Shown here: in pieces, positions 1 to 64,000 of the stretch
Numbering within the stretch: position 1 is the stretch's first letter
Layout of the letters: each line of letters opens with the position of its first letter
Made by a program: the position numbers and the translations under genes
Notes under the pieces: generated by a model
Seen by the model: the letters and a program-made list of their open reading frames with translations, nothing else
Database searches by the model: none
What the model was told of the DNA's origin: nothing
From: Meridianimarinicoccus roseus
Lineage (GTDB): Bacteria; Pseudomonadota; Alphaproteobacteria; Rhodobacterales; Rhodobacteraceae
Length of the DNA: 64,000 bases
Assembly (NCBI RefSeq): GCF_003172915.1
Contig: NZ_QGKU01000033.1
Coordinates: 124,001 to 188,000 of the forward strand
Reading direction: 5' to 3'

Positions 1-287
1 CCGACCGCGACAATGTCGCCATCGGTGTAGCCCGCATCGCTGATTTCGCCCGCGGTGGTGCAGGCAACGACGCGCGCGGGGGCGAACACCTTGCTGGCCT
101 TTGCCGCGATTGCGTCGAAATCGGCATTGGCGTCGATGAACATGCAGACATGCGCCAGCCCCGAACCAAGGTCGCGGGCCAGGCCTTCCAGCGCGTCGGG
201 ATCATCTGCGCGCACGGCTGCACGGCGGACAATCCCGCCGGCCGCTCGTGCCAGATCGGCCGCAGGCAGCACAGGGCTGCTTTCCAT
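1..287 (-). CDS. FIST-domain sensory protein, N-terminal fragment (partial at window edge)
   Basis: Not complete: the gene starts at 287 and runs off the left edge, leaving about 95 residues. The start ATG is preceded by a good ribosome site (GGAGG, 6 nt spacing). The visible protein reads as a FIST N-domain: an early 'CMFIDANADFDAIAAKA' stretch, then the typical 'ACTTAGEISDAGYTDGD' segment near residues 74-90, matching the family's conserved (C/S)TxGEI motif. FIST domains are sensory; some (called NosP) bind haem and sense nitric oxide, usually beside a histidine kinase. It lies 39 nt downstream of a response regulator in the same direction, so the two probably form a signalling operon. The ligand cannot be told from this fragment. 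Confidence 0.72.
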   Translation of the reverse strand, partial: MESSPVLPAADLARAAGGIVRRAAVRADDPDALEGLARDLGSGLAHVCMFIDANADFDAIAAKASKVFAPARVVACTTAGEISDAGYTDGDIVAV

Positions 288-326
288 CTCGTCCTCCGCT
301 CCGCGCCTCCCCCGGCGCGGCCCCTT

Positions 327-1013
327 TCAAGCGTCGGGCAGCAGATGCGCGTATTTCGCCTGTTGCGCGATTAGCACGGCCTGTGTCCGACTTTGAACAC
401 CCAGTTTCCGCATGATCGCGGTCACATGGGCCTTCACCGTTGTTTCCGCGATCGACAGGTCGAAGGCAATCTGCTTGTTCAACTTGCCGTCGCAGATCAG
501 ACGCAGGATACGCGCCTGCTGGTTCGTCAAGGACGACAGCCGGGACACAGCGTCGTCCGGCTCCGCGCCCTGCGCACCCGGTTCTATGTAGCCGTCGGGC
601 GTATAGACATTGCCGGCCTCGATCGCGCGGAACGCCCGCTGGAACACGTCCCGCTGGCTGTGCTTGGGCACAAAGCCAGCCGCACCGGCCTGCAATGTCG
701 CGCTGATCATGCGATTGTCCGACATTGAGGACACGACCACGATGGGCAGGCGCGGTGCCTTGGCACGCAGCCGCATCAAACCGTCAAGCCCGTTGACGTC
801 CGGCAGGTTCAGGTCCAGCAGCACGATGTCAGGTGCCCCGCCGGCATCGAGGTGATCCAGCGCTTGCGCCAGCGTTTCGGCGGTTTCGACCGTATCCACC
901 CCCGCGACCATCTTCAACACGATCGACAGGGCATCGCAAAACAGCGGGTGGTCGTCGATGATCATGGCCGTCTGCACCTGGGCAAGCGGCGTCGCGCGCG
1001 TCTGGACTTCCAT
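327..1013 (-). CDS. LuxR/NarL-family response regulator
   Basis: Two-component response regulator of 228 residues. The receiver domain (about residues 15-130) shows the acidic pocket 'MIIDDHPLF', the phospho-acceptor Asp in 'IVLLDLNLPD', and the conserved Lys in 'GFVPKHSQ'. The C-terminal LuxR helix-turn-helix (about 155-215) contains 'LNKQIAFDLSIAETTVKAHV'. I chose ATG 1013 over an upstream start at 1070, because GGAGGCGAGG lies just upstream of 1013 and the extra 19 residues are not receiver-like. The partner kinase is not in the window. The FIST-domain gene immediately downstream suggests the regulator belongs to a FIST-sensing cascade (inference). A 181-nt divergent region separates it from the small secreted protein gene at 1195. 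Confidence 0.88.
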   Translation of the reverse strand: MEVQTRATPLAQVQTAMIIDDHPLFCDALSIVLKMVAGVDTVETAETLAQALDHLDAGGAPDIVLLDLNLPDVNGLDGLMRLRAKAPRLPIVVVSSMSDNRMISATLQAGAAGFVPKHSQRDVFQRAFRAIEAGNVYTPDGYIEPGAQGAEPDDAVSRLSSLTNQQARILRLICDGKLNKQIAFDLSIAETTVKAHVTAIMRKLGVQSRTQAVLIAQQAKYAHLLPDA

Positions 1014-1194
1014 GTTCAACCTCGCCTCCTCGTTGACTGCGACGCTAGCACGCGGTTCGGCGACCTCCAAATGCGGCTATGGTCGTATCTTCCGGATAGA
1101 TTTCTACAACTTGAACAATACCACTTGGAGCGCGGCGGATTCTGTGCGAGATATTAGACTGGATTTGATTTCCCAACCGGATGGGGTAAGCACC

Positions 1195-1491
1195 ATGAAC
1201 AAACTTCTGATCGTAGCCACTGCGGCAATGCTGGCATCCGCCGGAACAGGATTCGCACAAGATGCCGGCGCAAGCGGCGGCGGTGCAGCTATCAATACCG
1301 GTGGTGCAGCCGGAGCCGGTGGTGGTGGCGCAGGTCTGGGCGGCGCGGGCGCCGCGGGTCTGGGCGGCCTTGGCGCCGGGTCCGTCGGTCTTGGCATCTT
1401 CGGCGTGGCGGCTCTGACGTCCGCGGTTGCCGTCGGCGGAAACAATGATAGCAACACCTCGTCGACAGCGACAGCGACGAGCACCCAGTAA
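1195..1491 (+). CDS. small Gly/Ala-rich secreted protein, YjbE-like
   Basis: 98 residues. The N-terminus is a clear Sec signal peptide (MNKLLIVATAAMLASAG, cleavage likely after AQ near residue 22). The mature part is almost entirely Gly and Ala for about 55 residues, then a short hydrophobic stretch and a polar Ser/Thr tail. This size and composition resemble E. coli YjbE, the first product of the yjbEFGH exopolysaccharide operon. That reading is supported by YjbF- and YjbH-like genes being the next two genes, transcribed towards it. It has its own GGGGTAAG ribosome site and ends just before a strong bidirectional terminator. Low-complexity composition limits certainty, and the biochemical role of YjbE-like proteins is not established. 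Confidence 0.62.
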   Translation: MNKLLIVATAAMLASAGTGFAQDAGASGGGAAINTGGAAGAGGGGAGLGGAGAAGLGGLGAGSVGLGIFGVAALTSAVAVGGNNDSNTSSTATATSTQ

Positions 1492-1512
1492 GCCGGACTT
1501 GGCAACTTATCT

Positions 1513-1545
1513 AAACCACCTGCGCCATCGCGCGGGTGGTTTTTT
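1513..1545. terminator. bidirectional rho-independent terminator between convergent genes
   Basis: A 13-bp stem (arms 1513-1525 and 1530-1542, one G-T pair) closes a CATC loop and is followed by a T-run (1540-1545). On the other strand the A-run 1513-1515 precedes the stem, so it can act in both directions. It lies 21 nt after the yjbE-like stop codon and 6 nt beyond the yjbF-like stop codon on the opposite strand. Confidence 0.88.
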
Positions 1546-1550
1546 CGTGT

Positions 1551-2192
1551 TCAGCGCAACCGTCTGACGGTCAGGTATCCGTTCTCGGGGCCGTGCCATT
1601 GCACTGAAGTTTCGACCCGACCATCGCGCCCGAAGACATAGCTGTTGCGGAACTCCATGCCAGCGGAACCGCAATACTCTGTGAAGGTCTGCGCGCGGTC
1701 TGGATCGGGCCTCAGGTCGCAGTCCACGGTAAAGCTGCTCACCTGCTCCTCGCTGTCGAGATAGCGCAACTGGCGCCGGTACTGCCCGGGTTCGCGCGCG
1801 GCAAGCAGGTCAGGCAGCGGTCCGACATCCGATGACATGAGGTCGTTTCCAAAAGCCCGCGTCGCCACGAGGACAGGTCCGTTCAGGCTGATCGTCGCCT
1901 GCGCGGACGAGCCATAACTCGCCACCGGCCCGTTCACGGCAGCCAGCGCAAAAAACGCAGCAAGGTCGAATTTGGGCTGTTCCACAAGAACCAGCGGCGC
2001 ATCGGTGTTTTGCAGGGCGACAGGAATATAGGCGCGCTCCGCCGCGATCACCGATCCGTCCGGCTCTTCCCTGTTCAGCGCGGCAAGTCCGGCCTGGAAT
2101 GTGGCGCGCCGGTCTGCAGCCTCGTCGCTGTTCCCGCAGGCGGCCAGCGTGCAGGCGGCCACCAAGGCCGCGAGGATGCCCGAATGCCTCAT
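1551..2192 (-). CDS. yjbF: YjbF-family (GfcB-like) lipoprotein
   Basis: 213 residues with a lipoprotein signal peptide: hydrophobic core, then lipobox 'TLAAC' with the lipidated Cys at residue 19, followed by polar 'GNSDEAADR'. The body contains the 'YIPVALQNTDAPLVLVEQ' to 'GPVLVATRAFGNDLMSS' pattern typical of YjbF/GfcB lipoproteins of exopolysaccharide and group-4 capsule loci. Its start codon overlaps the stop of the yjbH-like gene (ATGA), so the two are translationally coupled. It is the last gene of the minus-strand polysaccharide cluster. Known for the family: outer-membrane-associated, needed for polymer production, exact activity unclear. Confidence 0.82.
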   Translation of the reverse strand: MRHSGILAALVAACTLAACGNSDEAADRRATFQAGLAALNREEPDGSVIAAERAYIPVALQNTDAPLVLVEQPKFDLAAFFALAAVNGPVASYGSSAQATISLNGPVLVATRAFGNDLMSSDVGPLPDLLAAREPGQYRRQLRYLDSEEQVSSFTVDCDLRPDPDRAQTFTEYCGSAGMEFRNSYVFGRDGRVETSVQWHGPENGYLTVRRLR

Positions 2193-4291
2193 CGCCAGAA
2201 CCTTCCAAACCCGCGGTCGAACTCTGCCCGGTGATAGTCGCTGACCTGCGGATAGAGCCGATCCGGCACGCGCAACCGCGCTCCGCCGTTGCGCTGGATC
2301 GGCTGCAGGTCAAGCCGAACGTCCGCCTTTCGCGACGTGCCGAGGATCCAACTGGTCGGGATCACCACCTCAATCCCCTTGTCGAAGCTGCCTTCACCGA
2401 AATCGTCAGCGGATGCGTCTGTGAAGGTTGCGAATGCCCCCACGCGCCACCCGTTGGCGAAGGTCCGGTCAAGCGAGAAGGTCGCGCCCACGTCGCCAGC
2501 AAGATAGCGGCCGGCGTCGACCTGACCCAGGTAGCCCGACCCGAATTCGTAGTAGGCCGATACGTGTCCCGTGGTCACGTCATAGTCCTGAAAACCGAAG
2601 CGGCGGTCGAAATCGCGCTGCACTGCGTGGTTCAGCTCGACCCCGAGACCCAGTCGGCTGTCCACGGGTTTCCAAAGCAATTCGCCCGACACGCCGCCAT
2701 ACATGCTCTCGAGATACCCCACGCTGATGCGGCTATAGAGATCGCGCGCAGGCCGCCCGAAGGCCGCGAAGACCAAGTTCTCGATCCCCGGATCGCCTTC
2801 GGTAAGATACAAGGGAAAGTTGGTCCGAACGGGATAAAGCCCACCGGAATTGTCGATCTTGGTATCATCGAGATTGCCCACGACGCGCTTCGTCACGGCA
2901 CCCGACAGCTTCGTGTTGTAGGTCGGCCGGAACGCGGCGGAGGCGCGTACCCCGACTTCGACCCGGACCGGAATATCGGGATCGAAAAAGCCGGTCTGAA
3001 CATATGGGGTGATCCCCCATGAAAAGCGTGGATAACGGTCCGGGTCGATCGGGCGCGCCGCGTCTGCTGCGTCGGTCAAGGCGACCCGGCGGCGCATCGC
3101 CTCTGCCTCGCGGAATTCGAAGTCCTCGACATCCGACCGGCGCAGCGTGACCTTCGACAGCGCCAGCCCGTTGCGCACCGGGATGATCTCGAACAGTTCC
3201 ACCGACCCGGGAAGCGTCCGCGCCATACTCCGTGCCGTGCGACCTATCGCCTGCGGCGATAGCGGAAAGCGCGGGTTCTCGATCCGGATGGTTGCCTTGG
3301 TCGGGCCGAGAGACAACCCTTCGAAAGTCAGCCCGTCCCGCGCGAGATGCTCCCGAAGCGCTGTCTCGATCCCGGGCTCGGGTGCCACGACCCAGGATGT
3401 ATCGCTGACAGTAGCGGGAGCGCGACGCAATACCGGCAGAGGGGCTTCCTCGCGCCCGCCGGGCACGGGCGCCGTCTTCGGGTTAAGCAGGAAGGTCACC
3501 TGCGCCCCAAGCTCCGTGCCGAACAGCGAGTAGACAGAAATCTGGCCGGAATTGCCGAAGCGGTAGTCGAGCCCGAAGTTCCACGGCGTCCGACGGTCGA
3601 TCTGCCCGCCGACCTGCCCGTCCTCGTAATCGTCCGACGAATACTCTGCCTCAAGCCTCAGGTTTCCACCAAGGTTCAGCCCGATGCCGCCGAACGCGGC
3701 GTAGTCCCCGCGAAACCACTGCTCAACGCTGGGCACACCACCCTGGCCGGCAACGTCTTCACTGCGCGAGCCGGTGCTGCCGATGCGGCCGTAGGTGCCA
3801 AGTCGCCCCCAACCGATGCCAGCCGTCACGTCGAGAACACGGGTCAGCTGCTTCGTCGCGACGATGTATTCGCTGCTGAGCTTGCCGGTCCCGGCAAGGT
3901 CCTGGAGACCGATCGCCAGCGCCGGGCGCACCGAAGTTTCATCTACGAAGCGATAGCGCAGATCGAAGCTGCGATCGAAGATGAGGTCCGCAGGCTCGCT
4001 CGGCAAACCGGAATAGGTCCTGCCGTCGAACCCGGCATAGCGGAACGTGCCCGACAGGCGCGGTGTGATCTGGAACGTGAGCGCAGTGCGTACATCCCCC
4101 GAAAATCCGCCGAAGCTGGTGGCGAGTTCGGCGTCCGGTGCGCTTTGCGCTGTGGGCATGTCGATCAGCCCGGGCGTGCCGTAAAGCGAATAGCTCGGGC
4201 TTGGCTCCGGCGCCTGGGCCAGCGTCGCCCCGGCGCAAGTCGCAGCTGCTGCTACCGCGGCAAGGCGGATCAAAAATGCCCGTGGAAGCAT
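2189..4291 (-). CDS. yjbH: YjbH-family (GfcD-like) outer-membrane polysaccharide export protein
   Basis: 700 residues, the usual size of YjbH. It starts with a Sec signal peptide (MLPRAFLIRLAAVAAAATCA, cleavage after LAQA). Next comes the family's opening 'SLYGTPGLIDMPTAQSAPD', then alternating amphipathic strands rich in aromatic residues consistent with a large beta-barrel, ending 'GRFW-Arg'. I chose ATG 4291; an upstream TTG at 4324 would overlap the phosphatase gene and add 11 non-signal residues. YjbH/GfcD proteins are predicted outer-membrane barrels required for exopolysaccharide or capsule assembly. The gene sits 13 nt after the phosphatase gene and overlaps yjbF by 4 nt, so the genes form one operon. 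Confidence 0.85.
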   Translation of the reverse strand: MLPRAFLIRLAAVAAAATCAGATLAQAPEPSPSYSLYGTPGLIDMPTAQSAPDAELATSFGGFSGDVRTALTFQITPRLSGTFRYAGFDGRTYSGLPSEPADLIFDRSFDLRYRFVDETSVRPALAIGLQDLAGTGKLSSEYIVATKQLTRVLDVTAGIGWGRLGTYGRIGSTGSRSEDVAGQGGVPSVEQWFRGDYAAFGGIGLNLGGNLRLEAEYSSDDYEDGQVGGQIDRRTPWNFGLDYRFGNSGQISVYSLFGTELGAQVTFLLNPKTAPVPGGREEAPLPVLRRAPATVSDTSWVVAPEPGIETALREHLARDGLTFEGLSLGPTKATIRIENPRFPLSPQAIGRTARSMARTLPGSVELFEIIPVRNGLALSKVTLRRSDVEDFEFREAEAMRRRVALTDAADAARPIDPDRYPRFSWGITPYVQTGFFDPDIPVRVEVGVRASAAFRPTYNTKLSGAVTKRVVGNLDDTKIDNSGGLYPVRTNFPLYLTEGDPGIENLVFAAFGRPARDLYSRISVGYLESMYGGVSGELLWKPVDSRLGLGVELNHAVQRDFDRRFGFQDYDVTTGHVSAYYEFGSGYLGQVDAGRYLAGDVGATFSLDRTFANGWRVGAFATFTDASADDFGEGSFDKGIEVVIPTSWILGTSRKADVRLDLQPIQRNGGARLRVPDRLYPQVSDYHRAEFDRGFGRFWR

Positions 4292-4304
4292 CGTACTCGG
4301 CCGA

Positions 4305-5075
4305 TCAGCAGGACACAAAGTCAAGCGCCCCCGGTGCGATCCGCGCGGCCGTCAGACGGCCAGTGAACCATGCGCCGGTGTCCACCGCGATGCGACCGTT
4401 TTCCGCTCCGGCCTGATCCACCACGGTGTGTCCATGCACGATCCAGTTGCCGTCCGTGCGCGGCGTGGCGAAAAATGCCGGGTGCCCCCATATCAGGTGC
4501 CGTGGGTCCTGTGCCGACATCGGAAGCGCAGGGTCGGCAGCAGCATGGACGAAATGCACATTGCCGCTGGCTGCCTGCCGCGGCAATGCGCGCAGCCATG
4601 CGTCCAGTTCGGCGCCCAGCGATTTCCGCAGGGCATCGGCCGCCACTTCCGCCTGTTCGGGTGTCGGCGCTTCGGTGATGTTGCCGATGCCGAAGCTGGC
4701 CAACGTCTGCAATCCCCCGTTGCGCAGCCAGCGCGCGGCGCCGTCTTCCGGTTTATCGAGAAAGTCGAGCATCATCTGTTCGTGGTTGCCCAGCAGGCAG
4801 GTCACGTCGTCCGGGCGCGCGTCGCAAAGCCGCGCAAGGCTGGTCAGCACATCCCGGCTCTGCTCGCCGCGATCGACGTAATCGCCAAGGAACACCATCC
4901 GTTCGGTCCCGTCGGCCACGAGCTTTTCAAGAAGCCGGTCAAGCAGATCGGCGCGCCCGTGAATGTCCCCGATCGCGTGGAGCGGATCATCCGGGGCAAG
5001 CGGGGCATCGAACGCGGGTGCGGCTGGCGCGGATCTGGACTTGCCGGCAAGGCGCTTGATGAAGTTCAAAGGCAT
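4305..5075 (-). CDS. PPP-family metallophosphatase (serine/threonine-type protein phosphatase)
   Basis: 256 residues with all signature motifs of the PPP phosphatase superfamily: GDIHGR (about residue 37), GDYVDRG (about 64), GNHE (about 96), and the late metal-binding HGHT (about 214). These bind the two catalytic metals. Bacterial relatives (PrpA, ApaH-like) remove phosphate from Ser/Thr and sometimes Tyr residues, or split dinucleoside polyphosphates. It lies 32 nt downstream of the tyrosine autokinase gene and 13 nt upstream of yjbH. A role as the opposing phosphatase of the polysaccharide co-polymerase is therefore an attractive inference. The usual partner of Wzc kinases, a low-molecular-weight tyrosine phosphatase (Wzb), is not present here. 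Confidence 0.85.
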   Translation of the reverse strand: MPLNFIKRLAGKSRSAPAAPAFDAPLAPDDPLHAIGDIHGRADLLDRLLEKLVADGTERMVFLGDYVDRGEQSRDVLTSLARLCDARPDDVTCLLGNHEQMMLDFLDKPEDGAARWLRNGGLQTLASFGIGNITEAPTPEQAEVAADALRKSLGAELDAWLRALPRQAASGNVHFVHAAADPALPMSAQDPRHLIWGHPAFFATPRTDGNWIVHGHTVVDQAGAENGRIAVDTGAWFTGRLTAARIAPGALDFVSC

Positions 5076-5107
5076 GGATGGCTTTCGTTCGCTCGGCGCC
5101 GCTGCGG

Positions 5108-7255
5108 TCAGTTCTGGTAGTACCCACCGTAGTTGCCGCCGTATCCCCCGTACTGGCCATAGCCGTAACGCTTCAGCCCTTTGGGGTCCACCTGCGACAG
5201 AACAAGCCCGGTGACCTTCACACCCACCGTGGTGAACATGTCGATCGCCGCGCTGACCTGCTGTTTGTGGGTCGAATCCCAGCGCACTGAAAAGACGACG
5301 GCATCCACGTGCCGCGCCGCGACCCGCGCATCGGGCACAACGAGGACGGGCGGCGTATCGAGTATGATGATGTCGTATTCCTGCCGCATTTCGGCCAGCA
5401 TTTCTCCGAAACGGTCGGAGGAATAAAGATCGGCCGCGTTGGCGTTCGGCTGTTCGCTGGGCAGGATGTCGATACCAAGTGTCTTGTCGTGGCCAACTGC
5501 CTCTTCCAACGGAACGGAACCGGTCAGAACGCCGACAAGACCGACATGGGCCGGCATGTCGAAATAGCTGGAAAACACGCGGCGGCGCATATCCCCTTCG
5601 ATCAGCAGCACCTTTTTGCCCAGCGACGCCAGGTTCTGCGCCATGAGGATGGACAGCGTGGTCTTGCCTTCGCTCGGGATGGAGGAGGTCGACAGGATCA
5701 CCTGCGGCGGGTGATCGACATTTGACAGCATCAGCGAGGTGCGCAGGTTGCGGATCGACTCCGCCGCGCTGGAGGTTGGTTTGTTGACGATGTAGGACAG
5801 CATCTGCCCGCGCTTGCGCACCGGGATGCGCGGGATCGTGCCAAGCACCCGCGCGCCGGTATGGTCCGCCAGTTCTTCGGCTGACCGGAAGGTGTTCTGC
5901 AGCGCCTCGCGGCCCAGCACGACTGTGACGCCGACGCCAAGGCCCAGGATCATGCCAAGCGCCAGCACCATCGAGGAACGCGGCGCCGATTTGGACTGAG
6001 GGATGACCGCTTCGGACAACATCCGGCTGTCGGGCTGCTGGATGCCGCGCTGAACCTCGGTCTCCTTCAGGCGGTTGAGGAAATAGGTGTAGATCGTCCC
6101 GGTCGCTTCGGCTTCGCGGCGCAACTGTTGCAATTGCACAAGATCGTCGGACTGCGCCTCGATGCGGGCATTCAGGTTCTCGTATGAACTTTCCAGTGCC
6201 GCGAGCTGCGCACCCGCGCGGTCGCGTTCCTGTTCGACCCGTGCGACGATCTGGTCGAACCTGGCGAAGAATGCCTCGGGCGCGTTGTCGGCTTCGGAAA
6301 CCATGATCCGATCCAGCGCCGGATCCTCGGCCACCTGAGCCATGAACGGCATATCACCGCTGTCGCGCGCGGTGGTCAGACTCACCAGTGCCGTCTGGGC
6401 CGACCTGAAGTTGTTGCCAGCCTCGTCGATCCGGCCACGCAGATCCTTGACCTGCCTGTTGAGCAGTTCCAATGCTTCCGGGCTGATCAGGTCTGTCGAG
6501 GCATTGAAGTTCTTGGCCGCCTGCTCGGCCTCTTCCACCTCGATCTTCAACTCGCTGACCCGGTTGGCGAGCCATTCGACAGCGGTATCCGTGGCGGCGT
6601 ATTTTACCGCGAGCTGGTCCGCGATGTAGACTTCGGCCAGCGTATTGGCCATAAGCGCCGACTTCTCGGGCGATGTCGTCTCCATCGTGATGCTGAACAC
6701 GTAAGTCTGCCGCGCGTTGGATACAGACGTTGCCTTCAGCACGTTTTCGACCGTCTTGTTCAAGATCGCCGCCGCAGTCGGCTTTGCGTCGCCGCCCGTG
6801 AGGAACGCGATGATCGCCGATGGCGAAAACGGCGAGGGTGTGCGCAGCGTGCGGTTGAACTCAGGGTCTTCCAGAAGCGACAGTTCAGACACAAGCTTAC
6901 GCGCAAGGCCACGGGACCGGATCACCTCAACCTCGGTGTTCACAGTCGCCTGGTCGCCGGACAAGCCCGACATCACGTTCTGCAGGTCGACAACCTGTTC
7001 CTGCCGGTTTTCCAGCACGACCGTTGCGGTGGCCTGGAACATCGGTGTTGCGACATACTTCAGGTACGTCACCGATCCGGCCACGGCGAGCGCCAGGCAC
7101 AACGCGATCAGCCACTTGCCATTCCAAAGCGTGAACAGAAGCCCGAGCAGGTTGATCTCGTCACCCGAGTCGACGGCTTTGCGCGCCGGAGCGCGATTTT
7201 CATCGCTGGGCCCGGGCAGTGCATGGATCGAATGGATCGTGCGAGTCTGGTTCAA
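5108..7255 (-). CDS. Wzc-type polysaccharide co-polymerase / tyrosine autokinase (BY-kinase)
   Basis: 715 residues. The N-terminal Wzz domain has a first membrane helix at about residues 47-70. It is followed by long coiled-coil regions (about 200-400), a second membrane helix (about 425-450), and a cytoplasmic CpsD/CapB-type kinase domain. That domain has Walker A 'SSIPSEGKTT' (about 525-534), Walker A' 'LLIEGDMRRR' and Walker B 'DIIILDTPP' (about 630). The C-terminus is a tyrosine cluster (seven Tyr in the last 21 residues), the usual autophosphorylation tail. The start is a TTG at 7255: AGGAAG lies 7 nt upstream, no in-frame ATG precedes it, and the first internal Met is past the first membrane helix. 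It controls polymer length and export. Confidence 0.9.
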   Translation of the reverse strand: MNQTRTIHSIHALPGPSDENRAPARKAVDSGDEINLLGLLFTLWNGKWLIALCLALAVAGSVTYLKYVATPMFQATATVVLENRQEQVVDLQNVMSGLSGDQATVNTEVEVIRSRGLARKLVSELSLLEDPEFNRTLRTPSPFSPSAIIAFLTGGDAKPTAAAILNKTVENVLKATSVSNARQTYVFSITMETTSPEKSALMANTLAEVYIADQLAVKYAATDTAVEWLANRVSELKIEVEEAEQAAKNFNASTDLISPEALELLNRQVKDLRGRIDEAGNNFRSAQTALVSLTTARDSGDMPFMAQVAEDPALDRIMVSEADNAPEAFFARFDQIVARVEQERDRAGAQLAALESSYENLNARIEAQSDDLVQLQQLRREAEATGTIYTYFLNRLKETEVQRGIQQPDSRMLSEAVIPQSKSAPRSSMVLALGMILGLGVGVTVVLGREALQNTFRSAEELADHTGARVLGTIPRIPVRKRGQMLSYIVNKPTSSAAESIRNLRTSLMLSNVDHPPQVILSTSSIPSEGKTTLSILMAQNLASLGKKVLLIEGDMRRRVFSSYFDMPAHVGLVGVLTGSVPLEEAVGHDKTLGIDILPSEQPNANAADLYSSDRFGEMLAEMRQEYDIIILDTPPVLVVPDARVAARHVDAVVFSVRWDSTHKQQVSAAIDMFTTVGVKVTGLVLSQVDPKGLKRYGYGQYGGYGGNYGGYYQN

Positions 7256-7361
7256 ACCGGCGCTTCCTGCTGTCTCGTTCCGTCATACCCGTTCCGGGCG
7301 TGTGTGTCCCCTATTCCGGGAAAGGGACCAGTGCAATTGTCAAACCCCCGACACCAGGGCA

Positions 7362-9317
7362 TCACGCCACCTGAATGGTCTGCACGGCACTGTCGTCCAA
7401 GCCGGTTTCGTCTACGATCTTGCTGCCCGGTGTATAGAGTGTCGGCGCTTCGGCCAATGCCCGCCTGAGACGGGCAAGATCGTTATCCGTGCAGGCCGAC
7501 TTGATCGCATCGAGATGCAGTGCAAGGTCACGTCGCGACAGGCTAGTTTCCAGCGAAGTCAGGATGCGTGGGTGCGATGTCCCACTGGTATCAGTACCGA
7601 TGAACAACTCTTCATAGAGCTTCTCCCCCGGCCGAAGCTGCGTGAACCGGATCTCGACCTTGCCGGCGTCGGGTTCAGATGCGTCCTGCGGGTCAAATAC
7701 AGGCTTGCGCCCGGCAAGGCGGATCATCCGCGCAGCGAGGTCGGCGATTCGCACCGGCTCTCCCATGTCGAGCAGGAACACGTCACCGCCCCGCGCCAGC
7801 GCGCTGGCCTGAATCACAAGTTGCGCCGCTTCCGGGATCGTCATGAAGTAGCGCGTGATGTCGGGATGCGTCACCGTAACCGGCCCGCCCCGCTCGATCT
7901 GTTCGGAAAAAAGCGGGATGACCGACCCCGAAGAGCCCAGTACGTTGCCGAACCGAACCATGGAAAACAGGGTTGCGTTGTCCTCTCGCCCCAGCGCCTG
8001 GCAGACAAGCTCGGCCATCCGCTTGGACGCGCCCATCACGTTCGTCGGCCGAACGGCCTTGTCGGTCGAAATCAGGGTGAAAGACCCGACGCCCGCCCGC
8101 GACGCCGCCTCGGCCAGCGCCAAGGTGCCGAAGACGTTGTTGCGGACGCCTTCGATCATGTTCTGTTCGACCAACGGCACATGTTTGTAGGCAGCGGCAT
8201 GGAACACCGTGTCCACTCCGAAATGCTTCATCAGCCACTCGGCGCGCGCGCCATCCTGCACCGATCCTATCAGGGGTATGATCTCCACCTGACCCGCTTC
8301 CGGGGTCGCGCGCAGTTCCTGGTCCACGCGGTACAGGGCATACTCGCTCAGTTCGAAAAGGATCAACCGTGCCGGACCGTTCCGAACGATCTGGCGGCAC
8401 AGTTCGCTGCCGATAGACCCACCGGCACCGGACACGAAGACCGTGCGGCCCCTGATATGGGCTTGCATCAGATCGAGGCGCGGCGCGACAGGATCCCTGC
8501 CAAGGATATCCTCGATCGAAACGGCGCGGATTTCATCCACTGCAGCCGAGCCGGAAATCAGATCGACCATCCCCGGGACGGTCTGCACCCGCACCGGAAA
8601 CGGTTCGAGAAATTCGATGATGGCGGCGCGGCGGGCCCGCGACACACTCGGCATGGCCAGCAGGACGACTTCCACCTCGCGCTCTTCGATCAACTCGCCG
8701 ATGCGGTCGGGCGCATGGACCGACAAGCCACCGATAACAGCGCCTCGCAGCGCCGGGTTGTCGTCCACGAAACCTACAGGACGGTATTCGTGGCTGTGGT
8801 GCAGAGAGTGGAAAAGTTGCCGACCGGATGCCCCCGCGCCATAGATCAGCACGTTGGGAAGCGGGCCACCGATGCGGGTGCGGTAGATTGCACGCATCAC
8901 GAAACGTATCGCTCCAACGGCGATCAGCGCCACAAGCGCGTAGATCAACGGCACGGAGCGAGGCAGCCACAGCCCGGAAATCTGGCTTATCGCAAACATC
9001 GTAACCGCCGAGGCCAGCACGCCGATCGCGATCACCCGGAACGCCCGTGCGCTGATGTAGCGCACGACTGCCCGATAGAACCCGACCCGGACAAAGACCC
9101 CGATAGTCACCGGCAGCGTGACGAAGAAGACGACCCAAGGGTCGGGCCGCAGCGCGGCACCAAGGCTTTCCAGCCGCAACACCAGCGCCAGCAGGAAACA
9201 AAGCGACAGGGTCACAAGGTCGGCGACGACCTGAATGGCCCTTTTCTGACCCCTCGGAAGATCCAGCAGCCAGACCAGAACAGACTGCGCCCAGCTATTG
9301 ATGTCTTTGATTTCCAT
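7362..9317 (-). CDS. membrane-anchored nucleotide-sugar 4,6-dehydratase (CapD/WbpM/PglF type)
   Basis: 651 residues. Four predicted N-terminal membrane helices (about 25-150) precede a CoA-binding-like Rossmann region ('YGAGASGRQL', about 160). The catalytic NAD-binding SDR domain has 'VSGAGGSIGSELCRQ' (about 300), 'AAAYKHVPLVE', 'STDKAVRPTNVMGASKR' and a C-terminal 'RPGEKLYEEL' segment typical of the family. As in WbpM and PglF, Met replaces the usual catalytic Tyr of the SDR triad (MGxSK). These enzymes convert UDP-GlcNAc or a similar sugar into its 4-keto-6-deoxy form for surface polysaccharides. ATG 9317 was chosen over a GTG at 9356, which lacks a ribosome site. It is 106 nt upstream of the autokinase gene and likely heads the polysaccharide operon. 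Confidence 0.87.
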   Translation of the reverse strand: MEIKDINSWAQSVLVWLLDLPRGQKRAIQVVADLVTLSLCFLLALVLRLESLGAALRPDPWVVFFVTLPVTIGVFVRVGFYRAVVRYISARAFRVIAIGVLASAVTMFAISQISGLWLPRSVPLIYALVALIAVGAIRFVMRAIYRTRIGGPLPNVLIYGAGASGRQLFHSLHHSHEYRPVGFVDDNPALRGAVIGGLSVHAPDRIGELIEEREVEVVLLAMPSVSRARRAAIIEFLEPFPVRVQTVPGMVDLISGSAAVDEIRAVSIEDILGRDPVAPRLDLMQAHIRGRTVFVSGAGGSIGSELCRQIVRNGPARLILFELSEYALYRVDQELRATPEAGQVEIIPLIGSVQDGARAEWLMKHFGVDTVFHAAAYKHVPLVEQNMIEGVRNNVFGTLALAEAASRAGVGSFTLISTDKAVRPTNVMGASKRMAELVCQALGREDNATLFSMVRFGNVLGSSGSVIPLFSEQIERGGPVTVTHPDITRYFMTIPEAAQLVIQASALARGGDVFLLDMGEPVRIADLAARMIRLAGRKPVFDPQDASEPDAGKVEIRFTQLRPGEKLYEELFIGTDTSGTSHPRILTSLETSLSRRDLALHLDAIKSACTDNDLARLRRALAEAPTLYTPGSKIVDETGLDDSAVQTIQVA

Positions 9318-9400
9318 TAAAACCACCCGCACGCAATACTTGCAGGTAGCATCCACAAAGACGTGAGTCCAGAAGTGGGTCGCGGCGCGCAGATGCCCCC

Positions 9401-11023
9401 CTATCGCATGGCAAGCATCTCGAACAAGCGGGCGACAGCTTCGGCGCCGGGATCGTTGTGCCCTGCCAGCTTGTCCTCACCGACATAGCTTGCGCGCCCC
9501 GCCTTGGCCCGCACGATGCCCGCCGTCCGGTCCGCGCCCTCGCGAGCAGCCACGGCCGCGGGCGCGATCCCCAACGGAAGCGCGTCCAGCGCGGGCAGTA
9601 GCGCGTCGATCATGGTCCGATCGCCCGGCCCCGCGCCGCCCACCTGCATCACGCGGTCGAGGCCCGCGCGCAGCGCCGCCACCGGGCCGAGACCGCTGGC
9701 CGACGCGTCCCCGGCGGCGGTGAAGAAGATCGCCAGCAGCACGCCCGACGAGCCGCCCATGGTCTGGCTCAACTCGAGGCCGATTGCCCGGTAGAGCTGT
9801 GTCAGGTCAGACAGCGGCAGGCGGTCCAGCGCGCCGTCCAGCGCACGGGCGGCCGTAGCCAGCGTCGATCCGGTGTCGCCATCGCCCGATTTCGCATCAA
9901 GCAGGTTCAACTCGGACTCGACCCCGATGAACAGCGCGCAGCACTCGGCGAGATAGGCCCGCCGTTCGGCGTGGGGCGACGGCATCGGCCGGATCGGCAC
10001 CAGCCCGTCGGGCAGCGGCCGAATGTCGACCCCGCCTACCGCGTTGCAGCCCGGCCAGGCTAAAGGTCCCACCGGCGCGGCCAGCCCGGCGCGCACGCTG
10101 TCGTTCAGCGGCAGCAGCGAGACCGAGAAGCCCTGCATGTCGAGCGAGGTCATCAGCGGGGCCGGACCGACAAGGCATTCGATCCGCCCTGCAAGGTCGG
10201 ACACCAGCAGATGATCTGCCAGGATCGACATCTCCAGCGGCGTTGCCCCACCGAGGTTGTTCAGCAGCGCCACGTGCGGACCGTCCCCCGCATGGGTCGC
10301 CAGCCGCGCCGTTACCATCGCCATCGCGTCTCGCGCGCCTTCGAAATCGACCTGCTCCACTCCGGCCTCGCCATGGATGCCGAGACCCAGTTCCGCCTTG
10401 CCAGCCGGAATGCGGTCCTCGCGCGGGGCACCGGGAACTGTGCAGGTTGACAGCGACATGCCGATCGAAACCACGCCGTCGATGACCGACTGCGCTGCGG
10501 CGGCCACGGTTTCAAGATCGGCCCCGTCTTCGGCCAGCGCCCCGGCGATCTTGTGCACGAACAGCGTGCCCGCCACGCCGCGCGGTTGCGGCAGGTCCGG
10601 CAGCGCGATGTCGTCGTCAACGATCACCATAGCGACCTTTAGCCCGAAGGCGCGCGCCCGTTCCGCCGCCAACCCGAAATTTAGCCGATCGCCGGTGTAG
10701 TTCTTCACGATCAGAAGGCAGCCCGCCGGCCCCGTAACCGCGAGGATGCCGGCCAGCACCGCATCGACCGATGGGCTGGCGAACACGTCGCCACAAACCG
10801 CGGCGGTCAGCATCCCCTGCCCGACGAAGCCGGCATGGGCGGGCTCATGTCCCGACCCGCCGCCCGACACCAGCGCGACGCGGCTGGCGTCCCAATCGGT
10901 GCGGTGCACGACCTTGATGTGCGGATAGCCGTCCAGCCGGGCCAGACGCCCGCCCGAGCCGCGCAGCAGCCCGTCAAGGGCATCGGTCACGACGGCGTCG
11001 CGCGCATTGATGAACTGGGTCAT
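9401..11023 (-). CDS. single-chain dihydroxyacetone kinase-family protein (DhaK-DhaL fusion)
   Basis: 540 residues. The N-terminal DhaK domain has 'SGGGSGHEP' (about residue 55) and the substrate-binding His in 'LGLGIHGE' (about 220), which forms a covalent hemiaminal with the substrate carbonyl. The C-terminal DhaL domain starts near residue 350 with the Mg-ATP site 'DAKSGDGDTGS'. Fused DAK1-DAK2 enzymes use ATP to phosphorylate dihydroxyacetone; close relatives act on other ketoses such as L-erythrulose. ATG 11023 has AGGA 7 nt upstream. It is the last gene of the ABC importer operon, 29 nt after the second ATPase, so it probably phosphorylates the imported substrate or a product of it. The substrate is not determined by sequence. 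Confidence 0.88.
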   Translation of the reverse strand: MTQFINARDAVVTDALDGLLRGSGGRLARLDGYPHIKVVHRTDWDASRVALVSGGGSGHEPAHAGFVGQGMLTAAVCGDVFASPSVDAVLAGILAVTGPAGCLLIVKNYTGDRLNFGLAAERARAFGLKVAMVIVDDDIALPDLPQPRGVAGTLFVHKIAGALAEDGADLETVAAAAQSVIDGVVSIGMSLSTCTVPGAPREDRIPAGKAELGLGIHGEAGVEQVDFEGARDAMAMVTARLATHAGDGPHVALLNNLGGATPLEMSILADHLLVSDLAGRIECLVGPAPLMTSLDMQGFSVSLLPLNDSVRAGLAAPVGPLAWPGCNAVGGVDIRPLPDGLVPIRPMPSPHAERRAYLAECCALFIGVESELNLLDAKSGDGDTGSTLATAARALDGALDRLPLSDLTQLYRAIGLELSQTMGGSSGVLLAIFFTAAGDASASGLGPVAALRAGLDRVMQVGGAGPGDRTMIDALLPALDALPLGIAPAAVAAREGADRTAGIVRAKAGRASYVGEDKLAGHNDPGAEAVARLFEMLAMR

Positions 11024-11052
11024 GGTCACGTCCTTTCGGGATAGGCGGATTT

Positions 11053-12048
11053 TCAGGCGAGGCGGACGCCGGAGGCGTCGAAATACAAGGGCTTGCGCGG
11101 GGCGATGGCGATGGACTGCCCGCCGCGCAGGTCGGTATGCGGGTCGGTCAGTGTGATGATGTCATGGCCATGCAGCGACAGATGCAGGCGGGTCTGGTCG
11201 CCAAGATGTTCCACCCGCGTGATCTGCGCCGTCTGCCCTTCACCCTGCGCGATATGCTCGGGCCTCAGCCCGATGGTCGCCGCCCCGGCGGGCGCGCCGG
11301 GAAACAGGTCCGCGGGCAGCGCGTTGATCCGCGGCAGACCAAGCCGACCGGCCACAGTCAGGCTGACCGGGTTTTCGTAGATTTCCCGCGGCGGGCCGAA
11401 CTGCGCCAGCCGCCCATGGTCCAGCACACCCACATGCGACGCCATCGTCATCGCTTCGATCTGATCGTGCGTGACGTAGAGGAGCGTCGCACCAAGGGCC
11501 GAATGGATCCGCTTCAACTCGATCCGCAGGTCGGCGCGCAGCTTCGCATCGAGCGAAGACAGCGGTTCGTCCATCAAGAACAATTGTGGCGCGCGCACCA
11601 GCGCACGGCCGATGGACACGCGCTGCATCTCGCCGCCCGAAAGGGCGGTGGCCTTGTTGTTCAGCTTGTGCGCAATGTGCAGGACCTCGGCCACCTCGTT
11701 GATCTTGCCCGTAATCTCGTGCTCGGGCGTGCGCAGGATCGGCGAGCGCAGCGGAAAGGCAAGGTTGTCGCGCACGGTCATGTGCGGATAAAGCGAGTAT
11801 TGCTGGAACACCATCGCCACGTCGCGCTGCGCCGGGGTCAGGCCCAGCACGGACTCCCCGCCGATGGTGATGTCGCCCGCATCGGGCGTCTCGAGTCCTG
11901 CGATCAGCCGCAGCGTCGTGGTCTTGCCCGCTCCGGTGGGACCGAGCAGCACGACGAACGCTCCGTCCGGCACGGTGAGAGAGACGTCCGAAAGCGCCGT
12001 ATCGCGTCCGAAACGCTTGGTGATCCCGGTCAGAACGACCTCAGCCAT
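11053..12048 (-). CDS. carbohydrate ABC transporter ATP-binding protein (second of two)
   Basis: 331 residues, MalK/UgpC-type ATPase. Walker A 'GPTGAGKTTT' (about 36), Q-loop 'MVFQQYSLYPHM', signature 'LSGGEMQRVSIG', Walker B 'LFLMDEPLSSLD' and the switch His in 'THDQ' are all intact. The C-terminal regulatory OB-like domain (TOBE) follows. ATG 12048 overlaps the end of the first ATPase gene by 8 nt and has GGAGG 9-10 nt upstream. The signature 'LSGGEMQR' departs slightly from the usual LSGGQQQR. Having two non-identical ATPases is unlike maltose-type importers, which use a homodimer. It resembles glycerol/polyol importers of the GlpS-GlpT kind. Confidence 0.9.
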   Translation of the reverse strand: MAEVVLTGITKRFGRDTALSDVSLTVPDGAFVVLLGPTGAGKTTTLRLIAGLETPDAGDITIGGESVLGLTPAQRDVAMVFQQYSLYPHMTVRDNLAFPLRSPILRTPEHEITGKINEVAEVLHIAHKLNNKATALSGGEMQRVSIGRALVRAPQLFLMDEPLSSLDAKLRADLRIELKRIHSALGATLLYVTHDQIEAMTMASHVGVLDHGRLAQFGPPREIYENPVSLTVAGRLGLPRINALPADLFPGAPAGAATIGLRPEHIAQGEGQTAQITRVEHLGDQTRLHLSLHGHDIITLTDPHTDLRGGQSIAIAPRKPLYFDASGVRLA

Positions 12049-13138
12049 GGGCCAGCACCTCCGCGTTGGCATCGGACAGCAGCGCGCGTCCCGAGTCGGT
12101 GTCAAACAGGCTCAGCGTGCGGGAATTGAACCCAAGGCCGGTGGTCGTGCCCGGTGTAACCGCCCGGTCCGAGGGCACCCGCGCCTTGACCTCGCCGTGC
12201 GGGGTGTCCAGCGTCACGATCTGTGTTGTTCCTAGGTATTCAACGGCTTGCACCGTGCCGCGATAGGGCGCCCCGTCATCCAGCGCGACATGTTCGGGCC
12301 GGACGCCAAGCGCAAGCGCGCCCTTCGCCCCCGCCCGCAGACGGGGCATGTCAAAGGCGATCCCGTCCATCGTGACCTGGGTGTCGCCGGGCTGCACAAC
12401 CCCGTCGAAACGCAGCACGTTCATTGCCGGAGAGCCGATGAAATCCGCGACGAACAGCGTGGCGGGCCAGTCGTAGATGTCTTGCGGGACACCGAACTGT
12501 TCGACGACCCCATGATTCATGACGACGATCTTGTCGCCCATTTGCATCGCCTCAAGCTGGTCATGGGTCACGTAGACGGTGGTCGCCCCCATCCGGTCAT
12601 GCAGCGCGCGCAGTTCCTCGGCCATGCGTTCGCGGAACTCGGCATCCAGAGCGCCCAGCGGTTCGTCCATCAGAAAAGCCTTTGGTTCCCGCACGATGGC
12701 CCGCCCGAGCGCGACGCGTTGGCGGTCGCCGCCGGATAACCCGCCGACCGGACGGTTGAGGATATCCTCAATCCCGAGGATGCGCGCGACCTCGGCCACC
12801 TTGGCGGCGACCTGCGCCTTCGGCAGCCCCTGCGAGACCAGCGGATAGGCAATGTTGCGCCGGACATTCAAATGGGGATAGAGGGCGAACATCTGGAAAA
12901 CGAAGGCAATATCGCGCTGGCTGGCGGGGCGCTGCCCGACCTCCTCGCCGTCGATCAGGATCTCGCCCGAGCTGGGCAGTTCCAGCCCCGCGATCATCCG
13001 CAGCGTCGTCGTCTTGCCGCAGCCGGACGGGCCGAGCAGCATGAAGAATTCGCCGTCCTCGATCACGAAGCTGGAGGATTTCACGGCGTTGAAATCCCCG
13101 AAATCCTTGCGCAAGTTCTTGATTTCAATACGGGCCAT
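12041..13138 (-). CDS. carbohydrate ABC transporter ATP-binding protein (first of two)
   Basis: 365 residues, MalK/UgpC-type. Walker A 'GPSGCGKTTT' (about 36), Q-loop 'FVFQMFALYPHL', signature 'LSGGDRQRVALG', Walker B 'AFLMDEPLGALD', 'THDQ' switch and a TOBE-type C-terminal domain with 'GVRPEHV'. It differs along its length from the neighbouring ATPase, so the pair is likely a heterodimer energising one permease pair. It starts 3 nt after the stop codon of the small membrane protein gene and overlaps the next ATPase gene by 8 nt, which implies tight co-translation. Confidence 0.92.
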   Translation of the reverse strand: MARIEIKNLRKDFGDFNAVKSSSFVIEDGEFFMLLGPSGCGKTTTLRMIAGLELPSSGEILIDGEEVGQRPASQRDIAFVFQMFALYPHLNVRRNIAYPLVSQGLPKAQVAAKVAEVARILGIEDILNRPVGGLSGGDRQRVALGRAIVREPKAFLMDEPLGALDAEFRERMAEELRALHDRMGATTVYVTHDQLEAMQMGDKIVVMNHGVVEQFGVPQDIYDWPATLFVADFIGSPAMNVLRFDGVVQPGDTQVTMDGIAFDMPRLRAGAKGALALGVRPEHVALDDGAPYRGTVQAVEYLGTTQIVTLDTPHGEVKARVPSDRAVTPGTTTGLGFNSRTLSLFDTDSGRALLSDANAEVLAHG

Positions 13139-13141
13139 GGA

Positions 13142-13330
13142 TCACTCGGGAAAATGGGAAACGATGATGAACATCACCGTTCCGGTCAGCGTGACAAGGA
13201 AGGACCACGTGTAAGCGACCAGCAGGAAGGGCTGCATCAGCATTATCACGCCCAGTCCGATCAGGGTGGAGGCGAGCGCCTCCCAAGGGCCGCGGCGCAG
13301 GCGGGCGAGGCCGCGCAGAAAGTCACGCAT
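13142..13330 (-). CDS. small two-helix membrane protein of the ABC importer operon
   Basis: 62 residues: a short basic N-terminus (MRDFLRGLARLRRG), then two hydrophobic segments (about 18-37 and 40-57), and no recognisable family. ATG 13330 has GGGAGG with 6 nt spacing. An in-frame ATG at 13381, with its own AGGAG, would give a 79-residue form. It sits between the second permease gene and the first ATPase gene, in the position where glycerol/polyol importer operons carry a small membrane protein. The sequence does not obviously match that family. Its role, perhaps as an accessory subunit, is unknown. Confidence 0.6.
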   Translation of the reverse strand: MRDFLRGLARLRRGPWEALASTLIGLGVIMLMQPFLLVAYTWSFLVTLTGTVMFIIVSHFPE

Positions 13331-13370
13331 GGCGGCCTCCCTCGCGGAAAATCGGGTATATGACTCGCAT
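13323..13370 (-). CDS. possible 15-codon leader peptide coupled to the small membrane protein gene
   Basis: An ATG at 13370 with GGGAG 4 nt upstream opens a 15-codon frame (MRVIYPIFREGGRHA) whose TGA lies just beyond the ATG of the 62-residue membrane protein (ATGCGTGA overlap). Its start lies inside the 11-bp tandem repeat. It may couple translation to the next gene, or it may be chance. There is no evidence for expression. Confidence 0.25.
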   Translation of the reverse strand: MRVIYPIFREGGRHA

Positions 13371-13401
13371 ATGACTCCCATATGACTCCTGTAGGACTCC
13401 G
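13358..13401. repeat. four-copy 11-bp tandem repeat containing Shine-Dalgarno/ATG units
   Basis: Read on the plus strand, the units are ATATGACTCGC, ATATGACTCCC, ATATGACTCCT and the degenerate GTAGGACTCCG, exactly 11 bp apart. Read on the transcribed (minus) strand, the two central units become GGAGTCATATG, that is, a ribosome-binding-like GGAG followed by ATG. The array lies in the 201-nt leader between the permease gene and the small membrane protein gene. Confidence 0.8.
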
Positions 13402-13531
13402 GTCGTTGCCATTTTGCGCGTCGGGCGGGCCATCTGCGCACTGCGCCGAAGGGTGACGGCCGTCCCGGAAAGGCTGAGGGGAAGCGTTTCAGGTCGGAAC
13501 GGGCGGAGCCCCGGGATACCGCGCACAGGTA

Positions 13532-14473
13532 TCATTTCCGCACCGCCCCGAAGGTGATCCCGCGCAGCAGGTGCTTGCGCAGCAGGATCGTGAACACCAT
13601 CACCGGCACGAGAAAGATCGTCGCGCCGGCGGCAACGGCCGGCCAGTCCTGCCCGCCTACGCCGATGATCGTCGGAATGAAAGGCGGCGCTGTCTGCGCT
13701 GTGCCCGAGGTCAGCAGCACGGCGAAGGCGTATTCGTTCCACGCGAAGATCAGGCAGAAGATCGCGGTGGAGGCTATGCCGGTCGCAGCCTGCGGCAGAA
13801 CGACCTTCGTGAAGGCCTGAAAGCGGGTGTAGCCGTCGATCAGCGCGGCCTCTTCGTATTCGCGGGGAATCTCGTCGATGAAGCCCTTCAGCAGCCACAC
13901 CGAAAGCGACAGGTTCACCGCAGTATAAAGCAGGATCATTCCCGCGTGCGTGTCCGACAGACCAAGCTGGCGGAACATCAGGAAGATCGGGATGGCGACG
14001 GCTATGGGCGGCATCATCCGGGTGGAGAGGATGAAGAACAGCAGGTCGTCCTTAAGCGGCACCTTGAAGCGCGAGAAGGCATAGGCGGCGAGTGTGCCGA
14101 GGAACACCGACAGGAAGGTGGAGCCGAAGCCGATGATGACGGAGTTCAGGAAGCGTTCGCCGAAGCGCGACGGCCCTGCGATGACCATGTCGTACTGGCG
14201 CACGATGCGGTCATACCAGGTTGTCGGCTCGCCAAGCGCCTCCAGCGTTTCCGGTGTCACGCGGGTGCGGGTGGTAAAGAGGTTGACGTAGCCTTCCAGC
14301 GTCGGATCGAACACGATCTTCGGGGGATAGGAGATCGCGTCGGCCGGCGTCTTGAAGCCGGTGGCGATGATCCACAGCAGCGGCATGATGGTGATGACCG
14401 CGTAGAGCACGACGAGCGTGCCTGCGAGCCATTTCTGCGCGGGCGAGGCGGCGGTGATGGAATAGTCGCTCAT
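13532..14473 (-). CDS. carbohydrate ABC transporter permease (MalG-like)
   Basis: 313 residues with six predicted membrane helices and the inner-membrane permease signature 'EYEEAALIDGYTRFQAFTKVVLP' region (EAA loop, about 205-228), which docks on the ATPase. The N-terminal helix 'LVVLYAVITIMPLLWII' and the C-terminal 'RGITFGAVRK' are typical of MalG-type partners. It is 228 nt downstream of the MalF-like gene and is followed by a 201-nt spacer with tandem repeats before the next gene. An insertion of about 35 residues between helices 1 and 2 ('TTRTRVTPETLEALGEPTTW') forms a periplasmic loop. Confidence 0.92.
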   Translation of the reverse strand: MSDYSITAASPAQKWLAGTLVVLYAVITIMPLLWIIATGFKTPADAISYPPKIVFDPTLEGYVNLFTTRTRVTPETLEALGEPTTWYDRIVRQYDMVIAGPSRFGERFLNSVIIGFGSTFLSVFLGTLAAYAFSRFKVPLKDDLLFFILSTRMMPPIAVAIPIFLMFRQLGLSDTHAGMILLYTAVNLSLSVWLLKGFIDEIPREYEEAALIDGYTRFQAFTKVVLPQAATGIASTAIFCLIFAWNEYAFAVLLTSGTAQTAPPFIPTIIGVGGQDWPAVAAGATIFLVPVMVFTILLRKHLLRGITFGAVRK

Positions 14474-14570
14474 GGCGCGGCTCCGTCAGGGCTGGATGCG
14501 GGGCAGAAACTGTTTCGCGAATTTTTTCGCCCAAGGGTTGCGGATGGCACGCGGCGTGCAGAGGTTAGCC

Positions 14571-14597
14571 TTGTCGGGTACGTTCCCTCCCCGACAA
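14571..14597. repeat. intercistronic inverted repeat between the two permease genes
   Basis: Perfect 8-bp arms TTGTCGGG (14571-14578) and CCCGACAA (14590-14597) with an 11-nt loop lie in the 229-nt gap between the MalF-like and MalG-like genes. There is no T-run, so it is more likely an mRNA-processing or stability hairpin than a terminator. The rest of this gap holds short C/T-rich repeats and nothing I recognise. Confidence 0.5.
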
Positions 14598-14702
14598 ACG
14601 CAGCCGGGCGGCGTGGGTGGTGTTCCCTCCCTCCTCCCTCGTAGCCCGCGTGGCCCGGCTGACCGTTCTCTCGACCCGACGCGTGCGCGCGATCTCGGCC
14701 CC

Positions 14703-15659
14703 TCATCGTTCCTTCACCTTGTTGAGCGCCTTGACGTAGATCGAGGCAAGGCCGAACACTGTGACGAAGAGGATCACGGCATAGGCCGATGCATAACCGG
14801 TGCGCCATTTCTCGAACGCCTCACGCTTGAGGTTGATCGAGGTGAGTTCGGTAACGGAGCCGGGCCCGCCCCCGGTAAGCTGCACCACAAGGTCGAACAT
14901 CTTGAAGTTTTCTATGCCGCGGAACAGCACCGCGAGCATCAGGAAGGGCAGCGCCATCGGGATAGTGATGGTCCAGAACTGCCGCCACTTGGAGGCGCGA
15001 TCCACCTCGGCCGCCTCGTATATGTAGTCGGGAATGGAGCGCAGACCGGCGAGGCAGATCAACATGATGAAGGGCGTCCACATCCAAGTGTCCACAATGA
15101 CGATGGACCACGGTGCGAGGTTGACCTGCCCGATCATCGAAAACGACGATGGGTCCACGCCGGTGAAGAAGGATACGACGTAATTGAACAAGCCGATCTG
15201 CGGCTGGTATAGGAAGGTCCAGAAGTTGCCGACGACAGCAGGCGACAGCATCATCGGCAGTACGATAATGGTGGTCCATAGATCGTTGCCGCGGAACTTG
15301 CGGTTGATCAGCCAGGCGAGCGTGAAGCCGATCAGGACCTGGAAGAAGATCGTCCAGAACAGGAAATGCGCGGTGGCCTGCATCGTCAGCCAGATGTCGC
15401 TGTCCGTCAGGATTCGTTCGTAGTTTCGCAGGCCGATGTATTCGACCTCCCGGTTCCGGTTGGCGCGGAAATTGGTGAAGGACAGGTTGATCGTCCAGAT
15501 CAGCGGGAAGATGTTGACCGCCAGCAGCAGGAAGATCGACGGCGCGACGAAGATCCACGCGATGGCGCGGTCCGACAGGCCACGGATGCGGCGGGCGACG
15601 CGCGGCGGCGTGGCGCGCGCGAGCTTGTCGGCGGGACTTTCGGCGGATGGTTCGGTCAT
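14703..15659 (-). CDS. carbohydrate ABC transporter permease (MalF-like)
   Basis: 318 residues, six predicted membrane helices. After a basic N-terminus, helix 1 'IAWIFVAPSIFLLLAVNIFP' is the standard opening of MalF/UgpA-type permeases. The EAA loop 'YIYEAAEVDRASKWRQFW' lies near 212-230, and the GGGPGSVTE motif common in sugar permeases is at about 265. It forms the channel with the MalG-like permease. It follows the substrate-binding protein gene after a 123-nt spacer containing two strong hairpins. Confidence 0.92.
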   Translation of the reverse strand: MTEPSAESPADKLARATPPRVARRIRGLSDRAIAWIFVAPSIFLLLAVNIFPLIWTINLSFTNFRANRNREVEYIGLRNYERILTDSDIWLTMQATAHFLFWTIFFQVLIGFTLAWLINRKFRGNDLWTTIIVLPMMLSPAVVGNFWTFLYQPQIGLFNYVVSFFTGVDPSSFSMIGQVNLAPWSIVIVDTWMWTPFIMLICLAGLRSIPDYIYEAAEVDRASKWRQFWTITIPMALPFLMLAVLFRGIENFKMFDLVVQLTGGGPGSVTELTSINLKREAFEKWRTGYASAYAVILFVTVFGLASIYVKALNKVKER

Positions 15660-15689
15660 GTCGACCCCTCGGGCGCGGTTCGGCCGGCG

Positions 15690-15708
15690 TCCCGGGCTTG
15701 ACCCGGGA
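15690..15708. repeat. REP-like palindrome (TCCCGGG-CTTGA-CCCGGGA)
   Basis: Perfect 7-bp arms around a CTTGA loop, in a 'GGCGTCCCGGGCTTGACCCG' context. This looks like the short palindromic element scattered through intergenic regions of many alphaproteobacterial genomes. It is located between the binding-protein gene and the MalF-like gene. Confidence 0.55.
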
Positions 15709-15748
15709 GCTTGTGCCTGTCTGGACGGTGGAGTGTGCCGTAACGGGC

Positions 15749-15773
15749 GGCGGGGCGCGCCGGGCGCCCCGCC
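15749..15773. repeat. strong hairpin directly after the substrate-binding protein gene
   Basis: Perfect 10-bp arms GGCGGGGCGC (15749-15758) and GCGCCCCGCC (15764-15773) with a 5-nt loop, starting 9 nt after the binding-protein stop codon in the transcript. It has no T-run. Such hairpins after binding-protein genes commonly stabilise the upstream mRNA and lower expression of downstream permeases. That role is inferred here. Confidence 0.6.
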
Positions 15774-15782
15774 GTCGGCGGA

Positions 15783-17093
15783 TCAGAGCTTGCCTTCGTC
15801 CTCGAAGGTTTCGGTCCAGTCCTCGATCAGCTTGTCAAGCGCTTCCTGCGCGGTGCCGACATCGGCCACGATGTAGTCGTGCAGCCGCTTCTGCATCGCC
15901 AGCAGCAGTTCGGCATAGGCCGGCTCCTGCCAGAAGTCCTGAACGTTCTCCATCGCCAGCAGGAAGTCGCCGGCAAAGGGTGCGCTGTCGGGGAAGCCCG
16001 GATCGTTCAGCACCGAGTTATGCGCCGAGTAGCCGCCAAGCGCCCACCATTTCGCCTGCACGTCGGGCTGGGCGAACCACTTGATGTATTCGAGCGCCGC
16101 ATCCTGCTTGTCGGAATACGCCACGACCGAAATGCCCTGCCCGCCCAGCGTGGAGGCGGCCTGGTTCTGCGGCGGGTTGACGAAGAAGTCGATCTTGTCG
16201 CCGCCGGTGGTCGGATCGGCATAAAGACCGGGGAAGAACGCGAACCAGTTCATCGCCATGGCCACCTGGCCGGATTTGAACGCGTCGAGCCCCTGTTCCA
16301 TGTAGCTGTCGGTGTATCCCGGCGGGGTCGCGGTTTTGTAAAGCTCCTTGTAGAACTCCAGCCCGGCCACCGCTTCGGGCGAGTTGACAGCGCCTTCCAT
16401 GTCGTAGCTGCCCGGTTCGTTCTCGTACTTGAAGCCGAAGGTGTAGAGCGCGCCGGTCGCACCCATGGTGATCCCTTCGGAGCCGCGTTCGGTGAAGATA
16501 GCGGCGCCATAGCGGGTCTGGCCGTCGATCTCGCGGCCCTGGAAAAACTGCGCGATCTGCAGCAGTTCCTGCTGGGTCTGCGGCTCGCGCAGATCGTCGC
16601 CGGTGGCCTCCTTGTAGGCTGCCATGATCTCGGGGTCGGTAAACCAGTCCTTACGATAGAACCAGCCGTTCGCGTCGCCCATCGCCGGCAGCGCGTAGTA
16701 GTTCGGCGTGCCCTTGGGCCAGGTCGAATAGGCATAGACGGTCGCAGGCGCGAAATCGTCCATCGAGATGCCTTCGGCCTCGAAAAAGTCGTTCAGCTTG
16801 ACGTAATGGCCGTTTTCCGCGCCGCCGCCGATCCACTGGCTGTCGCCGATCAGCAGGTCGCACAGCTTGCCGCCAGAGTTCAATTCGTTCAGCATCCGGT
16901 CCGCGAAGTTCGGCCAAGGCACGAATTCGAAGTTCATCGTGTGGCCGGACTGGGCCTCGAATTCCTTGCTGAGTTCGACCAGCGCGTTTGCCGGATCCCA
17001 GGCGGCCCAGCACAGCGTCAGGTCCTCGGCCTGTGCGCCGGAGGCGGCCGCAGCCGTCAGGGCGGTCGCCGCCCAAAGTGTCGTGCGTCTCAT
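15783..17093 (-). CDS. sugar/polyol ABC transporter substrate-binding protein (family 1)
   Basis: 436 residues. Sec signal peptide MRRTTLWAATALTAAAASGA with cleavage after AQA. The mature protein shows the family-1 solute-binding pattern 'LVELSKEFEAQSGHTMNFEF', 'DRMLNELNSGGKLCDLLIGD' and a closing 'FAQPDVQAKWWALGGY'. The start is ATG 17093, with GGGAGGA 9 nt upstream; longer frames reach 17255 but lack a signal peptide. It delivers the substrate to the MalF/MalG-like permeases. Many aromatic residues suggest a carbohydrate ligand, but the exact substrate cannot be read from sequence. A palindromic candidate operator lies 73 nt upstream. Confidence 0.9.
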   Translation of the reverse strand: MRRTTLWAATALTAAAASGAQAEDLTLCWAAWDPANALVELSKEFEAQSGHTMNFEFVPWPNFADRMLNELNSGGKLCDLLIGDSQWIGGGAENGHYVKLNDFFEAEGISMDDFAPATVYAYSTWPKGTPNYYALPAMGDANGWFYRKDWFTDPEIMAAYKEATGDDLREPQTQQELLQIAQFFQGREIDGQTRYGAAIFTERGSEGITMGATGALYTFGFKYENEPGSYDMEGAVNSPEAVAGLEFYKELYKTATPPGYTDSYMEQGLDAFKSGQVAMAMNWFAFFPGLYADPTTGGDKIDFFVNPPQNQAASTLGGQGISVVAYSDKQDAALEYIKWFAQPDVQAKWWALGGYSAHNSVLNDPGFPDSAPFAGDFLLAMENVQDFWQEPAYAELLLAMQKRLHDYIVADVGTAQEALDKLIEDWTETFEDEGKL

Positions 17094-17165
17094 GGTGTCA
17101 TTCCTCCCGTTGGTGCCTGTCCGGCGCGTTAGCCCGCCATCGTTCCAGGTCTTGGCCAGCATAAA

Positions 17166-17181
17166 TGAGGTGCGTACCTCA
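17166..17181. promoter_or_regulatory. candidate operator TGAGGT-GCGT-ACCTCA
   Basis: Perfect 6-bp inverted repeat with a 4-nt centre, 73 nt upstream of the substrate-binding protein start and downstream of the Gfo/Idh gene. Size and symmetry suit a dimeric repressor site. No cognate regulator gene is present in the operon. Confidence 0.45.
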
Positions 17182-17267
17182 AAGCAAAGGAAAACTTCCC
17201 TCGCCGTAATCTCGTGATCGGCGAAGACGCGGCACGCGGCGGGTGAGCGGCCCACGGCGCGCCGCTG

Positions 17268-18434
17268 TCAGTCCGACAGCGTGACCCAGGCGGCATTGCG
17301 CTTGGACGACCGCAGGCAGGCATCGATGAAGGCCATGCCCTCCAGCCCCTCGGCGATGCCGGGCACAAGGCATTCGCCCGTCGCATCGGCGCCGCCGCCC
17401 TCCTGCCGGGCGCGGATCGCGATGGCCGATTCGGTGTAGAGATTGGCGAAGCCTTCAAGGTAGCCTTCGGGATGCCCGGCGGGCACACGGCTCACGGCGG
17501 CAGCGGCGGTACCCGATCCCGGCCCATTGCGGGTGATCCTGCGGGGCGCCTCGCCGAACGGAGCGAAGGTCAGCGCGTTGGGCTGTTCCTGATGCCAGTC
17601 GATCCCGCCGCGGTCGCCGTAGATGCGCAGGCGCAGCCCGTTCTCGTGGCCCACGGCGACCTGGCTGGCCCAGAGCATCCCGCGCGCACCGCCTTCGAAG
17701 CGAAGCATCACCTGCACGTTGTCGTCCACCCGCCGCCCCGGCACGAAGGTGTCGAGATCGGCCGAAAGCGCCTCGGGCGTCAGGCCGGTGACGAAGCGTA
17801 CGAGGTTGTAGGCATGGGTGCCGATGTCGCCCACGCAGCCGCCCGCGCCGGACTGCGCCGGGTCGGTGCGCCAGCCGGCCTGCTTTTGGCCTGTCTCTTC
17901 GAGCGGTTCGGTCAGCCAGTCCTGGGCGTATTCCACCTGCACCACGCGCAATGCACCGAGATCGCCGCGCGCCACCATCTCGCGGGCCTGCCGGATCATC
18001 GGGTAGCCGGTGTAGTTGTGGGTGAGCAGCAGCAGCGCATCAGACTTCGCCGCCAATGCAGCCAGCTTGCGCGCCTCGGGCAAACTGGCCGAGAGCGGTT
18101 TGTCGCAGATCACGTGGATGCCGCGGCGCAGGAACTCGCGGGCGGCGGGCACGTGCATGTGGTTCGGGGTGACGATGGCGACGGCGTCGATGCCGTCCTT
18201 GAGCCGCGCCTCGCGCTTCGCCATCGCGGTGAAGTCCCCGTAGACGCGGTCTTCGGCCAGCCCAAGCGCTGCGCCGGAGCGGCGGCCCTTCTCGGCATCG
18301 GCGCTGAACGCGCCCGCCACAAGCTCGAACTGGTCGTCGATGCGTGCGGCAATGCGGTGCACGCCGCCGATGAAGGCGCCTTCGCCGCCGCCGACCATGC
18401 CGAGCCTGAGCCGCCGTGTTCCGTGTCGTTCCAC
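17268..18434 (-). CDS. Gfo/Idh/MocA-family NAD(P)-dependent oxidoreductase
   Basis: 388 residues. The N-terminal Rossmann domain opens with 'RLGMVGGGEGAFIG'. The family's catalytic Lys lies in 'CDKPLSASLPEA' (about residue 110) and the active-site His in 'GDIGTHAYN' (about 203). The C-terminal half is the mixed-sheet substrate domain. The start is GTG 18434 with GGAGG 7 nt upstream. These enzymes oxidise or epimerise sugars, polyols or inositols. As the first gene of the importer operon, it probably acts on the imported compound before the DhaK-type kinase step. The reaction itself is not identifiable from sequence. Confidence 0.88.
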   Translation of the reverse strand: MERHGTRRLRLGMVGGGEGAFIGGVHRIAARIDDQFELVAGAFSADAEKGRRSGAALGLAEDRVYGDFTAMAKREARLKDGIDAVAIVTPNHMHVPAAREFLRRGIHVICDKPLSASLPEARKLAALAAKSDALLLLTHNYTGYPMIRQAREMVARGDLGALRVVQVEYAQDWLTEPLEETGQKQAGWRTDPAQSGAGGCVGDIGTHAYNLVRFVTGLTPEALSADLDTFVPGRRVDDNVQVMLRFEGGARGMLWASQVAVGHENGLRLRIYGDRGGIDWHQEQPNALTFAPFGEAPRRITRNGPGSGTAAAAVSRVPAGHPEGYLEGFANLYTESAIAIRARQEGGGADATGECLVPGIAEGLEGMAFIDACLRSSKRNAAWVTLSD

Positions 18435-18557
18435 GTTATATCCTCCCGTTTAAGCCCGCCATCTGCGGGCGGGTCGGGGTCAGGTTGGCCGATCCGGGCC
18501 GCCGTCGGCAAGGGGTTTTCGGAAGGCGAACGGGGGACGGGCGGAAGGCAGGACCGC

Positions 18558-18815
18558 GGGCTCCCGCCCGTCTTCGACATGGACATGTCTCATCCCGTTG
18601 GGCCGCGCACCTCCGGTGCGGGCGCGCGCTCTGGCCGTTGCGGCGCGACGAAGCCAAGGCGAGACGGCGCAGAACATGGCGGGCGCGGGGCCGCAGGTCT
18701 GCTGCCAGCAATGGGGACAGCGGTGCCCGGCCTGCCACCCATCGGGTCCGCAGGCGAAGCCTGCCGGACCCAACGGGATGAGACACCGGCAGGTGTCGAA
18801 GACGGGCGGGAGCCC
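18558..18815. repeat. 258-bp structured inverted-repeat element in a 398-nt intergenic region
   Basis: The gap 18435-18832 has no convincing gene. Arms 18558-18602 and 18769-18815 are inverted copies: 22 identical bases, a variable centre, then 17 identical bases. The centre differs in sequence but stays palindromic in both copies (GACATG-GA-CATGTC and GACACC-TGCC-GGTGTC). Inside the arms lie two further hairpins, 18606-18620 (CGCACC/GGTGCG) and 18744-18771 (7+5 bp stem, GAA loop). It may terminate the soxG-end transcript, and it looks like a mobile palindromic repeat. The promoter of the Gfo/Idh operon should lie between 18435 and about 18557. Confidence 0.75.
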
Positions 18816-18832
18816 CCTTCCCGGACAAGCCG

Positions 18833-19405
18833 TCAGACGAGACCGCGCGCCACCGTTTCCAGCATGTCCGCAAGCGACACCGCAAAGGACCGCGCGGCCA
18901 TAACGCGGTAGCGCTGGCCCGGCACCTCGCAGATCACAAGGCAGCCCATGTGCTCTATCCCAGTGCGCTCGGCCCGGCCCGCATCCATCGCGCCGGTGTC
19001 CAGCGGGCAAAGGCGTTCAAGCAGCGCCCTGCAGCCCACGCCATCGAGATCGAGACAGACCCACCCGCCGGCCTGGTCAGTCACCGACGCCGCCGCGCCC
19101 AGCCGCGCGACCAGCATCCCGGCAAGATCCGGATGCCGGTCCGCGGGCGCCAGTGCCAGCCATTGCCCCGGCCCGGTCCAAGCCAGTTGCACCCCACCCG
19201 CCTGACCCGAGATCCGGCCCGGCCCCGGCGGCGGCGCCCCGGTCACATCGCGGACCAGCGCCTCCAGCGCCGCATCGCCCGCGCGCTGCGCCAGCGCGGC
19301 CAGCGCAAGATCCGGCCGTTCGGTGATCGTCACCGCCCCGTGACGCGCGAGGAGCGGTGCCGCGCCACCGCAGGCGAAGGTAGGGGCAAGTCGATATTCA
19401 GCCAC
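18833..19405 (-). CDS. soxG: N-methylglutamate dehydrogenase / sarcosine oxidase gamma-like subunit
   Basis: 190 residues, the usual size of the gamma subunit of heterotetrameric sarcosine oxidase. The pattern 'WTGPGQWLALAP' (about 100), 'QAGGWVCLDLDGVGCRALLERLCPLD' region and the closing 'RSFAVSLADMLE' match the family, which resembles the folate-binding fold of aminomethyltransferases. The start is GTG 19405 with GGAGG upstream, overlapping the alpha-subunit stop by 8 nt (GTGGCTGA). Longer readings extend into the alpha gene and are spurious. It is the last gene of the operon. Context with gmaS and mgsABC assigns it to N-methylglutamate dehydrogenase rather than sarcosine oxidase (inference). 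Confidence 0.85.
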   Translation of the reverse strand: MAEYRLAPTFACGGAAPLLARHGAVTITERPDLALAALAQRAGDAALEALVRDVTGAPPPGPGRISGQAGGVQLAWTGPGQWLALAPADRHPDLAGMLVARLGAAASVTDQAGGWVCLDLDGVGCRALLERLCPLDTGAMDAGRAERTGIEHMGCLVICEVPGQRYRVMAARSFAVSLADMLETVARGLV

Positions 19406-22355
19406 GCAAGCGCCCTCCGTCCGGGTCCACGAAATGCGGCGACACCGCCCGCACCGGTATGTCGCGCCCGTCCACCGGGCTGACCGCCCTGAGCGTCGCG
19501 CCCATCCGCGCCCCGGCCAGCGCCACGAACCCCAGCGCGATCGGACTCTCCAGCGTGGGCGAGAAGGCGGCCGAACTGATCCAGCCCAGCACGTTCGCCG
19601 CTTCGGCCCGCGCACCCGGCCGCAGCAGATGCGCCCCGCCAGGAATTGCGCTTGTTCCGTCCAGCGGCACGAACCCCGCAAGCCGCCGGTCGTCGCCCGC
19701 CAGCCCCTCGCGGCGCGACAGCACCGCGCCGATGCTGTCCTTCTCGCCAGACACCATCCGACCCAGCCCCAGCATCGCGGCGGTGGTGCGGCCGTTCAGT
19801 TCGTTCCCCGCCGCATGCCCTTTCTCGATCCGCAGCACGCCAAGCGCCTCGGTTCCGTAGGGCGTCGCGCCGAGATCGGCGCCCCGGTCCAGCAATTCGT
19901 CCATCAGCGCGTTGCCGTAGCGGGCGGGGACGGCAAGCTCATAGGCCAACTCGCCCGAGAACGAGATCCGGAAGAGCCGTCCTCCGAGACCACCGCAGAC
20001 GGTGACCGCCCCGCAGGCCATGAACGGGAAGGTCTGGTTAGACAGGTCGTGCGGCGGATCGACAATGCGCCGCAACAGGCGGCGCGCGTTCGGCCCCGCG
20101 ACGGCGATCTGCGCCCAGGCATCGGTTACGGAGACAAGCTGCACATCCATGCCGGGCCACAGGCACTGGCGCGCGAACTCCATGTGCCGGGTCACCGCAC
20201 CTGCATTGGCAGTGGTGGTCGTGACGATGAAATGGTCCGGGCCAAGCCGCGCGGCAGTGCCGTCATCCATCACGATGCCGTCCTCGCGCAGCATCAGCCC
20301 GTAGCGCACGCGCCCTATCGGGAGCGTGGCCATCCGATTGCAGTAGATCCGGTCGAGGAACGCGGCCGCATCCGCGCCCTGCACGTCGATCTTGCCCAGT
20401 GTTGTCACGTCACAAACGCCCACCGCGCCGCGAACCGCGCGCACCTCGCGGTCCACACTTTCGCGCCAGTGCGTCTCGCCGGGGCGGGGGTAATATTGCG
20501 CCCGCAGCCACTGGCCCGCCTCGGTGAAAACGGCGCCGCGCGCCTCGGCAAAGACATGGGTTGGGGTACGCCGCACCGGGCGGAAGCGCGGCCCGCGCGC
20601 CCGGCCCGCCAGCGCGCCGAGGCTGACCGGCGTGTAGGGCGGGCGGACCATCGTGGTGCCGGTTTCGGCGATACCCTGCCCCGAAAGCGCGGCCATCACG
20701 CCGATCGCGGCGGTGCTGGCGGTGCGCCCCTGGTCGGTCGCCATACCGAGCGTGGTATAGCGCTTCACATGTTCCACCGACCGGAATCCTTCGGCCTGCG
20801 CGAGCGCGACATCCTTCACTGTCACGTCGTTCTGGAAATCGAGCCACGCGCGCCCGGGCGCGCCGGTGACATGCCAGAACGCGGTGACACGGACCGGCGC
20901 GTCCTCGGTGCGGGGCAACGGGGCAGGCGCGCCCGCGGACAGGCCGAGATCTTCCAGCGCGGCGCGGGCGGCGGCGGCCCCGCCCGCCAGCGCCCCGGCT
21001 GTCGAAAACACCCCCGCCGCCGCGCCCGCCGCGCGCTGGCCCGGTACCGCGCCGGGCACGGGCACGAAAGCGGCGATGGCATCGTCCCAGGCCGGACGGG
21101 CGCGATGCTGCGCCGCGAGATGCAGGTTCGGGTTCCAGCCGCCCGACACCGCCAGCGCGCCGCAGGCGATGCGGCGGAGCGCGCCGCCCGCGGCGCGCAC
21201 GGTGATCGCGGTCAATCGGCGCCGACCCGACGTGCCGATCACCTGTGCGCCGCGAAGGGTTTCGGCGGCAAAGGGGCAATCGGGTGCGTCGGCGCGGGTG
21301 TCGATCAGTGCTACCACTTCGATCCCGGCAGCGGCGAGGTCGGCGGCGCTGCGATGCCCGTCATCGTTGTTGGTGAACACCGCCGCGCGCCGCGCCGGTG
21401 CGGCGGCCCAGCGGTTGACAAAGGCGCGCGCGGCCCCGGCCAGCAGGATGCCGGGCCGGTCGTTTCCGGGAAAGGCGATGGGCCGTTCGGTCGCACCGGC
21501 GCAGAGTGTGCACGCGCGCGCAAAGATCCGCCAGAACGTCTCGCGCGGGGCGTGGGACGGCGCGTCAGGCGCTGCGCGTTCCAGAGCGCCGTAGGTGCCA
21601 TGGTCGAAGACGCCGAAGACCGTGGTGCGCGGCATCACCCGCACCGACGGCAGCGCGGCCAGTTCGGCCCGCGCTGCGGCCGCCCAGTCGGCACCCGGCG
21701 CATCGTCAATGGCATGGGTTTCTGCGTTGAGCCGCCCGCCCGCGACCGTGTCCTCGTCGGCCAGGATCACCCTCGCGCCTGCCCGGCCCGCTGTCAGCGC
21801 CGCCATCAGCCCGGCAGGCCCCGCCCCGACGACCAGCAGGTCGCAATGCAAAAAGCCCCGGTCGTAGCTGTCCGGGTCGGGCGCGGTGTCGAGACGGCCC
21901 AGACCGGCAGCGCGGCGGATCGCCGGTTCATAGACCCGTTCCCAGAAGCCGCGCGGCCACATGAATGTCTTGTAATAAAACCCTGCCGTCAGCAGCGGCG
22001 CTGCGAGATCGTTCACAGCCAGCGTATCGAACCGCAGCGAGGGCCACGCGTTCTGCGGCGCCGCGACAAGCCCGTCCACCAATTCCACCATCGTCGCACG
22101 GGTATTGGGCGTGTGTGCCCCGCCATGCGCCAGCGTTACCAGTGCGTTGGGTTCCTCGGACCCGGCGGAGATCAGCCCGCGCGGGCGGTGATACTTGAAA
22201 CTGCGCCCCAGCAGCGCAACATCGTTCGCCACCAGCGCCGAGGCCAGCGTGTCGCCAGGATGGCCCGTGTAGCGCCGCCCGTCGAAGCGGAAGGACAGCG
22301 TGCGCGCGCGGTCGATCCGCCCGCCCGCCAGCCGGTTCGGCTGCGCCACGGTCAT
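19398..22355 (-). CDS. soxA: N-methylglutamate dehydrogenase / sarcosine oxidase alpha-like subunit
   Basis: 985 residues. Domain order: an N-terminal Fer2_4-like domain ('RYTGHPGDTLASALVANDV'); an FAD/NAD-binding region with dinucleotide motif 'VVGAGPAGLMAALTAGRAGA' (about 160); a cysteine-containing middle part ('CTLCAGATERP'); and a C-terminal GcvT/folate-binding half (from about 590, ending 'LGATLRAVSPVDGRDIPVRA'). This is the alpha-subunit architecture. The enzyme oxidises the N-methyl group of N-methylglutamate, regenerating glutamate and passing a C1 unit to tetrahydrofolate. ATG 22355 overlaps the delta stop (ATGA); upstream residues do not resemble the family. Confidence 0.9.
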   Translation of the reverse strand: MTVAQPNRLAGGRIDRARTLSFRFDGRRYTGHPGDTLASALVANDVALLGRSFKYHRPRGLISAGSEEPNALVTLAHGGAHTPNTRATMVELVDGLVAAPQNAWPSLRFDTLAVNDLAAPLLTAGFYYKTFMWPRGFWERVYEPAIRRAAGLGRLDTAPDPDSYDRGFLHCDLLVVGAGPAGLMAALTAGRAGARVILADEDTVAGGRLNAETHAIDDAPGADWAAAARAELAALPSVRVMPRTTVFGVFDHGTYGALERAAPDAPSHAPRETFWRIFARACTLCAGATERPIAFPGNDRPGILLAGAARAFVNRWAAAPARRAAVFTNNDDGHRSAADLAAAGIEVVALIDTRADAPDCPFAAETLRGAQVIGTSGRRRLTAITVRAAGGALRRIACGALAVSGGWNPNLHLAAQHRARPAWDDAIAAFVPVPGAVPGQRAAGAAAGVFSTAGALAGGAAAARAALEDLGLSAGAPAPLPRTEDAPVRVTAFWHVTGAPGRAWLDFQNDVTVKDVALAQAEGFRSVEHVKRYTTLGMATDQGRTASTAAIGVMAALSGQGIAETGTTMVRPPYTPVSLGALAGRARGPRFRPVRRTPTHVFAEARGAVFTEAGQWLRAQYYPRPGETHWRESVDREVRAVRGAVGVCDVTTLGKIDVQGADAAAFLDRIYCNRMATLPIGRVRYGLMLREDGIVMDDGTAARLGPDHFIVTTTTANAGAVTRHMEFARQCLWPGMDVQLVSVTDAWAQIAVAGPNARRLLRRIVDPPHDLSNQTFPFMACGAVTVCGGLGGRLFRISFSGELAYELAVPARYGNALMDELLDRGADLGATPYGTEALGVLRIEKGHAAGNELNGRTTAAMLGLGRMVSGEKDSIGAVLSRREGLAGDDRRLAGFVPLDGTSAIPGGAHLLRPGARAEAANVLGWISSAAFSPTLESPIALGFVALAGARMGATLRAVSPVDGRDIPVRAVSPHFVDPDGGRLRG

Positions 22356-22639
22356 GCCCCACGCCCCAAAGCCAGCGCCACGTCGCGCGCGAGTTCGACC
22401 TGCGTGATCTCGTGACTGCGCGTGTCGCGCGTCACCACAAGCCACGACCGGTCACCCTGTTCGTGATACCACAATTCGCGGTGCAGTCCGGCCGGGTTGT
22501 CGCGCAGGTAGAGATAGTCGTAGAACGCATCCTCCGCACCGGCGGCCAGTCCATCCGGGCGGTCGATCAGCGCGGCATCGCCGAGATAAGTGAATTCGCG
22601 CGCGTCGCGGGGCCCAAGCAGGGGGTGGTCGATGATCAT
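22352..22639 (-). CDS. soxD: N-methylglutamate dehydrogenase / sarcosine oxidase delta-like subunit
   Basis: 95 residues, normal delta length. The frame 'HPLLGPRDAREFTY', 'YLRDNPAGLHRELWYHEQG', 'TRDTRSHEI' aligns with delta subunits. In characterised sarcosine oxidases this subunit binds zinc through Cys-x2-Cys near the N-terminus plus a later His and Cys. Here the two Cys are His5 and Leu8 and the last Cys is Asp62; only the His (58) is kept. The protein contains no cysteine at all, so classical zinc binding looks lost or changed. Position between soxB (7-nt gap) and soxA (4-nt overlap) is standard. Confidence 0.88.
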   Translation of the reverse strand: MIIDHPLLGPRDAREFTYLGDAALIDRPDGLAAGAEDAFYDYLYLRDNPAGLHRELWYHEQGDRSWLVVTRDTRSHEITQVELARDVALALGRGA

Positions 22640-22646
22640 GGCGCCC

Positions 22647-23897
22647 TCAATGCAGGTTGGGCGTCGCGCCCATCCCTTTTTCGTCGATCATCCGCCCGGC
22701 TCGGAACCGGTCCAGCCGATAGGCGGCGGCGGTTTCGTGCGGCGTGTCGGTGGCCAACAGATGCGCGAACGCCAGACCCGATGCCGGGGTGGCCTTGAAC
22801 CCGCCATAGCACCAGCCACCGTTGAAATAGAGCCCCTCGACCGGCGTGCGGTCGATGATGGGCGAGCCGTCCATGCTCATGTCCATGATGCCGCCCCACA
22901 TTCGCAGAAGCCGCGCGCGCCCGATCATCGGCATCAGCGCCATGCCACCTTCGCAGACGTCCTCGACCACCGGCAGGTTGCCGCGCTGCGCGTAGGAATT
23001 GTAACCGTCGATGTCGCCGCCGAACACCAGCCCGCCCTTGTCGGACTGGCTGACGTAGAAATGCCCGGCACCGTAGGTGATGACGCCGTCCAGCACCGGC
23101 TTCAGACCCTCGGTGACGAAGGCCTGCAGCACGTGACTTTCGATCGGCAGGCGCAGCCCGGCCATCGCCATCACGGCGCCCGAATGACCCGCCACAGCGA
23201 CGCCGACCTTGCCTGCGGCGATCGGCCCGCGCGTCGTGTCGAGCCCCCGGATGCGCCCGCCCTCGATGCGCAGGCCGGTCACCGCGCAATTCTGGATGAT
23301 GTCGACCCCGCGGCTGTCGGCGGCGCGGGCATAGCCCCAGGCGACCGCGTCGTGCCGCACTGTGCCGCCGCGCCGCTGCAGCAGCCCGCCCCTGATCCGG
23401 AAGCGCGCGTCGTCGAAATTCAGGAACGGGTACATTGCGCGCACCGCATCAGCATCCAGCAACTCCGCATCCGCGCCATGCAGCCGCATCGCGTTGCCGC
23501 GCAGCCTGTAAGCGTCGCGCTGCGCGTCGCTGTGGCACAGGTTCAGAACCCCGCGCTGGCTGACCATCGCGTTATAGTTCAGGTCCTGCTCCAGCCCCTC
23601 CCAGAGCTTCATGGACAGCTCGTAGAAAGGCTCGTTTCCGTCCAGCAGATAGTTCGAGCGTATGATCGTGGTGTTTCGCCCCACGTTGCCGCCGCCGATC
23701 CAGCCCTTTTCCAGCACTGCGACACGGCGCGCGCCGTACCGGGCTGCAAGGTAATGCGCGGTGGCCAGCCCGTGCCCGCCGCCGCCGACGATCACGATGT
23801 CATAGGACGGTTGCGGGTCCGCATCGCGCCAGGCCGGGCCCCAGCCGCGATGGCCCCTGAGCGCCTCTCGCAAGATCCTGAACCCCGAATACCGCAC
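22647..23897 (-). CDS. soxB: N-methylglutamate dehydrogenase / sarcosine oxidase beta-like subunit
   Basis: 416 residues, matching beta-subunit length. The FAD motif is 'YDIVIVGGGGHGLATAHYLA' (about 32-51), followed by 'EKGWIGGGNVGRNTTIIRSN' (about 63-82). His182 in 'GGTVRHDAVAWGYARAAD' aligns with the His that carries covalent FMN in characterised sarcosine oxidase. The end 'NGGWCYGGFKATPASG' is also typical. The start is GTG 23897 with AGGAAAGGGG upstream; this gives the family's MRYS-type opening, and the open frame continuing upstream is non-coding. It heads the soxBDAG operon, divergent from the GlxA-type regulator. Confidence 0.9.
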   Translation of the reverse strand: MRYSGFRILREALRGHRGWGPAWRDADPQPSYDIVIVGGGGHGLATAHYLAARYGARRVAVLEKGWIGGGNVGRNTTIIRSNYLLDGNEPFYELSMKLWEGLEQDLNYNAMVSQRGVLNLCHSDAQRDAYRLRGNAMRLHGADAELLDADAVRAMYPFLNFDDARFRIRGGLLQRRGGTVRHDAVAWGYARAADSRGVDIIQNCAVTGLRIEGGRIRGLDTTRGPIAAGKVGVAVAGHSGAVMAMAGLRLPIESHVLQAFVTEGLKPVLDGVITYGAGHFYVSQSDKGGLVFGGDIDGYNSYAQRGNLPVVEDVCEGGMALMPMIGRARLLRMWGGIMDMSMDGSPIIDRTPVEGLYFNGGWCYGGFKATPASGLAFAHLLATDTPHETAAAYRLDRFRAGRMIDEKGMGATPNLH

Positions 23898-23952
23898 GCG
23901 CCGCCCCTTTCCTGCAAGGCAAGACCGGTCTGCCACTTCGGAACACGCCGCG

Positions 23953-24012
23953 CCTTTCCGAAAGGGACGGATTCTTGTCTTTTCCGGCCATATGGCTATG
24001 CAAGCCCGGAAA
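23953..24012. promoter_or_regulatory. palindromes in the divergent promoter region of soxB and the GlxA-type regulator
   Basis: Two inverted repeats lie in the 126-nt divergent gap. One is CCTTTC-C-GAAAGG (23953-23965). The other is TTTCCGG (23981-23987) with CCGGAAA (24006-24012), whose right arm overlaps the regulator's ribosome site. Both use a GGAAA/GAAAG-type half-site that also appears upstream of mgsA, suggesting a shared regulator (inference). Confidence 0.4.
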
Positions 24013-24023
24013 GGAGCTTCGCC

Positions 24024-25115
24024 ATGCCGCGACGGATCGGTTTCTTGCTGCTCAGGGATTTCGCGCTGATGTCCTGCGCGGCGGCGGTCGAACCGCTGCG
24101 CGCGGCGAACCTTCTGCAGGACCGGGCGCTTTATGACCTGACTTTCCTGTCGGTGAATGGCGGGCGCGCCGCGGCGTCGGTCGGGGCGGGGTTCGATACG
24201 GTCGCGCTGCGCGATGTGACCGCGCCGTTCGACATGGTGTTCGTGGTCGCGGGGGGCAATCCGATGGGCGCGCGCCATGTCGAGGCATGGCGCTTCCTGC
24301 GTGCGCAGGGACGGCGCGGGGTCGCGCTTGGCGGGATCTCGGGCGGGGCTGCGGTGCTGGCGCAGGCCGGACTGATGGCGGGGCGCCGGTTCACGGTGCA
24401 CTGGCAACACTACGACGCGCTGCGCGAGGAGTCCGCCGACTACCTGATGGAACGGCGACTGTTCGTGATCGACCGCGACCGGTTCACCTGCGCGGGCGGA
24501 GCGGCGCCGCTGGACATGATGCACGCGTTGATCACCACGCATCACGGCGCCGGGCTGGCGACCCGCGTGGCGGACTGGTTCATCCACACCCGCATCCGCG
24601 ACGCGGACGACCCGCAGCGCACCGGCACCGCCGAACGGTACCGCATACACGACCCGGTGCTGGTGGCGACGGTGGACCTTATGGAAAGCCACATCGCCGA
24701 CCCGCTGAGCCTGGATCAACTCGCCGCGCTGGCGGGGACCAGCCCGCGCCACCTGCAACGCCAGTTCCGGATGCGGATGGGCACCAGCCTGATGCGTTTC
24801 TACCGCGACCTGCGGCTGGACAAGGCGCGCGACCTGCTGGCGCAGACCGCCCTGCCCGTGCTGGAGGTCGCGCTGGCCACCGGCTTCGCCAACGGCGCGC
24901 ATTTCGCCCGCGCGTTCCGCGACAGGTTCGGACAGCGCCCATCGGCCCTGCGCGCAGGGTCCGACGGGGACGCGGGCGACCAAGAGGGGCCGAAGTGGCG
25001 GGAGGGGCCCGAGCGGTCGGCGAACGCGGTTGCGGGCGGGGGTGCGGCATTGGCGGCAGGCCGAACCGGACAAAAGCCGGGGATCGGACTGGAAGGCCGG
25101 ATGAAACTGACTTAG
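24024..25115 (+). CDS. glxA: GlxA-family transcriptional regulator (DJ-1/PfpI-like domain plus AraC HTH)
   Basis: 363 residues. The N-terminal DJ-1/PfpI-like domain (about 1-170) starts 'RRIGFLLLRDFALMSCAAAV' and keeps the fold pattern, with 'GGISGGAAVLAQAGLMAGRR' in the nucleophile region but no catalytic Cys. The C-terminal AraC domain (about 215-310) shows two helix-turn-helix units, 'SLDQLAALAGTSPRHLQRQF' and 'VLEVALATGFANGAHFARAF'. ATG 24024 has AAGGAG upstream. The last roughly 50 residues are low-complexity and poorly conserved. GlxA-type regulators sit beside mgs/sox genes in rhizobia and probably respond to a pathway intermediate. It is divergent from soxB, fitting control of both directions. 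Confidence 0.85.
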   Translation: MPRRIGFLLLRDFALMSCAAAVEPLRAANLLQDRALYDLTFLSVNGGRAAASVGAGFDTVALRDVTAPFDMVFVVAGGNPMGARHVEAWRFLRAQGRRGVALGGISGGAAVLAQAGLMAGRRFTVHWQHYDALREESADYLMERRLFVIDRDRFTCAGGAAPLDMMHALITTHHGAGLATRVADWFIHTRIRDADDPQRTGTAERYRIHDPVLVATVDLMESHIADPLSLDQLAALAGTSPRHLQRQFRMRMGTSLMRFYRDLRLDKARDLLAQTALPVLEVALATGFANGAHFARAFRDRFGQRPSALRAGSDGDAGDQEGPKWREGPERSANAVAGGGAALAAGRTGQKPGIGLEGRMKLT

Positions 25116-25157
25116 CCTCGAAACGGTGATCACGGGTGCGGCCCGGTCAGGAGCTTC

Positions 25158-25787
25158 ATGACAGACACGGCATTCAGGCAGGATCCGCACAAGGTCCGCG
25201 ACAGGCGCGAGAAGAACCTGGAGGTGGCGATCGGCCGCGAGGTGCGGGCCTTCCGCCACCAGCAGGACATGACCGTCGCCGAACTGTCCGAAAAAACCGG
25301 GCTGAGCATGGGAATGCTGTCGAAGATCGAGAACGGCAACATCTCACCCTCGCTGAACACGCTGCAGGTGCTCGCCGGCGCGCTGAGCGTCCCGCTGACC
25401 GCCTTCTTCCGCCGCTTCGAGGAACGCCGCGAGGCGGTTCATGTGAAGAACGGCGAGGCGGTTGAGATCCACCGCGCCGGCACGCGGGCTGGGCACCAAT
25501 ACAATTTGCTGGGGCACATCGGCTCCAACAGCAGTGGCGTGGTCGTGGAGCCCTACCTGATCACGCTGTCCGAGACGTCGGACGTGTTTCCGACCTTCCA
25601 GCATGACGGGATCGAGTTGCTCTACATGCTGGAGGGCGAGGTGCGCTACCGCCACGGCGACCGGCTTTATGACCTTGCGCCCGGCGACAGTTTCTTCTTC
25701 GACGCGGATGCGCCGCACGGGCCCGAGGAACTGACCCGCCTGCCCGCACGATTCCTGTCGATCATCGCCTACCCGCAATCCTCGTGA
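25158..25787 (+). CDS. XRE-family HTH regulator with C-terminal cupin domain
   Basis: 209 residues. The helix-turn-helix spans about 22-78 with 'MTVAELSEKTGLSMGMLSKI' and 'NISPSLNTLQVLAGALSVPL'. The cupin sensor domain lies at about 125-205, with 'GIELLYMLEGEVRYRHGDRL' and 'LAPGDSFFFDADAPHGPEEL'. It starts at ATG 25158 after CAGGAG. XRE-cupin regulators commonly sense small amino-acid or amine ligands. It lies between the GlxA-type regulator and mgsA in the same direction. The palindrome upstream of mgsA is a candidate target. Confidence 0.88.
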   Translation: MTDTAFRQDPHKVRDRREKNLEVAIGREVRAFRHQQDMTVAELSEKTGLSMGMLSKIENGNISPSLNTLQVLAGALSVPLTAFFRRFEERREAVHVKNGEAVEIHRAGTRAGHQYNLLGHIGSNSSGVVVEPYLITLSETSDVFPTFQHDGIELLYMLEGEVRYRHGDRLYDLAPGDSFFFDADAPHGPEELTRLPARFLSIIAYPQSS

Positions 25788-25879
25788 CAGCCGCCAAGGA
25801 CCGGTGAGGCCCGGCGCCTGCGTTTCGCGCGCGGGAGTGCCGCGCATTTGCGCATCCGTGGGATCATTTCTTGCTTTTC

Positions 25880-25896
25880 AGGAAACATACTTTCCT
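25880..25896. promoter_or_regulatory. candidate operator AGGAAA-CATAC-TTTCCT upstream of mgsA
   Basis: Perfect 6-bp inverted repeat with a 5-nt centre in an A/T-rich patch, 49 nt before the mgsA start. A TTGCTT sequence (25871) and TTTAAAT (25896-25902) around it could form -35/-10 promoter elements, which would place the palindrome inside the promoter. Confidence 0.45.
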
Positions 25897-25945
25897 TTAA
25901 ATGGGGTATGCGCCACAAAGGCGACGCGGGCACGGAGGGAAGTTC

Positions 25946-26848
25946 ATGTGCGGCATTGTTGGGTTGTTCCTCAAGGACAGCCGCCTGGAGCCCGAGCTGG
26001 GCGCGATGCTGACCGCGATGCTGGTCACGATGACGGACCGCGGCCCGGACAGCGCCGGAATCGCGATCTACAACGCCGATGCCGAGAAGCCGTTCAAGAT
26101 CACCGTGCAGTCGCCGGAGGGCGACACGGAATTCGGCACGCTGGCCGACCGGGTGGCCGCCCTGACTGGTGCGCCCGCGCGGCTGGAGCGCAAGGGCTCC
26201 CACGCGGTGCTGGCGCTGGGGCGCGACCGGGCGAAGGCCGTGCTTGCGATGATCCGGTCCGATTTTCCAGGCCTGCGGATCATGAGCCAGGGCAACCGGA
26301 TCGAGATCTTCAAGGAAACCGGCCTTCCGCAGTCGGTCGCGGAGGCGTTCGGCGTTGCGGCGATGCGCGGCACCCACGGGATCGGCCACACGCGGATGGC
26401 GACGGAGTCCGCTGTCACGACGCTGGGCGCGCACCCGTTCTCGACCGGGCCGGACCAATGCCTTGTCCATAACGGCTCGCTCTCCAACCACAATTCGCTG
26501 CGCCGTCAACTCGTGCGTGACGGGATGCGCTTCGAGACAGAGAACGACAGCGAGGTCGCTGCGGCCTACCTGACCCACCGCCTGCAGGAGGGCCGCGACC
26601 TTGGCGGCGCATTGCGCGACGGATTGGCCGATCTCGACGGGTTCTACACCTTCGTGGTCGGCACCGAGACCGGCTTCGGCGTGCTGCGCGACCCGATCGC
26701 CTGCAAACCCGCCGTAATGGCCGAAACCGACCGCTATGTCGCCTTCGGTTCGGAGTACCGCGCGCTGGTGGACCTGCCCGGCATCCGCGAGGCCCGCGTC
26801 TGGGAACCGCAGCCCGCCGAAGTGTATTTCTGGGAGCGCGCCGCATGA
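25946..26848 (+). CDS. mgsA: N-methylglutamate synthase subunit A (class II glutamine amidotransferase-type)
   Basis: 300 residues. It starts MCGIVGLFL, so Met removal exposes Cys as the N-terminal nucleophile of a class II glutamine amidotransferase. 'MTDRGPDSAGIAIYN', 'GIGHTRMATES' and 'NGSLSNHNSLRRQL' are the Arg/Asn substrate-binding segments. The start chosen puts Cys at position 2 and has GGAGGGAAG upstream. In N-methylglutamate synthase this subunit (GlxB-like) is related to the N-terminal domain of glutamate synthase; the complex makes N-methylglutamate from glutamate and methylamine-derived nitrogen. It overlaps mgsB by 4 nt (ATGA). Confidence 0.9.
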   Translation: MCGIVGLFLKDSRLEPELGAMLTAMLVTMTDRGPDSAGIAIYNADAEKPFKITVQSPEGDTEFGTLADRVAALTGAPARLERKGSHAVLALGRDRAKAVLAMIRSDFPGLRIMSQGNRIEIFKETGLPQSVAEAFGVAAMRGTHGIGHTRMATESAVTTLGAHPFSTGPDQCLVHNGSLSNHNSLRRQLVRDGMRFETENDSEVAAAYLTHRLQEGRDLGGALRDGLADLDGFYTFVVGTETGFGVLRDPIACKPAVMAETDRYVAFGSEYRALVDLPGIREARVWEPQPAEVYFWERAA

Positions 26849-27531
26849 CCACCATGCTCGATCTGAACGAAACCCCGCTGCGCGATGTCAACGCGGCCCT
26901 GCAGGCGACCGCCGGGATGCAGCCGAATACCGCGTTCGAGATCGTCAATCCGCGCGGCAGTCACGCGCTGGCGGTCGGGCTGAACGCGCCGATCTCGGTG
27001 CGGATCAAGGGGTCCACCGGCTATTACTGCGCGGGCATGAACCAGCACGCCAACGTCATCGTGCAGGGGTCGGTCGGCCCCGGCGTGGCCGAGAACATGA
27101 TGTCAGGCACCGTCGTTGTGGAAGGCGACGCCAGCCAGTACGCCGGGGCGACCGGGCATGGCGGGCTGCTGGTCGTGCGCGGCAACGCATCGTCGCGCTG
27201 CGGCATCTCCATGAAGGGGATCGACATCGTGGTACAGGGCAGCATCGGCCACATGTCGGCCTTCATGGCACAGAAGGGCAACCTTGTCGTACTGGGCGAC
27301 GCGGGCGACGCGCTTGGGGACAGCCTGTACGAGGCGCGGCTCTTCGTGCGCGGGTCCGTTGCATCGCTGGGTACCGACTGCGTCGAGAAGGAGATGCTGC
27401 CGGAACACGTCGACCTGCTGAGGGACCTGCTGGCACGGGCCGAGGTCGAGGCCGACCCGTCAGAGTTCCGCCGCTACGGATCGGCGCGCACGCTTTACAA
27501 TTTTCATATCGACAACGCGCAGGCGTATTGA
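26845..27531 (+). CDS. mgsB: N-methylglutamate synthase subunit B (glutamate synthase GXGXG-type)
   Basis: 228 residues built of the right-handed beta-helix of the glutamate synthase GXGXG domain: repeated 'VIVQGSVGPGVAENM', 'VVVEGDASQYAGATGHGG', 'IVVQGSIGHMSAFM', 'LVVLGDAGDALGDSLYEARL'. It corresponds to GlxC. It is a structural subunit with no separate catalytic site visible, joining the amidotransferase and FMN subunits. It starts within the mgsA stop (ATGA). Confidence 0.9.
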   Translation: MTTMLDLNETPLRDVNAALQATAGMQPNTAFEIVNPRGSHALAVGLNAPISVRIKGSTGYYCAGMNQHANVIVQGSVGPGVAENMMSGTVVVEGDASQYAGATGHGGLLVVRGNASSRCGISMKGIDIVVQGSIGHMSAFMAQKGNLVVLGDAGDALGDSLYEARLFVRGSVASLGTDCVEKEMLPEHVDLLRDLLARAEVEADPSEFRRYGSARTLYNFHIDNAQAY

Positions 27532-27541
27532 GGCGTATGGC

Positions 27542-28873
27542 ATGAAGGACAACGACACCCCACGCACCCTGCCCCGCCAGAGCGCAACCTTCACCCGGGA
27601 GGTGAACGCCGAGATCCGGCGCGCCGCCGCGACCGGCATCTACGACATCCGGGGCGGCGGGGCGAAACGGCGGGTGCCGCATTTCGACGACCTGCTGTTC
27701 CTTGGCGCGTCGATCTCGCGCTACCCGCTGGAGGGCTACCGCGAACGCTGCGACACCGCCGTGACGCTGGGCACCCGTTTCGCCGCCAAGCCGTTGGAAC
27801 TGGCGATCCCGATCACCATCGCGGGCATGAGCTTCGGGTCGCTTTCGGGTCCGGCGAAAGAAGCGCTGGGGCGCGGCGCGACGCTGGCCGGCACCTCGAC
27901 CACCACGGGCGACGGCGGCATGACTGAAGAGGAGCGCGGGCATTCGGAAAAGCTGGTCTACCAGTACCTGCCCTCGCGCTACGGCATGAACCCGGACGAT
28001 CTGCGCCGCGCCGACGCGATCGAGATCGTCGTGGGTCAGGGCGCCAAGCCCGGCGGCGGCGGGATGCTGCTGGGCCAGAAGATCACCGACAGGGTCGCCG
28101 GAATGCGCGATCTGCCGGTAGGAATCGACCAGCGGTCGGCCTGCCGCCATCCGGACTGGACCGGGCCCGACGATCTAGAGATCAAGATCCTCGAGTTGCG
28201 CGAGATCACGGGCTGGGAAAAGCCGATCTACATCAAGATCGGCGGCGCGCGGCCCTATTACGACACGGCGCTGGCTGTGAAGGCGGGCGCGGACGTGGTC
28301 GTGCTGGACGGGATGCAGGGTGGCACAGCCGCCACGCAGGACGTGTTCATCGAGCATGTCGGCCAGCCCACGCTGGCCTGCATCCGCCCCGCCGTTCGCG
28401 CGCTGCAGGAGCTTGGGATGCACCGCAAGGTGCAGCTTGTCGTGTCGGGTGGCATTCGAACCGGCGCGGACGTGGCAAAGGCACTGGCACTGGGGGCCGA
28501 CGCCGTGTCCATCGGCACCGCGGCACTGATCGCGCTGGGGGACAACGACCCGCGCTGGGAGGCAGAATACAACGAGCTGGGCACCACCGCCGGAGCCTAT
28601 GACGACTGGCACGAAGGCCGTGATCCGGCCGGGATCACCACGCAGGACCCGTCGCTCATGGCGCGGCTCGACCCGGTGGCGGCAGGACGGCGCCTTCGCA
28701 ACTACCTGAACGTTCTCACGCTGGAGGCTCAGACCATCGCGCGCGCCTGCGGCAAGAGCCATGTGCACAATCTCGAACCTGAGGACCTGTGCGCGCTGAC
28801 CGTGGAAGCCGCGGCGATGGCCGGCGTGCCGCTGGCCGGGACCGACTGGATCCCCGGACGCGGCGGATATTGA
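27542..28873 (+). CDS. mgsC: N-methylglutamate synthase subunit C (FMN-binding glutamate synthase family)
   Basis: 443 residues, TIM-barrel FMN domain of the glutamate synthase family. 'ITIAGMSFGSLSGPAKEAL', 'GDGGMTEEERGHSEKLVYQY' and 'VVLDGMQGGTAATQD' are the conserved FMN/substrate segments. 'VVSGGIRTGADVAKALALGA' binds the FMN phosphate. It corresponds to GlxD. It lies 10 nt after mgsB and 10 nt before gmaS, with no promoter gap, so the four genes form one unit. Confidence 0.92.
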   Translation: MKDNDTPRTLPRQSATFTREVNAEIRRAAATGIYDIRGGGAKRRVPHFDDLLFLGASISRYPLEGYRERCDTAVTLGTRFAAKPLELAIPITIAGMSFGSLSGPAKEALGRGATLAGTSTTTGDGGMTEEERGHSEKLVYQYLPSRYGMNPDDLRRADAIEIVVGQGAKPGGGGMLLGQKITDRVAGMRDLPVGIDQRSACRHPDWTGPDDLEIKILELREITGWEKPIYIKIGGARPYYDTALAVKAGADVVVLDGMQGGTAATQDVFIEHVGQPTLACIRPAVRALQELGMHRKVQLVVSGGIRTGADVAKALALGADAVSIGTAALIALGDNDPRWEAEYNELGTTAGAYDDWHEGRDPAGITTQDPSLMARLDPVAAGRRLRNYLNVLTLEAQTIARACGKSHVHNLEPEDLCALTVEAAAMAGVPLAGTDWIPGRGGY

Positions 28874-28883
28874 GGAGAAGCCG

Positions 28884-30191
28884 ATGACACGCGACCTTGC
28901 AGAGTTCGCCCGCGAGACGGGCATCCGGTATTTCATGATCTCCTTCACCGATCTTGCGGGCGGGCAGCGCGCCAAGCTGGTCCCGGCGCAGGCGATCGCC
29001 GACATGCAGGCGGACGGTGCGGGCTTTGCCGGTTTCGCGACATGGCTGGACCTGACCCCGGCGCATCCCGACATGCTGGCCGTGCCCGACGCGGACGCGG
29101 CGGTGGTGCTGCCGTGGAAGCCGGACGTCGCTTGGGTGCCCGCCAACCCGGTGATGGAGGGCTTGCCGGTGGACCAGGCGCCGCGCAACGTGCTGCGCCG
29201 CCAGATCGACCTCGCCGCGGCGGCGGGGCTGCGCGTGAAGACCGGGGTGGAGGCGGAGTTCTTCCTGCTTGAACCGGACGGACGCGCGATTTCCGACCCG
29301 CAGGACGTCGCGGAGAAGCCGTGCTACGACCAGCAGGCGGTGATGCGCCGCTATGACGTGGTGGCCGAGATCTGCGACTACATGCTGGAACTGGGCTGGA
29401 ACCCGTACCAGAACGACCACGAAGACGCGAACGGCCAGTTCGAGATGAACTGGGACTACGCAGATGCGCTGGTGACTGCCGATCGCCACAGCTTCTTCAA
29501 GTTCATGGTCCGTTCGGTGGCCGAGAAGCATGGCCTGCGCGCGACCTTCATGCCAAAGCCGGTCGCGGGCCTGACCGGCAACGGCTGCCATGCGCATGTG
29601 TCGGTCTGGGACATGGACGGCACGACCAACGCCTTCGCCGACGACGCGGCGGAACTTGGACTGTCGGCGCGGGGGCGGCATTTCCTGGGCGGGATCATGA
29701 CCCATGCCGCCGCGATGTGCGCGATCACCAACCCGACGGTGAACAGCTACAAGCGGCTGAACGCGCCGCGCACGCTGTCGGGCGCGACCTGGGCGCCGAA
29801 CACGGTGACATGGACCGGCAACAACCGCACGCACATGGTGCGCGTGCCCGGGCCCGGGCGATTCGAGTTGCGGCTGCCAGATGGCGCGGCGAACCCTTAC
29901 CTGCTGCAGGCCGCGATCATCGCGGCAGGGCTTGACGGGCTGGACAGGCAGGCCGATCCCGGCCCGCGCCGTGACATTGACATGTATGCAGAGGGGCATC
30001 TTGCAAGCGATGCGGAAAAGCTACCGCTGAACCTGCTGGACGCGCTGCGCGCCTTCGATGCCGACAGCGCGTTCCGGGGCGCGATGGGAGACGGCTTTGC
30101 CGACGCTTTCCTGAAGATCAAGCACGCTGAATGGCTGTCCTACACGGCCCATTTCTCGGAATGGGAGCGGGTGAACACGCTTGATGTCTGA
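28884..30191 (+). CDS. gmaS: gamma-glutamylmethylamide synthetase (glutamine-synthetase family)
   Basis: 435 residues. Glutamine-synthetase fold with the N-terminal 'GGQRAKLVPAQAIADMQADG' segment and the catalytic metal-binding 'VKTGVEAEFFLL' (about 113-124). Further matches are 'NDHEDANGQFEMNW' (about 178-191), 'HGLRATFMPKP' and 'RVPGPGRFELRLPDGAANPY'. The sequence closely follows GmaS proteins of methylamine-using roseobacters. The enzyme joins methylamine to glutamate using ATP, giving gamma-glutamylmethylamide for the mgsABC step. ATG 28884 has AGGAG. Non-methylotrophic relatives (GlnT-like) exist, so activity is strongly suggested by context rather than proved. Confidence 0.9.
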   Translation: MTRDLAEFARETGIRYFMISFTDLAGGQRAKLVPAQAIADMQADGAGFAGFATWLDLTPAHPDMLAVPDADAAVVLPWKPDVAWVPANPVMEGLPVDQAPRNVLRRQIDLAAAAGLRVKTGVEAEFFLLEPDGRAISDPQDVAEKPCYDQQAVMRRYDVVAEICDYMLELGWNPYQNDHEDANGQFEMNWDYADALVTADRHSFFKFMVRSVAEKHGLRATFMPKPVAGLTGNGCHAHVSVWDMDGTTNAFADDAAELGLSARGRHFLGGIMTHAAAMCAITNPTVNSYKRLNAPRTLSGATWAPNTVTWTGNNRTHMVRVPGPGRFELRLPDGAANPYLLQAAIIAAGLDGLDRQADPGPRRDIDMYAEGHLASDAEKLPLNLLDALRAFDADSAFRGAMGDGFADAFLKIKHAEWLSYTAHFSEWERVNTLDV

Positions 30192-30206
30192 CCGCGGCGG
30201 GTGCGC

Positions 30207-30740
30207 CTAGCCGGTCACGCCAAGGCCCCCGCATGGCGGTGCCGCCATGGCCGCACCGATCGCGGCGCTCGCGTCCGACGGGGTGCAGAGCGCGGTATCG
30301 AGATGCAGCGCCGCGTCCGTCCATGGCGCGTAGTCGCGGGCCTGCACCCTGGTCCAGTCCGGCAGCACCAGCCCCGGCACGTCCGGCGCCCGGCCTTCCA
30401 CGCGACGCCTGTGCAACGCGGCATCGCTGCACAGGATTTCCACCCCCAACAGCCGCGCACCAACCCGGTCCGCCGCAGCGGCGAAGATTGCGCGGGTCAG
30501 CGGCCACGGGTTCACGCTGTCGACGATGACGCAATGGCCGACCGACAGGTTGGACGCCGCCAGCGCCGCCGCGATGTGATAGCTGTCGGGCCCGATATCG
30601 CGTCCCGGATCACGGGCCCAGATGGCGGCGTCGATCTCGTCGATACGCAGCCAGACCGCACCGCTGTCCCGCGCAAAATGCCGGGCGATGGTGGATTTGC
30701 CGGTCCCCGGAAGCCCGGCTAGCGCAACGAGGGTGGACAT
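30207..30740 (-). CDS. P-loop kinase-like ATPase
   Basis: 177 residues. Walker A 'GLPGTGKSTIARHFA' (about 9-23), then 'VWLRIDEIDAAIW' and 'CVIVDSVNP', as in the AAA_33 group of small P-loop kinases (gluconate-kinase or zeta-like fold). The substrate is unknown. It ends 15 nt from the gmaS stop on the other strand and lies 68 nt downstream of the cupin gene. It may be the last gene of the biuret/formamide operon or independent of it. Confidence 0.75.
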   Translation of the reverse strand: MSTLVALAGLPGTGKSTIARHFARDSGAVWLRIDEIDAAIWARDPGRDIGPDSYHIAAALAASNLSVGHCVIVDSVNPWPLTRAIFAAAADRVGARLLGVEILCSDAALHRRRVEGRAPDVPGLVLPDWTRVQARDYAPWTDAALHLDTALCTPSDASAAIGAAMAAPPCGGLGVTG

Positions 30741-30808
30741 GGGGCGTCTCCGTCAGGCGCCCCCACCCTAGCCCGGCGGTCGCCGCACGCCAAGCGGCGC
30801 AGTCCGGT

Positions 30809-31150
30809 TTACCCATCGTCGAGGATGCGGACGGGCCTTTCCCACTGGATCAGCACGGTGCAGCCCTGGTCCGAGCGAACGGAGTGCTGCGTCCCGGGCG
30901 GGTTGACCACAAGCGCGCCGACCTCGTGGCGGCCGTTCTCGTCGGTCTGCGCGCCGTCCAGCACCAGAACCGTCTCCAGCCCCGGATGGCTATGCAGCGG
31001 CACGGTCGCGCCCGGCGAATAGCGCAGCAGCGCCACGTCCGGCGGCCCCTGCACCAGGCGGCAGATCTCGACCCCGTCGCGGAATGGCTCGAAAACCATG
31101 TCGCGCCAGCCGCCGGCAAGCAGGGCGGGAAAGCTGCGCGCCTCAGCCAT
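30809..31150 (-). CDS. ChrR-like single-domain cupin
   Basis: 113 residues forming one cupin barrel. The first metal-binding motif is '[16 protein letters not shown]' (HxH, then Glu) and the second is '[10 protein letters not shown]' with a later His. This resembles the cupin domain of ChrR anti-sigma factors. It may be a small metal enzyme or a sensor. ATG 31150 overlaps the upstream hydrolase gene stop by 8 nt (ATGGCTGA), so it is part of the same operon. Its function in organic-nitrogen use is unknown. Confidence 0.75.
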
Positions 31151-31817
31151 GATCGCCCCCGATCCCGGCAAGGATCGCCGCCACCGGCGCGGTCCAGCCC
31201 ACAATCGCCCCCTGCGCGCGGATCATCTCGAACGTTGCCTGCCGGAAGGCCGGGAAGTAGCTTTCGGTCGCGTCCTCGGCCAGAAGGCATTCATAGCCGC
31301 GGTCATTGGCCTCGCGCATGGTGGTCTGCACGCAGACCTCCGTCGTCACACCCGCGAACAGAAGCTGCCGCAGTCCCATCCCGGTCAGCACCTCGGCCAG
31401 GGGCGTGGCGTGGAAGGCGCCCTTTCCGGGCTTGTCGATCACCGTCTCGCCCGGCAACGGCGCAAGTTCAGGCACGATTTCGGCCCCCGGTTCGCCCGCG
31501 ATCAGGATGCGTCCCATAGGGCCGCGATCGCCGATCGTGGGCGTGGCACCACCCCGCGCCCGCTTGGCCGGTGGACAGTCGGACAGGTCCGGGCGGTGAC
31601 ATTCGCGCGTGTGGATCACAGGCAGTCCCGCGGCGCGCACCCCGTCCAGCAGCGCGCGCACCGCGGGGATGATCGCCTGCAGCGGCGCGACATCATTTCC
31701 CAGCGCGGCGCCGAAGCCCCCCGGTTCGATGAAATCGCGCTGCATGTCGATCACGATCAGCCCGATCCCGCCGCGCCGCAGCGGAAAATCGAACGGCTCG
31801 GCGCGGATCACGCTCAT
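31143..31817 (-). CDS. isochorismatase-family cysteine hydrolase (BiuH paralogue)
   Basis: 224 residues. The catalytic triad of amide-cleaving isochorismatase-like hydrolases is visible: Asp24 in 'IVIDMQRDF', Lys129 in 'DKPGKGAF' and Cys162 in '[20 protein letters not shown]'. It resembles the biuret hydrolase encoded two genes upstream, but the opening segment is shorter and the linker differs. It therefore probably hydrolyses a related N-carbamoyl or ureido compound. ATG 31817 overlaps the ABC ATPase stop (ATGA). Alternatives: a nicotinamidase-like or N-carbamoylsarcosine amidase-like activity. Confidence 0.82.
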
Positions 31818-33337
31818 GCGTGGCCTCCCATGTGCTGGCCCAGTGTCGCCGGGTCCGATGCAGCGGCGGTGGTTTCGTGAACGATCCGCCCCTCGGACAT
31901 GACCAGCACCCGGTCGGACAGCTCCAGGATCTCGTCCAGATCCTCGGACATCAGCAGCACACCGGCGCCCGCGTTCCGCGCTGCCATGATCCGCGCACGG
32001 ATCTCGGACACAGCCGACACATCCAGCCCGAAGCACGGGTTGGAAATGACGAGCACATCCACGTCGCCGGTCAACTCGCGGGCCAGCACCGCGCGCTGCA
32101 CGTTGCCGCCTGACAGCGCCGCGATGGGTGCATCAAGCGAGGCCGCCTTGACCTTGAACGCGGCAACAAGATCAGCCGCGCGGGCGCGCATTTCGCGCCC
32201 CGACAGCCAGAAACGGGTGCCGCTGCCGTTCAGATCGAAGCTGCGAAAGCCGATGTTCTCGGCCACCGACATGCGCGGCGCGCAAGCGTTGTGCAGCGGT
32301 TCCTCGGGAAGATAGCGCACCGCGCGCAGCCGCGCCTCGGCCCGGCTGGCGGTGTAGGGCGCGCCCTTGACCTCGATCTCGCCAGCCTCCAGCGGGCGCT
32401 GCCCGGTGAGGATTTCCATCAGTTCCATCTGGCCGTTGCCCGAGATGCCTGCGATGCCCACGATCTCGCCCGCGCGAACCTGGAGCGCGTCGATGGCGAT
32501 GTCCTTCAGACCGGACCGGTCCCGCGCCCGTGCGGCGCGCAGCGCCAGCACCGGCGCGCCCGCTCTGCCGGTGCGCGGGGCGGGTTCGGCGATGGCGGCG
32601 TCTCCCATCATCATCGCCGCCATGTCGGAATGCGACAGGTCAGCGACGCGCCCACCGCCGACCAGCCGACCGCGCCGCAACACCGACACCTCGTCGGCGA
32701 AGGCGGTCACCTCACGGAACTTGTGGGTGATCATCAGCACGGTGATCTGCCCAGCCTCGCACAGCGCGCGGACATGGCCCAGCACCTCATCCGCCTCGTC
32801 GGGCGTGAGAACGGATGTCGGTTCGTCGAGGATCAGGAAGCGCCGCCCGAGATAGAGCTGCTTGAGAATCTCCAGCTTCTGCTTCTCGCCCGCCGCGAGC
32901 GCCCGGACCGGCTGATCGAGCGGCACGCGGAACGGCATCCGGTCCATGAAGGCCGCCAACGCCGCGCGTTCGGCGCGCCAGTCGATGACCCTTGGCGCGT
33001 CGGGGCGGCTGATCACGAGGTTCTCGGCGGCGGTCAGCGACGGGACCAGCGTAAAATGCTGGTAGACCATCCCAAGACCCAGCGCATGCGCCGCGCGCGG
33101 ATCTGGCACCCGCGCCTCGCGCCCGGCGACCAGCATCTCGCCCGCCGTGGCATGGTAGAAGCCCATCATGCATTTGACGAGCGTGGACTTGCCCGCGCCG
33201 TTCTCGCCCAGCAGCGCGTGAAAGCTGCCCGGCGCTATGCGGATCGACACGTCGTCAAGCGCCGTGAACGCGCCGAAGCGCATCGTCATGTGCAACGTTT
33301 CGACCCCGATGGCGCCCTGCGGCAGGTCGGGGGTCAT
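31814..33337 (-). CDS. BMP-type ABC transporter ATP-binding protein (two fused NBDs)
   Basis: 507 residues with two nucleotide-binding domains, as in RbsA/YufO-type importers. NBD1 is complete: Walker A '[10 protein letters not shown]' (about 39), Walker B '[10 protein letters not shown]'. NBD2 is degenerate in the way typical of the family: '[10 protein letters not shown]' replaces Walker A and '[12 protein letters not shown]' lacks the catalytic Glu. ATG 33337 overlaps the biuret hydrolase stop (ATGA). The gene lies between the two hydrolase genes rather than beside its permeases, binding transport and hydrolysis into one transcript. Confidence 0.92.
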
Positions 33338-34026
33338 GGCAGCGCAGCCAGCAGCGTGGCGCTGTCCGCGACCGCACCGAATACGCCACCCTGCATCGTG
33401 ACCATCTTCAGCGCGGCGTCGTGGTTGCCCTTGTCCGTCGCGCCGCAGCAGTCGGACAGAACGAGGCATTCGAAGCCGCGATCGTTCGCCTCGCGCATGG
33501 TGGTGGAGACACACACGTCGGTTGTGATGCCTGTGAGTATCAGGTTGTCTATCCCACGGGTGCGCAGCATGAGTTCCAGATCGGTTGCGCAGAAACTGCC
33601 CTTGCCGGGCTTGTCGATGATCGGCTCGCCTTCCAGCGGGGCAAGTTCGGGGATGATGTCCCAGCCCGGTTCGCCGCGCACGAGGATCTTTCCGCAGGGG
33701 CCCGGATCGCCGATGCCCGCGCCGATCTGCCGGGAGCGCCAGCGCTTGTTGGCGGGCAGGTCCGACAGGTCGGGCCGGTGCCCTTCACGGGTGTGGATCA
33801 CGTGAAACCCACCTGCGCGCATCGCTGCCAGCACCGCGCGGATCGGTTCGATCGGGGCGCGGGTCAGAGACAGGTCATACCCCATCTTGTCGACATAGCC
33901 GCCCTCCCCGCAGAAATCGGTCTGCATGTCGATGATCACGAGCGCGGTGTTGCCGGGGCGCAGATCGCCGTTCCATGGCCAGGCATAGGGGTCGGCCACA
34001 ACGGTGCGGGGCGCCGCATCCTTCAT
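33334..34026 (-). CDS. biuH: biuret amidohydrolase (isochorismatase-family cysteine hydrolase)
   Basis: 230 residues. The sequence closely resembles, as I recall it, rhizobial biuret hydrolase BiuH over its full length, including '[18 protein letters not shown]', '[20 protein letters not shown]' and '[12 protein letters not shown]'. The triad is Asp33 ('IIDMQTDF'), Lys139 ('DKPGKGSF') and Cys172 ('[18 protein letters not shown]'). The enzyme splits biuret into allophanate and ammonia. Allophanate hydrolase, the next step, is encoded at 56386-58191. It overlaps both neighbours by 4 nt. A paralogous activity on another ureido compound cannot be excluded. Confidence 0.83.
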
Positions 34027-35039
34027 TCCGCTGCCTCCTTGCGGACCGGCGCGTAGGTCCGCGTCGGTGCATCGAAACCGCAGGAGGTGCCGTCGGTCAC
34101 TTTCACTTCGTCCTCCCAGGGCAGGCGGTACTGCCCCGCCGCAAGGTCTGTCATGTAGGTATAGGGACAATCCTGCGCGCCGCCCTTCACTGCGACATAG
34201 CCGCGATGGCCGAACTGGTAGATGTTGTTCTCCACCCCCCAGTGCACGCGGGCCTCGCGCACGAGGTCGGGACGCACCTCGGCGGTGATGATCTCGTCGG
34301 CGCGGCCGGTGGTGCCGTGGGCGATGGTGCTGCCGTCGAAGTTGCAGATCATCCCCTCGCCCATGCTGTCGAAGGTGCCGTCGGACCCGCACATGCAGAC
34401 ATTCGCCGTGACCATCAGGTTGCAGAAGGCGTTGGACTGGTTGGTAAAGCGCCAACTTTCGCGGATCGGCGCGGTGTAGCCGGCGGTACGAAGCATGATC
34501 TCGGCCCCCTTGTAGGCCGCTTCGCGGGCCATCTCGGGGAACATGCCGTCGTGGCAGATTATCAGGGACAGCTTGCAGCCCTTCGGCCCGTCGATCACCG
34601 GGATGCCCAGGTCGCCCGGCTCCCATGGTTCGACGGGCACCCAGGGGTGCAGCTTGCGGTAGTAAAGCTGCATCTCGCCGGTGTTGTCGATGACGATGCC
34701 TGAATTGAAAGGATTGCCGTTCTGGTTGGCCTCCATGATGGAAAAGCAGCCCCAGATGTCATGCTCGATGCAGGCGGCCTTGAGCGCGGCGACCTCGGGC
34801 CCGTCCAGATCGCACATGATCTCGGGGTTGGTGTCCATCGACAGGCCGTGCAGCATGTATTCGGGGAAGACGACCAGATCCATGCCCGCGTTGTTGCGCC
34901 GGGCCTTGCCGACCAGCTCAACCACGCGCGCGGTCTGCGCGGTCAGATCGGCCTTCGTCTTCACGTCGGGCAATTGCAGTTGCACCAGCCCGATGACGAC
35001 GCCGTTCGGTGACTTGTTGAGGCCTCCCAGACCGTTCAT
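34023..35039 (-). CDS. formamidase (nitrilase-superfamily amidase)
   Basis: 338 residues. It opens [11 protein letters not shown] as in AmiF/FmdA-type formamidases. The nitrilase triad is Glu60 ('VFPEYMLHG'), Lys129 ('YYRKLHPW') and Cys162 ('[11 protein letters not shown]'). '[20 protein letters not shown]' and '[20 protein letters not shown]' are further family segments. It hydrolyses formamide to formate and ammonia. It is in the middle of the biuret operon, 10 nt after the permease gene and overlapping biuH by 4 nt. Aliphatic amidase (AmiE) is the nearest alternative, but the length and N-terminus favour formamidase. Confidence 0.85.
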
Positions 35040-35049
35040 GGCGTTCTCC

Positions 35050-35970
35050 TTACTTGGTGATGGACAGTTCGCCCGGCGCCCCGGTCATGGCGCGGTGCGG
35101 CGACGAAGTGGCGATCAGCACGCCGAGCGTCAGCACGTAGGGCGCGGCGTAATAGAGGTAGTAGCCTTCCGACACGCCGACCGATTGCAGCGCCGGGCCA
35201 AGCGCCCCGGCCCCGCCGAACAGCAGTGCCGCGCCGAAGCAGGCGACCGGATTCCAGCGCGCGAAGATCACGAGCGCGACCGCCATCAACCCCTGCCCCG
35301 ACGAGATGCCTTCGTTCCAGCTGCCGGGATAGTAGAGCGACAGGTAAGCGCCGCCGACCCCGGCGAAGGCGCCGCCGGCCGCCGTGGCCAGCGTGCGGAT
35401 CAGCGCGGGACGCAACCCCATCGCGCGGGCCGCATCGGTGCTGTCTCCAACGACACGGATGATCAACCCGACGCGGGTGGCGCGGAACATCCACCACATG
35501 GCGAAGGCCGCGGCAGCGCCGATCAGGAATAGCACGTTGACCTGCAGGGCGGCCTGCACCTGCGGCAGGTCAGACCACCAGCCCAGCGGGATCGCCGGCA
35601 GATCCGGCGCGACGGGTTGCACGAAGGGCTTGCCAAAATAGAACGCAAGCCCCATGCCGAGGATCATCATCGCGATACCGATAGCGATGTCGTTGACCCG
35701 CGGCAGCGAACATATAAGCCCGTGCACAAGGCCGAACAGCGCTCCGGCGACCGCTGCCGCCAGTACCCCTGCCCATGGCGACCCGGTCAGGTAGGCGACC
35801 GCGTAGCCGGACATCGCGCCAAACACGAGCGTGCCTTCGAGCCCGAGGTTGATGCGTCCAGACCGCTCGGTCAGCACTTCGCCGAGGCTGACGAACAGGA
35901 AGGGCGTCGAGACGCGGATCGCGCCGGCAAGGATCGCCAGCGGCACCGCCCAGATCCCAAGATCGGTCAT
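35050..35970 (-). CDS. BMP-type ABC transporter permease (YufQ-like)
   Basis: 306 residues, about 8-9 hydrophobic segments. The signature 'GEVLTERSGRINLGLEGTLV' (about 30-49) is diagnostic of BPL_permease proteins of nucleoside/BMP importers. 'ARAMGLRPALIRTLATAAGG' lies in the ATPase-coupling region. It pairs with the upstream permease, overlapping by 4 nt. Confidence 0.9.
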   Translation of the reverse strand: MTDLGIWAVPLAILAGAIRVSTPFLFVSLGEVLTERSGRINLGLEGTLVFGAMSGYAVAYLTGSPWAGVLAAAVAGALFGLVHGLICSLPRVNDIAIGIAMMILGMGLAFYFGKPFVQPVAPDLPAIPLGWWSDLPQVQAALQVNVLFLIGAAAAFAMWWMFRATRVGLIIRVVGDSTDAARAMGLRPALIRTLATAAGGAFAGVGGAYLSLYYPGSWNEGISSGQGLMAVALVIFARWNPVACFGAALLFGGAGALGPALQSVGVSEGYYLYYAAPYVLTLGVLIATSSPHRAMTGAPGELSITK

Positions 35971-37076
35971 CGCGTGCTCCAGCGTTCGGGGGCGAAGATC
36001 CGCAACCGCCCGTATAAGGTTTCACTGATCAGGATGGCCACGAAGACAAAGCCCTGCAGAACCAGCGTTGTGGCGTCGGGCAAGTCCATGCGGCGCTGCA
36101 CGAGGCCGGAAGACGCCTCGAACCCCGCCAGCAGGATCGCAACGGGAATGATGGCCAGCGGGTTGTGCCGTGCGAGAAACGCTATGAGGATCCCGGTATA
36201 GCCGTAGCCCGAGGCAAGCGAGGCGTTGGCCGACCCGTGCACCGCCGCGACCTCGAAGAAACCAGCCAGTCCGGCGAAGGCACCGCCAAGCGCGGTGAAC
36301 CCGAGGATCAGCCGCCCCACAGGCAGGCCCTGCACCTGCGCCGCGCGCACGTTGCCGCCCGCGATGCGCGCCGCGAAGCCCCATGTCGTGCGATCGATCA
36401 GTGCCCAGGCCAGCACGCAGCCCGCAATGCCGGCCAGCAGCCCCCAATGGACATCCCAGCCCGGCATGTCACCGACCCGAAGCGCATCGGCAAGCGGGGC
36501 GGTGGACGGCTTGTTGAGGCTGGCCGGATCGCGCAGCGGACCTTCGACGAGGTGGTTCATCAGCGCGATGGCGATATAGGCCAGCAGCAGACTGGCGATC
36601 GTTTCGTTCACCCCGCGCAGGTATCGCAGCGCGCCGACTGATCCGATCCACAGCCCGCCCACGACGCAAGCCGCCAATGCCATCAGCGGCAGCGCGACAG
36701 CGGCAGGTGCACCGGCCAGAGAGACGCCAAGTGCCCCGGCGGCCAGCCCGCCAAGGACGATAGCCCCCTCCCCGCCGATGACGACAAGACCGAGCCGGGC
36801 CGGAAGGGCGACACAAAGCGCTGCAAACAACAATGGCGCTGTGCGCGACAGGGTATTCTGCCACGAGAATGCCGTTCCGAACCCGGCCTTGTAGACCAGC
36901 GAAAAGAACTCCGCCGGCGATTTGCCCTGCATGAGCAGGAACAGGCTGAACACGGCGAACCCGGCCATCAGCGCCGCCAACGGCAGCACAACCGCCTCGG
37001 CCCGGCGCGCCACGCGGGCAAGCATGGCCCGAAGCGGCGCCCCGGTGGCGGGGCCGGAGATCCCGTGATCGGTCAT
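35967..37076 (-). CDS. BMP-type ABC transporter permease (YufP-like)
   Basis: 369 residues with about nine membrane helices after a basic N-terminal tail. The conserved 'LPARLGLVVIGGEGAIVLGG' region (about 92-111) and 'GNVRAAQVQGLPVGRLILGF' (coupling loop, about 240-260) identify the larger permease of BMP-type importers. It lies 13 nt after the binding-protein gene and overlaps the second permease by 4 nt. Confidence 0.9.
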   Translation of the reverse strand: MTDHGISGPATGAPLRAMLARVARRAEAVVLPLAALMAGFAVFSLFLLMQGKSPAEFFSLVYKAGFGTAFSWQNTLSRTAPLLFAALCVALPARLGLVVIGGEGAIVLGGLAAGALGVSLAGAPAAVALPLMALAACVVGGLWIGSVGALRYLRGVNETIASLLLAYIAIALMNHLVEGPLRDPASLNKPSTAPLADALRVGDMPGWDVHWGLLAGIAGCVLAWALIDRTTWGFAARIAGGNVRAAQVQGLPVGRLILGFTALGGAFAGLAGFFEVAAVHGSANASLASGYGYTGILIAFLARHNPLAIIPVAILLAGFEASSGLVQRRMDLPDATTLVLQGFVFVAILISETLYGRLRIFAPERWSTR

Positions 37077-37089
37077 GCCCGGCGCCGCG

Positions 37090-38214
37090 TCAGGAGGTCG
37101 ACCCGATCACGCCTTCGACGAGGTATCCCATGCTTTCCAGCGCCACGTCGGTTTCCGCGAAGGCCTGCCCCTCGGTGGCGATGACATTGCCCGCGTTGTC
37201 CTTGAGCGGCCCCTTGATGACGGCGAAACCGCCCTTCATGATCTCGGCCTTCGTGGCCTCGAACTGGGCGCGTGCGGCGTCGGACACGGCCGGACCCAGC
37301 GGCGACATCTTGATGAATCCCTCGGCCAGACCGCCGCGCACGAAATTGTCGATCGACCCGCCGTTCATTGTGGTCGTGACCATGTCGGTATAAACCTGTG
37401 CCCAGTTCCATTCCGCCCCGGTCAGATACATGTCGGGTGCCAGCGGCGACTGGTCGGCGTGATAGCCGCACAGGAAGCAGCCACGCGACGCGGCGGTTTC
37501 CATCACGACCTTCGGTCCGTCCACGTGGCAGGTGATGACATCCGCGCCGCCGTCTGCCAGCGCGTTTGTCGCCTCGGCCTCTCGCACGGCCATCGACCAT
37601 TCGCCCGTGAAGATGACCTGGCATGTGATGGACGGATCGACGGCCCGCGCGCCCAGCAGGAAAGAGTTGATGTTCAGCAGCACCTGCGGGATCGGCTTTG
37701 CGGCGACGAAGCCGATCTTCTTGGTCTTGGTGGCGTGCCCTGCGGCGATGCCGTTCAGGTACTGACCCATCCCGATGTATCCGAAATAGCTTCCAACGTT
37801 GGACGGGTGCTTGTCCGCCGACCAGAGCCCGCCGCAATGTTCGAACCGCAGGTCGGGATATTTCGGCGCGACCTCCAGGATATGGGGGTCGAAATAGCCG
37901 AACGATGTCGGGAACAGTAGCGTCGCGCCATCGAAGTTGATCATCGATTCCATCGACTTCTGCACATCGGTGGTTTCGGCGACGTTCTCCTCTTCCACGA
38001 CGGTCACGCCCGCCATCGCCTTCACGGCTGCAGCCCCTTCGGCGTGGGCCTGATTATATCCGAAATCGTCCTTGGGGCCGACATAGATGAACCCGACCGT
38101 CAGATCGCCCGCAGCACTCACGGGCAGCGCCGACAGCGGCGCGACGGCGGCGGCACCGGCAAGGGCAGCACCCGACCGCAGAAAACCGCGCCGGGAAAAA
38201 GGATGGGTGGGCAT
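37090..38214 (-). CDS. BMP-family ABC transporter substrate-binding protein (Tat signal)
   Basis: 374 residues. It begins with a twin-arginine signal 'SRRGFLRSGAALAGAAAVAP' and cleavage near VSAAG. The mature part has the BMP pattern 'TVGFIYVGPKDDFGYNQAHA', 'GSYFGYIGMGQYLNGIAAGH' and 'TKKIGFVAAKPIPQVLLNIN'. BMP-family proteins bind purine nucleosides or related nitrogen heterocycles. The company of biuret hydrolase and formamidase suggests biuret, a ureide or an N-heterocycle as ligand (inference). ATG 38214 has AGGAGG 9 nt upstream and heads the operon. Confidence 0.9.
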   Translation of the reverse strand: MPTHPFSRRGFLRSGAALAGAAAVAPLSALPVSAAGDLTVGFIYVGPKDDFGYNQAHAEGAAAVKAMAGVTVVEEENVAETTDVQKSMESMINFDGATLLFPTSFGYFDPHILEVAPKYPDLRFEHCGGLWSADKHPSNVGSYFGYIGMGQYLNGIAAGHATKTKKIGFVAAKPIPQVLLNINSFLLGARAVDPSITCQVIFTGEWSMAVREAEATNALADGGADVITCHVDGPKVVMETAASRGCFLCGYHADQSPLAPDMYLTGAEWNWAQVYTDMVTTTMNGGSIDNFVRGGLAEGFIKMSPLGPAVSDAARAQFEATKAEIMKGGFAVIKGPLKDNAGNVIATEGQAFAETDVALESMGYLVEGVIGSTS

Positions 38215-38367
38215 GGGTGGGAACCTCCTGAAGGCTGAACGGGCCTGCGGCAGGGGGAAGTCCACCGCAGGCCGTCTTGGATAGGGCAACTATGGAATCT
38301 TGTTCCGCGCAGGTCGTCTGCTATGTTTGCACCGAAGCGATGCATTTCTTGCAGCAGTCAGGGCCGG
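38215..38367. promoter_or_regulatory. divergent promoter region between the biuret operon and the LysR regulator
   Basis: This 153-nt gap must hold promoters for both directions. It is locally less GC-rich around 38290-38365 (TATGGAATCTTGTTCC; CTATGTTTGCACCGAAGCG). No perfect long palindrome was found, so no precise LysR box is claimed. Confidence 0.45.
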
Positions 38368-39273
38368 ATGCGCCACCTCACCCCACTGGGCTACATCGAC
38401 GCGATCGCGCGCGCGGGGTCGATCCGCAAGGCGGCGGAACAACTGTCGATCACCTCGACGGCGCTGAACCGTCGCGTGCTCGCGCTTGAGGAAGAATTGG
38501 GCGCGCCGGTGTTCGAACGGCTGCCGCGCGGGGTGCGCCTGTCCACCGCGGGCGAGCTGCTGATCCAGCATATCCGCACTCAGGTGTCGGATGTTGAGAA
38601 GCTGAAGAGCCAGATCGCCGATCTGGCCGGGGAACGGCGCGGGCACGTATCCGTGGCCTGCAGCCAAGCGCTGCTGCCCTATGTTCTGCCCGAACAGATC
38701 GCGCGGTATCGTGCCAGCCACCCTGCGGTGACCTTCGGCGTGCATCTGCGGGACCGCGCTGCTGCCGAACAGGCGCTGGTCGATCATTCAGCCGACATCG
38801 CCGTGGTGTTCGAACCCGTCCGCCTGAGCGAGGTACAGGTGCTGGCCAGCGTGCCGCAGACGGTCTGCGCTGTGCTGCCCGCCGATCATCCGCTGGCTGC
38901 GCGCGACACGCTGCGTCTGCGCGACCTTGCGGGGGTGCCAATCGGCCTGCCGACCACGCCCTACGGCGTGCGGCACCTCATCGACCTTGCCTTGCAGCGG
39001 TCCACGGTGGAACTTTCGGTGGTCGTGCAGTCCGACAGTTTCGAGTTCCTGCGCAATTACCCGGCGCGCGAGGCGCTGGTCACCTTCCAGATCCCGTCCG
39101 GCCTTCCGTCCGGTGACCGCGACACCACGGCGGACGGGATCGTCAGCCGTCCGCTCGATCCGCGCGACGTACCCGCAGGGTTGTTGTACCTGTGCCAGTT
39201 GCGCGGGCGTACGCTTCCGGTCGCGGCGGCCAAGTTCGCAGCGCAACTGGAACGGTCCCTGCTGGAGGACTGA
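38368..39273 (+). CDS. LysR-family transcriptional regulator of the biuret/formamide operon
   Basis: 301 residues. N-terminal winged helix-turn-helix 'IDAIARAGSIRKAAEQLSIT' and 'FERLPRGVRLSTAGELLIQH' (about 9-68). A periplasmic-binding-like effector domain follows (about 90-295). ATG 38368 gives the family-typical MRHL opening; a longer reading from 38323 has no support. It is divergent from the BMP/biuret operon and ends 3 nt from the convergent permease gene of the cytosine operon. It is clearly paralogous to the LysR protein at the right end of the window, which adjoins allophanate hydrolase. The effector is unknown. Confidence 0.88.
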   Translation: MRHLTPLGYIDAIARAGSIRKAAEQLSITSTALNRRVLALEEELGAPVFERLPRGVRLSTAGELLIQHIRTQVSDVEKLKSQIADLAGERRGHVSVACSQALLPYVLPEQIARYRASHPAVTFGVHLRDRAAAEQALVDHSADIAVVFEPVRLSEVQVLASVPQTVCAVLPADHPLAARDTLRLRDLAGVPIGLPTTPYGVRHLIDLALQRSTVELSVVVQSDSFEFLRNYPAREALVTFQIPSGLPSGDRDTTADGIVSRPLDPRDVPAGLLYLCQLRGRTLPVAAAKFAAQLERSLLED

Positions 39274-39276
39274 TCC

Positions 39277-40221
39277 TCAGCGTTCGCCGCGCCGGTAGGG
39301 TTTCATCAGCGCCTGCGGCACCCGCGCCCGGCGCGACATCACCACCAGAGCGACGATGGACAGGATATAGGGCATCATCAGGAACAGCTGATAGGGCACG
39401 GCGCTGCCGAACACGGTCTGCAAACGGAGCTGGTAAGCGTCGAACATTGCGAACAGCAGCGCGCCGAACAGCGCTCGCCCCGGTCGCCATGTGGAGAACA
39501 CTACCAGCGCGATGCACACCCAACCGCGCCCCTGCACCATCGTGGGGAAGAAGCTGTTGAATGCCGCCAGCGTCAGGAACGCACCGCCCATCGCCATCAG
39601 CGCCGATCCGACAATCACGGCGCCGTAGCGGATGCGGATAGGGTTCAAGCCCTGCGCCTCGGCGGCATGCGGGTTCTCGCCGGTCATGCGCACCGCAAGC
39701 CCCAGCGGCGTGCGGAACAGCACATAGGCCAGAACACCCGCCAGCGCGATCGCAAGGTAGGTCGGCGCGGTCTGGGAAAAGAGCGCCGGGCCGATCAGCG
39801 GCAGGCCCGATAATCCGGGGATCACGAGGGGCGCGAACGGTTCCACCGTGGGAGGCGTGCCCTGCACTTCGACCGCGAGACGGAAGATGTAGTAGGACAG
39901 CGAGGAGGCGAGCAGCGTGATCCCGAGGCCGGTGACGTGCTGCGACAGGCCAAGCGTCACCGTCAGCGCGGCGTGCACCAGCCCGAAGGCAGCGCCGGTC
40001 CCCGCCGCCACCAGCATCCCGGTCCAAAGATCCGCGCCCATGAACACCGCAAGCCAGCCCGCCATCGCGCCGAAGGTCATGATGCCCTCGATCCCGAGGT
40101 TAAGCACCCCTGCCCGCTCGCAAAGCAGCGCGCCGAGGGTGCCGAAGATCAGCGGAGTGGCGATGCGCAGTACCGACGACCACAACCCGACGGTGAACAG
40201 GATGTCGATCAGATCGGTCAT
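39277..40221 (-). CDS. BMP-type ABC transporter permease (YufQ-like), cytosine operon
   Basis: 314 residues. 'GALLCERAGVLNLGIEGIMT' (about 30-49) is the diagnostic BPL_permease motif, and 'AEAQGLNPIRIRYGAVIVGS' is the coupling region. It ends with a basic tail 'LMKPYRRGER'. The start ATG 40221 overlaps the other permease's stop by 4 nt; longer readings run into that gene. It is the last gene of the codA operon. Confidence 0.9.
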   Translation of the reverse strand: MTDLIDILFTVGLWSSVLRIATPLIFGTLGALLCERAGVLNLGIEGIMTFGAMAGWLAVFMGADLWTGMLVAAGTGAAFGLVHAALTVTLGLSQHVTGLGITLLASSLSYYIFRLAVEVQGTPPTVEPFAPLVIPGLSGLPLIGPALFSQTAPTYLAIALAGVLAYVLFRTPLGLAVRMTGENPHAAEAQGLNPIRIRYGAVIVGSALMAMGGAFLTLAAFNSFFPTMVQGRGWVCIALVVFSTWRPGRALFGALLFAMFDAYQLRLQTVFGSAVPYQLFLMMPYILSIVALVVMSRRARVPQALMKPYRRGER

Positions 40222-41267
40222 CGGCGCACCCGGTAGGCGGTGAAGAACAGCGCTACGAGCATCGTGAGCAGTGACAGAGCGACAGTGACATCGGCGATGA
40301 AGCTGGGCACGTCCAGCGTGCGGGACATGCCGTCCGCGCCCACGAACATCGCCGCGACGAAGACCGCCGCCAGCACCACACCCAGCGGGTTCAGCCCGGC
40401 CAGCATAGCCACGACGATGCCGGAATAACCGAAGCCCGGCGACAGATCGGTGGTGACATAGCCCTTCACGCCCAGTACCTCGACCGCGCCGGCAAGGCCC
40501 GCCAGGCCGCCCGACAGGCAAGCGACACGGATCAGGGTGCCGGGGATCGGCACCCCGGCAAAACGCGCGGCCGCCGGGTTCAGGCCCGCCGCGCGCGATT
40601 GCATACCGAAGACGGTATGGCGCCCGATCAGGAACACCAAACCGGCCAGCGCACACGCGATGGCCAACCCGAGATGCAGGCGCGAGCGTTCGACGATGCG
40701 GGGCAGCGCGGCCTCTTCGACCACAGGCACGGATTGCGGCCAGCCGAAGGCCAACGGGTCCTTCAGGAACCCCTCCACCGCAAGAGAGACGAACAGGAGT
40801 ACGATGAAGTTGCCCAGCAGCGTGGTGACCACCTCGTCCACCCCGAAGCGCAGGCGAAGCACAACCGGGATAACCAGTAGCATCATCCCGGCCAGCGCGC
40901 CCGAGAGCATCAAGGCTGCGATCAGTGCTGCGGGGGGCAGGCCCAGCGGGTTGGCAGCGCCAAGCGCGGCAACCGCCAGCGCCCCGGCATAGAGCTGCCC
41001 CTCGGCACCGATGTTCCAGACCTGCGCGCGGAACGCAACGGCAGCAGCAAGCCCGGTCAGGATCAGCGGCGTGGCGCGGGTCAGCGTTTCCGTGATCGCC
41101 AGCCGCGAGCCGAATGCCCCGGCAGCGATGCGCGCATAGGCTTCCAGCACCGGTGCGCCGGACAGCGCGATCAGCCCACCCGCAATCGTCAGCGCCACGG
41201 CAACGGCGACAAGCGGCGCCGCCAGCCCGAGCAGTGGTGAGGTTCGCGCGCGCCGTTCAAACCGCAT
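40218..41267 (-). CDS. BMP-type ABC transporter permease (YufP-like), cytosine operon
   Basis: 349 residues, about nine hydrophobic helices. 'VAFRAQVWNIGAEGQLYAGA' (about 77-96) and 'GLNPAAARFAGVPIPGTLIR' (about 228-247) are characteristic of the larger permease of BMP-type nucleoside importers. It overlaps the ATPase gene by 11 nt at its start and the next permease by 4 nt at its end. Confidence 0.9.
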   Translation of the reverse strand: MRFERRARTSPLLGLAAPLVAVAVALTIAGGLIALSGAPVLEAYARIAAGAFGSRLAITETLTRATPLILTGLAAAVAFRAQVWNIGAEGQLYAGALAVAALGAANPLGLPPAALIAALMLSGALAGMMLLVIPVVLRLRFGVDEVVTTLLGNFIVLLFVSLAVEGFLKDPLAFGWPQSVPVVEEAALPRIVERSRLHLGLAIACALAGLVFLIGRHTVFGMQSRAAGLNPAAARFAGVPIPGTLIRVACLSGGLAGLAGAVEVLGVKGYVTTDLSPGFGYSGIVVAMLAGLNPLGVVLAAVFVAAMFVGADGMSRTLDVPSFIADVTVALSLLTMLVALFFTAYRVRR

Positions 41268-42783
41268 CGGCCAGCCCCTCCCAGACGCCTGCCATCATCA
41301 GGCCCAGACGCCGTGCGTCCAGATGCGCGGCATCCACGGGCGGTGACAGCCGTCCGTTGACAATGGCCTGCGCACGGTCCGCGAGCGCGATCACCTCGTC
41401 AAGATCCTCCGAGATCAGCACGACGCCGGTCCCACCCCGCGCGGCGGCCAGCAGTTCGGCATGGACTGCGGCGATGGCGCCCTCGTCCAGCCCGCGGGTC
41501 GGCTGCGCGGCGACCAGCACGCGGGGCGCGTCAACAAGGTTCCGCCCGAGGATCAGTTTCTGCATGTTACCCCCGGAGAGTTGCCGCGTCTCGGTGTCGG
41601 GGCCGCCGCCCCGCAGATCGAACCGCGCGGCGATGTCGGAGGCGAAGCGCCGCGCGGCCCCGCGCCTGACAATGCCCAGACGTGCGAAGCGCGGATCCGA
41701 CAGCCGTTCAAGCACGGCGTTCTGCCAAATCGGGAAGCTTCCGACCGCGCCTTCGGTGTTGCGATCCTCGGGGATGCGGCCGACGCCCATCGCCGCCATG
41801 GTCCGCGCTGTCAAGCCACGCGCGTCCTGTCCGAGGATTCTGATCTGCCCGGCGGACGGGGTCGCGAGGCCGGACAGCAGGTGCGCGAGGGTGGTCTGAC
41901 CGTTGCCGGAGACACCGATGATTCCCAGGATCTCGGACCCGCGCAGGGTGAAGTCGGCCCCCCGAAGCGGCGTGCCGCCCGGCATCGGCACATCGACGCC
42001 CCGCGCCTCGATCACCAGCGGTCCGGGCTGGGTAGGCTGCCGGACGGGGCGTTCCACCCGGCGACCGACCATCAGTTCCGCTAGCTCGGCCTGGGTGGTG
42101 GCGCCGGTCCGGCGCTCGGCGGTCACCCGCCCTGCGCGCAGCACGACGACGCGGTCGGCCCCGGCCATGACCTCGTGCAGCTTGTGCGAGATGAAGATGA
42201 TTGACAGCCCCTGCCGCGCCATGTCGCGCAGCGTTTCGAACAGCCGTTCCGCCTCGGGGCGGGTCAGAACCGCCGTCGGTTCGTCGAGGATAAGGATGCG
42301 GGCGTCGTTGTAGAGCGCCTTGAGAATTTCGACCCGCTGCTGCTGGCCCACCGACAGCGCGCTGACATGGGCATCCGGATCCACAGCCAGCCCGAACCTC
42401 TCCGCCAGCGCCGCAAGCCGCTGCCGCGCCCGACCCTTGGCGGAGCGGGGCGCGAGCAGGGATTCTGTGCCGGTCATCACGTTCTCGAGCACGGTCAGGT
42501 TGGGTGCCAGCGTGAAATGCTGGTGCACCATGCCGACCCCGGCGGCGATGGCATCGCGCGGCACGCCAAGTCGCAGCGCCCGTCCATCCACCGTCACACT
42601 GCCCTCGTCGGGCATGTAGTGACCGAACAGGATGTTCATCAGCGTGGTCTTGCCAGCGCCGTTCTCACCCAGAAGGGCAAGAACCTCGCCACGGGCAAGA
42701 TCGATGCTCACGTCCTCGTTCGCGGTGATCGCCCCAAACCGCTTCGTGATTCCGTCCAGACGAAGGATCGAATCGCCGCTCAT
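41257..42783 (-). CDS. BMP-type ABC transporter ATP-binding protein (two fused NBDs), cytosine operon
   Basis: 508 residues with two ATPase domains. NBD1 has Walker A 'GENGAGKTTL' (about 37), signature 'LSVGQQQRVEIL' and Walker B 'LILDEPTAVL'. NBD2 has the usual degenerate 'GVSGNGQTTL' and 'VLVAAQPTRGLD' (no catalytic Glu). ATG 42783 was chosen; the extra 28 residues of the longer frame are unrelated to the family. It starts 97 nt after the binding-protein gene. Confidence 0.92.
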   Translation of the reverse strand: MSGDSILRLDGITKRFGAITANEDVSIDLARGEVLALLGENGAGKTTLMNILFGHYMPDEGSVTVDGRALRLGVPRDAIAAGVGMVHQHFTLAPNLTVLENVMTGTESLLAPRSAKGRARQRLAALAERFGLAVDPDAHVSALSVGQQQRVEILKALYNDARILILDEPTAVLTRPEAERLFETLRDMARQGLSIIFISHKLHEVMAGADRVVVLRAGRVTAERRTGATTQAELAELMVGRRVERPVRQPTQPGPLVIEARGVDVPMPGGTPLRGADFTLRGSEILGIIGVSGNGQTTLAHLLSGLATPSAGQIRILGQDARGLTARTMAAMGVGRIPEDRNTEGAVGSFPIWQNAVLERLSDPRFARLGIVRRGAARRFASDIAARFDLRGGGPDTETRQLSGGNMQKLILGRNLVDAPRVLVAAQPTRGLDEGAIAAVHAELLAAARGGTGVVLISEDLDEVIALADRAQAIVNGRLSPPVDAAHLDARRLGLMMAGVWEGLADAV

Positions 42784-42880
42784 GCGCGCGCTGTGCTCAA
42801 ATCGGTCATCCCGTCGTTCGAGTCGGAGTACGCCCGCGCCACCGCCCGGCAGCGGCCACGGGCGCACCGGACAGGTCAGG

Positions 42881-43867
42881 TCAGGTCGGTTCGGACATGT
42901 CCACCGGCACTTCCAGCGTACCGGCCTTGATCGCCGCGCGCGCTTCTTCCATCGCGGGGATGGCGTCGGCGGGCACCATGCTTTCGGTATAGAGGATGTC
43001 GTTGCCGCCCTCCTTCATCAGGCAGTAGGGCGTGTAGTCGCGCGCATTCGGGCCACCCGCCTGCTTGTCCGCGACCGCTGCATCCAGCAATGGGCGGAAG
43101 TACCACATCGCGTTGGCGAAGACGGTTTCAGGGTAGCGCGGTGTGTAGTCGATCAGCGATCCGATCGCCTTGATGCCCCGTTCCTTCGCGGCGTCCGCCG
43201 TACCGATCCGTTCACCGAACAGGATGTCTGCCCCAGCGTCGATCTGCGCCAGACCCGCCTCGCGGGCCTTTGGCGGGTCGAAGAAGGTGCCGATGAAGCC
43301 GATCAGGTGTTCGGCATCGGGGCGCACCGCATCCACGCCGGCGCGGAAACCGTTGATCAGCAGGTTCACCTCGGGGATCGGGATGGCGCCGACCGACCCG
43401 AACTTGCCGGTCTCGCTCATCCGGCCGGCCAGCATACCGGCAAGGTAGGCCCCTTCGTGGTTCCATGTGCCGAACGTGCCGAAATTGTCGCCCGAGGGTT
43501 GGCCGCTCGATCCCATCAGGAAGGCGACCTGCGGATAGTCCTCCGCGATCTGGCGGATTTCGCGTTCAACGGCATAGGCCTCTCCGACGATCAGGTCCAC
43601 GCCGCTTTCGGCGTATTCACGGGCCGCGCGACCATAATCGGTCGCGGCGATGCCTTCCGAGAACACGTATTCGATCGCGCCGTCCGACGCAGCTTCGACC
43701 ATCGCGCCATGCAGGCGGGAATTCCACGCGTTCTCCACCGGGGAGGCGTGCAGCCCCGCCACCTTGAAGGTCGCCTGCCCGATCACCGGCGGCGCAGCCA
43801 GCACGAAGGTGCTTGCAGCGGCGCCTTTCAGGATGGTGCGGCGGGTCGGCCGGATCAGTGTTGCCAT
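42881..43867 (-). CDS. BMP-family ABC transporter substrate-binding protein, cytosine operon
   Basis: 328 residues. A Tat-like signal 'TRRTILKGAAASTFVLAAPP' ends near IGQA. The mature part has 'YAESGVDLIVGEAYAVEREI' and 'GAYLAGMLAGRMSETGKFGS', as in BMP/Med family proteins that bind nucleosides or bases. ATG 43867 has AGGAG 9 nt upstream. It is 28 nt downstream of the cytosine deaminase gene, so the imported ligand is probably cytosine, a cytosine-containing compound or another pyrimidine/purine base. Confidence 0.9.
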   Translation of the reverse strand: MATLIRPTRRTILKGAAASTFVLAAPPVIGQATFKVAGLHASPVENAWNSRLHGAMVEAASDGAIEYVFSEGIAATDYGRAAREYAESGVDLIVGEAYAVEREIRQIAEDYPQVAFLMGSSGQPSGDNFGTFGTWNHEGAYLAGMLAGRMSETGKFGSVGAIPIPEVNLLINGFRAGVDAVRPDAEHLIGFIGTFFDPPKAREAGLAQIDAGADILFGERIGTADAAKERGIKAIGSLIDYTPRYPETVFANAMWYFRPLLDAAVADKQAGGPNARDYTPYCLMKEGGNDILYTESMVPADAIPAMEEARAAIKAGTLEVPVDMSEPT

Positions 43868-43895
43868 GGTCTGTCTCTCCTGTTGGTCTGCTGTG

Positions 43896-45185
43896 TCATT
43901 GCGATGCGGGGGCATAGGCGGCTGGGTCCACCGAAGCCGGGCGCCCCGGCAGATCGAGGGTGGCCACCTGCGGCGGGCTTGCGGCGATCACTTTGCCTGC
44001 GCGGATCACATGGAGGCGGTTGGCACGCAGGCGGATCGCCTCGATCGGGTCGGCGGCTTGCAGGATGACCATGTCGGCACGATTGCCCACCGCGATCCCG
44101 TAACCGTCAAGCCCGATGGCACGGGCGGCGTTGACCGTGACGGCGTCGAAGCACTGTGCGATGGCGGTACGGGATGTCATCTGCGCCACATGAAGGCCCA
44201 TCGATGCGACTTCCAGCATGTCGCCGGACCCGAGCGAATACCACGGGTCCATCACGCAATCATGCCCGAAGGCGACGTTCAGCCCGGCCGCCATCAGTTC
44301 CGGCACACGCGTCTGGCCGCGCCGCTTGGGATAGACGTCATGGCGGCCCTGCAATGTGATGTTGATGAGGGGGTTCGCGACGACCTGAAGGTCAGCCTCC
44401 GCCATGAGCGGAATAAGCTTGGACACGTAATAGTTGTCCATCGAGTGCATGGAGGTGAGGTGCGAACCGACCACCCTTCCCTGCAGCCCATACCGCAGGG
44501 ACTGCGCCGCAAGCGTTTCCACATGGCGCGAATGGGGATCGTCGCTTTCATCGCAATGCAGATCCACCGGCAGGCCCCGGTCTGCGGCGATCCGGCACAG
44601 CGCTTCGACCGAGGCCGCGCCGTCTGCCATCGTCCGTTCGAAATGCGGGATGCCGCCCACGACGTCCAGCCCCATGTCGAGCGCACGGTCGAGAAGCTCC
44701 ACGGCGCCGGGGCTGCGCAGGTAGCCATCCTGCGGAAAGGCCACGAGTTGCAAGTCGATGTAGGGGCGGACCTGTTCTCGAACGGCGATCATCGCCTCGG
44801 CGGTAAGTAGGCGCGGGTCGGACACGTCGACATGGCTGCGGATCGCAAGCAGCCCCTTCGAGGCGGCAAGGTCGCAATATCGCAAGGCGCGATCGACCAG
44901 CCCGTCGAAAGTCAGAATCGGCTTCAATTCGCCCCAAAGCCCGATGCCTTCCAGCAAGGTGCCTGACCGGTTCATCCGAGGCATGCCAAGCGACAGTGTC
45001 GCGTCCATGTGGAAGTGCGGATCCACGAAAGGGGGACTGACAAGCCGACCATGAGCGGCGATGCGGGTGCCCGCCTCGGCGGCAACGCCGGGTTCAAGCG
45101 CTGCAATGCGCCCGCCTGATACCGCTATGTCCATGTTTCGCCGCCCGTCCGGCAGCGTCGCCCCTTCCACGATCAGATCGAACAT
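43896..45185 (-). CDS. codA: cytosine deaminase-like amidohydrolase (CodA family)
   Basis: 429 residues, close to E. coli CodA (427) and alignable with it over the full length from memory. Metal ligands are all present: His57 and His59 ('DPHFHMD'), His210 with Glu213 ('DLHCDESDD'), His242 ('GSHLTSMHS') and Asp309 ('FGHDCVMDPW'). Gln152 in 'VAFPQDG' matches the base-binding Gln. One difference: the residue after the metal Asp, Asp314 in CodA, is Cys310 here. This site affects base preference, so isoguanine, methylcytosine or another base is possible. ATG 45185 was chosen; it is the first gene of the importer operon. Confidence 0.86.
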   Translation of the reverse strand: MFDLIVEGATLPDGRRNMDIAVSGGRIAALEPGVAAEAGTRIAAHGRLVSPPFVDPHFHMDATLSLGMPRMNRSGTLLEGIGLWGELKPILTFDGLVDRALRYCDLAASKGLLAIRSHVDVSDPRLLTAEAMIAVREQVRPYIDLQLVAFPQDGYLRSPGAVELLDRALDMGLDVVGGIPHFERTMADGAASVEALCRIAADRGLPVDLHCDESDDPHSRHVETLAAQSLRYGLQGRVVGSHLTSMHSMDNYYVSKLIPLMAEADLQVVANPLINITLQGRHDVYPKRRGQTRVPELMAAGLNVAFGHDCVMDPWYSLGSGDMLEVASMGLHVAQMTSRTAIAQCFDAVTVNAARAIGLDGYGIAVGNRADMVILQAADPIEAIRLRANRLHVIRAGKVIAASPPQVATLDLPGRPASVDPAAYAPASQ

Positions 45186-45338
45186 GCCTGTCCCTGCCCT
45201 TCCACGCTGCTGTCGGGGGTTCCGACGTGCAGCATCATCCGCCCGGCCACGGTATTGCAACCCTGCCCCATCTTGCGGGCGCCCGATTCTTCATCGGCGC
45301 ACATAAATGCAGCAATCTCTGCGCCGCACCGCCCCAGA

Positions 45339-46391
45339 CTAGAGACCCAGCATCGCCCGGTTCGCCGCATCGTCGGTTCCGGCCCCGGCAAAATCATCGA
45401 ACGCCTTTTCGGTCACGCGGATGATGTGATCCCTCACGAAGGCAGCGCCCTCCCGCGCGCCGTCCTCGGGGTGCTTCATGCAGCATTCCCATTCGACCAC
45501 GGCCCATCCGTCGAAGCCGTATTGGGTCAGCTTGGAGAAGACTGCGCCGAAATCGACCTGCCCATCGCCGGGGCTGCGGAACCGTCCGGCGCGGTTCACC
45601 CACGACTGGTAGCCGCCGTAGACACCCTGCCGCCCAGTTGGGTTAAACTCGGCGTCCTTGACGTGAAACATCCCGATCCGCTCGTGATATATATCAATAT
45701 TATCAATATAATCAAGAGCTTGTAAGACATAGTGAGATGGGTCGTACAGCATTCGTGCACGGGCGTGGCCCTGCACGCGTTCCAAGAACATCTCGAAGCT
45801 GATGCCGTCGTGCAAATCCTCGCCCGGGTGGATTTCATAGCAGATGTCGACGCCGCAGTCTTCGGCGTGATCCAGCAGCGGGCGCCAGCGGCGCGCCAGT
45901 TCGTCGAACGCCGCCTCGACCAGACCTGCCGGGCGCTGCGGCCACGGGTAGACATAGGGCCAAGCCAGCGCCCCGGAGAAACTCGCCATCGCGGTCAGGC
46001 CGAGATTGGCCGACGCGCTCAGCGCCTTTTTCACCTGGTCCACCGCCCAGGCCTGCCGCGCCGCCGGATTTCCATGCACCGATGGCGCCGCGAACCCGTC
46101 GAAGGCGATGTCATAGGCCGGGTGCACGGCCACCAGCTGTCCCTGAAGATGGGTGCTGAGTTCGGTGACGGTGATGCCATGTTCGGCAGCCTGGCCCTTG
46201 AAGGTGTCGCAGTAGTCCTTGGATCGCGCCGCTGCCTCCAGATCGAACAGGCGCGAATCCCAACTCGGCACCTGAACGCCCGCATAGCCGCATTCTGCCG
46301 CCCAATGGGTGATGGCAGGCCAGGAATTGAACGGCGCGTCATCCCCGGCGAATTGCGCCAGGAACAGCCCGGGGCCCTTGATTGTCTTCAT
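45339..46391 (-). CDS. sugar phosphate isomerase/epimerase-family TIM-barrel protein
   Basis: 350 residues of the AP-endonuclease-2 / xylose-isomerase-like TIM-barrel superfamily. Metal-binding acidic and His positions are recognisable in 'ICYEIHPGEDLHDG' (about 183-196), 'DPSHYVLQ' (about 215) and 'MFHVKDAEF' (about 240). These proteins isomerise or epimerise sugars and inositol-derived ketones. ATG 46391 has GGGAGGG upstream. It follows the LacI regulator gene by 36 nt and is probably under its control. The coding sequence has an abrupt A/T-rich patch at 45685-45716 (see repeat). The substrate is unknown. Confidence 0.82.
   Translation of the reverse strand: MKTIKGPGLFLAQFAGDDAPFNSWPAITHWAAECGYAGVQVPSWDSRLFDLEAAARSKDYCDTFKGQAAEHGITVTELSTHLQGQLVAVHPAYDIAFDGFAAPSVHGNPAARQAWAVDQVKKALSASANLGLTAMASFSGALAWPYVYPWPQRPAGLVEAAFDELARRWRPLLDHAEDCGVDICYEIHPGEDLHDGISFEMFLERVQGHARARMLYDPSHYVLQALDYIDNIDIYHERIGMFHVKDAEFNPTGRQGVYGGYQSWVNRAGRFRSPGDGQVDFGAVFSKLTQYGFDGWAVVEWECCMKHPEDGAREGAAFVRDHIIRVTEKAFDDFAGAGTDDAANRAMLGL
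45686..45716. repeat. A/T-rich 9-bp tandem repeat inside the isomerase gene
   Basis: On the coding strand three consecutive 9-mers TTGATTATA, TTGATAATA and TTGATATAT occur. They include a GATATATATC palindrome (45686-45695) and rare ATA codons, in an otherwise GC-rich gene. They encode a D-Y-I / D-N-I / D-I-Y run just before the metal-binding 'YHERIGMFHVKDAEF'. Confidence 0.75.
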
Positions 46392-46427
46392 GTCTTTCCC
46401 TCCCTCAGTGGTTGCGCACCGGCCTTG

Positions 46428-47456
46428 TCACGGCAGGTTTTCGCGCAGGATGATCTCGATTCTGATGCGTTCCTGCGATGCAAGGATTTCGCGCCCATCG
46501 CAGCGGGCCTGCAGGACCCGGATAGCACTACGCACCAGGTGGCCGGTGTTCTGCGTGATGATCGCATCCAATTCACCAGCCAGAAGCGCGGCGCGCGTGA
46601 GGGGCGTCAGTTCATGGGCGATGACCACGAGTCGCGCCAGACGTCCCTTCTCGCGGAGCGCATCGATCAGGGCGCCATTGCCGGTGGACAGCGAATAGAC
46701 GCCGACGATATCGGACCTTGCCGCAAAGGCATTTTGCAGGATCGCCGCCATGCGCTGCGGGTCGTCATGGGCCTCTAGCGTAGGAAGGCAGTGCACCGCA
46801 GGAAACTCGGTGCCGATCAGGCTGTCGAAACCGAAGCGACGTTCAAGGCTGTCGCGCGCCCGGATCGAACTTGCGACCACCAGTACCGGCCCTCCGGATG
46901 GGGGCAGGAACCGGCCCATCAGCCGGGCTGCGGTGCGCCCGGCCGCGTCATTGTCGATCCCGACGAAATGATCGCGGTCGGATTGCGGTTGGTCCGCGAC
47001 CAGCGCCACGACCGGGGTACCGCCGCGGCGAAGCCGGGCCACCGCATCGCGCACTTGCGGACTTTCCGGCGCCATCACTGCCACCCCGTCGACCTTGCCC
47101 GCGCCAAGAGCGACAAGCGTGGCGGCAAGCGCATGGGGATCATGCACCGGCACATGACACACCTCAAGCATCACACGGTCGGTCAACTGGCTTTCGCGGG
47201 CCTCCTCCAGCGCGGAAAGGATGGTTCCAACGAACCGGCTCTGGCCGTCTGGCAGAAGAAAGGCGAAGCGGTAAACCCGGCGCCGGGCAAGGTTGGCCGC
47301 GCCCTGGTCACGCACATAGCCGATGGCGCGGATCGCTTCCTCGACACGTGCAACGGTTTGCTTGCGCACCCCCGGCCGCGCGTTCAAGACCCGGTCCACC
47401 GTTGCGAGGCTCACACCGGCATGCCGCGCGATATCGTGCACAGTGGGTCGTACCAT
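46428..47456 (-). CDS. LacI-family transcriptional regulator
   Basis: 342 residues. The N-terminal LacI helix-turn-helix 'TVHDIARHAGVSLATVDRVL' with hinge helix 'GAANLARRR' is followed by a periplasmic-binding-like domain (about 65-335) that binds a sugar-type effector. It is followed by the isomerase gene in the same direction and probably controls it. A transporter gene usually found with such pairs is absent here, so the locus may be a remnant or may act with genes elsewhere. Confidence 0.88.
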   Translation of the reverse strand: MVRPTVHDIARHAGVSLATVDRVLNARPGVRKQTVARVEEAIRAIGYVRDQGAANLARRRVYRFAFLLPDGQSRFVGTILSALEEARESQLTDRVMLEVCHVPVHDPHALAATLVALGAGKVDGVAVMAPESPQVRDAVARLRRGGTPVVALVADQPQSDRDHFVGIDNDAAGRTAARLMGRFLPPSGGPVLVVASSIRARDSLERRFGFDSLIGTEFPAVHCLPTLEAHDDPQRMAAILQNAFAARSDIVGVYSLSTGNGALIDALREKGRLARLVVIAHELTPLTRAALLAGELDAIITQNTGHLVRSAIRVLQARCDGREILASQERIRIEIILRENLP

Positions 47457-47576
47457 CGCGGACAGCGCCCCCTTCCCTCTTGCGCAAGGTTAGATCGCCT
47501 CGTTGAGGTACGTCAATCAGTGATCGACCGACGTGCTGCCGCGCCGACTTGCCCGGGCCATGGATCCCCACATATC

Positions 47577-47589
47577 GTTATACTATAAC
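47577..47589. promoter_or_regulatory. GTTATA-C-TATAAC palindrome beyond the parB stop codon
   Basis: A 13-bp perfect palindrome in the A/T-rich end of the 140-nt gap between the LacI gene and parB, 7 nt past the parB stop. It could be a regulatory or partition-related site. It has no GC stem, so it is not a usual terminator. Confidence 0.3.
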
Positions 47590-47596
47590 ATAAAAT

Positions 47597-48688
47597 CTAG
47601 CCATCCAGCCCCTGAAGAAAGCGCGCGACGGCATCTTCCAGCTTCTTGCGCTCCAACGCCGAGAAGTCAGCGTCACCGCGCAACTCCAGCCGCCCTTGCG
47701 AAGCCGTACACTTGATCGGACCAAGCGCGCTTTGCACTTGGAACGTTGTCCGCGCGGGCCGCGCGGTCGCTGGCTTGCGCGTTGAACGGTTCCCCGCGGG
47801 GAACCGCTTTTCAGACTCGGCGTCTGCTTCACAGAACTGTCGCAGCAACTCAAGCTCCTGTTCCGCGGTGCGCGCACCGTTTCCAATCAGAAGGGCCTCG
47901 AGTTCATGCAAGCTTTCCGGTTCGTCCTCGAGCTTTTTGCGCAAGCTCAAGCCAAGCGCGCGCGGGATCGCGTTAGGGTGCTCCAGTCGCGGGCCAACCA
48001 TCGCAAGCATCTTTGCAAAAGCGCGGATATAACTGCGCTTCTGCTTGCCGGCCGAGCCGAAGAGCGTCTGCACAGCCTCGTCCAGCGAGGTCGCCGATGT
48101 CTCCACGTCGTCGGCATACGCCTGCGCCAGCGCAGCCATCTCCGCGAAGCTGACATCGGACCGGATCAGGTTCTCATCCACCATCCGGCGATACAGCGTG
48201 TCGAGGGTTTCGCCCTGCTCCATCACGACAGCCGGGATCTCCGCATATCCGCCGCCGGGCGTGCTCTCGTCTAGACGGCGATAGGCCGACAAGCGCCGCA
48301 AGCCCTGCACCAGCTCAAACCCGTCATCCGACCGCTCGACTTGGATCGGATTTGACAAACCGATCGCGCGGATACTGTCGCACAGTTCCTGCAGGCCCTC
48401 GGGATCAACCTCCCGCCGGTCGCGGGTCAACTTGCTCGTGCGGATACTGTCCAGCGGAACCCGCTGCATGACAAGCCCCTGCCCCTTTAGCCGCACGAAT
48501 TCATGAGCAAGCGCGTCGTTCTCGTCCCGGATTGCTTTCTCGGCCTCGGCACGTGCACGCAATGAATCCGCATTTTCTCGCACAGCGCTGGCCATCGGCC
48601 CCCTGCGCACGTCCGTGATGGGTTCGGGCTGAGGCGCTGCCGCCTCCTCGGGCATCTCGATGTCGAACATCCTGCGCTTGCGGCTCAT
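47597..48688 (-). CDS. parB: ParB/RepB-family plasmid partition protein
   Basis: 363 residues. A ParB N-domain is visible: 'VPLDSIRTSKLTRDRR' (about 77-92), 'LCDSIRAIGLSNPIQVERSD', 'LVQGLRRLSAYRRLDE' (about 126-141). A HTH-type middle part follows ('ENLIRSDVSFAEMAALAQAY', about 171-190). ParB binds centromere-like sites and is moved by ParA to segregate replicon copies. ATG 48688 overlaps the parA stop (ATGA). Its coding region contains a 20-bp palindrome (47787-47806) shared with parA, a likely binding site. Confidence 0.9.
   Translation of the reverse strand: MSRKRRMFDIEMPEEAAAPQPEPITDVRRGPMASAVRENADSLRARAEAEKAIRDENDALAHEFVRLKGQGLVMQRVPLDSIRTSKLTRDRREVDPEGLQELCDSIRAIGLSNPIQVERSDDGFELVQGLRRLSAYRRLDESTPGGGYAEIPAVVMEQGETLDTLYRRMVDENLIRSDVSFAEMAALAQAYADDVETSATSLDEAVQTLFGSAGKQKRSYIRAFAKMLAMVGPRLEHPNAIPRALGLSLRKKLEDEPESLHELEALLIGNGARTAEQELELLRQFCEADAESEKRFPAGNRSTRKPATARPARTTFQVQSALGPIKCTASQGRLELRGDADFSALERKKLEDAVARFLQGLDG
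47787..47806. repeat. parS-like palindrome inside parB
   Basis: Perfect 20-bp palindrome CGGTTCCCCGCGGGGAACCG. Its 16-bp core GTTCCCCGCGGGGAAC recurs exactly in parA at 48994-49009. This is the size and form expected of a ParB-binding centromere site. Confidence 0.65.
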
Positions 48689-49995
48689 GCCTTGTCCTCC
48701 ATCTCATCCCACGCCTTGATCAACGTCTCGCGAAACTCGCCATAGGCTCGGTCGAATGTTGCCCTCGCTCGCCGCCAGGTCTCACGAGTCATGTTGCGGT
48801 AGTCGATTTCATAGACCGAACTGAGGAAACGTCCGGACTGTTCCACTGCACGTGTCAGCTCGATCGGGTGCTCCGCCAGGCGGTCGCCGAACACCTTTCC
48901 GAACGCATCATACATCGCGCGATGCAGGTCGTTGCCAGGTTCAAAACGGGTCAGAAGAAAGCGCACATCCAGAAACGCTTTTGGGGATCCGGCGTTCCCC
49001 GCGGGGAACGACACCTGGCTGAACCCGGCGTCCAGATCTTCCAAAGCCTCGCTCAACTGGCCGATGAAACTGGTGGTGCTGTCATACTCCCAGTAGCCAG
49101 GACCAGACGGAACATAGAGTACGTCCGCCGCAAAGACGGCGTTCATTGACTGATAGCCAATCGCAGGCGGACAGTCGAAAATGATCAAGTCATAGCTGTC
49201 GTCGGGAATCTGGTCGAGATAGCGAGCGACCGCCGCGAAGAAGGACCAATCAGGATTTAGGTGCCGATACTGCGCCGACGCGAATTCAACGAAGGCCGCA
49301 TTGGCACAAGACGGAATGATATCGATGGTCGGCCAGCTCGTCGCCTGAATGAAATCCGCGACGCGAAGATCCTCCAGACCCATGTCCCGAACCGACGCGG
49401 GCAGACGCCTCTGGGGCAGGGCGGTTCCACTGGCAGCACCGGTTACTGCACTGTTCATCCGGTCCGTCTCCCGGATAAGATCACGCGCCATGATGCCCCA
49501 GACGGTGTGATCCTCGCTCACATCGCTCAGCCCCATGGAATGGCTCAGGGTCGCTTGCGGATCGAAATCCACACACAGAACACGGTAGCCATCCAGCGCC
49601 GCAGCGTGGGCGAAGTGCAGCGCTACCGTAGACTTGCCGGCCCCGCCCTTGAAGTTGGCGATTGCAGCACGGATTGCGCGCTTGCCCTGTGGCCTGGGCG
49701 GAAGCAGCGTCTTGCGGTTAATCTTCATACGACGGCGCAACTCGTTGATCTCCTCAAGAGAGAACCAACGCTGACGGCCATCCTCCTCAACCTCGCCGGC
49801 AGGCAGGCTGGGATCCGCCGCCAGCCTCCCGCGGAACGTCGACTGGTTGACCCTGAATATCAGTTCCGACACCTCCCATGAGGAAAACCGGCGCAGTGTC
49901 TTCTCCAGTTCCGGTGAATAGGTCTGCCTGCGGATCCAACCCTGAAGCTTCAGCGATTGTGCCTGCAGCGCCTGCAAGTCCTGATAGGTGTACAT
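48685..49995 (-). CDS. parA: ParA-family plasmid partition ATPase with N-terminal HTH region
   Basis: 436 residues, the long (type Ia) form. The N-terminal about 110 residues include a MerR-like segment 'SSWEVSELIFRVNQSTFRGR' for autoregulation, followed by 'RWFSLEEINELRRRM'. The ATPase domain has deviant Walker A 'NFKGGAGKSTVALHFAHAAA' (about 114-133), 'CVDFDPQATLSHSMG' (Walker A') and Walker B 'DLIIFDCPPAIGYQ' (about 268). It separates replicon copies together with ParB. ATG 49995 faces the replicase gene across a 436-nt region. Confidence 0.92.
   Translation of the reverse strand: MYTYQDLQALQAQSLKLQGWIRRQTYSPELEKTLRRFSSWEVSELIFRVNQSTFRGRLAADPSLPAGEVEEDGRQRWFSLEEINELRRRMKINRKTLLPPRPQGKRAIRAAIANFKGGAGKSTVALHFAHAAALDGYRVLCVDFDPQATLSHSMGLSDVSEDHTVWGIMARDLIRETDRMNSAVTGAASGTALPQRRLPASVRDMGLEDLRVADFIQATSWPTIDIIPSCANAAFVEFASAQYRHLNPDWSFFAAVARYLDQIPDDSYDLIIFDCPPAIGYQSMNAVFAADVLYVPSGPGYWEYDSTTSFIGQLSEALEDLDAGFSQVSFPAGNAGSPKAFLDVRFLLTRFEPGNDLHRAMYDAFGKVFGDRLAEHPIELTRAVEQSGRFLSSVYEIDYRNMTRETWRRARATFDRAYGEFRETLIKAWDEMEDKA
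48993..49010. repeat. parS-like palindrome inside parA
   Basis: Perfect 18-bp palindrome CGTTCCCCGCGGGGAACG with the same 16-bp core as the site in parB. No third copy was noticed elsewhere in the window. Confidence 0.65.
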
Positions 49996-50005
49996 CGTGC
50001 CTCAC

Positions 50006-50431
50006 TAGACGTTATTTCTGCTCTTCTCCTGAAATACGCCGATTAGACAAAATAGGCAAAAGGGAATATCGTTACTTTCATCGGAATGCGATATTTCCGC
50101 AAAGTCCTATGTCGGCACGAGTTTCTGCCGAATCAGTTATCTCCGTTGATGCCGCCACGAGATAGAGTGGCATAGCCGAAAGAGGGGACAAAATACCTGC
50201 TCCTCGGCATAAAGGGGGGACAGGAATGACGACAAGGGGGACAAACTGAGTGTCCCCCATTACCAATGAACCCAATTTTTAATTCCATTTCTGGATCGAT
50301 CTGCCCTGTTCCGCTATCGAGGATTGACTCATCAAAGTTTTGGACGTTAAATCCAGAAACAATCGGAAAAGCGTCCTAAGCAACAAGGGCGCAGGGGTAA
50401 CAGCCCCAAGAGGCAGAGCAGGAGCAGGCCA
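50006..50431. other. non-coding region between parA and rep: probable origin and promoters
   Basis: No gene is visible here. The stretch is noticeably more A/T-rich than the rest of the window. It contains an inverted repeat AATATCG/CGATATT (50065-50071, 50089-50095) near the parA promoter side and iteron-like GGGGACA repeats in the middle. An A/T-rich segment (50270-50350, AATTTTTAATTCC) that could melt lies on the rep side. This layout fits a replication origin with divergent promoters (inference). Confidence 0.6.
50184..50258. repeat. iteron-like GGGGACA repeats with a terminal inverted copy
   Basis: Direct copies occur at 50184-50190 (GGGGACA), 50215-50222 and 50236-50243 (both GGGGGACA), 32 and 21 nt apart by their right ends, close to whole helical turns. 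An inverted copy TGTCCCCC at 50251-50258 makes an 8-bp stem with the third copy around AACTGAG. These are candidate binding sites for the adjacent replicase. Confidence 0.6.
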
Positions 50432-51121
50432 ATGCTGGCCACGCGACCATTAAGGCAGGGTTCTGCCTCCAAGAAGTACGACGTGTTGACGGCTCTCGGC
50501 GTCCATGCATGTGCGGGAAGTAAATTCCAGCAACGGCTTATCCTACGGTTCATGACCGCGATCACGGCCAGATACAATTGGCAGCGCGACGAACTGACGA
50601 TGGGTAGAACGGAACTCGCTCGCCTGTGGCAAGTCGACGAACGCACAGTGAAACGGGAGCTGGCCAAATTGAAGGCATGCGGCTGGTTATGCGTGAAACG
50701 GCCGGCGGCGCGGGGCAGGGTGACAGCCTATTCCATCGACTGGGACCGCATCCTGTCAGATACCCGCCCCTGCTGGGACTATGTGGGGTCTGACTTCACA
50801 ACCAGACTGTCCACACTGGCGGGTGCGGCTCAACCGGCCGACCAGCCGGACCGTACTGTCATTGCTTTTCCGGCAGCCGCTTCTCCAAGCGACACCGAAT
50901 GGGACCATGCTCTCGCGCTTCTGCACCGCGCGGACCCCGCCTTTCACGCCAATTGGTTGGCCAGCGTCCAGCGCCGGGCTCTCAGCCAAGGCATCCTTGA
51001 ACTCGAAGCGCCAACCGCGTTCCAGGCCGAATACCTCAACACTCATGCAGGGGCCCGGATCACTCGCGCGGTCCAAACCTTCGCGCCACAGGTTCACAGG
51101 GTGATCGTTCGTCCGGCATAA
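50432..51121 (+). CDS. DnaA-like plasmid replication initiator
   Basis: 229 residues. The N-terminal half holds a winged-helix DNA-binding region ('MGRTELARLWQVDERTVKRE', about 67-86, then 'ELAKLKACGWLCVKRPAARG'). The C-terminal 70 residues ('WDHALALLHRADPAFHANWL', 'LELEAPTAFQAEYLNTHAG') match the small N-terminal interaction domain of DnaA. That combination defines the DnaA-like replicases of Rhodobacterales plasmids; there is no AAA+ ATPase domain. It is transcribed away from parA, with iteron-like repeats upstream. ATG 50432 follows GGAGCAGG. Its job is to open the origin and recruit the host replisome. Confidence 0.85.
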   Translation: MLATRPLRQGSASKKYDVLTALGVHACAGSKFQQRLILRFMTAITARYNWQRDELTMGRTELARLWQVDERTVKRELAKLKACGWLCVKRPAARGRVTAYSIDWDRILSDTRPCWDYVGSDFTTRLSTLAGAAQPADQPDRTVIAFPAAASPSDTEWDHALALLHRADPAFHANWLASVQRRALSQGILELEAPTAFQAEYLNTHAGARITRAVQTFAPQVHRVIVRPA

Positions 51122-51202
51122 GCTGCAGCAGTGGTGTGCAAAAGTTATCAATAACGCTCACAAAGTTTCGAACGTATGAGAACTGCGATGAAAGGAAACA
51201 CA

Positions 51203-51955
51203 ATGGCCACAACCCCGATCGCCCTTGTTACCGGCGCCGCTCATGGCATCGGCCAAGCATGTGCCGCTGTGTTGCACAGGCAGGGAATGGACGTGGTGCT
51301 TGCCGATATCGATACAGATGCAGCTACAGCAGCAGCGCAGGCGCTTGGTGATCGAGCACGGTCCGTGACCTGCGACATGGCAGACCCCGAGCAGATCGCC
51401 GCCCTGTTCAAGGATATCGATGCGCAGGACGGCACACTTGTGGCTTTGGTCAACAACGCGGGCATGGTGCGCCCGGCCGATTTTCTCGACATGACACTGG
51501 AAGACTTCCGAACGGTCCTGGACGTGAACCTCGTCGGCGCCTTCCTTGCAACGCAGCATGCGGGACGCATGATGGTGCGCGACGGCGTGCGCGGTGCCAT
51601 CGTCAACATGACGTCGATCAACGCGCAGGTCGCAATCCCGACAATCGCCTCGTACTGCGTGTCCAAAGGGGGAATGGCGCAACTGACCAAGGCAGCCGCC
51701 TTGGCGCTGGCGCCCCACGGGATCCGGGTCAATGCCGTCGGTCCAGGGTCCATCGACACGGCGATGGTCGCAAGCGTGAATGCGGATCCCGCGGCGATGG
51801 CGAAGGTGATGTCGCGTACGCCATTGGGGCGGCTCGGTCGGGCCGAGGACGTGGCTGAAACCGTCGCTTTCCTCGTGGGGGAGGGGGCTGCCTACATCAC
51901 CGGCGAGACGATCTATGTGGACGGCGGTCGTCTTGCGCTGAACTATACCTGCTAG
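51203..51955 (+). CDS. short-chain dehydrogenase/reductase (classical SDR)
   Basis: 250 residues. The cofactor motif is 'VTGAAHGIGQA' (about 9-19), acidic 'DID' after strand 2 suggests NAD(H) preference, and 'NNAG' is near 87. The catalytic Ser lies in 'NMTSINAQ', and Tyr and Lys in 'SYCVSKGG' (about 150-157). The closing 'ITGETIYVDGGRL' is typical. ATG 51203 has AAGGAA upstream; two earlier in-frame starts lack it. The substrate (polyol, hydroxy acid or acyl carrier) is not identifiable. It is located between the replicase and the efflux genes. Confidence 0.88.
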   Translation: MATTPIALVTGAAHGIGQACAAVLHRQGMDVVLADIDTDAATAAAQALGDRARSVTCDMADPEQIAALFKDIDAQDGTLVALVNNAGMVRPADFLDMTLEDFRTVLDVNLVGAFLATQHAGRMMVRDGVRGAIVNMTSINAQVAIPTIASYCVSKGGMAQLTKAAALALAPHGIRVNAVGPGSIDTAMVASVNADPAAMAKVMSRTPLGRLGRAEDVAETVAFLVGEGAAYITGETIYVDGGRLALNYTC

Positions 51956-51965
51956 GCGCGTCCGG

Positions 51966-54900
51966 TCATGCCGTGCTTGCCTCGGCTGCGCTCAACTCGT
52001 CCGAAAGTCGCCGCTGTTCTTCGGCACGTGGCGGACTAAATCGCGCCAGCAGAAGGTAGGCGACCGGCGTCAGATACAGCGTCGAAAGTGTCGCAAGACC
52101 AAGCCCCCCGACGATCACCCAGCCAAGCGCCTCGCGCGCCTCCGCACCTGCACCGGATGACAGGATCAACGGCACTCCGCCCAGCACAGTGGATGTCATC
52201 GTCATCATCACCGGCCGCAGCCGGATGGTCGATGCGTCCAGGATCGCTGAATGCACATCCGCGCCCCTGTCGCGTAACTGATTGGCGAACTCCACGATCA
52301 GGATACCGTTCTTCGCCATGATGCCGATCAGCATCACGAGGCCGATCTGGGAATAAACGTTAAGGCTCAGCCCCGTGAAGGCCAGCGCGAAAACCGCGCA
52401 GGCAAGCCCCAGCGGCACCGTCGCCATGACCACGATAGCCGATATGAAGCTTTCGAACTGTGCCGCCAGAACGAGCAGCACGACGACGATTGCGAAGCCG
52501 AACGTGACCACAAGCCCCGATGCCGTCTCGTCCAGCGTCGCGGCTTCGGCCAGCGGGATGATGCGGTTGTTCTCCTGCAGGATCGGCGCGGCCAGTTGCT
52601 CGACCTCGGCCAGAGCGTCCCCAAGCGCCATCTGCGGTGTCAGCCCGGCTGAGATTTCGACCGAACGGGACTGGTTCTCGCGGTCCAGTTCCGGGGCGAC
52701 TGCGCGTTCCTCCAGCGTGACGAAGGTTGACATCGGGACCATCCCGCCACCACCGGTCTGCACGAAAATGTTCTGCAGATCGCCAGGGTCGTTGATCGGA
52801 TCCGTTGTGGACAGGAGCTGGATATCATAACTGGTATCATCGATGAACACCGACCCGACCGACCGGCCGTCAAGAAGCGCACGCAGCGCCGCCCCAAGCC
52901 CGGTGATATCGATCCCTAGATCCGAAGCCCGCGTACGGTCGATCTGGACGAAGAGCTGCGGCTGTGTGGTCTCGTATTCAAGCTGCACCCGTCCGAAATC
53001 CGGGTTCTCGCGCATCCGTTCCACCAACGCTTCGGACATGTCCGCCAACTGGTCGTAATTGTCTCCGGTGATGGCGAAGGACAGGCCGCGTCCCGCGCCG
53101 CGGATGCCCAGCGAATTGGGCTGGATCACGAAGGCCCGGACCCCGATCACGTCGCCAAGCCGGGCATAGATGTCGCCGACGATCTGCTGCTGGCTGCGCT
53201 CCCGCGCGGACCAGTCAGACAAGGTCATAACCATGAAGCCGCGGTTGTCGGCCCGGAATCCGGATATGTTGAAAACGTTGGTGATCTCGCCGCTGTCCCG
53301 CAGCGGCTGGATCGCCGCCTCGATCTCGGACATCTTGGCATTTGTGTACTCCAGCGACACACCCTGCGGCGCAGTGACGGACATCAGCGCAACGGCCCGG
53401 TCCTCGGACGGCGTCAGTTCCTGCCGAATCGTGCCCAGCACGAACACCGCCGTCAGCGCGAACAGGGCGGCGGCCAGCACGATGACCACCGGCATCGCCA
53501 GCGCGCCGCGAAGACTGGCGGCATAAAGCGCACCCAGATGCGTCCCGAGCCAGGCCAGCGGTCCCCGCCCGTCGGTGTCAGGATCAGCGGTCAGAAGGCG
53601 GCTGGCCAGCACCGGGCAAAGCGTCAGCGCCACGACAGAAGACAGCATCACCGCGATCGCAAGCGTGAAGCCGAACTCGCGAAAAAGCCCTCCGGCCTGG
53701 CCGGGCAGGAACGATAGCGGGATGAACACGGCTGCCAGTGTCGCCGTAGTGGTGACCACCGCGAAGAACACCTGCCGCGTGCCCAGAACGGCCGCCGCGC
53801 GGGGGCCAACGCCGTCGGCCCGGCGCCGCACGATGTTCTCCAGCACGACGATGGCGTCGTCCACCACCATGCCCGTCGCCAGCACCAGAGCCAGGAGCGT
53901 CAGGATGTTGACCGAGAAGCCGACTAGATAGATCGCGGCCAGCGTGCCCACCAGCGCCACGGGCATCGTCAGCGCCGGGATCATCGTGGCGCGCGCATCG
54001 CGCAGGAAAATGAAGATGACGACGACCACGATGGCGATGGCAAGGCCAAGCGTTTTCAGGACTTCCTCAATGGATCCGTTGATGAACACCGCGTCATCCG
54101 AGGTAACGAAGATGTTCACATCGTCGGGCAGGGTCTGTTGCAGGCTGTCCACCGTGGCGCGTACAGCGGCCGATATCTCGAGTGTATTCGACGTGGACTG
54201 GCGGATGATGCCCAGCCCCAGCCCGGTCTGGCCGTTCGCGCGCAACACGGTCTCGTTTGGCGCGGGGCCAAGCGAAACTGCTGCCACGTCGCCCACGATC
54301 ACGTCATCGCTCAGGCGCAACCGTTCGAAAGCTTCGGGGTTGTTCAACGCCGCCGTGGTGCGCACGTTGATCGACTGGCGGTCGCCCGACAGGTCCCCGG
54401 CCGGCGCGTCGAACGCCACGTCTTGCAACGCGCGCCCCAGGTCGGCCAGCGTCAGCCCGCGGCTTGCCAGTTCCTTCTGGTCGATATCGACCCGGAAGAT
54501 CGGGTCTCGGTCGCCATAGATCTGCAGGTCGGCCACGCCGGGGATCGACAGAAGCCGGTCCTCGACCCGGTCGGCGACCAATTGGGTCAACTCCTGCGGC
54601 GATCGGCTTGCCGCTGTGACGGCGATGCGCACCACCGGCTGGCTGTCCGCGTCGGCCTTCACGACTTCCGGGTCTTCGGCGTCCTCGGGCAAGTCGGCGG
54701 CGATCCGCGCAACTGCATCGCGCGTATCGGTCGCGGCCACGTCTATGTTCACGCTGTCGTCGAATTCCAGAACCACGCGGCTGCGTCCGAAGCGCGAGTT
54801 CGACGCGATGGACTTGATCCCCGCGACCCGGCCCACGGCGCCCTCGATCCGGCCGGTGACTTCTTGATCCACGGTCTCGGGCGCGGCGCCGGGAAACTGC

Positions 54901-55124
54901 GTCGTCACGGTGATCACGGGGCGATCCACATTCGGCAACTCGCGGATTTCCACCCCGAAAAGGCTGGCCAGCCCGGCGATGATGATCAGCGCGGATAGCA
55001 CGAAGGCAAGGATGGGCCGCGATACGAACAGCGCGACCCCGCCGCCGGGCGTGGTGACCGGACGGTCCGGGGTTTCCGTGCCGGAAGAATCGGGAGCGGC
55101 GTCATTGCCTGCTATGTCCGACAT
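51966..55124 (-). CDS. RND-family (HAE1-type) multidrug efflux permease
   Basis: 1052 residues, the usual length for AcrB/MexB relatives. Twelve membrane helices and two large periplasmic loops are evident. The proton-relay Asp pair is in 'ATGMVVDDAIVVLENIVRRR' (helix 4 region, about 400-420). The opening 'FVSRPILAFVLSALIIIAGL' and 'TVTTQFPGAAPETVDQEVT' are standard. It pumps hydrophobic or amphiphilic compounds across the envelope with the adaptor encoded just upstream (9-nt gap). No TolC-type outer-membrane factor gene is in the window. Confidence 0.93.
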   Translation of the reverse strand: MSDIAGNDAAPDSSGTETPDRPVTTPGGGVALFVSRPILAFVLSALIIIAGLASLFGVEIRELPNVDRPVITVTTQFPGAAPETVDQEVTGRIEGAVGRVAGIKSIASNSRFGRSRVVLEFDDSVNIDVAATDTRDAVARIAADLPEDAEDPEVVKADADSQPVVRIAVTAASRSPQELTQLVADRVEDRLLSIPGVADLQIYGDRDPIFRVDIDQKELASRGLTLADLGRALQDVAFDAPAGDLSGDRQSINVRTTAALNNPEAFERLRLSDDVIVGDVAAVSLGPAPNETVLRANGQTGLGLGIIRQSTSNTLEISAAVRATVDSLQQTLPDDVNIFVTSDDAVFINGSIEEVLKTLGLAIAIVVVVIFIFLRDARATMIPALTMPVALVGTLAAIYLVGFSVNILTLLALVLATGMVVDDAIVVLENIVRRRADGVGPRAAAVLGTRQVFFAVVTTTATLAAVFIPLSFLPGQAGGLFREFGFTLAIAVMLSSVVALTLCPVLASRLLTADPDTDGRGPLAWLGTHLGALYAASLRGALAMPVVIVLAAALFALTAVFVLGTIRQELTPSEDRAVALMSVTAPQGVSLEYTNAKMSEIEAAIQPLRDSGEITNVFNISGFRADNRGFMVMTLSDWSARERSQQQIVGDIYARLGDVIGVRAFVIQPNSLGIRGAGRGLSFAITGDNYDQLADMSEALVERMRENPDFGRVQLEYETTQPQLFVQIDRTRASDLGIDITGLGAALRALLDGRSVGSVFIDDTSYDIQLLSTTDPINDPGDLQNIFVQTGGGGMVPMSTFVTLEERAVAPELDRENQSRSVEISAGLTPQMALGDALAEVEQLAAPILQENNRIIPLAEAATLDETASGLVVTFGFAIVVVLLVLAAQFESFISAIVVMATVPLGLACAVFALAFTGLSLNVYSQIGLVMLIGIMAKNGILIVEFANQLRDRGADVHSAILDASTIRLRPVMMTMTSTVLGGVPLILSSGAGAEAREALGWVIVGGLGLATLSTLYLTPVAYLLLARFSPPRAEEQRRLSDELSAAEASTA

Positions 55125-55133
55125 CGGTCGCTC

Positions 55134-56306
55134 CTAAAGCTGGCGGCGGCCGGTCGTGGCCGCGCTCTGGTTGTCGGACTGATCGGCGGGGGCACCCTCT
55201 ATGGTCACCTGCGCGCCGGGCCGCAGCGTCTGCAGTCCTTCCGTCACGACCTGCTCGCCGGGTTCCAGCGCGCCCTCCACCAGCACGCTGTCGGTGTTCC
55301 GCTGGCGTATGGTGATCGGCACACGCGCCACGGCACCGTCGCGCACGGCCCAGACGAACGATCCGTCGCGTGACCATTGCACCGCCAGCGGGTCAACAGC
55401 GGGCATCACGTCGCCCGCGTATTCCAGCGCGACCGAGAAGGCCATGCCGCTGCGCAGCATATCCGCGGCATTGTCCAGTCGGCCTTGCACCCGCAGCGTC
55501 CGGCTGGCCCGGTCGACCACCGTATCGATCGCACTGATTTCGCCAGTCAGCGTCGTGCCGGGCATCGCCAGCGGCGTGACCTGCATCGGCTGGCCCGTCG
55601 CCAGTTGCCCGATCACCCGTTCGGGAACCCGGAAATCGATCAGGATGCCGGAGCGGTCGGTGATCGTCGCCAGCGCGTCCTGCGCCGTAACCCGCTGCCC
55701 GACCTCAAGGTCGATCAGGCCGACCCAGCCTGCGATGGGCGCGCGGACCGTGCGCTGGTCCAGATCGTAGTCGGCCTGGGCCAGTTCCAGTTCCGCCGTG
55801 CGCAGGGCCAGTTCCGCCTCCTGTCGCCGGACCGATGTCACCGCCCCTGTATCAGCCAGTTGCGACAGCCGGTCGAGATCGGCCTGCGCGTCGTCCCGCA
55901 TGATCCGCGCGCGATCGAGAGCGATGCGCTCGGCCCGGTCGTCCAACCGCGCGATTACCGTTTCGGCCCCGATTTTCTCTCCGGAGGCGACGCCCACCTC
56001 GATGATCCGCCCGCTGGTTTCCGCGCGCACGGTCACCATGCGCAGGGCCTGTCCGTCGCCGATGGATGTGATCCGGTCGGCCAGCGCGCGATGCTCCACC
56101 GTGGCGGTGACGACCCGCGTTGCGTCGCCTCCGCGTTGGCCCCGCCTGTCCTGCGCCGCCTCCTGCGCGGGTGCCTCCATGCCCAGAAGGTCCAGCAGGC
56201 CCGCTCTGTCCAGAACGGCGGTGGCCGAAGGAACATAGGCGATCCATCCCGCGACGGTGGCAGCGATCAGGGCAAGGGCAAGGGCCAGCTGTTTGAGCAG
56301 AGTCAT
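55134..56306 (-). CDS. RND efflux periplasmic adaptor subunit (HlyD/MexA-like)
   Basis: 390 residues. An N-terminal membrane anchor or signal 'QLALALALIAATVAGWIAYV' is followed by the barrel-sandwich/lipoyl halves ('VTVRAETSGRIIEVGVASGE', 'QRTVRAPIAGWVGLIDLEVG') flanking a coiled coil (about 120-165). Beta-barrel and membrane-proximal domains follow. It links the RND pump to an outer-membrane channel. It is first in a two-gene operon. The C-terminal end is rich in Gln/Asn and low in conservation. Confidence 0.9.
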   Translation of the reverse strand: MTLLKQLALALALIAATVAGWIAYVPSATAVLDRAGLLDLLGMEAPAQEAAQDRRGQRGGDATRVVTATVEHRALADRITSIGDGQALRMVTVRAETSGRIIEVGVASGEKIGAETVIARLDDRAERIALDRARIMRDDAQADLDRLSQLADTGAVTSVRRQEAELALRTAELELAQADYDLDQRTVRAPIAGWVGLIDLEVGQRVTAQDALATITDRSGILIDFRVPERVIGQLATGQPMQVTPLAMPGTTLTGEISAIDTVVDRASRTLRVQGRLDNAADMLRSGMAFSVALEYAGDVMPAVDPLAVQWSRDGSFVWAVRDGAVARVPITIRQRNTDSVLVEGALEPGEQVVTEGLQTLRPGAQVTIEGAPADQSDNQSAATTGRRQL

Positions 56307-56385
56307 GGGCGGGTCCGATCGGTGTTAGGGCGGCAAAACGCCTTTGCCACAAGAACCTAGGACCGATCGATCCGCGATACACACA

Positions 56386-58191
56386 TTATTGCGTGATCGG
56401 TGCGGCCTTCGCTGCCAGATAAGCGCGCCAGCCGCCGAATGTTCCTATGTCGGTGGCCCCGTCGGTCGCTGCCGCTTCGCACAGGAACCCTGGCACGCTG
56501 CTGCCATCCTCCAGCCGCACCGGTCCAAGGCCAAGCGGCGCCGGGATCTCCGCCAGCAGGCCGCCGATGGCGGATTTTGGCAAAGCCCAGACCTCCACCG
56601 CGATGCTCTGGCCCCCTTCGCCAAGCCGCACCAGTCCCGGCCGTTCGGGCGGGCCGCCCGGCAGCGCGTAGAACCCGTAGTCCTCCGATGTCCGGGTCGC
56701 GGCAAGGAACCGCCCGGCGCGACCGGTCAGCTGGCCGTTCAGTGGCAGGCCCGACATGTGCGCGCCGCACACCGCCAGCGCGATCTCGTCTGCGCCGGGT
56801 TGCGCAACCGGGGCAGGGGGTGGGGTGCCAGTCGCCAGCGCCTCGATCCGCAACGCTTCGGCGGCCAGCCGCCCGTCGCTGCCCGCCGGGCCGATCAGCG
56901 TGACCGATCCGGGTCGTCCATCGGCGCGCGGCGCGGCGGGCACCGCGATCGCGGCCAGGTCCATCAGGTTCACGAAATTGGTGTAGGTGCCAAGGTTGGA
57001 GTTGGGCGTGACCGGGTCGGCTTCGAGATCCGCCACGGTGTAGAAGGTCGGGATCGTCGGCACGCACAGCATGTCGCAGCCTGCCAGGACAGGCGCGCAG
57101 GCTGCGCGCAGCTCGGCCAGCCGGTAGAAGCCGCGGAAAGCATCGGTCGCGCTGAGGGTTTCGGCATTGCCGACGATCCCGCGCGTGACCGGCAGGATCG
57201 CGTCCGGGTCCTCGCGCATCAGCGCTTCGATAACGCTGTGCCGTTCGGCCACCCACGCGCCGTCATAGAGCATCCGGGCCACGTCGTAGAACGGGGTGAA
57301 ATCGATCTCCGTCACGATGGCCCCGGCATCCTTCAGCGCGGCGACGGTCGCGGCGAAGGCATCGCGCTGCACCGTATCGCCCAGAAAGACGATACTGGTG
57401 GCGTCGGGGATCGCGATGCGCGGGGCGGGCAAAGGCGCGGGCAAGGGCGGTGCCGGGACGGGTCGGGAATAGGCGTCGGCGGGATCGACGCCCGCCGCCA
57501 CGGTGAAGACGGCATGGGCGTCCGCGACATAGCGGGCGAAGATCGACACGGTGTCGAGCGTTCTGCAGGCCGGAACCACACCGCTTGCCGACAGCGCGCC
57601 AAGAGTGGGTTTCAGCCCGGTGATGCCGTTCAGCGCAGCGGGCACGCGGCCTGACCCTGCGGTGTCGGTGCCAAGCGCGAAGGGCACGATGCCGTGCCCG
57701 ACGATCACGCCAGACCCGCCCGAGGACCCGCCCGGCACGATGTCGGGGTCGAGCGCGTTGCGCGGCGCGCCGTAGGGGGTGCGCACCCCCACGAGGCCGG
57801 TGGCGAACTGGTCGAGATTGGTCTTGCCCAAGGGGATCGCGCCAGCCGCGCGCAGGCGGGCCACGACGAAGGCATCGGCCTTCGGCGCATAGCTCCAGGC
57901 CGGGCAGGCGGCGGAGGTTGGCATTCCGGCCACGTCGATATTGTCCTTCACCGCGAAGGGAACGCCCCAGAGCGGCAGATCCGGGTCGAACGGTCCCAGC
58001 GCGTCTGCGGCCTCCATAAGGTCGGCCTCCGGCGGCAGGTGGATGAAGATGCCTGGATCTCCCACATCGGCCAGGCGCGCAAGGCATTCGGCCATCACCG
58101 CCCGCGCCGTGACCCCGCGCGCATAGGCGTTGCGCAGGGCTGTCAGGGTAAAGGGCAGGTCCGCGAGCGGGCGGTTCTGGGCGTCTTTCAT
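56386..58191 (-). CDS. atzF: allophanate hydrolase (amidase-signature enzyme)
   Basis: 601 residues, the standard length. The amidase-signature triad is visible: Lys in 'PFAVKDNIDVAG' (about 79), Ser in 'GGSSGGSGV' (about 155) and Ser in 'TDTAGSGRVPAALNG' (about 178). The C-terminal domain after about residue 470 has 'HMSGLPLNGQLTGRAGRF', 'EDYGFYALPGGPPERPGLVR' and a final 'FGGWRAYLAAK', typical of AtzF/urea amidolyase allophanate hydrolase. It splits allophanate into ammonia and CO2, completing biuret breakdown. ATG 58191 is 25 nt after the ABC ATPase stop. Confidence 0.9.
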   Translation of the reverse strand: MKDAQNRPLADLPFTLTALRNAYARGVTARAVMAECLARLADVGDPGIFIHLPPEADLMEAADALGPFDPDLPLWGVPFAVKDNIDVAGMPTSAACPAWSYAPKADAFVVARLRAAGAIPLGKTNLDQFATGLVGVRTPYGAPRNALDPDIVPGGSSGGSGVIVGHGIVPFALGTDTAGSGRVPAALNGITGLKPTLGALSASGVVPACRTLDTVSIFARYVADAHAVFTVAAGVDPADAYSRPVPAPPLPAPLPAPRIAIPDATSIVFLGDTVQRDAFAATVAALKDAGAIVTEIDFTPFYDVARMLYDGAWVAERHSVIEALMREDPDAILPVTRGIVGNAETLSATDAFRGFYRLAELRAACAPVLAGCDMLCVPTIPTFYTVADLEADPVTPNSNLGTYTNFVNLMDLAAIAVPAAPRADGRPGSVTLIGPAGSDGRLAAEALRIEALATGTPPPAPVAQPGADEIALAVCGAHMSGLPLNGQLTGRAGRFLAATRTSEDYGFYALPGGPPERPGLVRLGEGGQSIAVEVWALPKSAIGGLLAEIPAPLGLGPVRLEDGSSVPGFLCEAAATDGATDIGTFGGWRAYLAAKAAPITQ

Positions 58192-58216
58192 GATGCGGTC
58201 TTCTCTTGCTTGGCGG

Positions 58217-59884
58217 TCATTCGGCGGCGCGGTCGGGCGCTTGCGGCGATCTGGGGGCGGAAGGCGGCTTCGGCGCGGCCCCAAGCAGCGCGCGGGTATA
58301 GGGATGCGCGGGCGCATCCATCACCTGCGCGGCTGGTCCGGCTTCCACGATCTCGCCGCCCTGCATAACGATCACCTCGTCGCACAGAAGCCGCACGACG
58401 TTCAGATCGTGACTCACGAATAGGTAGCTCATGCCGAGCCGGGTGCGCAGGTCCGCCAGCAGGTTCAGCACCACCGCCTGGATCGACACGTCAAGCGCGG
58501 CGGTCGGTTCGTCGAGGATCAGCAGGCGCGGATCGGTGGCGATCGCGCGCGCAATGCCGACGCGCGCCTTCTGCCCGCCCGACAACTGGTGCGGAAAACG
58601 GTCCAGCAGTCCTGCGGGCAGGCCGGTCATCGCGGCCAGTTCCTCCACCCGCGCGCGCCGCGCGGCGCCGTCCAGTGTGGTCAGCCGACGCAGCGGTTCG
58701 CCGATCGTGTCGCGCGCAGTGTGGCGCGGGTTAAGGCTGTCGGTCGCGTCCTGGAACACCATCTGGATCGCGCCGCGCAGCGGATTGCGCGCGAAGCGAT
58801 CGGCGGGGATCGCGCCGATATCCTGCCCGTCGAACAGAATGCGCCCCGCGCTCGGGTCCAGCAGCCGTACCAGCATGGATGAGGTCGTGGATTTGCCGCA
58901 GCCCGATTCGCCCACCAGACCGACACTCGCGCCCTGCCGGATGGTGAAATCGATGCCTTTGACCGCATGCACCGGGCCGGACTTGCCCGTATAGGTCTTG
59001 GTCAGCCCCTGCACCTCCAGCAGCGGAGTGTTTGAGACGGCGTGTGGCACCAGCGGTGTGCGCGCCTCGGCAGGCAACAGCGCGCGCAGATCGGCACCGG
59101 GACGGGGCGTCGCGTCCACCAGCCGGGCGGTATAGGGATGACGCGGGCGCGCGAATACGTCCGCCGCCGCGCCCGTCTCCACGATCTCGCCGTCCTTCAT
59201 CACCGCCAACCGGTCGCAATATTCCGCCGCGAGGCCAAGGTCATGGGTGATCAGGATCGACGACATGCCGCGCGCACGAATGAGGTCGCGGGTAAGATCC
59301 ATCACCGCCTTCTGCGTCGTGATGTCGAGTCCGGTCGTCGGTTCGTCGGCGATCAGCAGCTTGGGATCGCAGGCTAGCGCGATGGCGATCACGACCCGCT
59401 GGCACATCCCGCCCGACAACTCGAAGGGGTAGGCGTCATAGCGCGCCTCGGGATCGTTGATGCGCACATCCGCCAGCGCCTTGATCGCCTTCGCGCGTGC
59501 GTCCTGGCGGCTGGCGCGGCCATGCTGGCGCAGCACGTCCTCGATCTGATGGCCGACCTTGCGGATCGGGTTCAGTGCCGCGCGCGGGTTCTGGAAGATC
59601 ATCGAGATTTCGCGCCCGCGGATGTCGCGCATGCCCCGTTCCGACGCTGCGCGCAGGTCGATCCCGCCATAGGTCACGCCGCCCGTGCGGATCGTTCCGC
59701 CCGCATCGAGGATGCGCAGCAGCGCGTAGGATGTCACGGACTTGCCCGACCCCGACTCGCCCACGATACCCAGCGTCTCGCCCCGAGCCAGCGCGAAGCT
59801 GATCCCGCGCACCGCTTTCACCTCGCCCCGACGGGTGCGGAAACTGACGGCAAGGTCGTTCACGGACAGCAGCTTTGGGGCCAT
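58217..59884 (-). CDS. peptide/nickel-type ABC transporter ATP-binding protein (fused DppD-DppF type)
   Basis: 555 residues, two complete ATPase domains. NBD1 has Walker A 'GESGSGKSVT' (about 42), 'LSGGMCQRVVIA', 'LLIADEPTTGLD'. NBD2 has 'GESGCGKSTT' (about 325), 'LSGGQKARVGIA', 'LLILDEPTAALD'. Unlike the BMP-type ATPases in this window, both halves keep catalytic residues. Each half is followed by the oligopeptide-transporter C-terminal extension ('RPRHPYTARLVDATP', 'APAHPYTRALLGAAP'). ATG 59884 lies 1 nt after the permease stop. Confidence 0.93.
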   Translation of the reverse strand: MAPKLLSVNDLAVSFRTRRGEVKAVRGISFALARGETLGIVGESGSGKSVTSYALLRILDAGGTIRTGGVTYGGIDLRAASERGMRDIRGREISMIFQNPRAALNPIRKVGHQIEDVLRQHGRASRQDARAKAIKALADVRINDPEARYDAYPFELSGGMCQRVVIAIALACDPKLLIADEPTTGLDITTQKAVMDLTRDLIRARGMSSILITHDLGLAAEYCDRLAVMKDGEIVETGAAADVFARPRHPYTARLVDATPRPGADLRALLPAEARTPLVPHAVSNTPLLEVQGLTKTYTGKSGPVHAVKGIDFTIRQGASVGLVGESGCGKSTTSSMLVRLLDPSAGRILFDGQDIGAIPADRFARNPLRGAIQMVFQDATDSLNPRHTARDTIGEPLRRLTTLDGAARRARVEELAAMTGLPAGLLDRFPHQLSGGQKARVGIARAIATDPRLLILDEPTAALDVSIQAVVLNLLADLRTRLGMSYLFVSHDLNVVRLLCDEVIVMQGGEIVEAGPAAQVMDAPAHPYTRALLGAAPKPPSAPRSPQAPDRAAE

Positions 59885-59885
59885 G

Positions 59886-60758
59886 TCAGGTCCTCCGGCG
59901 GGGGTCGACAAGGTCGCGCAGACCGTCACCCATCAGGTTGAAGGTGAAAACCGCCAGCATCAGCCACAAGCCGGGGAACAGTGCGACCCACCACTGGCCC
60001 GAGACGATGAAATTCGCGCCCTCGGCCACCATGATGCCCCATTCCGGCGTTGGCGGGCGCACGCCGAGCCCGATGAAGGACAGCCCCGCCGCGTTCAGGA
60101 TCGCCCAGCCGAGGTTTAGAGAGACCTGCACCATCATCGGCGGCAGCGCATTGGGGAAAATGTGGAATGCGACCACCCGCAGGTGCGAATTGCCCGCCAG
60201 CCGAGCAGCCTGCGCAAAGCCAGCCTCGCGGCGAATGTTGACCTCGGCCCGCACGAGGCGCGCGTAGAACGGGATGTTGATGATCGCCGTGGCATAGATG
60301 ATGTTTTCGACAGTGTTTCCAAGCGCGGCCACGATGCCCATCGCCAGCACGAACAGTGGAAAGGCCATGATCGTGTCGAAGATGCGGTTCAGCACCACGT
60401 CCCACCAGCCGCCCCAATAGCCGGCGACGGCGCCCAGCACCGCGCCGATCACGAAGGACAGCGCGACTGCAGCGACCGAGATGGTCAGGTCCAGCCGCGT
60501 CGCCACGATCACCCGGCTGAACACGTCGCGGCCAAGGCTGTCGGTGCCGAACCAGTGGTCAAAGCTTGGAGGTTGCAGCGCACGGGCGGCGTTGGTCGCC
60601 AGCGGGTCGTGCGGCACGAGGTAAGGACCGATCAGCGCCGACAGCACGAAGAAGGCGCACAGCGCGAAGGCGATCAGGGTCACCGGATTGTCCCGCAGCA
60701 CGTAGACGAGATGTGCGCGCGCCGAATTGGAGTGCGAGGGGGCGGGTGCGTCGGTCAT
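59886..60758 (-). CDS. peptide-type ABC transporter permease (DppC-like)
   Basis: 290 residues. After a cytoplasmic tail it shows the DppC N-terminal signature 'HWFGTDSLGRDVFSRVIVAT' (about 68-87), six helices, and the EAA-type loop 'FAQAARLAGNSHLRVVAFHI'. It overlaps the DppB-like gene by 4 nt. Confidence 0.92.
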   Translation of the reverse strand: MTDAPAPSHSNSARAHLVYVLRDNPVTLIAFALCAFFVLSALIGPYLVPHDPLATNAARALQPPSFDHWFGTDSLGRDVFSRVIVATRLDLTISVAAVALSFVIGAVLGAVAGYWGGWWDVVLNRIFDTIMAFPLFVLAMGIVAALGNTVENIIYATAIINIPFYARLVRAEVNIRREAGFAQAARLAGNSHLRVVAFHIFPNALPPMMVQVSLNLGWAILNAAGLSFIGLGVRPPTPEWGIMVAEGANFIVSGQWWVALFPGLWLMLAVFTFNLMGDGLRDLVDPRRRT

Positions 60759-61780
60759 TTGCCCGCGAACCCGATGCGCGGATCGATCAGCGCGTAGCTG
60801 AGGTCGATCAGCAGGTTGAGGATCACGAACAGCACGGCCATCGCCAGAACGAAGCCCTGGACCGCCGCGTAGTCGGACGCCACCAGCGCCTCCACCGCAT
60901 AGGATCCGATGCCGGGCCAGGCGAAGACCTTCTCCACCAGCACGTTCGCGCCCAGCACGAAGGAAAACACCATGCCCAGTGTCGTGACGACGGGCAGCAG
61001 CGCGTTGCGGAAGGCATAGCCGTAGAGCACCTTGCGTGGCGTCAGCCCTGCGGCCCGCGCGGTGCGGATGTAATCCGACGAAAGCGCGGTCAGCATTGCC
61101 GCGCGGGTCATGCGGGCGATCGGGGCAAGGGTGAACAGGGCCAGCGTCGCGGCGGGCAGCGCCAGTTGGCGCAGGGCGGCGAAAAATGTCTCAGCGTCGC
61201 CTGCAAGCAAGCTGTCGATCAGGTAGAACCCGGTGACCTGCGGTGGTGGCAGGTAGATGAAATCAAGCCGCCCCAAGGGCGAGGGCGCCCAACCCAAAAG
61301 GTAGTAGAACACGTAGATCAGAAGAACGCCGGTGAAGAAGGTCGGCAGCGAGACGCCCGCCGTGACCAGCACCCGGCACAGGTGATCAACCCAAGAACCT
61401 TGCCGTACCGCCGCCCACACGCCCAGTGGCACCGCGATGAGGCAGGACAGCAGCAGCGCGCTCAGCGTCAGTTCCAGTGAGGCCGGCAGCCGCTCCGCAA
61501 GGTCGGTCAGCACTGGCCGCCCGGTTCCCACCGACCGGCCGAGATCGCCCCGAAACAGATCGCCCACGTAGATCGCGAACTGTTCGGGCAGCGATTTGTC
61601 GAGGCCTAGTTTCACGCGCGTCGCCTCGATTGACTCCGCGTCGGCCATCACGCCTGCGAAATAGGCCGCCGGGTCGCCGGGCAGGGCGCGGGTCAGCAGG
61701 AAGCTGATCAGCACAACCCCGAACAGCACCGGCAGGGTCTGCGCGATGCGCAGACCCAGGGCGACGGCGCGGCCCCTCAT
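60755..61780 (-). CDS. peptide-type ABC transporter permease (DppB-like)
   Basis: 341 residues, six helices. The opening 'RIAQTLPVLFGVVLISFLLT' and 'RALPGDPAAYFAGVMADAES' are characteristic of DppB proteins, as is 'DYIRTARAAGLTPRKVLYGY' (coupling loop, about 236-255). It overlaps the binding-protein stop by 4 nt (ATGA). Confidence 0.92.
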   Translation of the reverse strand: MRGRAVALGLRIAQTLPVLFGVVLISFLLTRALPGDPAAYFAGVMADAESIEATRVKLGLDKSLPEQFAIYVGDLFRGDLGRSVGTGRPVLTDLAERLPASLELTLSALLLSCLIAVPLGVWAAVRQGSWVDHLCRVLVTAGVSLPTFFTGVLLIYVFYYLLGWAPSPLGRLDFIYLPPPQVTGFYLIDSLLAGDAETFFAALRQLALPAATLALFTLAPIARMTRAAMLTALSSDYIRTARAAGLTPRKVLYGYAFRNALLPVVTTLGMVFSFVLGANVLVEKVFAWPGIGSYAVEALVASDYAAVQGFVLAMAVLFVILNLLIDLSYALIDPRIGFAGK

Positions 61781-63387
61781 GTGCTGGCGCGGGTCAGCGG
61801 GCGGGCGTCAAGCTGCCGGTGGAACCAGAATTCGTAGCCCGCCGCGCCGTTCATCGCCACGTTCAGCGCGGGCTGGTAGAGCGGGATGCGCGGCAGGTCT
61901 TCGATCGCGATCTCGAACATCCGCTTGAGCTTGGGCGCATAGTCGGGATGGTCTGTCGGCATGTGCAGCGTTTCGTTGGTCAGCGTCTCGACCTCCTCGT
62001 TGTAGTAGTTCGAGGAATTGAACAGCCGGTCCTTCTGGTAGGCCCAGAAGAAGTAGTAGTCGGGTGTGTCCAGCCAGCCGCCGAAATTCTCCAGGTGCAT
62101 CGGCAGGGTCTTTTCCACAAGCGCGGCGGTGCGCCAGTTGGCGCCGGGGATCTTCTCCAGCGTCACGGCGATGCCCAGCGGCGCCAGCGCCTCCTGGATC
62201 AGAAGCGCTGTCGGCTCCATCCAGCTTGCAAGACCTAGGCTGATGGAAAGCGGGACCTCGAACCCGTCCGGAAAACCGGAAGCGGCCATGTGTTCCTTAG
62301 CCTTGTCGATGTCGGTGGCATATGGGAACGCACGCGGCCAGGCGATGTCGGAGATTTCCGTCTCTCCGCCCCACAGCGGCTTGCCCCGCCCGTAGGCCGC
62401 CGTCTGGAAGATCGCCTCGTAGGGGATCGCATAGGCGATGGCCTTGCGCACGTCAGGGTCGCGGAATGGCTCGAAGATGGTGTTCAACGCGACGCAATGG
62501 ATGCAGTTGGCGATGGGCGTGGAATGGACCGTCAATTCGTCCGCCAGTTCGGCGGCGTCGCGGTCGGGGATGCCGAACGACATCTGCACGTCTCCCCGTT
62601 CGATCAACGCGCGGCGCGTGGCCTGGCTGGGCACTTCGCGGACGATCACGCGCTGCACGGCGGGCAGGGGGCCTCCGGTCCAGTCATCGTTGCGTTCATA
62701 GACAAGCTGCTGGCCCTGATCCCAGCGCGCGACCTTGAAGGCGCCCGACCCGGCCGGGGTCGTATGCAGGTATTCCATCGCCCACGGGTCGTCCTCGGTC
62801 GCGTTGGCGATGGCCACCTTCGAATTGATCACGAAAGGCACCGGCACGGCAAGGTCGGGCAGCGCCAGTTTGGACGGGAAGTCCAGCGTGATCTGGAAGC
62901 GGCCATCCTCCAGCGCGGCGAACTGCTCGGGCCGGTTCAGCCCGCCAGCCTTCATCTGCACGGTCGGGAAGCCGCCGACCGATACCGCCCGGTCGAAGGA
63001 CCATTTCACATCCTCGGCCGTCACCGGCGTGCCGTCCCAGAATTTCGCCTCTGGCTTGATCGTGAAAGTGATCGTCAGCCCGTCGTCGGAAATTTCCCAG
63101 CTTTCGGCAAGCTCGGGTTCCAGAACGGAATAGTCGAAGGACATTTCGCCCGACGGCATCTGCTTGCGCCCGAAGGTCACCAGCCTGTCATAACAGTTCA
63201 CCGCCACTTGGTAGCTCGCCCGGTTCGTGCCGACCCTGTGCAGATCGAGGCTGTTGATCGTCTCGCCCGACACTACGACCAGCGTTTCGCTGGCCTGCGC
63301 GCTGGCGGGCAGGACCTTCAGGAATGGCAGCAGGGCTGCGCTGGCGGCCCCAGTCTTCAGAAAAGTGCGGCGGGTGGGAGATGTCAT
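61777..63387 (-). CDS. peptide-type ABC transporter substrate-binding protein (family 5)
   Basis: 536 residues. It has a twin-arginine-like signal 'TRRTFLKTGAASAALLPFLK' with cleavage near ASAQA. The mature part has the SBP_bac_5 pattern 'LEPELAESWEISDDGLTITF', 'KPEAKFWDGTPVTAEDVKWS' and 'DVRKAIAYAIPYEAIFQTAA'. ATG 63387 has GGAG 6 nt upstream; the longer frame adds unrelated residues. In this operon with allophanate hydrolase, the ligand is probably a small ureido or amide compound rather than a peptide (inference). Confidence 0.9.
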   Translation of the reverse strand: MTSPTRRTFLKTGAASAALLPFLKVLPASAQASETLVVVSGETINSLDLHRVGTNRASYQVAVNCYDRLVTFGRKQMPSGEMSFDYSVLEPELAESWEISDDGLTITFTIKPEAKFWDGTPVTAEDVKWSFDRAVSVGGFPTVQMKAGGLNRPEQFAALEDGRFQITLDFPSKLALPDLAVPVPFVINSKVAIANATEDDPWAMEYLHTTPAGSGAFKVARWDQGQQLVYERNDDWTGGPLPAVQRVIVREVPSQATRRALIERGDVQMSFGIPDRDAAELADELTVHSTPIANCIHCVALNTIFEPFRDPDVRKAIAYAIPYEAIFQTAAYGRGKPLWGGETEISDIAWPRAFPYATDIDKAKEHMAASGFPDGFEVPLSISLGLASWMEPTALLIQEALAPLGIAVTLEKIPGANWRTAALVEKTLPMHLENFGGWLDTPDYYFFWAYQKDRLFNSSNYYNEEVETLTNETLHMPTDHPDYAPKLKRMFEIAIEDLPRIPLYQPALNVAMNGAAGYEFWFHRQLDARPLTRAST

Positions 63388-63488
63388 TGGCGGCTCCATG
63401 TCAGGAAAGGGCGGTCGTGCGCGACCTGTCGTTGCCCTCAGCATGGCGCTATCCGTGCTGTTCCGGAAATGCTATTATTTCAACAGAC

Positions 63489-63507
63489 CGGTGCACGCCA
63501 TGCACCG
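63489..63507. promoter_or_regulatory. candidate LysR-site palindrome CGGTGCA-CGCCA-TGCACCG
   Basis: Perfect 7-bp inverted repeat with a 5-nt centre in the divergent region between the binding-protein gene and the LysR gene, 13 nt before the LysR start. The position suits autoregulation and control of the transporter operon. Confidence 0.5.
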
Positions 63508-63519
63508 CAAGGGGGCGCG

Positions 63520-64000
63520 ATGCGGCATCTGGAAACCTTTCGCCTGATCGCGGCGGTGGCGCGCGCCGGATCGATCCGCAAGGCGGCGGAGGATGCCAAC
63601 ATCACCGCCTCGGCGCTGAACCGCCGCATCGCGCGGTTCGAGGACGAGTTCGGTGCGCCGATCTTCGAACGCCTGTCACGCGGCGTGCGGCTGAACCCGG
63701 CCGGAGAGCTTGTACTGCAGCATTTTCGCGCCCAGCAATCCGACCTGCAGCGCCTGCAAAGCCAGGTCGCCGACTTGTCGGGCATCCGGCGCGGTCACGT
63801 CGCCATTGCATGCAGTCAGGCGCTGCTGCCGTATTTCCTGCCGCGCCAGATCGCGCTCTATCGTCGGGCGCATCCGGGGGTCACCTTCAGTGTCAACGTG
63901 CGCGACCGTGAGCAGGCGGAACAGGATCTTGCCGGGTTCGCAAGCGATCTCGCGCTGGTGTTCGAACCTGTGCATCTCGTGGATTTCGAAGTGCTGCACG
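63520..64000 (+). CDS. LysR-family transcriptional regulator (partial, cut at right edge)
   Basis: 160 residues are visible. The winged helix-turn-helix 'IAAVARAGSIRKAAEDANIT' and 'FERLSRGVRLNPAGELVLQH' (about 9-68) is followed by the start of the effector domain ('GHVAIACSQALLPYFLPRQI'). ATG 63520 follows AAGGGGG. It is divergent from the allophanate-hydrolase transporter operon. It is strikingly similar to the LysR protein at 38368-39273, sharing the MRHL start, 'GSIRKAAE', 'GAPxFERLxRGVRL' and 'ACSQALLPYxLP'. The pair probably arose by duplication and may answer to related signals. Confidence 0.9.
   Translation, partial: MRHLETFRLIAAVARAGSIRKAAEDANITASALNRRIARFEDEFGAPIFERLSRGVRLNPAGELVLQHFRAQQSDLQRLQSQVADLSGIRRGHVAIACSQALLPYFLPRQIALYRRAHPGVTFSVNVRDREQAEQDLAGFASDLALVFEPVHLVDFEVLH

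Follow-up and report, generated by a model that had tools for sequence, protein, structure and literature searches.

Organisation and type of the locus

Does the 64,000-nucleotide stretch of Meridianimarinicoccus roseus DNA analysed here (the window) belong to the chromosome or to a replicon of its own and, in the latter case, how might that replicon be copied, segregated and shared between strains? The question is raised by three adjacent genes on a 210-kb contig (C27), which further along also carries flagellar and chemotaxis genes:

47597-48688, minus strand: parB, RepB-like partition protein, 363 aa (ORF, Pfam, TIGR)
48685-49995, minus strand: parA, RepA-like partition ATPase, 436 aa (ORF, Pfam, TIGR)
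50432-51121, plus strand: replication initiator of the DnaA-like type, 229 aa (ORF, Pfam, structure model)

We consider it very likely that this region serves a large, low-copy DnaA-like replicon, probably a chromid, as its replication-partition module. A preliminary description had placed a 229-residue initiator opposite a parAB operon across an A/T-rich region, and this layout was recovered in full, with the open reading frames at the positions given and an intergenic gap of 436 bp containing 51% A+T versus 34% for the whole window. The longest of the open reading frames of at least 50 aa touching the gap has 106 aa. ParA matches AAA_31 at 4.8e-26 (Pfam) and partition_RepA at 7.5e-59 (TIGR03453; 199.5 bits, cut-off 348.45), while ParB matches ParB_N at 3.7e-8 (Pfam). 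A divergent parA lies beside the initiator in 79 of 80 related loci, which were drawn from 394 confirmed relatives; the exception (L182) has just 568 bases before the gene.

The DnaA-like type (Petersen et al. 2011, as cited in other papers) shares with this module a DnaA N-terminal-domain replicase beside divergent parAB. Assignment of the module to this plasmid type of Rhodobacterales, as originally suggested, is supported both by the adjacent parAB and by a tree of 27 hand-picked rows, whose references include neither compatibility group III nor IV. In this tree a 100/100 split puts the initiator and four DnaA-like I references on one side, where the initiator occupies a 7-row branch of its own (100/100). 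The initiator is matched by 289 plasmid records, with a coverage of 80% or more in every case, and the plasmids among the matches listed (40 and 60 rows) bear names which we take to be those of Rhodobacterales. One of the 80 related genome loci is labelled as a Sphingomonadales MAG.

The initiator combines a winged helix with a DnaA domain-I-like fold

The predicted architecture of the initiator is a winged helix, a disordered linker (residues ~135-148) and a DnaA domain-I-like C-terminal domain, the first and last of which had been proposed from the sequence. The DnaA_N match of the window protein itself is slightly under the Pfam cut-off (E 3.9e-5; 23.7 bits against 24.6). Its relatives make the assignment clearer: DnaA_N is matched by 51, and HTH_Crp_2 by 45, of the 53 members (E <= 0.01) of an alignment comprising the window initiator and 52 of the 80 related loci (A2; L158 was excluded for a stop in range, and the rest were removed on visual inspection, either as near-duplicates or to limit the size of the set). 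In the structure model (mean pLDDT 88.8, pTM 0.57), the winged-helix part is predicted at residues ~11-132 and the domain-I fold at residues ~150-229, the latter resembling DnaA domain I (4tps_B, Z 12.8; 2wp0_C, Z 10.7) and, more weakly, the DnaB loader DciA (Z 8.0 and 7.8, near the chance range). A single-sequence search of solved structures with the initiator returned 0 matches, and a profile search retrieved DnaA domain I at E 0.0029, 0.011, 0.03 and 0.2. Unrelated rows were interspersed in the profile search (e.g. flagellin at E 0.048), and six matches in a viral structure library (E <= 0.001) were uninformative, being mostly winged-helix proteins at low coverage.

The protein shares with chromosomal DnaA a modelled domain-I fold but differs in its reversed domain order, with the DNA-binding part first, and in its lack of an AAA+ motor, no such family being present in the Pfam search or in the structure model. 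The chromosomal DnaA family TIGR00362 is matched by residues 169-222 only (E 0.04). At 229 aa, without AAA+ and without a C-terminal DNA-binding domain, the initiator is not itself a chromosomal DnaA.

Ordered repeats between parA and the initiator gene

The gap contains several elements, of which the ordered repeat array was absent from the preliminary description:

50184-50243, plus strand: three direct GGGGACA repeats, putative iterons (starts 50184, 50216 and 50237; sequence and related loci)
50251-50257, minus strand: inverted GGGGACA copy (TGTCCCC on the plus strand), 14 bp past the third repeat
50324-50352, plus strand: promoter-like motif for the initiator gene, TTGACT-17 bp-TTAAAT (read from sequence)
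50342-50376, no strand: inverted repeat GGACG...CGTCC spanning the promoter, a possible operator (read from sequence)

The direct repeats are spaced by 32 and 21 bp. The same triple, with each spacing within 1 bp, is found in 74 of the 80 related loci and is missing in 6, and the inverted copy accompanies it in 71 of the 74 (here, as for the divergent parA above and the palindromes below, these are plain locus counts, kinship among loci included). The triple exceeds chance expectation, because none of 1600 shuffled upstream regions has it, and it occurs once in the 210-kb contig. In some loci, counts of single repeats also take in parS palindrome half-sites. Words resembling the promoter are present in same-genus relatives, and the GGACG...CGTCC inverted repeat is visible in L010-L013 too. 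A literature search on the DnaA-like type together with iterons or parS, with the founding paper outside its scope, found no description of either.

We propose that the GGGGACA iterons are the binding sites of the winged helix and that initiator molecules set in phase by the two spacings (~3 and ~2 helical turns) would bend the A/T-richer gap and open it. Next, the domain-I module would recruit the host replicative helicase DnaB, replacing the missing AAA+ motor. DnaA domain I self-associates as well as binding DnaB, and this double role favours a second course for the same replicon, which we regard as the less probable but a serious contender: the module may instead pair with domain I of host DnaA, which would itself melt the origin and bring DnaB. 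DnaA-like plasmids may indeed depend on or work with the host replication machinery, according to the available text of PMC13386836. The weaker DciA match leans towards direct helicase contact, yet its Z scores lie near the chance range.

parS-like palindromes lie within the partition genes

Two copies of a parS-like palindrome are located inside the par genes and are translated in frame:

48994-49009, no strand: parS-like palindrome GTTCCCCGCGGGGAAC in parA, encoding FPAGN from residue 330
47789-47804, no strand: second copy of GTTCCCCGCGGGGAAC, in parB, encoding FPAGN from residue 296

No other exact copy exists in the 4.29-Mb genome, and across six same-genus genomes all 11 copies of the palindrome are on the contig of this rep-par module. 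Both fit, at the par locus, the 16-bp repABC-type parS consensus GTTNNNNGCNNNNAAC quoted in PMC9040568; the gapped parS pattern fits four words in C27, two of which are these palindromes. The probable centromere sites of the replicon sit within its own partition genes. Rhodobacterales repABC replicons, as far as the available text of PMC9040568 describes them, tend to have parS either in the repB-repC interval or downstream of repC. The window module resembles such systems in its RepA- and RepB-like ParA and ParB and in the fit of the palindrome, but is without RepC and has the palindromes inside parA and parB. The kind of replicon is already known; the placement of parS is the point of interest.

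In 56 of 79 related loci the parA palindrome lies at one fixed codon; in 23 its core is not inside parA. PAG is found at the site in 62 of 80 ParA sequences, 13 of which are not perfect palindromes there. These data can be combined with the origin repeats in a joint reading across DnaA-like replicons, to which we give slightly less than an even chance of being correct. The centromere would lie inside par coding sequence, a ParA pentapeptide at a fixed codon (FPAGN or VPAGT) would mirror the parS class, and the origins would share a near-fixed geometry with cores one base apart (GGGGACA for group-I-side and GGTGACA for group-II-side replicons). Were this so, ParA would carry FPAGN or VPAGT because the centromere sits at a fixed parA codon; the sequence would reveal the partition class and, less tightly, the class of origin, and any loss of the centromere would also affect the replicon's own motor gene. 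Group-II-side repeats read TGGTGACA or GGGTGACA, with only one direct copy found in C68 (group-II side). The one-base origin code is not strict, since exact GGGTGACA is also found within 450 bases upstream in 14 of 80 group-I-side loci. The parS-in-gene pattern offers a rule for partition specificity within a plasmid family that can be put to the test, and the repeat signature a simple means of spotting DnaA-like origins. For the replicon in question, ParB would load on the two in-gene palindromes and ParA would move the copies apart, keeping a molecule of at least 210 kb in both daughter cells.

The contig is probably a secondary replicon

The nearest plasmid is pSC52_3 (CP049031.1), a closed circle of 273,781 bp with an initiator 67% and a ParA 96.6% identical to those of the window. 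It aligns with 77% of the window, has palindromes at the same two places in the par genes, and contains counterparts of the polysaccharide, sarcosine oxidase/glutamine-synthetase-type and allophanate/cysteine hydrolase (biuret-type) blocks. It differs in its G+C content (57.5% versus 66.1% for C27) and in the genes directly after the initiator, and about half of C27 is unaligned. Chromosomal core genes had been named in advance as the finding that would speak against a separate replicon. No rRNA or tRNA was found on C27 at the Rfam gathering score, nor were ribosomal protein L22 or class-I tRNA synthetases, and a chromosomal location was rejected on these grounds. The missing tRNAs are weak evidence, because the 4.29-Mb genome has just ~45. 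A doubtful ARAGORN tRNA-Thr (93 nt, L041:11038-11130) was set aside because no Rfam family matches it at the gathering score. With this closed syntenic plasmid and a contig free of the core genes sought, the extrachromosomal location proposed in the preliminary description is well supported by sequence.

The module alone is no proof of a separate replicon, because in the relative G005 it lies on a 511,744-bp contig that also has tRNA-Arg and tRNA-Asn. The module could be a plasmid remnant integrated in the chromosome, C27 then being a chromosomal piece, and plasmid integration in Sulfitobacter is discussed in PMC13386836. Such a reading would suit the chromosome-like G+C of the contig, its flagellar and chemotaxis genes and its ends, between which the suggested circularity check found no overlap, leaving the contig unclosed. 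We nevertheless judge it very unlikely given the absent core genes, the long alignment with a closed plasmid and the intact state of rep, par and repeats.

The G+C content of the contig (66.1%) is close to the 65.9% of 18 pieces of tRNA- or rRNA-bearing contigs, a difference within the 2.5% used to define chromids; a parAB partition operon, as carried by the module, is also among the chromid criteria in the available text of PMC9025767. Codon-usage distances from the contig to two chromosomal samples are 0.70 and 0.71, compared with 0.38 between those samples and 0.91-0.96 for C68. The Paracoccus DnaA-like chromids (pAMI5, P. denitrificans chromosome II, P. yeei) resemble the replicon in their related initiator, large size, parAB and chromosome-like G+C and, in what is available of PMC3925955 and PMC11578231, differ in genus and cargo.

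Mobility and cargo

The polysaccharide, methylamine and biuret genes had been described as plasmid- or chromid-borne and mobile between strains. The first part agrees with the counterparts on pSC52_3, but the second is not supported: the transfer families PF03432, PF03389 and PF02534 have no match on C27 (the replicon may extend beyond this contig), the PLSDB mobility type of pSC52_3 is non-mobilizable, and the same type is given to 268 of the 289 plasmids that carry the initiator. Another 15 are mobilizable and 6 conjugative and cargo varies among same-genus relatives, as would be expected of a recently acquired mobilizable plasmid. We find that origin very improbable, since G+C is host-like in G000, G002 and G006 and the backbone common to G002 and G006 is 69-87% identical (alignments > 500 bp), resembling a tRNA-bearing contig in which one 10-kb segment is 70-78% identical in the same two genomes (long matches). 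The replicon instead appears long settled in its host and not freely mobile, so that a chromid fits better than a mobile plasmid. The analysis assigns metabolic, polysaccharide and flagellar genes to a secondary replicon that controls its own replication and segregation, and speaks against regarding them as freely mobile.

The cargo of the replicon varies between same-genus relatives. At the corresponding place, G002 has no biuret-type block and is without the C27 blocks at 142.9-149 kb and 154.8-169 kb. In G003, G004 and G005 the module stands in other surroundings with little shared beyond the module itself (coverage was 80.0 of 85.3 kb for G004:C26 and, in 22 pieces, 440 of 511.7 kb for G005:C14).

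A DnaA-like replication and partition module

The module lies on a 210,318-bp contig (C27) of the 4.29-Mb, 69-contig draft genome (G000), of which the window spans C27 positions 124001-188000, and all three open reading frames named in the preliminary description are present where it had placed them. Its features, in window coordinates except for the last, are as follows.

Features of the module, and the second module of the same genome
47597-48688, minus strand: parB
47789-47804: palindrome GTTCCCCGCGGGGAAC, inside parB
48685-49995, minus strand: parA, overlapping parB by 4 bp
48994-49009: palindrome GTTCCCCGCGGGGAAC, inside parA
50184, 50216 and 50237, plus strand: direct repeats GGGGACA, upstream of the initiator
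50251: inverted repeat copy TGTCCCC, upstream of the initiator
Downstream of the repeat array: promoter-like TTGACT-17-TTAAAT, overlapped by an inverted repeat
50432-51121, plus strand: initiator
G000:C68:24695-25357 (locus L028): second DnaA-like module

In profile searches ParA and ParB resemble RepA and RepB of repABC plasmids with scores under the family cut-offs, and the initiator alone matches the DnaA N-terminal domain slightly under the Pfam cut-off. In an alignment of 53 initiator proteins, DnaA_N was matched by 51 and HTH_Crp_2 by 45 (E <= 0.01), and with these relatives included the sequence-based assignment of the DnaA domain becomes firm. No AAA+ domain was found in the initiator. 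Its AlphaFold model (mean pLDDT 88.8, pTM 0.57) consists of a winged-helix part, a low-confidence linker (residues 135-148) and a compact C-terminal domain. Structure alignment of the latter with solved DnaA domain I gave Z scores of 12.8 (4tps_B; 80 residues, 2.6 Å) and 10.7 (2wp0_C); those with DciA, a DnaB helicase loader, were 8.0 and 7.8, close to chance level. The winged helix matched 4pt7, 5kbj ('Structure of initiator', 'Structure of Rep-DNA complex') and 4pql ambiguously (Z 7.3-7.8).

The initiator matches 289 PLSDB plasmid records, with coverage of its length at 80% or more in every case. One of them, pSC52_3 (CP049031.1, of Rhodobacteraceae bacterium SC52), is 60-80% identical; the other 288 are below 60%. 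The plasmid matches listed (40 in one search, 60 in another) carry what we take to be Rhodobacterales names, and one of 80 related loci kept from a scan of species genomes, on a 3.6-kb contig, is labelled as a Sphingomonadales MAG. The initiator is present in six of the seven genomes of the genus group (G000 and G002-G006) and absent from G001, a genome that is 74% complete. In a tree of 27 hand-picked rows, with references for DnaA-like groups I and II and none for III and IV (labels as given in PMC9025767, PMC3910543 and PMC6052148), it falls in a set of 19 that also holds Paracoccus denitrificans and four references of type DnaA-like I. This set is split (100/100) from a set of eight holding two DnaA-like II references, and within it the window's initiator is part of a separate seven-row branch (100/100). 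Given this grouping and the DnaA_N and HTH matches, the assignment to the DnaA-like plasmid type of Rhodobacterales was right; the module is of an already known kind, with two conserved details. Conservation is very uneven inside the module: compared with pSC52_3, ParA is 96.6% identical and the adjoining initiator 67%.

Phased repeats at the putative origin

Allowing one mismatch per repeat and spacings of 31-33 and 20-22 bp, the repeat triple is present in 74 of the 80 related loci, nowhere else on the contig and in none of 1600 mononucleotide shuffles. The exact spacing of 32, 21 and 14 bp recurs in 58/80 loci and the inverted copy in 71 of the 74 that have the triple. Counted singly, the motif occurs 2.64 times in an average locus and 0.13 times in dinucleotide-shuffled sequence, a count that includes parS half-sites in some loci. 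The two group-II references share the window's geometry with a GGTGACA core (TGGTGACA or GGGTGACA, spaced 32 and 22 bp); the core difference between the group sides is not strict, because exact GGGTGACA also lies upstream in 14/80 loci. DnaA-like plasmids, parS and iterons are mentioned in PMC3832669, where passages on iterons concern small plasmids.

parS-like palindromes within the partition genes

The two copies of GTTCCCCGCGGGGAAC inside parB and parA are the only exact ones in the whole genome. Six same-genus genomes hold 11 copies, in each case on the contig that bears the module, and the same sequence read backwards does not occur in those six genomes; pSC52_3 also carries it in both genes. 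Its sequence agrees with the parS consensus that PMC9040568 quotes for repABC replicons, and we predict that the palindromes are ParB binding sites. Most palindromes of the 80 loci belong to one of two classes: TGTCCCCGCGGGGACA has 112 perfect copies and GTTCCCCGCGGGGAAC has 50. Inside parA the core occupies one alignment column in 56/79 loci and reads in frame as VPAGT or FPAGN; PAG stands at this site in 62/80 ParA sequences, 57 of these 62 using CCC-GCG-GGG, for which codon usage in the same genes predicts about 4%. Kinship among loci inflates all of these counts. Two loci, L180 (three copies) and L182 (one copy), carry CTTACCCATGGGTAAG at the position expected for the CCCCGCGGGG core; it may represent a third parS class.

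From these conserved parts we infer the most likely mechanism: the winged helix of the initiator would bind the phased repeats, the replicative helicase would be recruited by the DnaA domain-I module, directly or via host DnaA, and ParB on the in-gene palindromes would act with ParA to segregate replicon copies.

A very likely extrachromosomal location of the contig

The nearest plasmid relative, pSC52_3, is closed, circular and 273,781 bp long. It aligns with 48% of the contig; for the window the share is 77%. Identity in alignments above 300 bp is 65-86%, and their order is for the most part conserved, a single block being inverted. The aligned blocks hold the polysaccharide genes as well as sarcosine oxidase, glutamine-synthetase-type, allophanate hydrolase, cysteine hydrolase and ABC transporter genes. 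At the Rfam gathering score the contig has neither rRNA nor tRNA; it also lacks ribosomal protein L22 and has none of the genome's nine matches to the class-I tRNA synthetase family PF00133; both 16S genes lie elsewhere (C22 and C42). With about 45 tRNAs per genome, their absence from 210 kb is weak evidence alone. Taken with the pSC52_3 alignment, these absences make it very likely that the contig is extrachromosomal, as the preliminary description had proposed. The contig ends do not overlap, which leaves a circular form unproven. ARAGORN calls a 93-nt tRNA-Thr on the contig (L041:11038-11130), which has no Rfam match and is probably false.

In the relative G005 the contig that carries the module (C14; loci L078-L097, L222, L223) is 511,744 bp long and also bears tRNA-Arg(tct) and tRNA-Asn(gtt); it has none of the nine PF00133 matches of G005 and no L22. 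This may be either an integrated module or a chromid bearing tRNA genes.

A probable chromid rather than a mobile plasmid

The G+C content of the contig is 66.1%, versus 65.9% in 18 pieces taken from contigs with tRNA or rRNA genes, and that of homologous contigs in two same-genus relatives follows their own hosts (G002, 67.7 versus 67.5%, 8 pieces; G006, 59.5 versus 58.1%, 6 pieces). Codon usage is close to, not equal to, that of two chromosomal samples (distances 0.70 and 0.71, versus 0.38 between the samples and 0.91-0.96 for C68, another contig). Blocks common with G002 extend across 93 kb of the 112.6-kb contig in that genome, covering 63% of it, and 88% of the 32-kb contig of G006 is shared. 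This backbone is 69-87% identical in alignments above 500 bp; a single 10-kb segment from a contig with tRNA genes, a thin base for comparison, gave 70-78% to G002 and G006 (matches above 500 bp). Contig blocks 142.9-149 and 154.8-169 kb (sarcosine oxidase, biuret-type) are missing at the corresponding place in G002. G003 and G005 have almost nothing but the module in common with the contig and G004 little more; the cargo therefore changes over longer times.

The cargo had been described as mobile between strains. This was not supported: the contig has no match to the three transfer families PF03432, PF03389 and PF02534, its G+C is host-like, and 268 of the 289 plasmids with the initiator are typed in PLSDB as non-mobilizable (15 mobilizable, 6 conjugative). 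A chromid is more probable than a mobile plasmid, and PMC11578231 and PMC3925955 describe chromids of the DnaA-like type in Paracoccus.

A second module and a flagellar cluster

The second initiator, on C68, is 39% identical to the window's and in the tree falls on the side of group II; its module has one clear direct repeat only. SC52 carries a matching pair of replicon types, pSC52_3 and pSC52_2 (L230; 352,381 bp), the initiator of the latter being 70.9% identical to the C68 protein. Outside the window, at about 9-63 kb of C27, lie flagellar and chemotaxis genes: sigma-54, rod and hook proteins (Flg_bbr_C, FlgE_D2), a sigma-70-type factor, FliF and FliG, with a CheA-like protein (Hpt and CheW domains), CheW and a ParA-like ATPase adjoining CheW. 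The flagellar cluster sits on a DnaA-like replicon.
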